Shown here in pieces: positions 1 to 36,588 of a stretch of DNA of 36,588 bases. The notes under the pieces are model-generated. The model was not told where the DNA came from. It saw only the letters and a list, made by a program, of their open reading frames with translations, and made no database searches. How positions within the stretch are numbered: the stretch's first letter is position 1; each line of letters starts with the position of its first letter. A program made the translations under genes and the position numbers. Source of the DNA: a virus. The stretch is taken from IMG/VR virus record IMGVR_UViG_3300030101_002124, positions 1 through 36,588 of that record; one strand, 5' to 3'.

Positions 1-686
1 ACCCAGCCTGCAAGGTCATCCTCGTGCCATCTCGTTTGTATTAAGATAACACTGCCATTCGGCATTAATCTTGTATATGCGGTAGAACGATACCAGTCTA
101 ATAGATTGCCACGCATCGCCTGTGAGTCCGCTTCCTCACGACCTTTGATGGGGTCGTCTATTAGCAGTAAGTGTGCACCTCTACCCGTGATGGCAGAACC
201 CGCACCCACAGCGTAGTAGACTCCACCCTTTGTCGTGTGGAACCTGCGAACGCTAGCTGAGTCCGTTGCCAGCTGCGTGTCGGGAAAAATTTCGCCATAA
301 TTAGCATCTTGAAGCTGGTTTCTGACTTTACGACCAAAGTCGTCTGCCAGGTCTTGGGCGTATGTGGAGCAGATAATATACTTATCTGGGTTCCTGCCCA
401 TATACCAGGCGGGAAAAAATTCTGATGTCAGAATAGATTTGCCGTGTCTGGGAGGCATGAATATGGCGAGTCGTTTGATTTCACCACGTTCTACAGCCTC
501 TAGCTTCTCCGCCAGCTTCTTGATGTGGGGAGGGGTCTTGTAGTTGTCCATCTGGGATTTTGCATACCCCAGCAGACCTGTGCGAGCACTCTCTTTTGTT
601 TCTAATTCTTTTACTTTACCTACAAGGAGCTGTAGTTGAGCTATCTTTTCTTCAGTTGTCTCTGGTATCCTCATGTAAGTCGTCAT
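1..686 (-). CDS. terL: Terminase large subunit, N-terminal part (runs off the left edge)
   Basis: ATPase half of the large terminase, the motor that packages and cuts phage DNA. The frame is open from an ATG at 686 (another in-frame ATG at 674) to base 1, so only about 228 residues are present; the nuclease half lies outside. A Walker A motif PPRHGKS is near residues 78-84, a Walker B motif LLLIDDP near 173-179, and the block TRWHEDDLAG, typical of this terminase group, near 215. The start overlaps the upstream 80-residue gene by 35 bases. Neither start has a convincing ribosome site; a GGAGAGG lies about 14 bases before 686. Family call is sure, exact start is not. Confidence 0.93.
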   Translation of the reverse strand, partial: MTTYMRIPETTEEKIAQLQLLVGKVKELETKESARTGLLGYAKSQMDNYKTPPHIKKLAEKLEAVERGEIKRLAIFMPPRHGKSILTSEFFPAWYMGRNPDKYIICSTYAQDLADDFGRKVRNQLQDANYGEIFPDTQLATDSASVRRFHTTKGGVYYAVGAGSAITGRGAHLLLIDDPIKGREEADSQAMRGNLLDWYRSTAYTRLMPNGSVILIQTRWHEDDLAGW

Positions 687-894
687 AGTAAAGGGGTGTA
701 CCCTCTCCCATGTAAGCTCCCTTTATGTTAAACTCAAAGAACTCTATGGCTTCCTCATCTGTCATGCCGTCTCGTTCCATAAGTATTTGTATAATCTTGT
801 TTGTGCTGTAGAGCAGAACGTCATTCATTCCACATCTTCCAGCGTACCCCATGATGGCTTTATCAAATCCATCTGCTTTTAGTGTTTCATCCAT
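652..894 (-). CDS. Small conserved phage protein upstream of terL
   Basis: An acidic protein of 80 residues, function unknown. The central segment EEAIEFFEFNIKGAYMGEGTP resembles a short protein I recall beside terminase or replication genes in marine phages, but I cannot name a domain. It overlaps the terL start by 35 bases and is first in the minus-strand terminase transcript, so it is probably translated with terL. A minus-strand promoter would lie in the control region above 894, where TATA-rich sequence (TATATTTATATATAC) sits just before the start. Confidence 0.75.
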   Translation of the reverse strand: MDETLKADGFDKAIMGYAGRCGMNDVLLYSTNKIIQILMERDGMTDEEAIEFFEFNIKGAYMGEGTPLYYDDLHEDTRDN

Positions 895-1354
895 GCTATC
901 AGTATATATAAATATACCCCATCGTCTATTTTAATAGGGTGGGGGTTTTCCCTGCTACTATGGTATGTCAGTAGCCATTGTATGGATGTTAGTACAGCGA
1001 CTGCAACAGGGGGGTGGGGGTGCAATATTACAGTATAGCAGAAAAACGCCCTAGATTATGGGGTAAAACGGTAGGGTAGGGGAGTGATGATAGTATTGAG
1101 TGACATATCGTATTGTTGCATAATTTATGTTATAGGAACGGATACAGTAATCTGTATATATTCTCTCCTGCTCTCTTTTATATTCCTGTAATTACTAGGA
1201 ATTATATGTAGTTATATCTAATATAATAAGACAGTCAGTAATAGCAGACTGAATTTATTTCCTGCTCTCAATCTGTCGACAAAAAAGTGTCTTATCCAAT
1301 CATACTCCAATGTATTTAATTATCTCTGTATGCTCTTTATATTGGAAAATTAAG

Positions 1355-1422
1355 AGACTTTTATACACAGTAATATGAAAGTTTAATTTCCATAATTAGA
1401 CTTTTTTATACACATAACTATG
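1355..1422 (+). repeat. Two near-identical direct repeats upstream of the first early gene
   Basis: The unit AGACTTTTATACACAGTAATATG at 1355-1377 recurs as AGACTTTTTTATACACATAACTATG at 1398-1422, with a two-base length difference in the T-run. The start-to-start distance is 43 bases, about four helical turns. The second copy runs into the dyad at 1411-1424. Such spacing suits a repressor or initiator binding on one DNA face, but no partner protein is identified. Confidence 0.5.
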
Positions 1423-1459
1423 TGAGATAATTACTTTGCAAGAATTGTAGAGTAAATCA

Positions 1460-1471
1460 CATAGTACTATG
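1460..1471. promoter_or_regulatory. Perfect 12-bp palindrome, possible operator
   Basis: CATAGTACTATG is a perfect inverted repeat 24 bases before the ATG of the first early gene. It shares its CATAG/CTATG half with the dyad at 1411-1424. A weak -35-like TTGCAA at 1436-1441 lies before it. Position suggests an operator over the early promoter; this is inference. Confidence 0.35.
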
Positions 1472-1495
1472 ACACTACATCGAAAGGATTAAACA

Positions 1496-1762
1496 ATGAT
1501 TAGTGATAAAGAAATACTTGTTCAATTAGACAAGTGGTTAAAGTCTGATGATGCTAAGCGTATTAATGATATGCAGTCACCAGTCTATATTATGAAGAGA
1601 CATGATGAGACCAATACATCCCTCCGAAAATTATCTTTGGTAGATGCTATCGGCAGGATTGTTTTACTGGACTATGTCTTTGTTAACAAAGTTAACAATG
1701 AGTATGTCAAAGAGCATGACTCAATCAAAAAGGTTAAGAGTCTGATTAGAACTCTTAACTAG
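1496..1762 (+). CDS. Hypothetical early protein, 88 residues
   Basis: I do not recognise this protein. It is charged, with alternating hydrophobic segments (SLVDAIGRIVLLDYVFVN near residues 46-63) that look like a small folded domain, and a lysine-rich C-terminus. A good ribosome site AAAGGA lies 7-8 bases before the ATG. It is the first plus-strand gene after the control region. Its last 42 bases overlap the end of the convergent zinc-ribbon gene. Confidence 0.75.
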   Translation: MISDKEILVQLDKWLKSDDAKRINDMQSPVYIMKRHDETNTSLRKLSLVDAIGRIVLLDYVFVNKVNNEYVKEHDSIKKVKSLIRTLN

Positions 1763-1894
1763 TCTCTTCTGTTCTACTGTATTGGATTGTTTCTTATAAC
1801 AGTCCATGCAGTAGAATTTACTAAAGGTTGAGTCAGATACTGGACTATCTAATCTACCACACTTGCAACAAGTTTTTATTTTTGCAAGTCTCAT
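1721..1894 (-). CDS. Zinc-ribbon micro-protein, 57 residues
   Basis: Two cysteine pairs, CCKC (residues 9-12) and CMDC (29-32), form a likely zinc ribbon, followed by a basic C-terminal tail. An AAGGA ribosome site lies 4 bases before the ATG at 1894. The frame stays open upstream without another ATG back to a stop near the end of the 49-residue gene. It is the third gene of the minus-strand group that starts at 2656. The 3' end overlaps the convergent gene at 1496-1762 by 42 bases. Nucleic-acid binding is likely for this fold but is inference. Confidence 0.6.
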   Translation of the reverse strand: MRLAKIKTCCKCGRLDSPVSDSTFSKFYCMDCYKKQSNTVEQKRLVKSSNQTLNLFD

Positions 1895-1943
1895 TGCATC
1901 CTTGCGAGTTTTTTTTTCTTTAAAGTATTCTATCCAAAAATTA

Positions 1944-2093
1944 TTAATGGTAAGTTATTTTCTCTTCAATAAATTCTATTTCTATTTCTTGGTCCTGCTC
2001 TGTCTCATCTTGTTTAAGTTTACACTTACAGTCTAATCCATCACAGTTTGGAACATCACAACATTTTATTTGACAATCACAATTACAATTCAT
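1944..2093 (-). CDS. Cysteine-rich micro-protein with acidic tail, 49 residues
   Basis: The first 24 residues carry eight cysteines (3, 5, 7, 11, 12, 17, 22, 24), beginning CNCDCQIKCC. The second half is acidic (EQDQEIEIEFIEE). The ATG overlaps the stop of the upstream gene as TAATG, a typical coupled junction. The spacing resembles small metal-binding peptides such as metallothioneins, though no family match can be claimed. A second Cys-rich micro-protein lies at 18077-18178. Metal binding is inference. Confidence 0.6.
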   Translation of the reverse strand: MNCNCDCQIKCCDVPNCDGLDCKCKLKQDETEQDQEIEIEFIEEKITYH

Positions 2094-2656
2094 TAGTTAA
2101 ATTTTTTTTTCATTTCTTCTTGTTGTTTGATTAACAAGTCTTCATTAATTGATGCATACAAATCTTGAATATGTTTTTTCAATGCAACAACATCATCTGT
2201 ATCTATTTGTATGTTTCCACTAATTGATGTGGGATTGCCTTCTAATAAATTTGCTAACTTAGAACTTTCTACTCCTACCTTTGTCATGTTTAACAAGTCA
2301 CTAGGTTTTTCTAAATTACTAACAATACCACTTTGTAATGCCGTTAAAACTTTTTGTAATGCCTCATGTGATGTTGCTTTTAATTTGTCAGTCAGTTCTG
2401 TTAACTCTACAGATTTTTTTTCAGCAATCTTATCTAAAGTTTTTTCATTTGTTTTTACATCAACCATGTTTGCTTCTTGTATCCATCCCTCCTGTTTACT
2501 ATGTCTAAATATTGTTGCGAGTGATGGTATCTTTTTTTTGCCTGCAAACTTTTCTTTTAGTTCTGCATGAAGTCTTCTGATACTTCGATGACTTCTTGGC
2601 ATCTTAAAATAATACTGTTTGATATCATCGGTTGTTATAGACCTATCTCTAGCCAT
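2093..2656 (-). CDS. Helix-turn-helix protein, possible terminase small subunit
   Basis: Residues 1-65 look like an HTH domain: SITTDDIKQYYF, a basic stretch RSHRSIRRLHAELKEKF and the recognition-like IPSLATIFRHSKQEGW. The rest is helical with charged heptad-like spacing and ends KKKFN. That plan (N-terminal HTH, central oligomerising helices) is seen in phage small terminase subunits, and terL is not far away, but an early-gene regulator is also possible. A GTG start at 2686 would add 10 residues; neither has a good ribosome site, so ATG at 2656 was chosen. Confidence 0.6.
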   Translation of the reverse strand: MARDRSITTDDIKQYYFKMPRSHRSIRRLHAELKEKFAGKKKIPSLATIFRHSKQEGWIQEANMVDVKTNEKTLDKIAEKKSVELTELTDKLKATSHEALQKVLTALQSGIVSNLEKPSDLLNMTKVGVESSKLANLLEGNPTSISGNIQIDTDDVVALKKHIQDLYASINEDLLIKQQEEMKKKFN

Positions 2657-2761
2657 GATACCATTTAATCTAGTCAAATATCTCACTAATTTGTAGAGAA
2701 CATTTTAAGAACCTTTATATTATTGTTGATATACATAGTTATTTTTAGTGTTATTTAGGTA

Positions 2762-2790
2762 TTGCAAATGATTACAAGGTATGACATAAA
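2762..2790 (+). promoter_or_regulatory. Candidate promoter for the early operon leader
   Basis: TTGCAA at 2762-2767 and CATAAA at 2785-2790 are separated by 17 bases, matching four of six positions in each sigma-70 box. Transcription from here would give a leader of about 440 bases before the first gene at 3243, which contains the hairpins described below. Based only on box similarity. Confidence 0.3.
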
Positions 2791-2931
2791 ATTAACAATG
2801 TTTTTGAATAGCCGAATTTCAGTTGTGAACGAAGTAGCATCTGACTTTTTATTTTTTGTTCAGTTAGAGAATGTTAATGCTCTGCAGACACTCGACTCTG
2901 TTTCAAAATTTAAAATGGATTTAGTTCAATT

Positions 2932-3113
2932 GGTTAGCCGTGTATACTTGGTTTTAAATTTTAGATTGTTTATAAAAATTCAATCTAACTTTTCATTCAT
3001 AAATTAGTACACCGCTAACCGAGGCATCGGCACTATGAGTACAGGCTCCATATTATTTGACTCATAGATTTGCAATAGGTCGACCTAATCGTGATGTCAG
3101 TCCAAATGACATC
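2932..3113 (+). ncRNA. Folded leader RNA upstream of the early operon
   Basis: No convincing gene lies between 2690 and 3243, but the stretch is rich in inverted repeats. GGTTAGC-c-GTGTA at 2932-2944 pairs with TACAC-c-GCTAACC at 3008-3020 (12 pairs round one C/C mismatch). It encloses TTAGATTG/CAATCTAA with a 12-base loop. Then follow CCGA-ggca-TCGG (3019-3030), CTATGAGT/ACTCATAG (3033-3067), the palindrome TAGGTCGACCTA (3076-3087) and GATGTCA-gtccaaa-TGACATC (3093-3113). TTAGATTG occurs again near 3129, so CAATCTAA has two possible partners. A structured 5' leader or small RNA is inferred. Confidence 0.45.
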
Positions 3114-3158
3114 ATCTAACAGAGACACTTAGATTGAATTGCAATTTTAAAATCTCTT

Positions 3159-3204
3159 AAAGTATTTTTGAATGCTCGTTGCATTGAGCATTCATGAATA
3201 CTTT
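3159..3204 (+). promoter_or_regulatory. Hairpin element, copy 1 (8 bp / 3x3 loop / 8 bp)
   Basis: Lower stem AAAGTATT/AATACTTT, internal loop TTT/ATG, upper stem GAATGCTC/GAGCATTC, loop of eight bases, then a short T-run. It lies 38 bases before the first gene of the operon. Two more hairpins with the same plan follow at 3942 and 5329. The T-run could make it a terminator or attenuator, but the repeated plan suggests a processing or protein-binding site. Confidence 0.65.
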
Positions 3205-3242
3205 TTGTATTCAGTATTAGACATTTAACAAAGGAGAAACAA

Positions 3243-3494
3243 ATGACTAAACTAACACAATCACAAAAAAGAAAAGTAAAACACATTAATAAAATATTTA
3301 AGGCTATAACATCAATCGCAGAATATGATGTTGACTATGCTGAGAATATGAGAGTCGAACAAATTAATAAATATTTACTAGCAGTGTCTGAAGGCACACT
3401 AGAAATGGATGCAAGATTTATTGACATTCATGTTTCAAGAATAATAGAAGCAATTAAAAAAAGAGATGCAAAGCAAGGAGTATCAAATGACTAA
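3243..3494 (+). CDS. Hypothetical early protein, 83 residues
   Basis: Charged helical protein, unknown function. The N-terminus is basic (SQKRKVKHINKIFK) and the rest has amphipathic helices, with a second lysine/arginine patch near the end. A strong AAAGGAG ribosome site precedes the ATG by 6 bases. It is the first gene after the folded leader and hairpin copy 1, and its stop overlaps the next start by 8 bases. Confidence 0.8.
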   Translation: MTKLTQSQKRKVKHINKIFKAITSIAEYDVDYAENMRVEQINKYLLAVSEGTLEMDARFIDIHVSRIIEAIKKRDAKQGVSND

Positions 3495-3693
3495 ACCTTA
3501 TTTTATGAGAGACCATGTTAGTGCATTTAATAATGCATTAATGAGAGAGTACAATATGGATGGTGTTATGTATATGTGTTCATATGAGGAGACTCAGCAG
3601 GATGGCAATGTAATTTATTTTGATAGTTTTAAACATAAAGTTACAAGAGAAAACTTCAAAGTAGAGTATCAAAGAAAAATTTATAGGAGGTAA
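3487..3693 (+). CDS. Hypothetical early protein, 68 residues
   Basis: Not recognised. The sequence begins MTKPYFMRDHVSAFNNALMR and continues with a short alternating, strand-like middle (NVIYFDSFKHKV) and a basic end. The ATG at 3487 was preferred over one at 3466 because AAGGAG lies 6 bases before it, inside the end of the previous gene; overlap is 8 bases. The next gene starts 4 bases after its stop. Confidence 0.75.
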   Translation: MTKPYFMRDHVSAFNNALMREYNMDGVMYMCSYEETQQDGNVIYFDSFKHKVTRENFKVEYQRKIYRR

Positions 3694-3697
3694 CAAA

Positions 3698-3934
3698 ATG
3701 TCGTTACTTAAAATAACAGATAAGAAAGTAAAAATTTCTTTATCTGATGCACAGGCTACCGTTGGTGGCTATGTGCAAGTAGTTAGATGTCCCGATGGGA
3801 CTAAACTACTAGTCAATGAGGAAGGTCTTTGGCAGAGACTTCCTCTTAATGAAGAGGCTACCAAATTAGCTGGTCAGCTTATCGTTGGCAATGCAATCCA
3901 CTTTGCCAAAGGTTGTGGTCGCAGTTGGGGCTAA
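3698..3934 (+). CDS. DUF3846-like protein
   Basis: Residues 20-68 follow the pattern of the DUF3846 family found in phages and plasmids: VGGYVQVVRCPDGTKLLVNE, then LPLNEEATKLAG and LIVGNAIHF. Molecular role unknown. The ribosome site TAGGAGG lies 7 bases before the ATG. The gene ends directly before hairpin copy 2. Length of 78 residues is on the short side but covers the whole conserved core. Confidence 0.75.
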   Translation: MSLLKITDKKVKISLSDAQATVGGYVQVVRCPDGTKLLVNEEGLWQRLPLNEEATKLAGQLIVGNAIHFAKGCGRSWG

Positions 3935-3941
3935 CAACCTA

Positions 3942-3984
3942 TAAGTATTTTAGATAACTCGATCCGAGTTATCTTGAATACTTA
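3942..3984 (+). promoter_or_regulatory. Hairpin element, copy 2
   Basis: Lower stem TAAGTATT/AATACTTA, internal loop TTA/TTG, upper stem GATAACTC/GAGTTATC, five-base loop. It starts 8 bases after the stop of the DUF3846-like gene. The plan matches copies 1 and 3, while the stem sequences change on both sides so pairing is kept. Confidence 0.7.
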
Positions 3985-4041
3985 ATAAGATGCAATGGCT
4001 ATAAGTTTAAAGACTAAAGTATTGTATCGGTATTCAACGGT

Positions 4042-4091
4042 GAGAGATGAGTAGGTGGTTGTTTGCATTTTAGCTTCCCTGCTCATCTCTC
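4042..4091 (+). promoter_or_regulatory. 10-bp inverted repeat in the leader of the DUF932 gene
   Basis: GAGAGATGAG at 4042-4051 pairs perfectly with CTCATCTCTC at 4082-4091 round a 30-base loop, followed by TTTTCATT. It lies in the 197-base gap before the DUF932-like gene. Near the start codon the segment TAGC...GGAGGGGCTA could also fold over the ribosome site. Either a terminator or translational control element; not decidable here. Confidence 0.4.
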
Positions 4092-4131
4092 TTTTCATTA
4101 GACCTATATAGCTCTCGGAGGGGCTACACAT

Positions 4132-5106
4132 ATGACTAACATTATAAAACTACATGACGAACAAACTACTAATCCATTAGCATTAGATGACAAATATAAA
4201 TTTGATGTTGGATTAAAACCTATCTTTTACTACCAAAAACAAATTGATGGTGAACAAAAAGACGGTGTTGTTTTTCAAGATGCTGACGGATACACACTTG
4301 ACGGTGTATATAAAGAAATTCCCGACCATTATCAAGTTTGGGACACTACTAATCAGAGACCTATACCAAAAGGTGTTGTAGGTTCTAAGTATCATCCTAC
4401 CGCTATTTACGAATTAATAGATAATTTTAACGAGGGATTGGTGAAGGCTAACTTAGATACAGGATGTCTTGTAAAAGACGCAATGTATGAGGGTGGTGCA
4501 AAGTTTGTAAGAACTATATCTTATCCAAACATCACCATTGAACCAAAGACTAGAAAGGTTGGAGACATAATCAGATTTGAGATTGTCTTTAGAACATCGC
4601 TAGATGGTTCATGGGTTCACTCACTACAGATTTTACCAATTAGATTACTATGTCTTAATGGTATGGTCGGTGTTGACTCAAACTACAAACTTATTTTTAA
4701 CTTTAAGCACACCACAGGATTTAATCCTAGTGTCATTAGAGATAAGGTGATGATTGGTCAAGAGTCATTCCAAGAGATGCAGACATGGTTTGAGTCTCTA
4801 TCTAATGCTGAGGTCACTACTGATGATGTGAAGGCATTACTCAAGCATACTCTATTCAAGAAACAGGCACAGAAGGATGCTGAATTAAAAGAAAATAAAA
4901 CTTTTAATTGGATGATGGAACAGTTCTTAAAAGAGACTAAGGACTTAGGCATGACTATGTGGGCAGTCTACAATATGCTCACACACTATGCTACACACAC
5001 GCCATTGGCTAGAAGCAACACTCCACTACATAGTAGAGTCGTGACTGACCAACAACAAATAATGATGGTCATGCGTTCACCACAATGGCACAGATTGGTG
5101 GCATAA
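4132..5106 (+). CDS. DUF932 phage/plasmid-like protein
   Basis: A 324-residue protein of the DUF932 (phage/plasmid-like) family. Recognisable segments are YQVWDTTNQRPIPKGVVGSK (near 68-87), a central beta-rich domain with FEIVFRTSLDGSW, and the block LPIRLLCLNGMVG (near 169-181), followed by helices. Members occur on plasmids and phages beside recombination or anti-restriction genes; the biochemical role is not established. The start has a very strong GGAGGGG site. The next gene begins at the base after its stop. Confidence 0.85.
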   Translation: MTNIIKLHDEQTTNPLALDDKYKFDVGLKPIFYYQKQIDGEQKDGVVFQDADGYTLDGVYKEIPDHYQVWDTTNQRPIPKGVVGSKYHPTAIYELIDNFNEGLVKANLDTGCLVKDAMYEGGAKFVRTISYPNITIEPKTRKVGDIIRFEIVFRTSLDGSWVHSLQILPIRLLCLNGMVGVDSNYKLIFNFKHTTGFNPSVIRDKVMIGQESFQEMQTWFESLSNAEVTTDDVKALLKHTLFKKQAQKDAELKENKTFNWMMEQFLKETKDLGMTMWAVYNMLTHYATHTPLARSNTPLHSRVVTDQQQIMMVMRSPQWHRLVA

Positions 5107-5331
5107 GTGTCTGACACTAAACCATCTGAACCACAAAAACTTTTCTCATTTACTTTAAATAAGGAACAGGCACACGCAATTCTACTCGCATCTTTTAATT
5201 ATCAAGGCGAATTAATAAAGTTAAAAGAGTCGGGTGATTTAGGGGTTGCGTGGAGAATAGTTTGGGATGATTGGATGAGTGGTCATCAAAGAATGCATGA
5301 CCAATATAAAAACCAATTAGACAAAGAATAA
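5107..5331 (+). CDS. Hypothetical protein, 74 residues, GTG start
   Basis: Unknown. It starts with GTG directly after the TAA of the DUF932 gene, so translation is probably coupled; GGTGG lies 5 bases upstream. The C-terminal half is rich in Trp and His (AWRIVWDDWMSGHQRMHDQY). The stop codon is also the first part of hairpin copy 3, which ties the end of this gene to that RNA element. Confidence 0.65.
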   Translation: MSDTKPSEPQKLFSFTLNKEQAHAILLASFNYQGELIKLKESGDLGVAWRIVWDDWMSGHQRMHDQYKNQLDKE

Positions 5332-5372
5332 TTATTTTAGACTACTCGCTATTGGGTAGTCTTGAATAATTA
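5329..5372 (+). promoter_or_regulatory. Hairpin element, copy 3
   Basis: Lower stem TAATTATT/AATAATTA, internal loop TTA/TTG, upper stem GACTACTC/GGGTAGTC (one T-G wobble), six-base loop. It begins at the stop codon of the 74-residue gene and ends 15 bases before the next start. Compared with copies 1 and 2, both stems differ in sequence but stay paired. Confidence 0.7.
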
Positions 5373-5387
5373 TGAAAGGAGGTATTT

Positions 5388-5705
5388 ATGATTAGTAAAA
5401 AAATCATAGACACCATAGCCGTTCAATTACTAATTAGTAAAAGAATAAATAAACTAGTTAGTGACTTAGTGGCTAAAGGGAAATTGAAAATGAAAAAACA
5501 ATCTCCCAATACATATGAGGGACATAACTACAGAATAAATGTTTCTACATATGCTAGACCAATAGTTGATATGGAAAAATTATTGGCTAACAAATCAGAC
5601 TCAAGAAAATATATTAAGTATGTTGAGACTACACGAGTCACACCATATGGTGATGTGATACTCTCAACACAGTCTGAGAATGCAATTAAGAAATTAGTTG
5701 CATAA
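5388..5705 (+). CDS. Hypothetical protein, 105 residues
   Basis: I cannot assign it. The N-terminal 35 residues are helical and basic (IAVQLLISKRINKLVSDLVA), followed by a strand-like domain (YEGHNYRINVSTYARPIVDM). A strong AAAGGAGG site precedes the ATG by about 7 bases. The gene lies between hairpin copy 3 and the terminator-like hairpin at 5710, so it may form a short transcript segment by itself. Confidence 0.8.
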   Translation: MISKKIIDTIAVQLLISKRINKLVSDLVAKGKLKMKKQSPNTYEGHNYRINVSTYARPIVDMEKLLANKSDSRKYIKYVETTRVTPYGDVILSTQSENAIKKLVA

Positions 5706-5709
5706 TTAA

Positions 5710-5735
5710 TTAGGGTGGCAATCTTGCCATCCTAA
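5710..5735 (+). terminator. Terminator-like hairpin
   Basis: TTAGGGTGGCA pairs with TGCCATCCTAA (11 pairs, one G-T) round the loop ATCT, directly after the stop of the 105-residue gene. Only AAATTT follows rather than a clean T-run, so termination may be partial, with read-through to the small genes downstream. Confidence 0.55.
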
Positions 5736-5783
5736 AATTTATGATAGTGATGATAGTTAAGTACAGCGGATACGGAGGTAGCT

Positions 5784-5891
5784 ATGAAATTTATACACAC
5801 TACTACAAAAAATAAAAACAGGTTTAGCAAGACTGGGACTGCAAAGCAGAAAAGGTTGGCTAAAAAAAAACGAGCAAAAAAGAAAAGATAA
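5784..5891 (+). CDS. Very basic micro-protein, 35 residues
   Basis: Half lysine and arginine: it starts MKFIHTTTKNKNRFSK and ends [12 protein letters not shown]. The ribosome site GGAGGTAGCT precedes the ATG, and the stop is 11 bases before the next ATG, in the regular rhythm of this operon. RNA or DNA binding is plausible for such a polycation but nothing in the sequence specifies it. It differs from its neighbours, which are mostly acidic. Confidence 0.65.
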   Translation: MKFIHTTTKNKNRFSKTGTAKQKRLAKKKRAKKKR

Positions 5892-5902
5892 AGGAGCAAA
5901 CA

Positions 5903-6103
5903 ATGAACACTAACGATAAAATAGACGATGCACTTTGTGATTTGTATGATGTCAAAAAAACATTGCATTATACAAGGGACAGACATGAAGATATGAGGGT
6001 AATTGATTTACCAAAAGATAGCGATGGTACGGAGTTTACAATTAGAGATTGTTTAGAAAATGCTATTCATATCTTAGAACAATTAAAGGAGAGTGAACAA
6101 TGA
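5903..6103 (+). CDS. Small acidic early protein, 66 residues
   Basis: Helical and acidic, unknown function; DRHEDMRVIDLPKDSDG in the middle, and a C-terminal helix ILEQLKESEQ. AAAGGAG lies 6 bases before the ATG. The stop overlaps the next start as ATGA. It belongs to a string of eight small genes to 7719 that all have AAGGAG-type ribosome sites. Confidence 0.8.
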   Translation: MNTNDKIDDALCDLYDVKKTLHYTRDRHEDMRVIDLPKDSDGTEFTIRDCLENAIHILEQLKESEQ

Positions 6104-6267
6104 AAATATTAGAATGGGGTGTATTTGTGGAAAGACCTAATGAGTCAACATATGAAATAAAACTAAGTGATGAGTTGGCTGAGAAGGTTCTTAAATACAT
6201 TGAAAAATTAAAAGAGGATGACGAAAATATTTTATCAGGCAATACGGAGGGAAAAATAACATGGTAA
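6100..6267 (+). CDS. Small early protein, 55 residues
   Basis: Starts MKILEWGVFVERPNE, then an acidic helix (DELAEKVLKYIEKLKEDDE) and a short end KITW. The ATGA overlap with the gene before it and the GGAGAG site before the ATG support it. Unknown function. Confidence 0.7.
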   Translation: MKILEWGVFVERPNESTYEIKLSDELAEKVLKYIEKLKEDDENILSGNTEGKITW

Positions 6268-6289
6268 ATTATTATAAGGAGAGCGAACA

Positions 6290-6475
6290 ATGAACACAAG
6301 TGAAGAGGTCGTAAAATTTCTTGATGTCTTTAATAGACCATTAAGAATTAAACTTAAAGAAATGGGTATCAACGATAGTGATTATCCATTTATTAAAACA
6401 AAAGTTATTGAAAAGGTTATTGAGTTAAAGGATAGCAGACCTAATCAAATAACTAATTACAAGTATAATATATAA
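6290..6475 (+). CDS. Small early protein, 61 residues
   Basis: A mixed-charge helical protein with no recognised family. Residues 8-26 (VKFLDVFNRPLRIKLKEMG) and 36-47 (IKTKVIEKVIELK) are amphipathic. A good AAGGAGAG site precedes the ATG; the next gene starts 10 bases after the stop. Confidence 0.75.
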   Translation: MNTSEEVVKFLDVFNRPLRIKLKEMGINDSDYPFIKTKVIEKVIELKDSRPNQITNYKYNI

Positions 6476-6485
6476 GGAGTAAATA

Positions 6486-6740
6486 ATGAACGAGAAAGAA
6501 CTTATGAGTACAATTGCAAAATACGCAGAATTTTTAGATAAGTTAGAAAAAGATTTAGAAGTCTGCGTTGAAGAGGATGAGCGAGATGCCGAAGAGATGA
6601 CTGATGGGACTGGTGATATCTTAGAAGGTAGAGCAGAGATATCTATGCAAATAATAGAAAGCATAGAGAATTTCCGTAAGTATCTCACAAGAGAGTATCA
6701 TCAAGTAGGAAACGATACAGTATATACTGACAAGGAGTAA
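6486..6740 (+). CDS. Small acidic protein, 84 residues
   Basis: Strongly acidic coiled-coil-like N-terminus (ELMSTIAKYAEFLDKLEKDL), a Glu/Asp stretch EEDERDAEEM, and a second helix IIESIENFRKYL. Small acidic early proteins of phages sometimes mimic DNA or bind host enzymes, but nothing here shows that. AAGGAG precedes the ATG; the next ATG is 3 bases after the stop. Confidence 0.75.
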   Translation: MNEKELMSTIAKYAEFLDKLEKDLEVCVEEDERDAEEMTDGTGDILEGRAEISMQIIESIENFRKYLTREYHQVGNDTVYTDKE

Positions 6741-6743
6741 ATA

Positions 6744-6911
6744 ATGAATGACTACAACACTTGGAACATTAGAAAACTTAGAAGTTTTCTAAAAGAACTT
6801 CAAGAAGGTGGAGAAGGTATGCGTGAGTTAATTCTTAAAAGGCATATAAGAAACTTAATTGAAGCAAAAAGACGAGAACAAAAAGAAAAAGGAGTAAAAA
6901 ATGAAATCTAA
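6744..6911 (+). CDS. Small basic helical protein, 55 residues
   Basis: Starts MNDYNTWNIRKLRSFLKELQ and ends in a Lys/Arg/Glu-rich helix (EAKRREQKEKG). AAGGAG lies 7 bases before the ATG. The last 11 bases overlap the next gene, whose ribosome site AAAAAGGAG is inside this reading frame. Unknown function. Confidence 0.7.
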   Translation: MNDYNTWNIRKLRSFLKELQEGGEGMRELILKRHIRNLIEAKRREQKEKGVKNEI

Positions 6912-7107
6912 AGAAATACATAACATCTTATCTAACAAACAGAAGAAAATATTGAGACAACAATTTTATCTTAACTGCTCAGTAGATAGTGAGTTGTTTC
7001 ATGAATTTAAAGAGTACATATCGGCTAACAATATTGGTCAGTCGGAGTTAATTCGTACTCTAATAAAAAACTATTTAGCAGAGGTGCAGGATGCAGATAG
7101 AAGTTAA
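6901..7107 (+). CDS. Ribbon-helix-helix-type protein (CopG/Arc-like)
   Basis: Residues 21-61 look like a ribbon-helix-helix DNA-binding domain: a strand QFYLNCSVDSEL, helix FHEFKEYISANN, turn IGQ, helix SELIRTLIKNYL. Such proteins bind operators as dimers and often act as small phage repressors. The N-terminal 20 residues are basic. It could control the early operon or the dyads at 1411-1471; that link is inference. A strong AAAAAGGAG site supports the start. Confidence 0.65.
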   Translation: MKSKEIHNILSNKQKKILRQQFYLNCSVDSELFHEFKEYISANNIGQSELIRTLIKNYLAEVQDADRS

Positions 7108-7228
7108 GAGCGAGGACTGTGTATACATTACCATAAATGGTTTTGTTTATTATATAGATGACTCAACAAACGAACAAATAATAGATAAGTGGAGGGATGT
7201 TGGAGATGTCAATAAACAAAGCGATTGA
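7091..7228 (+). CDS. Small strand-rich protein, 45 residues
   Basis: MQIEVKSEDCVYITINGFVY followed by YIDDSTNEQIIDKW. The pattern of two strands and a short helix resembles a small protein I recall from marine phages, function unknown. It overlaps the previous gene by 17 bases and the next by 23. GAGG lies 7 bases before the ATG. Confidence 0.65.
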   Translation: MQIEVKSEDCVYITINGFVYYIDDSTNEQIIDKWRDVGDVNKQSD

Positions 7229-7466
7229 TTTTTGGAAGGGTACACAAAAGCCAAAAAACAATGACGAATTAGTGGATGCAGTTCAGACTATGTTTCATTT
7301 TAATTTAGTAGAGTTGCAACCAATACAGTTTGCTAGATGGTGTAAAGATATAGCAGAAAAGAATACAGATATTGTTTTTCCTATATCATACAAGAAATCG
7401 GTAATGTTTAGCGATTTCCATTCAAGCAGATTTTACGAACTACCAATCAAACATACTATTAATTAG
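7206..7466 (+). CDS. Hypothetical early protein, 86 residues
   Basis: Not recognised. A helical first half (INKAIDFWKGTQKPKNNDEL) and an aromatic middle (MFHFNLVELQPIQFARWCKD). The ATG at 7206 was preferred over 7197 because the site GGAGGG lies 9 bases before it; for 7197 the spacing would be too short. It overlaps the previous gene by 23 bases; the next gene starts one base after its stop. Confidence 0.7.
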   Translation: MSINKAIDFWKGTQKPKNNDELVDAVQTMFHFNLVELQPIQFARWCKDIAEKNTDIVFPISYKKSVMFSDFHSSRFYELPIKHTIN

Positions 7467-7467
7467 A

Positions 7468-7719
7468 ATGAAAAGAAAAACTACACTAGAAAAACTTCAA
7501 TATCAAAAGGAGGAGTTGGAGCATAGCGTTAATAAACTACAAGAAGTCGTAGTTTATTTAGAAAATCAAATAAAAGGACTAAAAGAGTTTGGAAAAAATT
7601 ATCTGGCTACCTTTGTTTATAAAGGATTGAGTTCTGCTTACACAAAGATGGAGAGACAACACTCTCGCATAAATGAACTAGACAGAGAAATAAAATCTTT
7701 AAGTTCTTTAGACCAATAG
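7468..7719 (+). CDS. Coiled-coil early protein, 83 residues
   Basis: Two long heptad-like helices (LEKLQYQKEELEHSVNKLQE and MERQHSRINELDREIKSL) joined by a short loop: an antiparallel coiled coil is likely. No enzyme motif. It has no spacer to the previous gene, suggesting coupled translation. Its end overlaps the terminator-like hairpin at 7715, so it closes this early transcript. Confidence 0.7.
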   Translation: MKRKTTLEKLQYQKEELEHSVNKLQEVVVYLENQIKGLKEFGKNYLATFVYKGLSSAYTKMERQHSRINELDREIKSLSSLDQ

Positions 7720-7739
7720 GCAAGTCATCCTTGCCTATT
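7715..7739 (+). terminator. Terminator-like hairpin closing the left early operon
   Basis: AATAGGCAAG and CTTGCCTATT form a perfect 10-bp stem round TCATC, at the stop codon of the coiled-coil gene. A T follows but no long T-run. Position at the end of the plus-strand block supports termination. Confidence 0.55.
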
Positions 7740-7762
7740 TACAACATTTAATTGTACGAAAA

Positions 7763-7810
7763 TCCTGCACTGATTAGTGCATTAGTTCTATTCTACTAAT
7801 TAGTGTGGGA
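7763..7810. terminator. Long imperfect hairpin between convergent genes
   Basis: TCCTGCACT pairs with AGTGTGGGA (two wobbles) and, after a one-base mismatch, ATTAGT with ACTAAT: 15 pairs round a 16-base loop. Within it, TGCACT-gatt-AGTGCA is an alternative smaller stem. It sits between the plus-strand block and the minus-strand gene ending at 7838; probably a two-way stop or transcript end. Confidence 0.4.
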
Positions 7811-7837
7811 TATAAATACAGAACTTTTTAGGAAAGT

Positions 7838-8098
7838 TTATTTGTATAGTTCACTAATATGACTACTACTTTTTTTATATTTTCTGCTATCGTTATATGA
7901 TTTATAGGTTCTACTGACACTGTTATTTATATATTTAGCAAACTTTCCCATATCTACATTAGAATATTTTTCTACAAATTTTTCTATAAATCTATAAGAA
8001 ACACAACAATTACCACTATAGTTTTCAATATGTTCAGATTGTATCTCTGCAATTATGTCTGCTAAAATAAATACTTGTTTTCTAGTTAAGTTTTTCAT
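7838..8098 (-). CDS. Hypothetical protein, 86 residues, possibly leaderless
   Basis: Unknown function; Lys/Ser/Tyr-rich with helices (VFILADIIAEIQSEHIENY; FIEKFVEKYS) and a basic C-terminus. No ribosome site is seen before the ATG at 8098, but a promoter-like pair of boxes (TTGAAT, TGACGATAT) ends only a few bases upstream, so the transcript could start at or near the ATG. The same boxes precede the RNA gene at 8283 on the other strand. The reading frame looks protein-like but is less certain than its neighbours. Confidence 0.55.
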   Translation of the reverse strand: MKNLTRKQVFILADIIAEIQSEHIENYSGNCCVSYRFIEKFVEKYSNVDMGKFAKYINNSVSRTYKSYNDSRKYKKSSSHISELYK

Positions 8099-8105
8099 AC
8101 TAATG

Positions 8106-8132
8106 ATATCGTCAAAAGCAAAAAATATTCAA
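8106..8132 (-). promoter_or_regulatory. Candidate promoter, minus strand, shared motif
   Basis: On the minus strand TTGAAT (8132-8127), 12 bases, then TGACGATAT (8114-8106). The ATG at 8098 follows 7 bases later. The identical two boxes with the same 12-base spacing lie at 8248-8273 on the plus strand. Read as sigma-70, TTGAAT is the -35 and GATATC the -10 with a 16-base spacer. Confidence 0.5.
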
Positions 8133-8145
8133 GTTTTTTTTGATA

Positions 8146-8195
8146 ATTAGTTGAAAAAAAAATAACAGGACTGATACAAATATTAGTTGAAAAAA
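8146..8195 (+). repeat. A-tract direct repeat between divergent promoters
   Basis: ATTAGTTGAAAAAAA occurs at 8146 and again at 8182, 36 bases apart. The whole stretch 8115-8250 is extremely A/T-rich with A-tracts, suggesting bent DNA or a binding site between the two shared-motif promoters. Confidence 0.4.
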
Positions 8196-8247
8196 ATAAA
8201 AAACTAACAATAAAGATTATAGAAGCAAAAAAAATTAAACTTTTTTT

Positions 8248-8281
8248 TTGAATTTTTTTGACTTCTGACGATATATATAAT
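8248..8281 (+). promoter_or_regulatory. Candidate promoter of the structured RNA
   Basis: TTGAAT (8248-8253), 12 bases, TGACGATAT (8265-8273), followed by TATAAT at 8276-8281. The first two boxes match the minus-strand copy at 8106-8132 in sequence and spacing. With GATATA as -10 the transcript would begin near 8283, just before the first hairpin of the RNA. TATAAT with the nearer TTGACT (8258) has only a 12-base spacer and is less likely. Confidence 0.55.
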
Positions 8282-8537
8282 GAACCATAGAAATATGGTA
8301 GAACCTAAGACTAAACGATTTGCAAGTTGTTTAGCGACCTTCTGACTGAATAATGTCTTTAAGTCAGAGGCATAAGGTGTAAGGCTCAAGGAGTATGGAC
8401 AAATGTCTGAGGTCTTGAGAGATAAGCACGAGTAGGATGATGAAATGTTCATCTGACCTACCGAAAGTTGTGGGTGAAAAAACTAACCCCACGAAGGTCT
8501 TTAGGTTCTACCACTTTTCATAAAGGGAGGACAAATT

Positions 8538-8567
8538 ATGCTAATAATTGTCTTTGACGACTGGTAG
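8538..8567 (+). CDS. Nine-codon mini-ORF at the 3' end of the structured RNA
   Basis: GGGAGG at 8525-8530 lies 7 bases before an ATG that opens MLIIVFDDW and stops at TAG inside the terminator stem. The start codon is in a small hairpin (ACAAATTAT/ATAATTGT, loop GCTA). The ribosome site is as good as those of real genes nearby. It may be a tiny peptide, a ribosome-binding decoy, or chance. Confidence 0.3.
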   Translation: MLIIVFDDW

Positions 8568-8593
8568 CCTTCGGGCTACCTACCTTTTTTTTT
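8563..8593 (+). terminator. Rho-independent terminator with UUCG loop
   Basis: GGTAGCC-TTCG-GGCTACC, seven perfect pairs with the very stable UUCG tetraloop, then TACC and nine T. It ends the structured RNA and overlaps the last codons of the minus-strand gene ending at 8576. Confidence 0.85.
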
Positions 8594-9097
8594 ATCATTA
8601 AAAAAGCTAGATAATTTTTCAAAACCAAAACGAACCATTTTTTTGTGGCTATCGTCTTCAGATAATACTTTGTTATGTAATAAGTAGGACGGATACCATT
8701 GGAACAAAACAATATCTCTTAAACATGATGAACACTTTAAAGATACATTTTCTTTTAAATGTTTGTTTATATCTTTGTATAAATTCCAAGTGTCAATACT
8801 TTTCTTGCCAATCCGATTTATTAATCCACGACCTTTTATTGGTGTCAGTAATTTTCCAGTATTTGACTCTGGATAAACCTTTCCATAAATTCTCATGAAA
8901 GTCATCCACCAAGTCATCCCTGCTCTGTGGTGGTCTTCGTGTATCATCTGTCTCTCTAAAAGTATATCGAGTGGGATGGTACTCATCATTGGATTACCAC
9001 CATCTACTAATTCTAATCTTTTTAATTGTTGTTCTGGTGTGCCTTTGTCTAGCACTATAGGATATTGTCTTGGTCTACCTCTACCTTTTTTAATCAT
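8576..9097 (-). CDS. AT-hook-bearing protein, 173 residues, possible replication partner
   Basis: The N-terminus KKGRGRPRQYP (residues 3-13) carries the RGRPR core of an AT-hook, which binds the minor groove of AT-rich DNA. The rest is helical with a conserved-looking segment HEDHHRAGMTWWMTFMRIYG (near 53-72) and one CSSC pair (122-125). No enzyme fold recognised. It overlaps the DUF1376-type gene by 8 bases, so the two probably act together, perhaps in replication start. The 3' end shares bases with the terminator of the opposite RNA. Confidence 0.65.
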   Translation of the reverse strand: MIKKGRGRPRQYPIVLDKGTPEQQLKRLELVDGGNPMMSTIPLDILLERQMIHEDHHRAGMTWWMTFMRIYGKVYPESNTGKLLTPIKGRGLINRIGKKSIDTWNLYKDINKHLKENVSLKCSSCLRDIVLFQWYPSYLLHNKVLSEDDSHKKMVRFGFEKLSSFFNDKKKGR

Positions 9098-9908
9098 GCA
9101 TCAAAAGATTATAGTCTTCTTGTTTTATAAGTCCTAGTTGCAAGGCATTATCTACATCGCCTTTATTTTTCTTTGCCCAAATTTTTGTAAAGTCTGTAAT
9201 CTTGTTTTCTTTTATTGCATCGATAAACATCTTTGCTTTATCTTTTATCTCGTCTTCTCTTGAGTAAACTTTTGGCTCATACTTCTGGTCTTCGTACTTT
9301 CTTGCAGACAACCAGTAAGCAGGTTGCTTTGCAAACTTTTTATCATCTTGTGCCAAGTAATAATTATTATAAAGTTGAGCGAGTTTCTCTGGTTGATTTT
9401 GCCATTCCTCTTCTAGTCTAGAGAAATGTTTAGCACCATCTCCTTTGCTAACCTTATTTACAATTTCATCCCAAAATATTTTAAAATTTTTAGAGTATAT
9501 ATTTTTATTATAGTTTATAGTTAATGGTTTATGGTTTATAGTTGCTATTGCTTGAGCATTGCTTGGAGCATTTTTTTTATTCCATCTTGCTTCTGCACCT
9601 CTTTTACCTCTCTCTGAGTTTATTTCAAAGTTTGTTTTTGCCTCTAATAACCACTTATCACAACCTTTATTTTTTATTTTACCATCTTGTATATAAATTT
9701 TTTTCTTTTTAATTAATTCATCTTTGATAGCAGAGTAATTACCATTAAATTTAGATGTGAGAACTTGCCATGTCACATCATCATCAAACAAATTATTATC
9801 GGATGTGTAAATGTAATTTATTAATCTGTAGTAAACTAACTCTGACTGCCAAGTTAAAAGAGAACAACCATTTAATATGTCATCTGGAAACCATTTGACA
9901 AAAATCAT
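9090..9908 (-). CDS. DUF1376-type replication protein
   Basis: Residues 1-90 match the DUF1376 (YdaU-like) pattern: a start with WFPDDILNGCSLLTWQSELVYYRL, then helices, and the typical following motif RGKRGAEARWNKK (near 104-116). Such proteins sit at the DnaC/DnaD-like position of phage replication modules and are thought to help load helicase. The C-terminal half (WDEIVNKVSKGDGAKHFSRL) looks like a second helical domain. A TTG at 9926 could add six residues; the ATG at 9908 was chosen. No helicase gene is in the window. Confidence 0.75.
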   Translation of the reverse strand: MIFVKWFPDDILNGCSLLTWQSELVYYRLINYIYTSDNNLFDDDVTWQVLTSKFNGNYSAIKDELIKKKKIYIQDGKIKNKGCDKWLLEAKTNFEINSERGKRGAEARWNKKNAPSNAQAIATINHKPLTINYNKNIYSKNFKIFWDEIVNKVSKGDGAKHFSRLEEEWQNQPEKLAQLYNNYYLAQDDKKFAKQPAYWLSARKYEDQKYEPKVYSREDEIKDKAKMFIDAIKENKITDFTKIWAKKNKGDVDNALQLGLIKQEDYNLLMHD

Positions 9909-9918
9909 TTTTTTTTCT

Positions 9919-10128
9919 TCAGTCAACGAGTCTTATCCCTCTCCACTTTGCAGGTATTCGTTTTATAAAATTTAACTTCTCAAGTTGTACCAAATAATTA
10001 TGGATTGTCGACTTACTTTTTGGTGAAATTTCCATAAATTTTTGCATTTCTTTATAACTTGGTGATAAGCCATGTTTTTTTATATAATTTTTAATAAAAT
10101 CAAGAAGTTTTTTCTGTTTCTTCGTCAT
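9919..10128 (-). CDS. Stand-alone LexA-type winged helix protein
   Basis: All 69 residues correspond to the LexA N-terminal DNA-binding domain: KQKKLLDFIKNYIKKHGLSP, SYKEMQKFMEISPKSKSTIHNY, LVQLEKLNFIKRI. The serine peptidase half that makes LexA self-cleave is absent, so it cannot respond to RecA in the usual way. It could be a small repressor acting on the divergent promoters at 10265-10376 or a replication accessory protein. It overlaps the gene before by 29 bases. Confidence 0.75.
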   Translation of the reverse strand: MTKKQKKLLDFIKNYIKKHGLSPSYKEMQKFMEISPKSKSTIHNYLVQLEKLNFIKRIPAKWRGIRLVD

Positions 10129-10264
10129 CAGAATTTTTGTTAGTGAAGTAATCTTTATGAAAAATGTATTTCTCCACTCTTTTCCTTTCTTTTTTCTGTA
10201 ATTTTTTTAATTCTTCTTGACTCTTATCTTTCCATATATGCTCTTTACGAATAAAGTAAGCCAT
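10100..10264 (-). CDS. Small charged protein, 54 residues
   Basis: Starts MAYFIRKEHIWKDKSQEELK, then a Lys/Arg-rich helix (KLQKKERKRVEKY) and an acidic end (NSDDEETEKTS). No family recognised and no clear ribosome site. It is the first gene of the minus-strand replication group, starting opposite the plus-strand recombination genes. Its end overlaps the LexA-like gene by exactly 29 bases. Confidence 0.6.
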   Translation of the reverse strand: MAYFIRKEHIWKDKSQEELKKLQKKERKRVEKYIFHKDYFTNKNSDDEETEKTS

Positions 10265-10327
10265 TTTTAAACATTAAATATTTTTAGACATTTATCTATA
10301 AAAAAAAATTATAATTACATCTTTTTA

Positions 10328-10356
10328 TTGATTATAACTGATAAATAGGTATTAAT
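10328..10356 (+). promoter_or_regulatory. Candidate promoter of the recombination operon
   Basis: TTGATT at 10328-10333 and ATTAAT at 10351-10356 with a 17-base spacer, about 20 bases before the ATG at 10377. The whole 112-base gap 10265-10376 is A/T-rich and must hold promoters for both directions. Based on box similarity only. Confidence 0.4.
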
Positions 10357-10376
10357 TATAGTAGAAAGGAACTACC

Positions 10377-10604
10377 ATGAGTAAAAAACATGATGAAACT
10401 AGAGACAGTGTACTTGGTGTGAGAAATCTTATCACTAAGGAGTTGGAAAAAAACCACTTCAATATTGAAGGAAGTGGCTACAATCTAATTAATGGTGAGA
10501 GTGATTTAACTGTCTACTATGCAGGTCAGTATTACGATATTAGAATATCTAATATTACAGATGCTTTCAAAGATGTAAAAAAGAAAGCAGTTGGTGATGC
10601 TTAG
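10377..10604 (+). CDS. Hypothetical protein leading the recombination operon, 75 residues
   Basis: Not recognised. A helical N-terminus (DSVLGVRNLITKELEK) and a strand pair (SDLTVYYAGQYYDIRISN). An AAAGGA site lies 6-7 bases before the ATG. It overlaps the exonuclease start by 8 bases and is therefore likely co-translated with the recombination genes. Confidence 0.75.
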   Translation: MSKKHDETRDSVLGVRNLITKELEKNHFNIEGSGYNLINGESDLTVYYAGQYYDIRISNITDAFKDVKKKAVGDA

Positions 10605-11418
10605 ACCAAACAGACCTATGTCGGGACTGGAGAAATTCGGTCTCGACACTGTTTCCCCATCTACGATTAATGAGTGGATATCTTACAGACCTAGATTTGT
10701 ATTAAGAAAGATATATGGGTACAAAGATTTACCTACCAGTTGTGCTATGGAGAGAGGTAATCAGTCTGAGTATGCAGTTAAATTAATCTTACAAGATAAT
10801 GTTGACACTGATGAAGCAATAGAATTGGCACTTAAAAATTTTGACGAAGCCTGCACACCGAATATGAAAGATTATGATTACGAAAGACTATGTATACCAT
10901 CTATTGTTATGGGTACGGTAAAAGAAATTAATTGGAACTTTGGAGAAATTGTTTCTTTTCAAGAAGAAATTAAGGGCAAGTTGAGCGAATATAATTATAG
11001 AGGATTTACTGATTTTGTTTTGAAAGACAAGCAGGGCAATAAATGTATCGTAGATTTAAAAACTGCAAAAAGAAAACCAAGTAAGTTATCATCTAGTCAC
11101 GCTAGACAAATAAGTTTGTATTCACACGCACTAGATTGTGAAGCACAATTACTTTACATTGTTCCCCATAAACAAACAGACAGAAAAACAAAACAAGTAT
11201 CAATAAAAAGCACGGAGGCTATCTGGTGGGATATAACTAAAGAAGATAAGCAAAAATATTTAGATGAGTGTGAGGAAGTGTTGAGAGTTATGGACATGGT
11301 GTTGTATAACTGCAACGACAAAAAAGAAGTGGCGGAACTTTGTTATCCAAACATAGATGACTTTTATTGGGACTCACCGCAAATTTTAAAAATAAGAAAG
11401 GAGATATGGAATGTCTGA
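10597..11418 (+). CDS. RecB/Cas4-type PD-(D/E)XK exonuclease
   Basis: Probable nuclease that resects DNA ends for the annealing protein encoded next. The N-terminal SPSTINEWISYRPRFVLRKI is typical of the RecB/Cas4-like group. Catalytic residues are visible: GFTD (D139), then VDLKT (D153, K155), and a downstream Q171 in ARQISLYSHAL (the QxxxY motif). I do not see a clear four-cysteine iron-sulphur cluster. Start: ATG at 10597; a TTG at 10591 would add two residues. The stop overlaps the ERF gene by 8 bases, a strong sign of joint function. Confidence 0.85.
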   Translation: MLRPNRPMSGLEKFGLDTVSPSTINEWISYRPRFVLRKIYGYKDLPTSCAMERGNQSEYAVKLILQDNVDTDEAIELALKNFDEACTPNMKDYDYERLCIPSIVMGTVKEINWNFGEIVSFQEEIKGKLSEYNYRGFTDFVLKDKQGNKCIVDLKTAKRKPSKLSSSHARQISLYSHALDCEAQLLYIVPHKQTDRKTKQVSIKSTEAIWWDITKEDKQKYLDECEEVLRVMDMVLYNCNDKKEVAELCYPNIDDFYWDSPQILKIRKEIWNV

Positions 11419-11965
11419 TGACAACATACTAGAAATTAATGATTTGGTAAATGTAAAGCAAACGGAATATACAATTCCAAAAATGCCAAAGTCTATTACA
11501 AACGCAATCAGTAATGTGATGAGCGATATCAAACAGCTGGAACACGATAGCAAAAATAATTTTCAAAACTATTCGTATGCGAGTATAGATGGTTTTCTAA
11601 AAATGGTAAGACCGATTTGTGCCAAGCACGGATTAGTAATTATAATAGAAGAGGATGATGTACAAATACAAAAGTACGGAGAAAAACCATACCTCACTAT
11701 AAAATATAAATTTATATTATCGCATAAAGATGGTGAGACTTGGGGATTTAGACCCTCAAGAACTATGATGGTTGAAGTAAAAGGTGGACAATCTTTTGGT
11801 TCTGCTATGGCATACACACTAAAACAATTTATGAGAGCATTGTTTCTCATAGATACAGGTGAGAAAGATGACTTAGATGGTGATGAACAAAATTTTCAAA
11901 AACCTGCACAAGACAAACCTGTAAATAAAACAATCAAACACAATACAGAAAGGAGAACTTCGTGA
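11411..11965 (+). CDS. erf: ERF-family single-strand annealing protein
   Basis: ERF proteins anneal complementary single strands during phage recombination. Diagnostic segments: NYSYASIDGFLKMVRPICAK (near 57-76) and the YTLKQFMRALFLI helix (near 137-149), with a flexible acidic C-terminus. The preceding exonuclease and the following protein with an SSB-like tail complete the set. Length of 184 residues is normal for the family core. Confidence 0.85.
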   Translation: MSDDNILEINDLVNVKQTEYTIPKMPKSITNAISNVMSDIKQLEHDSKNNFQNYSYASIDGFLKMVRPICAKHGLVIIIEEDDVQIQKYGEKPYLTIKYKFILSHKDGETWGFRPSRTMMVEVKGGQSFGSAMAYTLKQFMRALFLIDTGEKDDLDGDEQNFQKPAQDKPVNKTIKHNTERRTS

Positions 11966-12189
11966 TATTTTATTTAAATCCAAATAAATTTAAAACACAA
12001 GACAAACATCCAGACTTTAAAAATCCAAAAGTAATAGTGAAGGAACCTATTGAGCCTGGAGTTTATGATGTAGCCTGTTGGATGGGTGTGAACGAAAAAG
12101 GAAAGTATATGAAAATTACTTTTGACCCACAAACACATTTAACACAGCAAGATAAAAAGTCTGAGCCGAGTGACGATGCACCATTCTAA
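11962..12189 (+). CDS. Small protein with SSB-like acidic C-terminal tip
   Basis: A 75-residue protein starting with GTG. The body (KHPDFKNPKVIVKEPIEPGV, then VACWMGVNEKGKYMKITFD) looks like a small beta barrel of the DUF736/OB type. The last residues SDDAPF strongly resemble the DDDIPF tip of bacterial SSB, which docks repair enzymes. Placed right after exonuclease and ERF genes, it is a good candidate for a mini-SSB or for a decoy of the host SSB partners. The fold call is inference; the tip is seen directly. Confidence 0.6.
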   Translation: MIFYLNPNKFKTQDKHPDFKNPKVIVKEPIEPGVYDVACWMGVNEKGKYMKITFDPQTHLTQQDKKSEPSDDAPF

Positions 12190-12461
12190 TGAAAAAGCAC
12201 ATCAAAGTGTTTTTAGAATTTTGGGACTTAGGTGAGCAAGATTTTATCGTTTGTTTGGGATGTGACAGAGCACAAGCAACAGATGTGCATCACATATCCA
12301 AAAGACAGATGGGAGGTAGTAAAAAAAAAGACGTACCTTCCAACCTTGCTCCTTTATGCCGTGTGTGTCACACTCTTGCAGATACCAACAAATTATTTAA
12401 TAAAGAAATTTCTGAAAAATTACATGAAAGGATAATAACAAAACAATGGAAGATTACATAA
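12189..12461 (+). CDS. HNH-type zinc protein, possible endonuclease
   Basis: Two zinc pairs, CLGC (22-25) and CRVCH (57-61), frame the HNH core VHHISKRQMGG (33-43) and SNLAPLCRVCH. This is the pattern of small HNH nucleases such as recombination endonucleases with His-His-Ile motifs. The ATG overlaps the previous stop as TAATG. At 90 residues it has only the nuclease core. It may resolve recombination intermediates; substrate unknown. Confidence 0.75.
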   Translation: MKKHIKVFLEFWDLGEQDFIVCLGCDRAQATDVHHISKRQMGGSKKKDVPSNLAPLCRVCHTLADTNKLFNKEISEKLHERIITKQWKIT

Positions 12462-12796
12462 ACTATAATAGTTTTGACCCTAATGTAATGATGAAGAAAG
12501 CAGAAGAGTTAGGTAATGATTGGGCAGAAGCTGATGCCGCTCACGGATTACTAGAGGATACAAAGAAAACTTTATTAGCACAAATTACTAACGGGTTTTT
12601 GGAGAAAGGTAAAAACAAAACTACTGCAGAAACTATGGCGATGGCATCCAAAGAGTATGCCGAACATATTGAACAGTTAGGTCAAGCCAGAAAAGATAAG
12701 AATATTGCTTTGGTTAAATACAATTCATACAAGAAATGGTTAGACTTAATACAAACTAAGGAGGCAAATCTCAGAGCGGAGATGATGATAAAATGA
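12446..12796 (+). CDS. Helical protein, 116 residues
   Basis: Long amphipathic helices (MMKKAEELGNDWAEADAAHG; LGQARKDKNIALVKYNSYKK) with few prolines: a coiled-coil bundle is likely. Similar helical proteins are found with phage recombination genes, where their role is unknown. It overlaps the HNH gene by 16 bases and the next by 4. Confidence 0.7.
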   Translation: MEDYINYNSFDPNVMMKKAEELGNDWAEADAAHGLLEDTKKTLLAQITNGFLEKGKNKTTAETMAMASKEYAEHIEQLGQARKDKNIALVKYNSYKKWLDLIQTKEANLRAEMMIK

Positions 12797-13176
12797 CAAA
12801 CAAGTTTGACATTGACCTCTCATGGGGTCAGATATTTGAAAAGAAGTTGGAGGAGATACTACGAAATAAAAAAGTAGAGGTTAAGACAGAGAGAGACGTT
12901 TGGAAAGTCTCTGGCAATATTGCAATAGAGTATGAGTATAAAGGTAAGAAGAGCGGTATTGCGGTAACAGAGGCAGAATGGTGGGCACACATTTTATCAG
13001 ATAACGGTGAAATAAAGTGCATTATGATGATGCCCACAGAAGAACTAAAAAAAATAGCGAGAAAACATTTGGATAAGAAAACCGTAGGCGGAGACAACGA
13101 TGACTCTAAGATGGTTCTTGTACCAATTAACGAATTAATGAGAGGAGAGCAAAGTGGAAGTCAATACGGAAACTAA
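12793..13176 (+). CDS. Putative PD-(D/E)XK endonuclease-like protein
   Basis: An acidic helix (FEKKLEEIL) followed by KKVEVKTERD, with an E-x-K pair on a strand, then GNIAIEYEYKGKKSGIAVTE and AEWWAHIL. This order (Glu helix, ExK strand, a second Glu strand, SGI/T, WW) resembles small restriction-fold nucleases in phages, but no catalytic proof exists. The C-terminal 30 residues are polar and may be flexible. It starts with ATGA-type overlap and ends 22 bases into the Xis-like gene. Confidence 0.55.
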   Translation: MTNKFDIDLSWGQIFEKKLEEILRNKKVEVKTERDVWKVSGNIAIEYEYKGKKSGIAVTEAEWWAHILSDNGEIKCIMMMPTEELKKIARKHLDKKTVGGDNDDSKMVLVPINELMRGEQSGSQYGN

Positions 13177-13363
13177 ATACTTTAATGAAAAAAGTCTTGC
13201 TTCATATATAGATACTTCACACCACACACTAAAGTATTGGAGAAAGACAGGACAGGGTCCTAAATTTATTACATTACCTAATGGTAGAATTAGATATAAA
13301 AAAGACGATGTTGAAGAATATATGCGAGGGATATTTGGAACAGAAAGTAAAAAAGATGTTTGA
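13154..13363 (+). CDS. MerR/Xis-type HTH protein
   Basis: Residues 8-58 follow the small excisionase/AlpA helix-turn-helix pattern: YFNEKSLASYIDTSHHTLKY, WRKTGQGPKFITLPNGRIRY, KKDDVEEYM. Such proteins bend DNA or act as regulators. No integrase is in the window, so an excisionase role has no visible partner; a transcription regulator of the early-late switch fits as well. GTG start with AGGAG 7 bases upstream. Confidence 0.75.
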   Translation: MEVNTETKYFNEKSLASYIDTSHHTLKYWRKTGQGPKFITLPNGRIRYKKDDVEEYMRGIFGTESKKDV

Positions 13364-13520
13364 GGAATTATTAGCAAACAGATACATGGGAATAGTAAAA
13401 GAAAACGAAATGTATTTTAAAGACTATGAAATAAATTGCTTTGAGGAAGCAGTAAAAGTAATAACGGAGGATGTAAAAAAAGATGACAAAGAAGATAACA
13501 TCGATAGTTCAAAACAATGA
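13356..13520 (+). CDS. Small acidic protein, 54 residues
   Basis: Starts MFEELLANRYMGIVKENEMY and ends with a Asp/Lys-rich tail (DVKKDDKEDNIDSSKQ). The ATG overlaps the Xis-like stop by 8 bases. A longer frame from 13281 exists but would run through the Xis-like gene, so the short form is preferred. Unknown function. Confidence 0.6.
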   Translation: MFEELLANRYMGIVKENEMYFKDYEINCFEEAVKVITEDVKKDDKEDNIDSSKQ

Positions 13521-13959
13521 TGGGGATACAAATCCAAAAACTAAATTGTTTGAGCAGCCTGTTTGGGTTTTAGAACTAGAGGATGGTGAAAAAAGAGTGC
13601 TCGGTAAAGAAAAAATGGAAGAGTATCTTTCGAAAGGATATGAAAAAACAGTTCACAGTTTTAAAAGGTGGGTGTTGACTAGTGCAAAAGGCACAGAAAT
13701 ATCTGCATACTGTGTAGTATTTACAGACAAATCACATGATTTGATACCAACTGCAAAGATAAGAGAACAATTATATAATGGTCACAAAAGAAAAGACCAT
13801 GAAAAATATGAACAATTAGAGAGAGAATTACAAGCTAAGAGTGTTCAAAACCCTGCATTGTTTCACCCTGTGAGAGAATCTATAACTACGGAAGAAGAAA
13901 AAAAAGAATTAGAAGAGTTTAGAAATAAAGTTATTAACGATAAAGATAGAATTATTTGA
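13483..13959 (+). CDS. Hypothetical protein, 158 residues, last gene of the early operon
   Basis: Mixed alpha/beta with strands in WVLELEDGEKRVLGKEKMEE and SAYCVVFTD, and a long acidic C-terminal helix (EEEKKELEEFRNKVINDKD). No known motif. CGGAGG lies about 13 bases before the ATG, inside the preceding gene, with an overlap of 38 bases. It is followed by the convergent hairpin at 14029. Confidence 0.7.
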   Translation: MTKKITSIVQNNDGDTNPKTKLFEQPVWVLELEDGEKRVLGKEKMEEYLSKGYEKTVHSFKRWVLTSAKGTEISAYCVVFTDKSHDLIPTAKIREQLYNGHKRKDHEKYEQLERELQAKSVQNPALFHPVRESITTEEEKKELEEFRNKVINDKDRII

Positions 13960-14028
13960 TTTTTAAAAAAATATCAGTATAGTTTTTATATGTCTAAATG
14001 ACCTCAGTTCATTAGAGACTCCTTTCGT

Positions 14029-14068
14029 CAGTCCCTCCCCTCCGCAACTATGGTTTATAAAGGGACTG
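14029..14068. terminator. Hairpin between the convergent early and late operons
   Basis: CAGTCCCT at 14029-14036 pairs perfectly with AGGGACTG at 14061-14068 round a 24-base loop. It lies between the end of the plus-strand early operon (13959) and of the minus-strand late operon (14074). A two-way termination role follows from position; no clean T-run is seen on the plus strand. Confidence 0.5.
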
Positions 14069-14073
14069 GCGTG

Positions 14074-14346
14074 TTAGGTGATATATATTACTGACTCTAT
14101 GCAACCTTTAGGGAAGCATTGAACTCTACCAAATAAATCATCTACATCTTCTGTGCCATCATACTTTTCGTCTACTATTGTTGCGTCTAAATCAGCAGCT
14201 ATTGTTAAAAATTTATCAGTCTCTTTTACTACTACTCCATAGCTAGCAACTCTACATGGTCTCGCACTCTCTGCCTCTTCCTTAGTGCACCACCCGCTGT
14301 CTGATGTTTCATTAGTGTCATACCAAACAACTTTTACTAGTTTCAT
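14074..14346 (-). CDS. Hypothetical protein, 90 residues, last gene of the late operon
   Basis: Beta-rich small protein: KLVKVVWYDTNETSDSGW, then CRVASYGVVVKETDKFLTIA and a final VQCFPKGCIESVIYI. The pattern of strands ending in PKGCIESV resembles small phage proteins of unknown role. Four cysteines are spread over the chain. The ATG overlaps the previous stop as ATGA. Confidence 0.7.
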   Translation of the reverse strand: MKLVKVVWYDTNETSDSGWCTKEEAESARPCRVASYGVVVKETDKFLTIAADLDATIVDEKYDGTEDVDDLFGRVQCFPKGCIESVIYIT

Positions 14347-14564
14347 TTTTTTACTACAAATTCAGATATTGGAAAACTGTCTATACATTGAATACTAAAT
14401 GTGCCTTTATAATCGTTAGCCACATGAGACAAAGCTAAAAAATACTTATTCCTATCTTGTGCACATAATTCACCAGTCTCATACATGGTATCACCGTGCA
14501 TCCTTATGCAGAGTTGGTCTTGAATACCAGGTAAACACATTGTAGCTAACAAAAACCATTTCAT
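14343..14564 (-). CDS. Small possibly secreted protein, 73 residues
   Basis: Begins with a short hydrophobic stretch (MKWFLLATMCLPGI) that could be a weak signal peptide, followed by a polar domain with five more cysteine or histidine residues (LCIRMHGDTM; GELCAQD; FSIQCID), perhaps disulphide-linked outside the cytoplasm. Unknown function. ATGA overlaps on both sides. Confidence 0.6.
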   Translation of the reverse strand: MKWFLLATMCLPGIQDQLCIRMHGDTMYETGELCAQDRNKYFLALSHVANDYKGTFSIQCIDSFPISEFVVKK

Positions 14565-14629
14565 TTTTTCTTTTTTTTCTTTTTTCTTTTCTTTTTTTTC
14601 ATAGGTGGCTTAGACACCTGAAATTTCAT
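14561..14629 (-). CDS. Poly-lysine micro-protein, 22 residues
   Basis: MKFQVSKPPM followed by an almost pure lysine run (KKKKRKKKKKKK). The stop overlaps the next start as ATGA and the start lies 11 bases after the previous stop, so it fits the tight operon geometry. On the plus strand this is a long T-run. It may be real, given the other polybasic micro-genes upstream, or a chance frame in an A-run. Confidence 0.4.
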   Translation of the reverse strand: MKFQVSKPPMKKKKRKKKKKKK

Positions 14630-14639
14630 TTGACTTCTA

Positions 14640-15776
14640 TTAATAACCATAGCCTTTAAAGTTTGCTATACCTCCGTCAGCTGCACGGAAAGGACCGACA
14701 GGAACACCATCCTGTGTAAATCCACCGCCTAAATACATTTGCTCTGGACCTCCCATGTAGTTGTATGAAACAGGTCGTGCAAAAGGCACATAGGCAAAAG
14801 TTGATGATGTGTTGCCTCCACCTCCATCGCCACTGCCGTCTCCTTGTTCTGTGGTGACCTCTGGTGTTCTACCTGCTCTTGCATCTCTAATTGGTGCAGA
14901 TGCCAAAGCCTTTGATGCACCAACACTCTGTGGGGTTGCAAAAGAAGTTAAACCTTGAGGTTGAAATTGAGGAAAAGCACCGCCTAAATATTGTGAGGCT
15001 GCTGATACTGGAATATCACCAAAACCAAATTCTGGTGGTTTTATATCAAAGCCCTTCCCTCCCGTAAAAAACTGAGTAATTGGTCCTGCTGCAAACAATT
15101 TAGCCGCACCACGACCCATATCGGCAAATAATTCACCCGCAGTTGGACTTCTAGCTGTGATAATTGGATTACCTGCAGAATCAAAACCTCGTAGAACAGC
15201 TTCTCTTCCATATTTATCCATTAAATCTTGCACCTTGTCGGTCACTCCAAGTTTTTGTGCAGTGTCTCTGTCTATTGGGGTTCTACTTACTATCTGATTA
15301 AAAGCGTTTGTGCCAACAGCACTCATTAACTCATTTAATGAATAACCAAGTCTTCCGTGATTATCTTTTACAAATTGTATCTGCTCCCTAATATTGTTTT
15401 TTTGAAAATTTGTTAGAGTGGGGTTGGCTTTAATTAAAGCAAACATCTCATCTGCTTTTTTTCTTATGTCTTTTGCCTTTTCTGTTTCAAAAATTTCTTT
15501 TGATTTATTTAATATGTCTTGAGGATTTGTAATATTTTTAATTTCTTCTCCAAAACCACCAATTGGTGTGCTACCCATGCCGCTAGGTGCTTTAAATTTT
15601 TGTGCAGTCGATGATGAACCAGAGCCTCCTCCTTGTTTGCTTTGCATACCAGCTTTAGACGCAGAAGATTTGTTAGACTTACCTTGTTTTTTCTGCATAC
15701 CAGCTTTGGAAGCACTAGTTGACCCAGCTGCCCTGGCTCTTCTAAATGACCTTCTTAATTGTTCTGCTCTACTCAT
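14640..15776 (-). CDS. Virion-associated low-complexity protein, 378 residues
   Basis: Basic N-terminus with two imperfect repeats ([13 protein letters not shown] and [13 protein letters not shown], residues 21-49), then a helical middle (residues 80-215) and a glycine/aromatic-rich C-terminus ending [12 protein letters not shown]. The GGIAN-type end is a pattern I recall from structural proteins of marine phages and recurs in weaker form in the 479-residue protein (NGGAVRRG). Function unknown. It overlaps the gene before as ATGA. Confidence 0.7.
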
Positions 15777-15904
15777 TTTTTTTTCCTTTTTTTAGCTTTA
15801 GTCAAGGCGATAGCAACAGCTTGCCTTTGAGGGTAACCCTCTTTCTTTAGCTTTCTTATGTTGCTGCTAACCGCCTTTTGACTTTTACCTTTTTTTAAAG
15901 GCAC
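15773..15904 (-). CDS. Small conserved basic phage protein (MPLKKGKS type), 43 residues
   Basis: [20 protein letters not shown], then [18 protein letters not shown]. The pattern P-x-KKGKS...NI..L...G.PQ.QAVAIAL..A is a very common tiny protein in tailed phages; its role is unknown, perhaps nucleic-acid binding. GTG start at 15904, two bases after the upstream stop. The end overlaps the 378-residue gene as ATGA. Confidence 0.75.
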
Positions 15905-15906
15905 TT

Positions 15907-16074
15907 CTATCTTTTCTTCTTAGCTCTTTTTTTTGTAGCTCTTTTCTTAGTAGCTCTCTTCTTTGTTGCTGAACCGCCACCTTTTAATCTCATAGGTTTT
16001 TTTCCAGCCATGCCACCGCCACGCATCATTTTCATGCCGTTCATTCTATTTGCTCTTTTTTTCATTCCAACCAT
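15907..16074 (-). CDS. Basic micro-protein with TKKRA repeats, 55 residues
   Basis: Starts [20 protein letters not shown], has a Met/Gly/Lys-rich middle and ends with three near-identical units [20 protein letters not shown]. The repeat-bearing end recalls histone H1-like tails. It overlaps the preceding gene by exactly 29 bases. A role in DNA compaction or in binding the packaged genome is possible but only inferred from charge. Confidence 0.65.
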
Positions 16075-16606
16075 TGTATAACCTCCTATATGATTGTCGT
16101 TTTTTTACTGTACCCTCATAATAATCTTTTGTCCAATTATCATAAAAGCCTGTTTTACTTAAATGCTCGCTAGCATTTTCTAATTCCATGAAAGGCTGTA
16201 CTAAAACCATCATGAACTCATTCTCTGGATACCATTCTGTATCCTCAAGAAACTCTACGGGTTCGTCTTCACCACCATCTTGTGGGTGATGACACATTAA
16301 ATATACATCTTTTGGCACAAATACATGGTTCAATGCGTGCACATAATCTATTAGCTCATCAGCTGTCAATGATAAATCATCACATCCCACTATGATAATT
16401 CTCTCTTTAATCTGTTTAATTATTTCACACTGTTTTATTACAGTGATTAACAAGTTATTAGCTTTTTTTTCTTCAACAATTTTAATCTGTCCTTTTAATC
16501 TTGCAGTTTTTGCGTATGGACAGGTTGGTAAATTTCCTAAATGTTTATTGGGTAGTTCTACAAAATCTTTTGACCAAGATAAAATATCCTCAGTTATTGT
16601 TTTCAA
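16046..16606 (-). CDS. Conserved hypothetical protein, 186 residues
   Basis: Contains LPNKHLGNLPTCPYAKTARL (residues 18-37), a segment I recall in a marine phage family without known function. A mixed alpha/beta domain follows with IIIVGCDDLSLTADELIDYV and VYLMCHHPQDGG, and a basic tail. No catalytic motif can be named. It shares 29 bases with the next gene and 4 with the previous one. Confidence 0.75.
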   Translation of the reverse strand: MKTITEDILSWSKDFVELPNKHLGNLPTCPYAKTARLKGQIKIVEEKKANNLLITVIKQCEIIKQIKERIIIVGCDDLSLTADELIDYVHALNHVFVPKDVYLMCHHPQDGGEDEPVEFLEDTEWYPENEFMMVLVQPFMELENASEHLSKTGFYDNWTKDYYEGTVKKRQSYRRLYNGWNEKKSK

Positions 16607-16893
16607 TTTTTCTTTTTTTTGTTTTTGTTTCTCTCAGATATTGCTTTACCCTTACGTTTGGCATCTGCTTTAGAGCTTGCTCCCCATGCTCTTAAACTTA
16701 ATAATAATCTTGTGGGCTTTCCATCCTTATATTCTGGACCTTTATTATTTCCCATCCTCTGAAGAAAACTAGCACGTCTAGGATTGTCTCCAGATTTAAC
16801 TGGTGCTTTTAAATTTAAACCTTCTTTTCTTTTGAAGAAAGCTCTACCTTTAGCAGTCAATCCACCTTTAGGGTTCTTATGTTCTTTTCGCAT
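16603..16893 (-). CDS. Conserved basic phage protein (possible DUF6321-type), 96 residues
   Basis: PKGGLTAKGRAFFKRKEGLN, then RRASFLQRMGNNKGP and KPTRLLLSLRAWGASSKADA. This order matches a widely spread small basic protein of phages and environmental sequences that I believe is DUF6321; the number is from memory. Role unknown. The C-terminus is poly-lysine. Coupled to both neighbours by overlap. Confidence 0.7.
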   Translation of the reverse strand: MRKEHKNPKGGLTAKGRAFFKRKEGLNLKAPVKSGDNPRRASFLQRMGNNKGPEYKDGKPTRLLLSLRAWGASSKADAKRKGKAISERNKNKKKKN

Positions 16894-17155
16894 TTCTAAT
16901 ACTCTCTTTGCCTTTTTTAAATATATTAGCTACTTGTGATTTACCCATCACTTTAGCTCTTTGTTCTCCGACTGTCAAAATTTGTATTTTTCTTGCAAAA
17001 GGTTTATTAATTCTTTTTACTTTCGCTACTGTAGCTCTAGCATCTGCAGGGGTTGCAAACTTTATACTGACTGTGTCTCTAGGATTTTCGTCAGTGTATA
17101 ACCTTCTGCCGCTGCCTTTAGGTTTTTTACCTGTTCCTTTTTTTGGGTCTGCCAT
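16877..17155 (-). CDS. Conserved basic phage protein (possible DUF5872-type), 92 residues
   Basis: PKGSGRRLYTDENPRDTVSI, FATPADARATVAKVKRINKP, then ARKIQILTVGEQRAKVMGKS. I recall this combination as a small conserved family (tentatively DUF5872) with unknown function; the middle is helical and basic. It lies in a run of five such families, suggesting they work in one late step. Overlap of 29 bases with the gene before. Confidence 0.7.
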   Translation of the reverse strand: MADPKKGTGKKPKGSGRRLYTDENPRDTVSIKFATPADARATVAKVKRINKPFARKIQILTVGEQRAKVMGKSQVANIFKKGKESIRNAKRT

Positions 17156-17267
17156 TACTTTGTTTCAAAGCCGCTTTTAAAAGTTTACTTTGTTTAAGAT
17201 GTGAGTTAGATGCTTTTCGTAAACCCTTAATTACTTTTTTTACTTTTGCTTTACCTTTTGTATTCAT
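17127..17267 (-). CDS. Small basic protein, 46 residues
   Basis: NTKGKAKVKKVIKGLRKASN followed by SHLKQSKLLKAALKQ. The KAKVKKV...K...HL.S pattern resembles another common micro-family of phages (DUF6496-like by memory). TAATG junction with the gene before it, 29-base overlap with the one after. Confidence 0.65.
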   Translation of the reverse strand: MNTKGKAKVKKVIKGLRKASNSHLKQSKLLKAALKQSNGRPKKRNR

Positions 17268-17398
17268 TATCTTTTTCTTGCTGTTTGTTTTGCTCTTTTA
17301 AACTGTGCAGCTGTGGGTGCTCCCTTCGCACCTTTTTTTCTCATCTTTTCTCCACGCTTTCTTTTTGCGTGAATATTAGCATAAAGACCTCTACCCAT
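17267..17398 (-). CDS. Small basic protein (GLYANIHAKRKR type), 43 residues
   Basis: Carries GLYANIHAKRKRGEKMRKKG and APTAAQFKRAKQTARK, the signature of a tiny basic protein present in very many tailed phages. Function unknown. The start ATG overlaps the stop of the gene before as TAATG. Confidence 0.75.
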   Translation of the reverse strand: MGRGLYANIHAKRKRGEKMRKKGAKGAPTAAQFKRAKQTARKR

Positions 17399-17649
17399 TA
17401 TGTTTTCCTTTTCTTTGTGGTTTTCTTAGTCTTGCCGCCTCTTCTTAAATCAGCGTCAGCCTTTCTAGCACCGCCTTTACCAGTAGCATAGGAACGCACA
17501 CGCCCTGCAGCCCATTGATGTTGTGATACTTTAGGTCTTGAACCAGCAGAGAAATATGCCGCTAACCCTCTTGAATAAACTTTTCTAAGTGTGTCTTTTG
17601 ATATGCCACTAGACTTGTGGTACTTATCTATTACCGCTGCTTTACTCAT
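17398..17649 (-). CDS. DUF5824-like protein, 83 residues
   Basis: LRKVYSRGLAAYFSAGSRPK, then SQHQWAAGRVRSYATGKGGA and a DADLRR motif: the pattern of the DUF5824 family of phage proteins (assignment from memory). The end is a run of lysines and threonines. No known activity. TAATG junction on each side. Confidence 0.7.
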   Translation of the reverse strand: MSKAAVIDKYHKSSGISKDTLRKVYSRGLAAYFSAGSRPKVSQHQWAAGRVRSYATGKGGARKADADLRRGGKTKKTTKKRKT

Positions 17650-17846
17650 TAACCTTTTCTCCTATCTCTATCTATTTTCTTCATCATAGCAGGTGTTAAC
17701 TTGCCCTGTCTATAAAGTTTTGCTGTTCTTTTTATCTCAGCTTCTCTTGCTTTTGGGTTCTTTGCACCCCTAACATACTTAGTAGGGACACCTTTTTTGG
17801 TCTTAGGAACTGGTGCAAATTTTCTTTTTGTCTTCTTTTTCTTCAT
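17649..17846 (-). CDS. Small basic conserved protein, 65 residues
   Basis: Starts with KKKKTKRKFAPVPKTKKGVP, then YVRGAKNPKAREAEIKRTAK and LYRQGKLTPAMMKKI. It resembles small phage proteins with a KKGVPxKYVxGAKN motif; unknown role. Coupled by overlap with both neighbours. Confidence 0.7.
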   Translation of the reverse strand: MKKKKTKRKFAPVPKTKKGVPTKYVRGAKNPKAREAEIKRTAKLYRQGKLTPAMMKKIDRDRRKG

Positions 17847-18073
17847 ATTTTTTTACTCCTATTCTTAGACCTAGATACAACTTTTAAATTTCTTTTTTTA
17901 TTATTTTTTGGATTTTTGTCTTTGTGATGTATGTCCATTCTAGAACCTTTAATTACTCTGCCTTCTTTTATAGCTTGTCTTCTAGCTTTATTACGGGCAG
18001 CACGTCTTTTCTTTTGCTCTGGTCGAGCATGATATGTTTCGTATTCCCTTTTGTAGTTTCTAGATTTAGACAT
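17843..18073 (-). CDS. HNH-like small basic protein, 76 residues
   Basis: Arg/Lys-rich N-terminal helix (KKRRAARNKARRQAIKEG) and the block MDIHHKDKNPKNNKKRNLKV followed by VSRSKNRS. HHKDxNPxNN..NL is the metal-binding core of HNH nucleases, here without cysteine pairs. It may be a nicking enzyme or only a DNA-binding derivative. Some phages need an HNH protein next to terminase for packaging, but this gene is far from terL. Confidence 0.65.
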   Translation of the reverse strand: MSKSRNYKREYETYHARPEQKKRRAARNKARRQAIKEGRVIKGSRMDIHHKDKNPKNNKKRNLKVVSRSKNRSKKI

Positions 18074-18076
18074 TTA

Positions 18077-18178
18077 CTATTGGTCTTCATCCTCATCGTG
18101 TGTGCATCCCACACACCCACACCAAATGCAACTTTGACCGCAATGACAATTACATTGACACTTTATACAGATGGTCAT
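18077..18178 (-). CDS. Cysteine-rich micro-protein, 33 residues
   Basis: Nine cysteines (4, 7, 9, 11, 13, 17, 20, 22, 25) and two histidines in 33 residues, in CxC and CxxC spacing (CIKCQCNCHC; CIWCGCVGC), followed by an acidic tail DEDEDQ. This is like the spacing of metallothioneins. Its ATG overlaps the holin stop as ATGA, so it is likely translated with the holin. Zn or Cu binding is inferred. A sister-like peptide is encoded at 1944-2093. Confidence 0.6.
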   Translation of the reverse strand: MTICIKCQCNCHCGQSCIWCGCVGCTHDEDEDQ

Positions 18179-18570
18179 TTCTTTTTAGAAATCATACCTT
18201 TGATACCAGGTGCCGCCCTAACCCCCAGACTGACACTGCAGGCTAAATATAATAAATGACGATAATATTCAGGTAAAGTTGCGAGTACCTCAAAGCCCTC
18301 TTTTATGTGTGGACGTAAAGGTCCGATAAATACACAAATCGCAGGAACCATCAGGGCTAGTAAAACAAATTCGTCTTTCCAGCTCCCCTTCATTTGGTCT
18401 ACAGCCGAAGCCTCCCACGCCACTTTACCTGCGATTTGCTGTTCCTTCAAACTCTTCTGTGCTTGAATTTCAGTAAGTTTTAATTCTGATTTTGCTTTTT
18501 TAGTTGCCACAAAACCTTTCACTGTATCGCCAATAATTGATGTGAGAGGTCCGACTAGTAGATTAAACAT
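18175..18570 (-). CDS. Holin of the three-segment GTA type (putative)
   Basis: Likely controls timing of lysis by making holes in the inner membrane. Residues 1-18 are weakly hydrophobic, 65-85 (EFVLLALMVPAICVFIGPL) and 100-122 (HLLYLACSVSLGVRAAPGI) are membrane segments; a helical charged linker lies between. WKDEFVLL...P plus the late Gly/Arg pattern resembles the 3TM holin family first seen in gene transfer agents. No endolysin is recognisable beside it. Confidence 0.65.
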   Translation of the reverse strand: MFNLLVGPLTSIIGDTVKGFVATKKAKSELKLTEIQAQKSLKEQQIAGKVAWEASAVDQMKGSWKDEFVLLALMVPAICVFIGPLRPHIKEGFEVLATLPEYYRHLLYLACSVSLGVRAAPGIKGMISKKK

Positions 18571-18686
18571 TAGAATATTCCTTTTACCACACCGTAGCCA
18601 ACAACTATAACAACTGCAGCAACAAATGCTTTACCTTTCCAATTCAATGAGTTCCATTTATCTTGAGCTTTTCCTAGTATTTCCAT
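18570..18686 (-). CDS. Single-span membrane micro-protein, 38 residues
   Basis: MEILGKAQDKWNSLNWKGKA followed by a membrane helix FVAAVVIVVGYGVVKGIF. A strong AGGAGGT site precedes the ATG and its stop overlaps the holin ATG as TAATG. It is probably part of the lysis set (holin partner or antiholin), by position; no direct evidence. Confidence 0.7.
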   Translation of the reverse strand: MEILGKAQDKWNSLNWKGKAFVAAVVIVVGYGVVKGIF

Positions 18687-18816
18687 TTTTACCTCCTGTT
18701 TTTTTCACTCGGACTTTACCTAGTTTTGCATTTGCTTTTAGTTCAGACCTTTTATTTAGTTGTCTGACTAAACTGTCAAATGTTATATCTACGTCTTGTC
18801 TCTTGCAATTCTTCAT
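18658..18816 (-). CDS. Small basic conserved protein, 52 residues
   Basis: DSLVRQLNKRSELKANAKLG, then KVRVKKTGGKNGNTRKS. The NK...LKANAKLGKVRVKKTGG part looks conserved from marine phage proteins I recall. It overlaps the gene before by 41 bases and the membrane micro-protein by 29. Unknown role; the charge suggests nucleic-acid or membrane contact. Confidence 0.65.
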   Translation of the reverse strand: MKNCKRQDVDITFDSLVRQLNKRSELKANAKLGKVRVKKTGGKNGNTRKSSR

Positions 18817-18988
18817 CTATACCTACGTCTCTCCAGTATTGTGTGACTGCATTCGACACATCCTCATGTAAAACTTTTAATTTACCAATCGGCATCTCGA
18901 CTGTTGAGTGTTTGTTTTTGTTAAAATAATCAACTTCATCATCAGTCAGAGAGATATAAAGTTTTCCCTCTTGGTATGTTATTCTCAT
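18776..18988 (-). CDS. Hypothetical protein, 70 residues
   Basis: Small beta then helical protein (RITYQEGKLYISLTDDEVDY; GKLKVLHEDVSNAVTQYW). Not recognised. ATGA junction with the phosphoesterase gene, and a long overlap with the 52-residue gene in another frame. Confidence 0.65.
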   Translation of the reverse strand: MRITYQEGKLYISLTDDEVDYFNKNKHSTVEMPIGKLKVLHEDVSNAVTQYWRDVGIDEELQETRRRYNI

Positions 18989-19689
18989 ATATATATATTT
19001 TTATCCCAACTGCCGCCATTATTCAAGACCATTGGCACAATATATGGTATTCCTTCTGTTATGATACCACAAGAAAGTATTGGTTTTGCTAGATTTACCT
19101 TCATATAAGCCATTGCTAGAGATTTCTTATCTACTAAACAACCTACGGTCATCCCCCAGTTTAGTGAGTAATCCGTGGCTACATATTTTTGCTCACTGAC
19201 TGAGTGAAAGTGTCCTTGACAACAACACATACTTGTCTCTTTTACGGCTTTTGCAATATCTTTACAAAATTGATGAGCAAATAAAACTGTATTCTTATCA
19301 GTTTTAATTATGTGTTTTTCTTTCCACACCCATCCGTTACCAACCTCTAATATTTCATTGTAATCTCTTAGAAAAAATTTAGACATTCCTTTTGCCATAG
19401 CTCTACGCAAAACCATAGAACCATGATTAGATTCTAATAGAACCATTTTTGGAAATATTTTTTCTAATTGTTTACAAAGCGACCTGCCACCCAGTAACTC
19501 ATCAGCTGGACTAGGTAAGTCAGGATTAATTACATGACTTACATTAATAGAATGCCAATCCATTTCGTCACCAATCATGATGACTGAGTCAGGCTGATAT
19601 ACTTTTTTTAATTTTATAAGAAATGGAAAGGTGTCTTTGTGATGATATGGGAAGTGCAAGTCGCTAATTACTAGCACTCTTTTGTTCAT
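18985..19689 (-). CDS. Calcineurin-like metallophosphoesterase
   Basis: All motifs of the family are visible: D10-L-H12, GDEMD (D41), N88-H89 with G90, H139, and GHFH (160-163 region, H160 and H162). These bind two metal ions and hydrolyse phosphoesters. Substrate unknown; phage homologues may act on DNA ends, nucleotides or host phosphoproteins. A CCC triplet precedes the last motif. ATGA/TAATG-type overlaps join it to its neighbours within the late operon. Confidence 0.85.
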   Translation of the reverse strand: MNKRVLVISDLHFPYHHKDTFPFLIKLKKVYQPDSVIMIGDEMDWHSINVSHVINPDLPSPADELLGGRSLCKQLEKIFPKMVLLESNHGSMVLRRAMAKGMSKFFLRDYNEILEVGNGWVWKEKHIIKTDKNTVLFAHQFCKDIAKAVKETSMCCCQGHFHSVSEQKYVATDYSLNWGMTVGCLVDKKSLAMAYMKVNLAKPILSCGIITEGIPYIVPMVLNNGGSWDKNIYI

Positions 19690-19937
19690 TATTTTATCCC
19701 TAACGCTGCTTTTACTCCTAATAATAAAAGTGTTAGTGCACCAGTTACAATAAAACCTATTATTATAAAACGTACTCTGACACTAATTTTTTCGTGTAGT
19801 TGTCTTTGTTCTCTGAGATACATGAAATCTTTTTGTGCTTCGTATATCTCTTCAGAATTTAAACCCATCTTAGCTAGGGTTTGCTCCACAGTTTTTTCTA
19901 CTATTTCTACAACTTCTTTTTGTTTTATTTCCACCAT
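19689..19937 (-). CDS. Membrane-anchored helical protein, 82 residues
   Basis: A charged helical N-terminus (VEIVEKTVEQTLAKMGLNSE), a segment EAQKDFMYLREQRQLHEKIS and a C-terminal membrane helix (FIIIGFIVTGALTLLLLGV). It resembles a small membrane family of phages (DUF6127-like by memory). ATG at 19937 was preferred to a TTG at 19976, giving a 13-base overlap with the giant gene. Possibly part of lysis or of superinfection control. Confidence 0.65.
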   Translation of the reverse strand: MVEIKQKEVVEIVEKTVEQTLAKMGLNSEEIYEAQKDFMYLREQRQLHEKISVRVRFIIIGFIVTGALTLLLLGVKAALGIK

Positions 19938-22900
19938 ATTGGTCTTCTTAATTTTTGCCCTGTTGTTTTTTCCCAAGATAAAACAGCCTCAGTTAAATTT
20001 TGTATCATGTCATTTTTGACTATACTTAGCTGTCTTGTTCTATCTAACTTTTCTTTTTCTGTAAGATTTTTATCTGCTTGTATCCTTCTTATCTCTTGGT
20101 TTATTTGTGAAATTTTTGTGTTTACTTTGTTATATGCACCACGCCATTGTAAAAGATTTTTATTTTTTTCTGCTAACTCTAGTGCTTTGTTGTACTCACC
20201 CCGCTTTTGATACAATCTCATAAGATTGTTTACCTCTTCCATTTTTCTACGCATATCATAAAATTGTGTTTTATACTTAGATTGAAGAGACGGCAGCCCT
20301 TTAAAGAAACCCATAGCCAAAGGACTGTCAAAACCTGTGGTGAAAAACTCTGCAAATTTTCTAGGGTAATCTACAATACTAACAGCTGACACTACAGCAG
20401 AACCTACCCAACCAAAATATCCTTGCACCAAATGTTCTATTTGAACTGGAGATAATTGTACTTTTTCAAAAGGTATTAATTCTAATATTTTAGATGCACC
20501 CACATACGATGAACTCGTGTATGCGTATTTTCTCTCAGAAGCTGGTAATCTTTTCATGCCTAAAGACTCAATAGGTCTACCAGTAAAAGAATCTTTATTA
20601 GAATAAACCTCTAGTGCTGGTGTAATAAGTTGTGGTCTAATATCTACGGCAAAAGTTTCTGTTATTACATGAAGTATTCTCTCTGCTAAAAGTTGACCAT
20701 GAACATCATCATCAACCATTTGCTCCACCATTCTTTCAAAAATTACACCCACAGCACCAACTTCAAATGGTCTTGGTATTCTAAATACTCCAGCGTCATT
20801 TGGCAATTTAAACCAATGATATGTGTCCCTATCCCACTGTTCTCTTTCTTTAAAGTCTTCATCATCTTTGTATGCAAGATACAACCCTATAGAAGCCAAT
20901 GAGTATGTTCCAAGAACAGTTAACAACTGTGCTCTTTGTTCTTTAGTCATAGCTCTGCCAAGTTTATCTAGACCTTGAATACGAGCATTTAAAAATGGTA
21001 TCGACTGTGTCAAGAATCTAACAAATGGATTAGCACCATGCCTACTAAAGTTTAATAAATCTCTAGCTTGATAAGCAGCCTCAAAATGACTAACGCCTTT
21101 TGCTCTTAGTTGCTTATATAACGCTGCACGGTTAACATTTTCAAAGAAAGAACCTGTTTCTTCCCACCATTTTAAACTGTTTCTTAATTTTGAATTTAAT
21201 ACTCGTCTGGCACCTGCTGACCAACCGTCACGCTCCATCACAGTATTTACATCAATGGCTCTATCTAACAACATTTTTGTAGCGTTAGGGTCATCACCAT
21301 AGATGTGTCCAAAGTGTATGCTACCACCACCAAATGCCATCCTAGCTCTTAGCTCTGATGCACCAAGTTGCTTGTTTTTCTTTAATCCTTGTATACCCTC
21401 TAACACGTTTGCCATTGGATTGTATTTAAGTTTACCAACAGCTACAGAGTGTATTGAGTCACGAAGCAAGTTTCTAATTCTAAATGCTGGAGAAAATGTG
21501 ACACCATAAGTGAGATACCTTTTAAAGTTTCTCATAATATTCATCGCAGGGTTCTGCCAACCATTCCAATTAAGTGCTGTAAGAGACTCTAGGACAAGTT
21601 TATTTTCTACTTCGTAGTGTTCCATCTTGCCTTTGTCTCTTGCAAAGACTGATGTTTTTGTTTTGTTAGGAACCCTTCTTGCCACTCCCATTTCAGCAGC
21701 TTTTCTAAGAGTCTTTAATCCAGCAGCATTTTTTAATGATGCCTCTGTCAAAAAAGAATAGTTTCTAATTATGTTTTGTAGCAGGTCGTTGACTGGTAAA
21801 TCTGCACCTCTAAATCTTGGATAATCTGGTTGATTTACAATATCAGCAGCAGCTCTTGGACCGCTGTTGCTATCTCTGTCCTCTAGTAATCTGTAAAAAG
21901 GTATATAAAAATTATATCCATTATCCTCTGTCCATACTTTTGCAGACGCAGGGTCCAGATATCCAGACTTCACACCAATATCTAAAAACGCTTTATTAAA
22001 CTCTTGCAGGTCTTTTAGCGACTCGTTAAATTGTTTTTCTTTACCTTTTTGTAATTCATTTATGGCAGTGTTAATATCTTTAATATTACCAAGACCACTT
22101 TCAAAACCTTTATTTACTAAATTTCTAGCTCTATTAGCAGCAACCCATGCTAAAAAGTCAGGTAAATCCTGACCAAGTTTTTCAAATCTTGTAAATAGTC
22201 CAGTGCCAATTGTTTTATCTTTTAAATCTATGGCTCCCATATTGTCCATAAATGGGACACCATACAGCAATGCTGCCTCTGTTGCACCACTAGAGCCGTA
22301 AGTCATTGTTAAAGACTTGTATTCTTCTTCTCCGACAAACTTTTTTACTGAAATGTATTGGTCAGACAGTCCTTGTTGAAACTTTACACCCCAGTTATCT
22401 GTAAAATCTTTCCAGTGTGCAACAACAGTCTTTCTTGATTGCTTAGGATTAATTCTATCTAGAACTCTTTGTGTGCCATCACTAAACTTTCTGGTGGATG
22501 CAGAAAATTCTAAATTAAATTCTCTAAGTTTTTCTTTTGATAGCCTGTCTACCTCTATTTTAGATGCTTGTATTATAGGTGCTGATGGTGTGCCACCAAC
22601 AATTTCTGCATTTCCAATCTTTTCGTTTATTCTATCTATTAATTTTTCTACACCTTGTTTGGTATTAAGACCTTTGTAGGCATCTTTTCTTGGGCTTGTG
22701 GGTAAATTAATAATTGCAATACCATTATTCTTTAATGAGTTTGCAATTTTAGTTAGCGTATCATCTAAAATTATGTCAGAGTTTTGTACATTTAAAACAT
22801 TAGAAGCGTACACTACATCATATTTTTGTTTTAGTGCATTTGCGTCATGTATTTCTGGGTTAACATTATCGCCAAACTCATATGCCGTAACTCTAAACCC

Positions 22901-25900
22901 TTTTTTTCTTAATAGTTTAGTATGCTCTGCACTTTTACCTGCACCAAAATCAAGTATCTTTGATTTCTTACTTACGTTATCTTGAATATACTTTGGGACT
23001 ACTGCCTGTGGTCCGACAGAACCTTTGGCTCTAGAAGTTAAATTAGCTACTTTAATATCTTCATTAGATATAGATAACTCTGGTGTGAGTTCGTCTAGGT
23101 TTTGGGTTTCTGTTGCTTTGTCTTTTGTGAGGGTTTCTTTTGCTGCCTCTTTTTTCTGTCCAATTCTGTTCTCAACTTCAATGCTTGGCTTACGATTTTC
23201 AAGCTCGACTGTTCCATAGTTTTCTCCTTTGTCGTAGTTATTTATATACTTTTTAGAACCAGAGGACAAATATAAAGCTGGCACATTTTTTATTCCTAAA
23301 TCTCCAAACAATTCATGCTCATAAAACCATAAAACAGCTTGTGCATCTTTAGCAGAAAGGTCATTTCTTTTACCTAATTCTCTAAAAAATTTATCGCCTG
23401 TTTCTCTATGAATTGGTAAAAAGGCTGCTTTTAAACCATCTTGTGCAGATTTAGTATTGTCTACCACTTGTCCAAATTGTCTGTAAAAACTTCTAGCTGC
23501 CCATAAGTCTTTAGTTACTGCATCACCTTCCTTGTCTGCTACCCCAGATATGTTTAAATAATATGAACCAATTTTGTTTCCAAATAAGTAAGAACCGAGA
23601 ACCTCATTTCTTTGATTTCTAGGGCGTACTGCTCCAGCTATCTTTGAGTCTGCAGAGTAGTTTAATTTTTTACCTGTTTTGTCAGTAAATTGAGACCCAT
23701 ATTTAGCAGCTCCAGATTGTTGTAAGACTTTGTCTAAATCTCTCACGTCATGTGTGCTATTTAAAAAATCTACGGTCCCTTCTTTACCTTTTGTATCTAG
23801 TAAATATTGCAGTAAAGACAACTGTTGAGTTATTGTTGTTCTTCCAAAATTTAATTCATTACCAGGTTGTTTTATGGCTAAAGCACCAAATTTATCATAA
23901 TAAGAATAAACTCTTGCTGCTTTAACAACATTATCTGTAGGCGTGGCTTGTGGTGATGTTATACCAACTATTATTGTAAATAAATCTTTGTCATCTTGTG
24001 TTTTTAAGGATGGTATCTTTTGTTGAAGGTTTTTAAACATTTCAACAACATCGGTGTCGTACCATCCTACACCAGTATCTTGTTTGTTAAGTTGATATTT
24101 TATTTCTTTGTCGGCTGCATCTAATGCACGATTGTATGCACTTTTATCCAGCGGGTCACTTTTTTTAACTTTATCATCAAAAAATTTACCAAGTGCTTTT
24201 ATGCTTTTAAATTTTTGTGGTGGTTTTTCTCTAAATTTAACAGTTGATAATGCAAATTCTGCACCTTCTGCTGGTGCTCTTTTATAGACTTTAGCTATTT
24301 GTGTTTCTAGAAATTTTAGTTCTGCTCTACCCTCTGCATCTTTCTTGAGTTCTGGGACAGCACTTCTTCTTGACGTAACACTACCTATTTTTACTGTCTC
24401 ATTTGTGCCTTCAATTCTAAATTCTATAAACTTATCTTCGTCTATTAATTCTTTTTCTTTAGTGCCAATATCGACAATGGCATCTACAGCTGCACCTTGT
24501 TCTGGTCTTACCAACTGTCTAAATCTAGCTTTAATTCTAGGTTTTGTGATATCTGGATTATTATAAATATCCTCAAATATTTTTCTGCCTAGTCTAGCAT
24601 CTAAGAATGGTAATATAGTTCCTACAGTTCTGTCGCCATATTTTAAGTCAGTAAGAGAAAACTCAAATTTTGTAGGAACCTCACCTTTGGCTGCTGCTTT
24701 TTCTGCTTGTGCCAGAGACTTGGTTCTGAGTGCGTCTACGTCTGGTTGTGGCTTGGCTCTTTTGCCAATGTCACCAAGTCTAGCTTTGTCAAAAATATCT
24801 TTGACATCATTAATCTTGTTTTTTCTAAATATGTTTCCTGCTCTTTTAATAAAATCAAACAGCTTTCTAAATGCTCTGATTACAGGATTAGGTGCGGATA
24901 ATAATTTGTTATTGTTTCTAAGTGTAGCGTAAGCACCAAAGGCATAAGCCTGCATCTCTCTGTTGCTTATGTTTCTGTCTGCGTGTCTCTCACGCAATGT
25001 GTTCATGACATCGTTGCCTAATGCTTTCTGCACATTAGGTGTAATACTGTCTATTGTGCCACCAGGTAAGAATGTATCTAGTGCAGTCTGTTCTTGCTCT
25101 GTAAAGAGGTTCGGGCTAACTCTGTCAGTAACTCTTTGAAGAGCATGAAAGTTTTCATGTGCTACTGTTTCTTTAACTTTGCCTAAATCTGTTAGTGAGA
25201 TATAAGCTAAGTCACTAGTTCTATCGTACCAACCGTCAGCAACAGAACCTGCTGTGCCACCAGAGTTCATGACATTTGTCAAATCACCCTGCGGTAACGC
25301 TAAATCTTTTCTGTAATAAACTTGTTTTGTGCCAGGTGATATTTTGGCACCTTGACTTTCTACCTCATCGATAATACTTCCTAAAGTAGGGTCCTGAGTT
25401 TTTATCTCATCCGCTGTAAAAAATGTTTGTTCTGGTAATTTGTTTTTTTGGTCTTGTATCTCTTGCTGCTTTGCTGTGGCTTCTGCTTGAGTATTAAATA
25501 CACCTTGATTGTCAGTTTTAATTACATTGTTATTTGCGTCTAGCTCTTGACTTTTTACAACAAATTTATCACCCTCTTGCTGAACAGCAAAATTAGCAGG
25601 CTTTGCCTGTTCTTGAACTGCCTCTTCTTTGGCTCTCTCTTTTTGTTGTTGAGGTTGTATTATACCAGCCTCTACTTTAGGAGCCTCTACGGGTTTAGCT
25701 ACTGGTGTCTCTGCTGGTGTTTCAACTGGTGCAGTCTGCGGTGTTCTCGTTACTTCACCAGCTAGAGTTGCGGCACCACCAAAGGCACCACCGACAAATC
25801 CACCAGCCATTGCGGCTTCTTTAAATTCTGCTATAGCCTCTGGTGTATCTAGAGGTAAACCAGCTTGATATCTTTCTAGTGCTTGCTGACCAACCTCTGT

Positions 25901-26746
25901 TGCAGCCTCTGCGGTTACACCTAAAGCTGTCCCTTTTGCTACTCTGCCTGTTGTTGCTCTGTTTAAAACATTAGAAAACTGTGTTCTACTAAGTGGTCCA
26001 AACAATCTGCCAACCACTGGATATAATGCAGCCTCTAAAGCTGCCTGTGGCAACGCTGTAGTTGCCGCCTTAGCTTCATTAATAGAATCTAAATTTCCTA
26101 AATTAACTTGTTCTTGTTGTCTGCTAATATTAAATTCAAATAAACGTGGGAAAGAAGCTGCTGCTGCACCAACACCAGCACCAACCAACGCACCAATAGG
26201 ACCAGCAAATCTACCAATCTTTGCACCAGCAACGGCACCAGCGACACCCTCAACAAGAAAAGGACTTGACTGACCTATAGCAGATAATCCAGCTTTTACA
26301 AAAGTATCTACCCCTGCATCTGGTCCCTCTGTAGCCTGTTGGAAACTTACATAACCCTCTTGATTTAGGATATTTCTGTCTTGTTCTGCGGCTTGATTGT
26401 ATAACTCTTGTGCTCTCTCATCGTTGCCCATTAAACCAGCAATACCACCTCTTAGTCTGGTAATAGCTGGACCCCATGACCTCTGCCATGAAGATTTTGT
26501 GGGACCAACAAAAGATTGTGTAAATCCTATATCGCTGGGTGTTTGTGTAGGAGTAAAAGCTCTCTTACCACCAGCAACAGGAGATGTTACAGGAGAAACC
26601 ACGGGTTGCTCTGCCAGTAAAGACTGCCTAAAAGTTTCTGGGTCTAAATCACCTTGATACTCTAATAAAAGTCTCTCTATTAGCTCATCATCTGGTAATA
26701 AAGCTAGATTAGGGTTCTCTAATTTAAGCTGTTCTAAAACAGTCAT
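19925..26746 (-). CDS. Giant polyvalent virion protein, 2273 residues (zincin, methyltransferase, LPD-type domains)
   Basis: Largest gene of the window. Visible parts in order: a Gly/Ala-rich hydrophobic stretch (about 150-210) that may cross membranes; low-complexity Gln/Glu linkers; a metallopeptidase-like domain with HENFH (HExxH, 530-534) in KETVAHENFHALQ; a region with GWYDTD (about 893) and GITSPQATPTDN (about 930); a methyltransferase-like fold with ILDFGAGKSAEH (about 1264); a helical part with WTEDNGYNFYIPFYRLLED (about 1600-1620) and TFSPAFRIRNLLRDS (about 1746) like large polyvalent protein-associated domains; and a coiled-coil end. Such proteins are thought to be packed in the virion and injected. 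Activities are not proven; catalytic residues of the methyltransferase cannot be confirmed. Confidence 0.75.
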   Translation of the reverse strand: MTVLEQLKLENPNLALLPDDELIERLLLEYQGDLDPETFRQSLLAEQPVVSPVTSPVAGGKRAFTPTQTPSDIGFTQSFVGPTKSSWQRSWGPAITRLRGGIAGLMGNDERAQELYNQAAEQDRNILNQEGYVSFQQATEGPDAGVDTFVKAGLSAIGQSSPFLVEGVAGAVAGAKIGRFAGPIGALVGAGVGAAAASFPRLFEFNISRQQEQVNLGNLDSINEAKAATTALPQAALEAALYPVVGRLFGPLSRTQFSNVLNRATTGRVAKGTALGVTAEAATEVGQQALERYQAGLPLDTPEAIAEFKEAAMAGGFVGGAFGGAATLAGEVTRTPQTAPVETPAETPVAKPVEAPKVEAGIIQPQQQKERAKEEAVQEQAKPANFAVQQEGDKFVVKSQELDANNNVIKTDNQGVFNTQAEATAKQQEIQDQKNKLPEQTFFTADEIKTQDPTLGSIIDEVESQGAKISPGTKQVYYRKDLALPQGDLTNVMNSGGTAGSVADGWYDRTSDLAYISLTDLGKVKETVAHENFHALQRVTDRVSPNLFTEQEQTALDTFLPGGTIDSITPNVQKALGNDVMNTLRERHADRNISNREMQAYAFGAYATLRNNNKLLSAPNPVIRAFRKLFDFIKRAGNIFRKNKINDVKDIFDKARLGDIGKRAKPQPDVDALRTKSLAQAEKAAAKGEVPTKFEFSLTDLKYGDRTVGTILPFLDARLGRKIFEDIYNNPDITKPRIKARFRQLVRPEQGAAVDAIVDIGTKEKELIDEDKFIEFRIEGTNETVKIGSVTSRRSAVPELKKDAEGRAELKFLETQIAKVYKRAPAEGAEFALSTVKFREKPPQKFKSIKALGKFFDDKVKKSDPLDKSAYNRALDAADKEIKYQLNKQDTGVGWYDTDVVEMFKNLQQKIPSLKTQDDKDLFTIIVGITSPQATPTDNVVKAARVYSYYDKFGALAIKQPGNELNFGRTTITQQLSLLQYLLDTKGKEGTVDFLNSTHDVRDLDKVLQQSGAAKYGSQFTDKTGKKLNYSADSKIAGAVRPRNQRNEVLGSYLFGNKIGSYYLNISGVADKEGDAVTKDLWAARSFYRQFGQVVDNTKSAQDGLKAAFLPIHRETGDKFFRELGKRNDLSAKDAQAVLWFYEHELFGDLGIKNVPALYLSSGSKKYINNYDKGENYGTVELENRKPSIEVENRIGQKKEAAKETLTKDKATETQNLDELTPELSISNEDIKVANLTSRAKGSVGPQAVVPKYIQDNVSKKSKILDFGAGKSAEHTKLLRKKGFRVTAYEFGDNVNPEIHDANALKQKYDVVYASNVLNVQNSDIILDDTLTKIANSLKNNGIAIINLPTSPRKDAYKGLNTKQGVEKLIDRINEKIGNAEIVGGTPSAPIIQASKIEVDRLSKEKLREFNLEFSASTRKFSDGTQRVLDRINPKQSRKTVVAHWKDFTDNWGVKFQQGLSDQYISVKKFVGEEEYKSLTMTYGSSGATEAALLYGVPFMDNMGAIDLKDKTIGTGLFTRFEKLGQDLPDFLAWVAANRARNLVNKGFESGLGNIKDINTAINELQKGKEKQFNESLKDLQEFNKAFLDIGVKSGYLDPASAKVWTEDNGYNFYIPFYRLLEDRDSNSGPRAAADIVNQPDYPRFRGADLPVNDLLQNIIRNYSFLTEASLKNAAGLKTLRKAAEMGVARRVPNKTKTSVFARDKGKMEHYEVENKLVLESLTALNWNGWQNPAMNIMRNFKRYLTYGVTFSPAFRIRNLLRDSIHSVAVGKLKYNPMANVLEGIQGLKKNKQLGASELRARMAFGGGSIHFGHIYGDDPNATKMLLDRAIDVNTVMERDGWSAGARRVLNSKLRNSLKWWEETGSFFENVNRAALYKQLRAKGVSHFEAAYQARDLLNFSRHGANPFVRFLTQSIPFLNARIQGLDKLGRAMTKEQRAQLLTVLGTYSLASIGLYLAYKDDEDFKEREQWDRDTYHWFKLPNDAGVFRIPRPFEVGAVGVIFERMVEQMVDDDVHGQLLAERILHVITETFAVDIRPQLITPALEVYSNKDSFTGRPIESLGMKRLPASERKYAYTSSSYVGASKILELIPFEKVQLSPVQIEHLVQGYFGWVGSAVVSAVSIVDYPRKFAEFFTTGFDSPLAMGFFKGLPSLQSKYKTQFYDMRRKMEEVNNLMRLYQKRGEYNKALELAEKNKNLLQWRGAYNKVNTKISQINQEIRRIQADKNLTEKEKLDRTRQLSIVKNDMIQNLTEAVLSWEKTTGQKLRRPIWWK

Positions 26747-26755
26747 ACACTGCTC

Positions 26756-28195
26756 CTATGAAAAAAGACCTGTTAAAAATTGTACGGTGTTTATTACTAA
26801 TCCTTCTTTTACTGTGTCGTTTGATTCAGCAGCAGCCGTGCTTGTAATTGCACTTACGTTAGTATCAAAATCTTTCATTAATGCTAAAACCGCTTGACCT
26901 TTTTGATTTTCATCCATTAAATCCCATTGTGTTCCATAATATTTAGGTGCTAAAGCTAGAGCCTCTTCGTAACTTAGTTTAGCGGGTGCGTGTACTTTGT
27001 TAAATCCACCCTCTCCGTCTGGAACCTTAACCATAAATGGGTCACCAGATGCTGTGTATAATTTACCTTGATAAGATGTTGCAGGTTTGTTTCCAGAGGA
27101 ACCACCAGATTTATAATAGTCACCCATAATTTTTTTGTAATCTCTTTCAGCCTCTGCATCTAATCTATCTTGTTCAGCTTCTTTTTGTGCTGCTAAAGTT
27201 TTAATGCCCTCTTGACCAGCCTCTCCTAGTGCCTGTAGGAAGTTTGGACTTTTGGATGCCATCATAGCAAAACCAGCTGACATTAGTGGTAACGCCCAAG
27301 ATGGTGCATCTTTTTTATCTTTATTATCTGTTGCACCCTTTATGGTTTCTTGTAACTCTTTTTCTTCTTCTTTATTTAAATCAGCAATACCTCCGTCTGT
27401 TACCGTAGCAGACTTTACATCAACTGGTGTTTCTTCAACTGTTTTTTCTTCTGGTTTTTTTACATCATCTTCTTTTACTTGAGGAGCATCTTCTCTGGCT
27501 TTCATTATTTCTTCCATAACAGAAGCATCCCCACCAGTTTGTCTTATTGGGTCATCTCCAAAATAATCTGTGATTGCATCAACTACACTTTTTCCTTTGT
27601 CTTGTAAATAATCTAGGATGGGTGGACTCTCAGTATCAGTCTCACCTAATGTTGACGGTGTAATAACTCCAGCACTGTTTAATCTTGTAAACTGGTCTTG
27701 TGTGACACTGTCTGGTCTTATGTCTTTTGTAGCGTCTGCAGCAGATGAGAAATCATCGGCAACTGTTTCTGTGGGTAATTTAGGCTCTCCGCCAATAGGA
27801 AAACCAGAGTCATAAGGACCAGCAGATACACCAGAGCCATATTCATTCTCAAAAATAATTCTTACAGCATCTGGATTTGTTTGTTGTAAATTTTCTGCAG
27901 CCACCTTTATCTCTGGGTCATCAGGTGATTTGCCGCTTTGTTTAGCTAAATAGTTTCCTATGACTCTAGTTACTAAATTGTAAAAGCTAACATCTCCACC
28001 ATTGTCAAAACCAAGTGCCATAGGTAGAAAACCTTGAGTAACATTCATATTGCTACTAGGCACACCTCTTCTAACTGCACCACCATTAGCATATCCCACA
28101 GGGTTGGTACCCATAAAAAAGTTTAGGTGTTTTGTCTGCGGTAATGTCGTGTTGAAATTACTAATATTAGCTTGTAATCCTAATCCTTTTTTCAT
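26756..28195 (-). CDS. Virion-associated protein with acidic linker, 479 residues
   Basis: Unknown family. N-terminus has GTNPVGYANGGAVRRGVP, a GG-type pattern found in structural proteins of marine phages; the middle (230-300) is Glu/Asp/Lys-rich and likely disordered; then WALPLMSAGFAMMAS (a hydrophobic helix) and a helical stretch QEGIKTLAAQKEAEQDRLDA. It precedes the giant gene by 9 bases and is probably an internal virion or injection protein. Confidence 0.65.
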   Translation of the reverse strand: MKKGLGLQANISNFNTTLPQTKHLNFFMGTNPVGYANGGAVRRGVPSSNMNVTQGFLPMALGFDNGGDVSFYNLVTRVIGNYLAKQSGKSPDDPEIKVAAENLQQTNPDAVRIIFENEYGSGVSAGPYDSGFPIGGEPKLPTETVADDFSSAADATKDIRPDSVTQDQFTRLNSAGVITPSTLGETDTESPPILDYLQDKGKSVVDAITDYFGDDPIRQTGGDASVMEEIMKAREDAPQVKEDDVKKPEEKTVEETPVDVKSATVTDGGIADLNKEEEKELQETIKGATDNKDKKDAPSWALPLMSAGFAMMASKSPNFLQALGEAGQEGIKTLAAQKEAEQDRLDAEAERDYKKIMGDYYKSGGSSGNKPATSYQGKLYTASGDPFMVKVPDGEGGFNKVHAPAKLSYEEALALAPKYYGTQWDLMDENQKGQAVLALMKDFDTNVSAITSTAAAESNDTVKEGLVINTVQFLTGLFS

Positions 28196-28204
28196 TTATG
28201 TCTC

Positions 28205-29056
28205 CTATCTAAATGCATTATATGCACCTATTCCTGCCATACCTAATCCAGCTAATTGCTGTGCCATGCTTGGACCTGGTTGCTGTGAGTAAGCTGTTGT
28301 CATTTGTGCGGCTGGTACACCAGATAGTAGATTACCTAAAGTTGCAGCCTGTGTATATGGGAACTGTTGCTGTCTCAAGAAATCTTGATATGCAATATCC
28401 ATACCTCTTTGTAGTTGCTGTTGACCTTGTAATCCAGCTTGCTCTAGTCCAGATATACCTGCTCTTTGTAAATCCATCTGTCTTCCTGCTAAATTAGCAA
28501 ACTGTTGTCCACCTGCTAGCTGCTGTGCTCTTTGAGATTGAGCTGCACCCAGAGCTTGTTGGAAGTTTTGCCTTGCTAAATCAGATGCTGTTCTTGATTG
28601 TTGTTGTCTTAAATTTCTAAGTCTCTCTGCTTCTTGCACGCCAAATCTAGAGCCACCGAAAGCACCAGCTCTCACAGCAGCATCTGCTGTCCTTTGACCC
28701 TCAATATCACTTCTTCTACGCATTTCATCTAAGACATTTCTTGTTACCATGTCTTGGAATGGGTTCATAAACTGACCTATATCTTGACCTGTTATGGGAG
28801 AGACAGCTAAAGATGATAAACCACGAGCTTGTTGTAAATCAGGCTGAAATGCCTGTGCACCCTGAAATGCTAATTGTCTAGCAGCCTGTTGTTCTGTCGT
28901 AAGTGGTGCTAATCTCTGACCTCCATACGGCATATACTGCACACTAGGGTCAGTGACTGCTGTAGCCTGTTGTGTTAATTTCTTATATGCATCCTCTAAG
29001 AATGCTGGCAACTGTTGTCTTTCAGTTGTCGTATATACTGGTGTTCCAAAACACAT
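28205..29056 (-). CDS. Gln/Ala-rich virion-internal protein, 283 residues
   Basis: Begins MCFGTPVYTTTERQQLPAFL. A long Gln/Ala/Arg-rich helical body with FMNPFQDMVTRNVLDEMRRR and AAVRAGAFGGSRFGVQEAER, a pattern common to a family of internal phage proteins of unknown role. Very few acidic or aromatic residues between 150 and 250. Likely helical bundle protein ejected with DNA; inference from family habit and position. Confidence 0.65.
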   Translation of the reverse strand: MCFGTPVYTTTERQQLPAFLEDAYKKLTQQATAVTDPSVQYMPYGGQRLAPLTTEQQAARQLAFQGAQAFQPDLQQARGLSSLAVSPITGQDIGQFMNPFQDMVTRNVLDEMRRRSDIEGQRTADAAVRAGAFGGSRFGVQEAERLRNLRQQQSRTASDLARQNFQQALGAAQSQRAQQLAGGQQFANLAGRQMDLQRAGISGLEQAGLQGQQQLQRGMDIAYQDFLRQQQFPYTQAATLGNLLSGVPAAQMTTAYSQQPGPSMAQQLAGLGMAGIGAYNAFR

Positions 29057-29503
29057 TTATTTATACCTCCAAATGTTTCCCATATGTTTAAATCCTAACC
29101 TCTCATACAACGCTGGTTTATCTCTACCAGAACTTACTGGTAGTAGAATTGTTAAGTCTTTGTTTTTTGCGTATTCTTTCATCTTTTTTAATAAACCTCT
29201 TACTATTTTAAATGTTCTATATTTAGGTAAAATATATAACCAAGTCTCTGCTAAAAATTTTTCTTTACTAAACCACCACTCTGTTTCCATGGCACCCACG
29301 CTGCCAACTAAAACACCATCTAAATAAGCGTTGCTTATAAAACCGTTGTCAAAGTGTTCTTGTATGGTGATTGCCACCTTACCAATGTCAGCCTCTGGAT
29401 AGACATCCGAGAACTCTTCTCTAAACATTAGCAAGAGTTTTAGTGTTTCTTTTAATTCGTCTATATTTGGTTTCTTAACTTGGAACATTTTGTTCTGCAG
29501 CAT
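29057..29503 (-). CDS. GNAT-family acetyltransferase
   Basis: N-acetyltransferase fold: VAITIQEHFDNGFISNAYLD, GVLVGSVGAMETEWWF, then AETWLYILPKYRTFKIVRGL (motif A region) and PALYERLGFKHMGNIWR (motif B, the usual ending). Substrate unknown. In this structural operon it may modify a virion or host protein. The ATG at 29503 gives a 29-base overlap with the gene before; a second ATG at 29488 is equally possible. Confidence 0.85.
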   Translation of the reverse strand: MLQNKMFQVKKPNIDELKETLKLLLMFREEFSDVYPEADIGKVAITIQEHFDNGFISNAYLDGVLVGSVGAMETEWWFSKEKFLAETWLYILPKYRTFKIVRGLLKKMKEYAKNKDLTILLPVSSGRDKPALYERLGFKHMGNIWRYK

Positions 29504-30128
29504 CCATCATGTTATATAATTTTTTTGCACCTGCAGCTCTACTTCCACCACCAAAACCCCTTACAGCCCTAGCTGTCATGACAAACTCTCCATCGCTTAA
29601 CATTGCTGGTATGTCATCTGATTTTTCTGTGCCTGGACCTAGACTCATTCCTCCTTTTTGCCTTAAATCCAATATGCCACCATCTTTCTTAGGAACTAAT
29701 TGACTTTGTACTTGCATATCTTCGAAGCCCTCATAGTTTGTTGGTGCCATAGATAATTGTTTTAATATTAAATCTTGTAGTCTAGCGTCACTCTCGTCTG
29801 GATACATCTCTTTCATTTTTCTCATGTACTCATCCATTTGTAATCTAGATATAGTTGGAATAGCCGCATTAGCTGCTGCTGCCACTGGCACTGCCGCTTT
29901 GCCTAGCACCCCCCCTAATTTACCACCTAAAAATTTACCACCAACTCCAGCGGATAAACCAGTAGCCAATGCCTCACCTGGTTTTGCTCCAGTTAACAAG
30001 CTACCAATACCACCTCCTAATGCAGAAGCTAGGAAGGGTGAACCTGGTGCTATTATACTACCGATGCCCGCTCCTAAAATAGGTGCAGCCAGTTTGGCAA
30101 TGTTTTTTAATGATTTAAATATACTCAC
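29475..30128 (-). CDS. Gly/Ala-rich virion protein with DGEFVMTA end, 217 residues
   Basis: Residues 10-90 are hydrophobic and Gly/Ala-rich (LAAPILGAGIGSIIAPGSPF), able to insert in membranes. The C-terminus has SLGPGTEKSDDIPAMLSDGE followed by FVMTARAVRGFGG and AAGAKKLYNMM, a conserved ending found on several internal virion proteins of marine phages. Probably takes part in DNA delivery; inference. Confidence 0.65.
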   Translation of the reverse strand: MSIFKSLKNIAKLAAPILGAGIGSIIAPGSPFLASALGGGIGSLLTGAKPGEALATGLSAGVGGKFLGGKLGGVLGKAAVPVAAAANAAIPTISRLQMDEYMRKMKEMYPDESDARLQDLILKQLSMAPTNYEGFEDMQVQSQLVPKKDGGILDLRQKGGMSLGPGTEKSDDIPAMLSDGEFVMTARAVRGFGGGSRAAGAKKLYNMMDAAEQNVPS

Positions 30129-30496
30129 TATGTCATCTCCAATATGGAAGCCACAACTTCTATGTCACTTCCTGTTGTTGTTGCTTTTAAAATCTCTGAT
30201 GATTTTAAAATTAATGGTGTAGGCGAACTTACAGAAGAGTCTGCAGAATTTTGGTCTAAATTACCAGACGCTAATATTTCTTGCGATGACTTCTTTTGTA
30301 TTGTTCTGTTCATTTCTATCTGAAAATCTACAGAGCTAGAATCAGTAATAAAAAATGACACTGTTCTGTCTGTGGACTCATCTTTGTTAGTTACTCTTAT
30401 AGATTTAATAATAGATATACCAGCTGTTGGAGCTGTGTATATACTCTGTGTACCTCTTAATTTAACTTTTGAATTTGTGTATGTATTAGTTGACAT
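30128..30496 (-). CDS. Small beta-rich structural protein, 122 residues
   Basis: Strand-rich, no charge clusters: IYTAPTAGISIIKSIRVTNK, TVSFFITDSSSVDFQIEMNR, LKATTTGSDIEVVASILEM. The pattern of an N-terminal trimer-like strand and a final IEVVASILE is typical of small head or tail decoration proteins. One-base overlaps at both ends with adjacent structural genes. Confidence 0.65.
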   Translation of the reverse strand: MSTNTYTNSKVKLRGTQSIYTAPTAGISIIKSIRVTNKDESTDRTVSFFITDSSSVDFQIEMNRTIQKKSSQEILASGNLDQNSADSSVSSPTPLILKSSEILKATTTGSDIEVVASILEMT

Positions 30497-30672
30497 TAAT
30501 CGCCACCCATAAAAAACATAAATCTTTCCATTACAACTTTGTTTTCTTCTGCTGTGTAACTAGTATTTAGTGTTAAAACTATAGTTTCAATTGCTCTAAC
30601 TAATTCGTTTTGTTGTTGCACATTATATTCTTGTGAGGGAGAAGGCAGTCTTACGTTTGTAATTTTACTCAT
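30496..30672 (-). CDS. Small structural-operon protein, 58 residues
   Basis: MSKITNVRLPSPSQEYNVQQ, then ELVRAIETIVLTLNTSYT and a final RFMFFMGGD. I recall a family with this RLPxPS...LVR..E....LN pattern beside tail genes in marine phages; function unknown, perhaps a tail assembly partner. TAATG and ATGA junctions on its two sides. Confidence 0.7.
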   Translation of the reverse strand: MSKITNVRLPSPSQEYNVQQQNELVRAIETIVLTLNTSYTAEENKVVMERFMFFMGGD

Positions 30673-32504
30673 CTTTTACCATCCGCTTGTACTTCATATC
30701 TCACTGTACCTAATCTCCAATCTTCATCTAGTGCATCGTTTGTCACATTATTAAAACCATTACTCTCTAATCTTACAGCTACCTGTCTACCTCTTGTTCT
30801 AGTATTTATTTTTGTGCTGGTTGGTGAGTAGAAAAAAGGACCCTTTACAGTCTGGGTTTCAGACGGAAAGTATCTAGATTTTAGACTTACATTAACATTA
30901 CCTACTTGGTCTTTAAAATCTGGTATCACTTTATTTATAAACATAATATCCTCACCATCGCCAATGTCAAAGTCTCCACTCTCTATAAATGATGTCATTG
31001 TAGCACCGTCATCATTTTTACCACTTTCGTGAATAAATAGTGTGGTATTGGCAGAACCATCATACTTTGTTGCATATGGTAGTGGGTATGTGCCTGAGTC
31101 TATCCATGTGCTTCTATCTAAACTACCTGTGTACCACAAACCCTCTTGATAATTGTATATAACATATCTGTCTATTTGATTAGATTCTTTAGAACAATAG
31201 AACCACCACACTTCACCATACGCTGAGTTAGACCCAGTCCATACTTGTTCGTATTGTGTTGTATCTATATTGTCAAAAACAAAGTCCTCTACAGAACATG
31301 GTAATTTTCTTACAGTTCCGTCAAAAACAAAAAATGCATCAGAACTCATCCAGTATGCTACACCACCTACATCAATCATGCAGTGTGGACTTATTGCACC
31401 ACAGTTTGAACCGAGTTGCTGGAAACCAAAGACAAATGGTGCACCGATAAATGACATACCATGTGCTGCTGTATCTGTAAGAATTAATATTTGTCCTCTA
31501 GTTCTTACTGCTGTAACTATTTCACTACCACCCACTATTCTCTGTGAACCAGATGAGTTTGTTGCTGTTGGTGTCCAATCTGTTTCATCATCTTGTGAAG
31601 ACCATCTAATAAACATAGGGTCTTGTGTGGCTGAGTTACCTATTGTTTCTTCAGTTCCTAAACAGATAACGTGTCTGTCTGGATTAGAAACAATCATAAA
31701 TTTTGTTTTTGTTGGTGCATTTGATACTGCACTGGCTACGTTTGATGCGGTTGCTATACCACCAGAGGTGTCCCATATAAATAACCCACCATCAACATCT
31801 AGTGCTAGTATGTCCTCTCCCCAATTGTCTAACGCCCACGAGCGAAGTGATATGGTAACAGATGCAGATGTGTTTGGACTATCCCAAGACTGACCAGAGT
31901 TCCAAGTTCCTGTACCCCATCCATAACCAGATAAAGCTCTATCCCTGCCAGCTGTAATTTCATACTGTGCTGTGCAGTTTCCCGTAGTGGAAACAGATGA
32001 TGAAGCGTTTGTTCCAACATCTATAGTATAAGTGTTTAGTGTTGGCACTGATATAATCTCGTACTCACCATCTACTGTGGATGCAGCTATACCACCAATT
32101 GTTGCACTAGTGCTAGATATAGTAACATAATCACCCTCACTGGCTCCATGAGATGCATGGGTTACAGTTATTATTGATGAGCCACTAGATGTGGTAAAAC
32201 AACTTGTAATATCTGCTTGTAATCTTGTGGGTGTTGCATCAAAAAAATCACCCTCATTGTAAACATATAATTTTTTGTGTGTGCCAAACATATCATAGGC
32301 AGTTCCATCTAAAGAGTTCCAAGCTAGCTGTGCTCTTGCTACACCTATAAAAGTGGTGGTGGATACTTTTTCCCAACCACCTATTTTTTCTGGATATCCA
32401 TATCTAAACCTAACTTTATCACCATCTATCCACTTACCCTTAGATGTAATCTCAGTATTTTGTTTATCAAACCCAGGTGCAAACTGTACTTTTTGGTACG
32501 GCAT
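30669..32504 (-). CDS. Large beta-propeller-like tail structural protein, 611 residues
   Basis: Starts with VQFAPGFDKQNTEITSKGKW and GDKVRFRYGYPEKIGGWEK, then repeating Trp/Gly/Asp strands (YGWGTGTWNSGQSW; IRWSSQDDETDWTP; MIDVGGVAYWMSSDAF). An inserted domain at about 105-175 (ITVTHASHGASEGDYVTISS) looks like an Ig or bacteriophage insertion domain. The whole resembles the tail nozzle or stabilisation proteins of short-tailed phages (P22 gp10-like), which would make this a podovirus; that is likely, not certain. Confidence 0.65.
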   Translation of the reverse strand: MPYQKVQFAPGFDKQNTEITSKGKWIDGDKVRFRYGYPEKIGGWEKVSTTTFIGVARAQLAWNSLDGTAYDMFGTHKKLYVYNEGDFFDATPTRLQADITSCFTTSSGSSIITVTHASHGASEGDYVTISSTSATIGGIAASTVDGEYEIISVPTLNTYTIDVGTNASSSVSTTGNCTAQYEITAGRDRALSGYGWGTGTWNSGQSWDSPNTSASVTISLRSWALDNWGEDILALDVDGGLFIWDTSGGIATASNVASAVSNAPTKTKFMIVSNPDRHVICLGTEETIGNSATQDPMFIRWSSQDDETDWTPTATNSSGSQRIVGGSEIVTAVRTRGQILILTDTAAHGMSFIGAPFVFGFQQLGSNCGAISPHCMIDVGGVAYWMSSDAFFVFDGTVRKLPCSVEDFVFDNIDTTQYEQVWTGSNSAYGEVWWFYCSKESNQIDRYVIYNYQEGLWYTGSLDRSTWIDSGTYPLPYATKYDGSANTTLFIHESGKNDDGATMTSFIESGDFDIGDGEDIMFINKVIPDFKDQVGNVNVSLKSRYFPSETQTVKGPFFYSPTSTKINTRTRGRQVAVRLESNGFNNVTNDALDEDWRLGTVRYEVQADGKR

Positions 32505-33562
32505 TATAATCCTGTTGCTATGAAGAAGTTTACTACTGTGAATGGTTGCATTAACGCATTACTAAAATTACTACCAGAGCCAATATTACTGCCGCTTTGC
32601 ATTGTTTCAAAACCACCTGTTGCACCTAAACTTCTAGAAGATAATCCAGAACCAGAACCAGAACCTATTGGTGCTCTACCTTGTAAATCAGGTAAATTAA
32701 AAGTAGATGAACCATCGCCTGTTCCGTAAGTTGTACCTATTGCAGTAAATAGTGCAGAATATGTAGTACGACTCACTGCTTGTGCATTACACAATAAATA
32801 TCTTTTTGTGGAGCTATCTGATTTAGTTGGCTCTGCTGCAAATCCTGCCATGATAATACCACCAGCAGGAACTGTATCTTTTATATCTTGACCAGAGCCG
32901 CTAAATAAATTACCCGTGATAGTAGTAGATGCTGTAATAGCTCCTGTTACATCTAAAGCAACACTAGGGCTTGAATTTAAAACACCAACTCTATCGTTAC
33001 CGCCATCTACAAATAATGCGTGTGTGTTACCATTAGATTCTACTCTAAAATCTACGTCTGCTGAACTTTCATTAATTGTTACATTACCACCATCTAAATT
33101 TACAGCACCAGCAACATTTAATGTGCCTTTACAAACAAGGTTATTAATTCCTGTAGCAAAAACATCTTTTACAAAAGTGCCGTTACTATACATCAATGCA
33201 TGAGAACCTTGCACTACTGCAGTCCCTGTTCCTGTATTTCCTGTGGTTGCCACTGTTAGTGTTTGACTTCCAGCTGTATTATTAAAAACTATGTAGTTTG
33301 ACTCTACTGTTGGTAATAATACATTTATGTCACCAGATAGTGTGCCAGTAAATTCTAATACTTTTTGTCTAGATTCATCAGCAGTTGCGTTACTATTTGT
33401 TAATGTAACGTCAGATGAACCAGCAACGCTTTTTGATGCATAACCGTTTATTGATTCATCTATTAAATCAAAGTTAACATTAGTTTTGTCACCCCAAGTG
33501 TTAGCGTTTTCACCAGTGGCTTGTTTTTCTAATCTTAACCTAGTTGTAAATGTTGAAGCCAT
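32504..33562 (-). CDS. Tail fibre protein with phage tail collar domain
   Basis: N-terminal attachment region (FTTRLRLEKQATGENANTWG) followed by a beta-helical shaft and, from about residue 225, a tail collar domain: PAGGIIMAGFAAEPTK, YLLCNAQAVSRTTYSALF, IGTTYGTGDGSSTFNLPDLQ, GRAPIGSG. The NLPDLQGRAP(I/V)G motif is diagnostic. The end FTVVNFFIATGL is also typical. Probably contacts the host surface. Confidence 0.85.
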   Translation of the reverse strand: MASTFTTRLRLEKQATGENANTWGDKTNVNFDLIDESINGYASKSVAGSSDVTLTNSNATADESRQKVLEFTGTLSGDINVLLPTVESNYIVFNNTAGSQTLTVATTGNTGTGTAVVQGSHALMYSNGTFVKDVFATGINNLVCKGTLNVAGAVNLDGGNVTINESSADVDFRVESNGNTHALFVDGGNDRVGVLNSSPSVALDVTGAITASTTITGNLFSGSGQDIKDTVPAGGIIMAGFAAEPTKSDSSTKRYLLCNAQAVSRTTYSALFTAIGTTYGTGDGSSTFNLPDLQGRAPIGSGSGSGLSSRSLGATGGFETMQSGSNIGSGSNFSNALMQPFTVVNFFIATGL

Positions 33563-33570
33563 ATTTTCTC

Positions 33571-34053
33571 CTATTTATTTTTAGCCGACATACCACTTAG
33601 TGGATTGTTTAATGCTTTGTTAATTTTTAAATCTAAATTTTCTTCCATAATTTTAAGCTCATCTAAAAGCTCTCTATTATCCTCTTTTTGTCTGTCTTCT
33701 ACGTCATTTACTATTTCTGTAATATGTCTAATATCACCTTCCATTTGACGCAAATCAGCTTTTAAATCATCTTTTAATTCTTTTGCTGTAGATGCAACTA
33801 AATTTACCTCATCTAATATTAAGTCTAATTCATTTCTTACTGCCTCTACCTCTTGGTTTACAAGGTCAATTCTCTTATCAAAACCTGAAAGGTCAGGTTC
33901 GGTGTATAATAAAATTTTTTCTTTCATTGAAAGATAATCTGAATAAAAATTAAAAACCGCCCACGCACCAGAACCTAGTGCACCTAATAAAGTAAGGATG
34001 GCAAACGCCTTCCCTCCAGATACCTTCATTCCGCTATACTCAATACTGGGCAT
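33571..34053 (-). CDS. Membrane-anchored coiled-coil protein, 160 residues
   Basis: One membrane helix at about 14-37 (KAFAILTLLGALGSGAWAVF), then a long coiled coil of about 100 residues rich in Leu/Glu/Asp (VNQEVEAVRNELDLILDEVN; LDEL). It may be a spanin-like or tail-tape fragment, or a host-membrane protein; no family is certain. Overlaps the gene before by 14 bases. Confidence 0.65.
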   Translation of the reverse strand: MPSIEYSGMKVSGGKAFAILTLLGALGSGAWAVFNFYSDYLSMKEKILLYTEPDLSGFDKRIDLVNQEVEAVRNELDLILDEVNLVASTAKELKDDLKADLRQMEGDIRHITEIVNDVEDRQKEDNRELLDELKIMEENLDLKINKALNNPLSGMSAKNK

Positions 34054-35533
34054 TTATCATTTCCTCCATTGTTTGTCCCTGTGCTATATTAAATAACACA
34101 CCATAGTTATCTTCTAATGTTTTGTTTAAATACTCGTTTACATTTGTATCTTGTATCGTTGACTGAGTATCAAAAAAATTTTTTGTATTACCTAATATCT
34201 GCATGACAATTAGTGTTTTCATTTGATTTGACTCATCATATCTGGCTTTATCGTCAATCTTTTTTACTATTTTTGTTGCAGCTTTTTCTTTTGCAGATGG
34301 TTCTTTTACAGGTTTTTCAGGTTTTTCAACTTCTTCCTGTTGTACCTCTTCTTGCTCTGTACTATCTTCTGGCTCCACAGCGGATTCCTCAGTAGTTTCG
34401 CTATCGGGTTCGGTTGTTTCTTCTGTTGGTTGTTCATCTACAGACTCTTCTACTTTAGCGACTTCTATAGTTTCCTCTACCTCTGGTTCAGGTAAATCTA
34501 ACTCCATTTCCATTTCTAGTTCTAATTCTATTTCCATTTCTGCTTGAACTTCAACAGAAGCTATCTCAGTTTGTGGTAAATCTATTTCAAACTCTTGTAT
34601 TTCTAACTCAACAGTTTCGTAAGTTACTTCTTCTGTTGGTGCTTCTATTTGTGTAAAATCTATATCACCATCATCAAAACTAATATCGTTAAATTCAAAA
34701 ACTTCTTCTGCAAACTCTAACTCTGTAGGGTCAAAAATGTTTAAATAATAAATTTGTTCTACAGTTGTTATCTGCTGTTCTATAATTGTGCTTATTACAT
34801 TGTAAAACACATTAACAGTCACATCATCAAACAGTGGTCCTATGGCAAGATTGATATCTCTGCCACCAATCTCTATTGTTAGTTTATTTAAAATACCACC
34901 GAAATCGAAAGACCCATCGTATGACTGGTAACCTGATGCAACGCCAGTTTCAGACAGGATGTCAGTGCCTGCAAAGACTTGGTTAGAACCGTTAAGTCCT
35001 GTAATGTGCATATATATTCTATCTTGAGCATCCCTCTTGTCGACCTCTATTGAGTATCTTACCTCTCCGCCTTTTTGTATGTTTAAATCTGAGATATCTA
35101 CAGTCTGTATAAAAGTTGTCCCCATGCCAGAGACACCCATAGTAGATGTAGAATTACCACTGCCAGTAATCTGTGCACATTTATCAGAGCCTAATGCGTA
35201 ACAATTATTACCGCTTGGCATATTAGCAGGTCCTTGACCTCCCCAATCTGTATCCATGTCACCTTCTTTAGATGTAGATACATAACCACTACCACCATCT
35301 AGTATATCACCAGAGTCTTCGTTTGTTACAGTTTGTGTGGTTGTTGTAGTTGTAGTCGTAGTTGTAGTTACTATTTCTGTGCCTAAATCCTCTTCAGTTA
35401 TTTCTATTTGCACATCCTCTGTAATATTTACTCCTGGCTCACAAAGACCCTCAGTATTTGGTAAACATATATCAGCTTTAGAGTAAGAGTAGCATAGAAA
35501 GAGCCATAAGACCAAAATTCTTAAGAGCATCAT
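34040..35533 (-). CDS. Secreted low-complexity protein with poly-Thr and poly-Glu tracts, 497 residues
   Basis: Signal peptide at residues 1-20 (LRILVLWLFLCYSYS). A run of 12 threonines near 56-68, a beta-rich domain (130-250) with RYSIEVDKRDAQDRIYMHI, then an acidic low-complexity tail (ELELEMEMELDLPEPEVEET; EEVQQEEVEKPEKPVKEPS), and a helical C-terminal domain (DARYDESNQMKTLIVMQIL). The C-terminal part resembles marine phage proteins I recall; function unknown. Export suggests action at the cell surface or in the periplasm. Confidence 0.7.
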   Translation of the reverse strand: MMLLRILVLWLFLCYSYSKADICLPNTEGLCEPGVNITEDVQIEITEEDLGTEIVTTTTTTTTTTTQTVTNEDSGDILDGGSGYVSTSKEGDMDTDWGGQGPANMPSGNNCYALGSDKCAQITGSGNSTSTMGVSGMGTTFIQTVDISDLNIQKGGEVRYSIEVDKRDAQDRIYMHITGLNGSNQVFAGTDILSETGVASGYQSYDGSFDFGGILNKLTIEIGGRDINLAIGPLFDDVTVNVFYNVISTIIEQQITTVEQIYYLNIFDPTELEFAEEVFEFNDISFDDGDIDFTQIEAPTEEVTYETVELEIQEFEIDLPQTEIASVEVQAEMEIELELEMEMELDLPEPEVEETIEVAKVEESVDEQPTEETTEPDSETTEESAVEPEDSTEQEEVQQEEVEKPEKPVKEPSAKEKAATKIVKKIDDKARYDESNQMKTLIVMQILGNTKNFFDTQSTIQDTNVNEYLNKTLEDNYGVLFNIAQGQTMEEMINAQY

Positions 35534-36032
35534 TATCTCCTGTAGGTTTTTCTTCTGTTTGTGCTTTTATGTATTCTGGTTTGTATTTACTTCCGTCTGG
35601 GATTTCAGAGGGATTGTTAGCCCAGTATGTTTGTGCGTCTGCACCTATTCCGCCTCTTGTAGGGCACGGAGTTTGAGAATCCATCATTGCATCAAAAACT
35701 CTAGGGTCTTGGCATAAAACAGACACCGCAGCAACTTTCATTCCATAAGCATATAAACTTCTAGAAAGTTTTAATTTTTGACATAGTTCATCATCAATGA
35801 CAATACCACTAGCTAGTCCAACAATATTATTTTGCACACTAGCTCCAACTCCCACTTTACATATATCGCTGTTAGAATTTATTATAGAAGGTGCATTTGC
35901 CGTAGGAGGGGTCGAGTTTGTCACCACCGTGCTAGACACGGTATTCGTTTCAGCAAAAGTATAGTTGATAGAAAATCCCATAAGCATAAAACTTATCAAC
36001 AGACATAATGCAAAAAAATTATTTTTTCTCAT
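35478..36032 (-). CDS. Secreted conserved phage protein, 184 residues
   Basis: Signal peptide (FFALCLLISFMLMGFSINYT) with AETN after the cleavage site, then a Ser/Thr-rich linker. The conserved domain has VGVGASVQNNIVGLASGIVI, YGMKVAAVSVLCQDPRVFDA and QTPCPTRGGIG, with four cysteines likely to form disulphides outside the cytoplasm. A C-terminal hydrophobic stretch (LMALSMLLLL) could anchor it. Role in superinfection exclusion or lysis is possible but not shown. Confidence 0.7.
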   Translation of the reverse strand: MRKNNFFALCLLISFMLMGFSINYTFAETNTVSSTVVTNSTPPTANAPSIINSNSDICKVGVGASVQNNIVGLASGIVIDDELCQKLKLSRSLYAYGMKVAAVSVLCQDPRVFDAMMDSQTPCPTRGGIGADAQTYWANNPSEIPDGSKYKPEYIKAQTEEKPTGDNDALKNFGLMALSMLLLL

Positions 36033-36430
36033 TGAAACACACCTCTATCTGGTCTGTAGTATGTATTTGGGTCAATTTCTTGTGGTAATAAAACATCGGT
36101 TCCCCAGCTAGTTACACAATAAACTAGGTATTTAGGGTGATATTCTAACACCGTATATGTTCTAGTATTAATATTTAAATAGTAAGCAGAAACTAGCATC
36201 TCTGGATTTTCTCTGTAAGTATTGTTTGGTCCTTTTACCTTTGTAAATTGAACCGCACTCCACATAAGTTTTTCGCCTTTTTCTTCTATTAAGTTAAATG
36301 TTTCCTCATGACTAGCACACATTACAGGTTTTTCATTCCAATCAGCTGACCAAGAATTTTGTGCAAAAATAATCATAAATAATAAACTCAAAAAAGCACA
36401 TATTAAGAATATTACCCAATCTTGTTTCAT
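36029..36430 (-). CDS. Signal-anchored small protein, 133 residues
   Basis: A membrane or signal segment at 5-24 (WVIFLICAFLSLLFMIIFA), followed by a small domain starting WNEKPVMCASHEETFNLIEE, with KGEKLMWSAVQFTKVKGPNN and a beta-rich end (YYLNINTRTYTVLEYHPKYL). Two cysteines could pair. The same start (PVMC...) is familiar from marine phages beside the 184-residue family; function unknown. ATGA junction with that gene. Confidence 0.7.
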   Translation of the reverse strand: MKQDWVIFLICAFLSLLFMIIFAQNSWSADWNEKPVMCASHEETFNLIEEKGEKLMWSAVQFTKVKGPNNTYRENPEMLVSAYYLNINTRTYTVLEYHPKYLVYCVTSWGTDVLLPQEIDPNTYYRPDRGVFQ

Positions 36431-36588
36431 CTACCTTGCCGTTACTGGCACTCCTTTACTACTTACAAATGGATGTTCTGCAAATGCTATGTATATGAAT
36501 GTGCCACCAGATGCATTAGCCTCTGCACCTGTATTTCTTTGCTTAAATCCATTACTTAAAAAATCTAAAGCATCACTAGCACCTTCAG
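36431..36588 (-). CDS. C-terminus of a tail or receptor-binding protein (partial)
   Basis: Runs in from the right edge and stops at 36431, 51 residues visible: ALDFLSNGFKQRNTGAEANA, then SGGTFIYIAFAEHPFVSSKG and VPVTAR. This ending, GGT(F/Y)IYxAFAExPF, is a frequent end of tail fibre-like proteins in marine phages. The N-terminal part lies outside the window. Confidence 0.7.
   Translation of the reverse strand, partial: EGASDALDFLSNGFKQRNTGAEANASGGTFIYIAFAEHPFVSSKGVPVTAR

Follow-up and report, generated by a model that had tools for sequence, protein, structure and literature searches.

A divergent manA-type RNA with an additional closing helix precedes a conserved nine-codon reading frame in a marine phage

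The window analysed here is the whole of the 36,588-base IMG/VR virus record IMGVR_UViG_3300030101_002124, and the feature under study occupies positions 8283–8593 on its plus strand. A preliminary description of this DNA had proposed that a structured RNA is transcribed here as a unit from its own promoter to its own terminator, which covariation among relatives supports, and that the stretch holds no plausible gene; in fact, it contains a conserved nine-codon open reading frame (ORF) with a strong Shine–Dalgarno (SD) site. From 5′ to 3′, the locus comprises the following elements.

8248–8277, plus strand: RNA promoter, TTGAAT (−35), an 18-nt spacer and TATATA (−10)
8290–8307, plus strand: 5′ strand of the closing helix P0 (partner 8502–8519)
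8311–8334, plus strand: hairpin P1, with an invariant TTGCAA in its loop; 98% paired, two-sided changes at 5 of 8 pairs
8321–8502, plus strand: full-length match to RF01745 (manA), 34.1 bits, E = 3e-7, model positions 1–192
8335–8501, plus strand: manA-type multibranch core, from the divergent-clade model R1 and covariation
8385–8419, plus strand: helix P4 with an inner GGAC-AAAT-GTCT hairpin; 100% paired, a hallmark of the clade
8502–8519, plus strand: 3′ strand of P0, from covariation (partner 8290–8307)
8525–8530, plus strand: SD site GGGAGG; GGGAGG, AGGAGG or a close variant in 22/22 ORF-bearing relatives
8526–8551, plus strand: start-codon hairpin; 97% of cells paired, two-sided changes at 2 of 6 pairs
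8538–8567, plus strand: micro-ORF of nine codons, MLIIVFDDW-stop, from synonymous-substitution and permutation tests
8563–8593, plus strand: intrinsic terminator, GGTAGCC-TTCG-GGCTACC followed by TACC and T9

A pattern based on the window and on L122/L131, an 88%-syntenic relative, recovered further members of the clade. Class A, which includes the window, has P0 outside P1 together with the GGAC-AAAT-GTCT element. Class B (L125, L128, L134, L138, L139 and L141–L146) has this element in common with class A, and in several members single-sequence folds give a P0 of different sequence.

The promoter-like boxes of the preliminary description were found again at 8248–8277, in a form (TTGAATTTTTN7–9CGATAT) that is kept in 19/19 distinct relatives; at the 16 loci where copies were counted, each locus has one. 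A second, imperfect copy runs in the opposite direction at 8132–8106 (minus strand), ahead of an 86-amino-acid gene (7838–8098); it has three mismatches, with 0.01 matches expected by chance, and the two copies form a divergent promoter pair. Class A loci also carry a conserved box, GTTGAAAAAAA, roughly 60–110 nt ahead of the promoter, often followed by AAACTAACAATAAA (around 8149–8220 in the window). At the other end of the unit, the UUCG terminator that had been claimed is present: its stem (8563–8580), with T9 behind it, outranks every other terminator-like site nearby, and the stem is kept in all 19 relatives. The TAG stop codon of the micro-ORF (8565–8567) falls in the 5′ arm of this stem, and the stop lies inside the stem in every case.

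The plus strand from 8280 to 8595 folds with −104.2 kcal/mol, compared with −73 ± 5.1 for dinucleotide shuffles (z −6.15, 0/100). The minus strand of the segment also folds strongly (z −5.82), and the strand therefore cannot be told from folding energy alone; the promoter, the terminator and the family match set it as plus. We aligned 19 distinct class A sequences on a fold of 76 pairs, using covariance models and folds that contain no pseudoknots. In this alignment, 97.6% of cells pair; the figure is 89.6% with shuffled partners and falls below 50% after a one-column slide. Two-sided changes occur at 28 of the 76 pairs, where shuffled partners give 16.9 on average and slid partners no more than 9, and these counts are inflated by the kinship of the sequences, which the slide control retains; the count of further pair types in the 19 sequences is no higher than in shuffles.

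The RNA consists of P0 and five further helices, and the internal stems seen earlier are present. P0 has 16–17 pairs, 99.4% of cells paired and two-sided changes at 8 of 17 pairs. It corresponds to a 15-pair closing helix already proposed, which holds as a helix with compensatory changes but moves by a few bases, from 8297–8311/8497–8512 to 8290–8307/8502–8519. A GAAA-capped 5′ hairpin is possible, but the GAAAUA starting at 8290 pairs better as the base of P0. Within P4, the inner GGAC/GTCT becomes GGCC/GGCT or GACC/GGTT in relatives. The core contains TGACTGAATAA at 8343–8353, TAAGGTG and a GTGGGT...ACCCCAC hairpin at 8470–8492. No reading frame crosses 8290–8519 in all relatives, and an antisense ORF (8204–8452) was rejected as an artefact of RNA conservation, being closed in most of them.

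A scan of the whole window at Rfam gathering scores matched no family. The family had seemed unrecognisable because this standard scan misses the RNA, whose 34.1 bits fall below the RF01745 gathering threshold of 55.2 bits; the match nevertheless spans the full model, and the manA landmarks TGACTGAATAA and TAAGGTG are exact in the window. On the divergent relatives, RF01745 gives 20–45 bits (E 7e-5 to 1e-12, the lowest E in class B) where it matches, and neither class A nor class B reaches the cut-off, whereas the two canonical manA loci tested score 191–195 bits. In the reverse direction, a model built only from the clade finds the intermediates L014 (E = 2e-7), L038 and L051 (6e-4) at the right places, and gives weak matches (near 0.1), also at the right places, on the canonical loci L003 and L005. 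Homology is therefore supported both ways, in the reverse direction mainly through the intermediates. Jointly, these points argue with high confidence that the window RNA is a divergent manA RNA, a previously unrecognised offshoot of the family.

The manA motif was described in 2010 from marine sequences, gammaproteobacteria and cyanophages as a certain RNA and a cis-regulator, possibly a riboswitch (PMC2864571). Its published model (RF01745) includes a tentative pseudoknot, and the papers found on manA report no tested function. The pattern of TGACTGAATAA with TAAGGTG occurs at no fewer than 120 loci in IMG/VR (≥120); most of those inspected are canonical manA RNAs just behind a sigma-70-like promoter, and many precede T4-like-looking genes. 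Among the matches listed, an ORF of at least 50 amino acids lies within 160 nt at 90/99 canonical loci, and a promoter lies just upstream at 80/99. Two side observations were made at such loci. A recurrent hairpin, GACCTAAGATGCAACT..AGTNGGGCAGATGGTC, lies directly 3′ of canonical manA in L013, L016, L017, L018, L027, L043 and L047, often followed by a T-run, and a gathering-score Rfam scan of L017 returned manA and no family for this hairpin. The 52-kb phage contig L014 encodes a tmRNA (RF00023, 110 bits) about 1 kb from its intermediate manA-like RNA (R1 E = 2e-7), the two elements lying at 2997–3287 and 4289–4417 on the minus strand; ARAGORN found no tmRNA in the window.

The window RNA shares with canonical manA RNAs, besides the two sequence landmarks and the full-length covariance-model match, the GUGGGU/ACCCAC hairpin, the order of a hairpin followed by a multiloop-closing helix, a promoter immediately upstream and a marine phage setting. 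It differs in its score and in having P0 around P1 and the GGAC-AAAU-GUCU element in an internal stem; canonical manA has no space for P0, because no more than a few bases separate the promoter −10 box from P1. A manA RNA is expected in the 5′ UTR of a gene for metabolism or phage structure; no such location was found in the window, where the next genes are on the other strand and the RNA leads a nine-codon ORF running into a terminator. The phages differ as well, the window clade occurring in relatives of pelagiphages, not in T4-like cyanophages.

The micro-ORF reads ATG CTA ATA ATT GTC TTT GAC GAC TGG TAG. Across 22 loci, 14 of which were found with a pattern that included the ORF end and hence make a biased set, its length is 27, 30 or 33 nt only, and the peptide is M-hydrophobic-(I/V)-(I/V)-L-D-(P/D/Y)-W-stop or close to it (for example, M-hydrophobic-IVLDPW-stop). 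When 13 distinct ORFs of the same length are compared, synonymous changes account for 55% of the codon pairs that differ, as opposed to 14 ± 8% with permuted columns (0/3000), and the entropies at codon positions 1, 2 and 3 are 0.64, 0.11 and 0.98. A search with the core and no ORF term recovered nine class A loci, the window included, of which eight have the micro-ORF (the exception is L129); its six ORFs of equal length give 47% synonymous differences (0/3000 permutations). By these substitution patterns, the micro-ORF evolves as a protein. The start-codon hairpin also covaries, so both coding and structure constrain the start of the ORF. The earlier view that the RNA is not a leader holds for genes of ordinary length, but the RNA directly leads the micro-ORF. 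As judged by comparison, this is a manA clade whose RNA has an extra closing helix and leads a micro-ORF, and known members do not end in a nine-codon gene. That an ORF below ten codons can be functional, with a terminator-like hairpin behind it, is known from mccA, the seven-codon gene of microcin C; mccA differs in having no manA-type RNA and an unrelated peptide, and no modification enzymes were seen in the window.

The surroundings of the unit vary. Each of the 16 class A records searched has one copy of the RNA core. The genes found downstream of the unit include at least seven that are unrelated, and the window, L131 and L132 have no same-strand gene behind the terminator. In 19 of the 22 ORF loci, a same-strand gene follows 36–90 nt or little more downstream (36–43 nt in about half of the relatives); many of these terminators have only a T4 tract, and for several of the downstream genes a separate TATAAT-like box follows the terminator. 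The RNA, ORF and terminator of the window are kept in L131 (72% identity), the differences including compensatory and synonymous changes. L277 (2353–2718) is a mosaic of an L130/L132-type RNA core with an L136-type linker, ORF and terminator, which suggests recombination at the end of P0. With the core single-copy, the promoter present once per locus, the neighbours varied and the L277 mosaic, comparison indicates that promoter, RNA, ORF and terminator behave as a self-contained cassette in unrelated phages. An empty-site comparison with record G003 was set aside, as only three of its proteins are common with the window.

Part of the clade has the RNA and no ORF. In class B (L128 type), the RNA lies in the 3′ UTR of another gene and there is no micro-ORF; in L128, L138, L139, L142 and L144, it starts at the final codons of the gene before it and finishes with P0 and then T7. 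The next gene in these five appears to have its own promoter, and P0 plus the U-run may itself act as a terminator. L129 has the RNA core with a different 3′ end and no micro-ORF.

The 497-amino-acid protein of the window is 56% identical to a protein of the Pelagibacter phage HTVC115P, and the nearest relatives of the helicase in the L130/L136/L137 group include those of HTVC027P and HTVC023P; on these resemblances, the hosts of the window phage and of its cassette-bearing relatives are likely to be SAR11, a highly abundant ocean bacterium. Searches of these three cultured pelagiphages did not find the RNA, and no riboswitch was reported in a previous pelagimyophage survey (PMC7029224). In 41 records, chosen mainly for a related 497-amino-acid protein, the RNA core occurs only in G001 (the L131 contig); G008 and G014 matched a short pattern and lack the rest of the motif. 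BLASTN searches of INPHARED with the window, class A and class B RNAs gave nothing or chance matches of 28–29 nt. No copy of the cassette was found in bacterial genomes, and 32 matches from a clade-pattern scan of genome contigs, all without GGAC-AAAT-GTCT, were judged to be chance. Elsewhere in the window, a 2273-amino-acid protein (19925–26746, minus strand) matches phrog_18222 (unknown function) in its C-terminal part and has a weak methyltransferase-like stretch at residues 1261–1355, and a hairpin, TGCACTGATTAGTGCA, with nearby CTAATTAGTG repeats marks a convergent-gene junction at 7766–7800 and is kept in L122/L131.

Comparison among relatives establishes the promoter, the RNA fold and the manA homology, and shows that the ORF is coding and that the unit has spread among phages in the manner of a cassette; the functional reading that we favour, and consider somewhat probable as a whole, is that of a structured leader joined to a micro-gene. 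The dedicated promoter would make a transcript of roughly 300 nt, a complete small phage gene, which would fold as a divergent manA-type RNA closed by P0, continue into the SD site and the nine-codon ORF, and stop at the terminator that holds the stop codon of the ORF. The RNA domain would act in cis as the leader of the micro-ORF, much as manA RNAs do for ordinary ORFs at most cyanophage loci. The product would be a hydrophobic peptide made early (consensus M-x-I/V-I-V-L-D-P/D/Y-W), and the domain would set its expression or stability. Ribosomes at the stop codon would open the terminator, so that translation of the micro-ORF could tune read-through where a gene lies just downstream. Against this reading, L129 and class B have the RNA and no ORF, which indicates that the RNA can do without the peptide and weakens a pure peptide gene, and the closely spaced downstream gene in about half of the relatives makes the unit look like an operon leader. 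A broader version, in which a mobile phage gene gives from one autonomous transcript both a large structured RNA and a peptide of 8–10 residues that act jointly on the host early in infection, is a tentative possibility.

Leader-peptide attenuators such as ermCL and TnaC likewise have a short ORF with an SD site that overlaps an intrinsic terminator, and the unit could be a translation-coupled attenuator of an early operon, with the micro-ORF as leader peptide, the manA domain as sensor, a ribosome at the TAG in the stem preventing termination, and the window as an orphan copy that has lost its downstream gene. The stop codon inside the stem at every locus, the start codon in a hairpin and the downstream genes at 19 of 22 loci, many behind a T4 tract only, all fit; unlike those attenuators, however, the window has a large conserved RNA domain before the ORF and no same-strand gene after the terminator. 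The three genomes with nothing to control weaken pure attenuation, the RNA, ORF and terminator being conserved between two of them (the window and L131); moreover, the downstream genes are unrelated, several with a promoter box of their own, and the peptide is more conserved than ribosome loading alone demands. We regard attenuation as unlikely. It is improbable, too, that the RNA is itself the product, a free-standing molecule acting in trans on host or phage machinery, with the ORF recruiting ribosomes for protection or release: the unit has its own promoter and terminator, its location relative to genes varies, and class B and L129 have the core without the ORF, some in 3′ UTRs ending in P0 and a U-run, but the amino-acid-level constraint on the micro-ORF in cassette loci is unexplained by a role of the RNA alone and weakens a pure RNA product. 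If P0 worked as a switch, its 3′ strand would leave the 5′ strand and pair with the SD site, and duplexes of about −7 to −10 kcal/mol are predicted for this pairing in all members; pairing with the own SD site (−7.75) is no better than with those of other phages (−7.82), so that sequestration is not lineage-specific, and P0 is about twice as stable, which makes the switch highly improbable. As for a new class of large RNA akin to GOLLD, ROOL and HEARO, which the preliminary description had invoked, the resemblance lies in size (several hundred nucleotides), multibranch form and the phage or marine setting; a search of 4227 Rfam families with E up to 5 gave no covariance-model match to any of them and manA as the only significant hit, and the manA homology leaves this reading scarcely credible.

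As the leader of a micro-gene, the reading favoured here, the window RNA would be a minimal form of manA, the sole apparent cis target in this phage being a nine-codon gene. A candidate riboswitch since 2010, manA has been known from cyanophages and marine DNA (PMC2864571); the clade extends it to phages related to those of SAR11, and makes a small construct available for testing manA function. The micro-ORF itself represents a very short conserved protein-coding gene of a kind that is hidden by ORF length cut-offs, and the self-contained unit argues that some manA-type RNAs may be independent transcripts, not leaders of metabolic genes.
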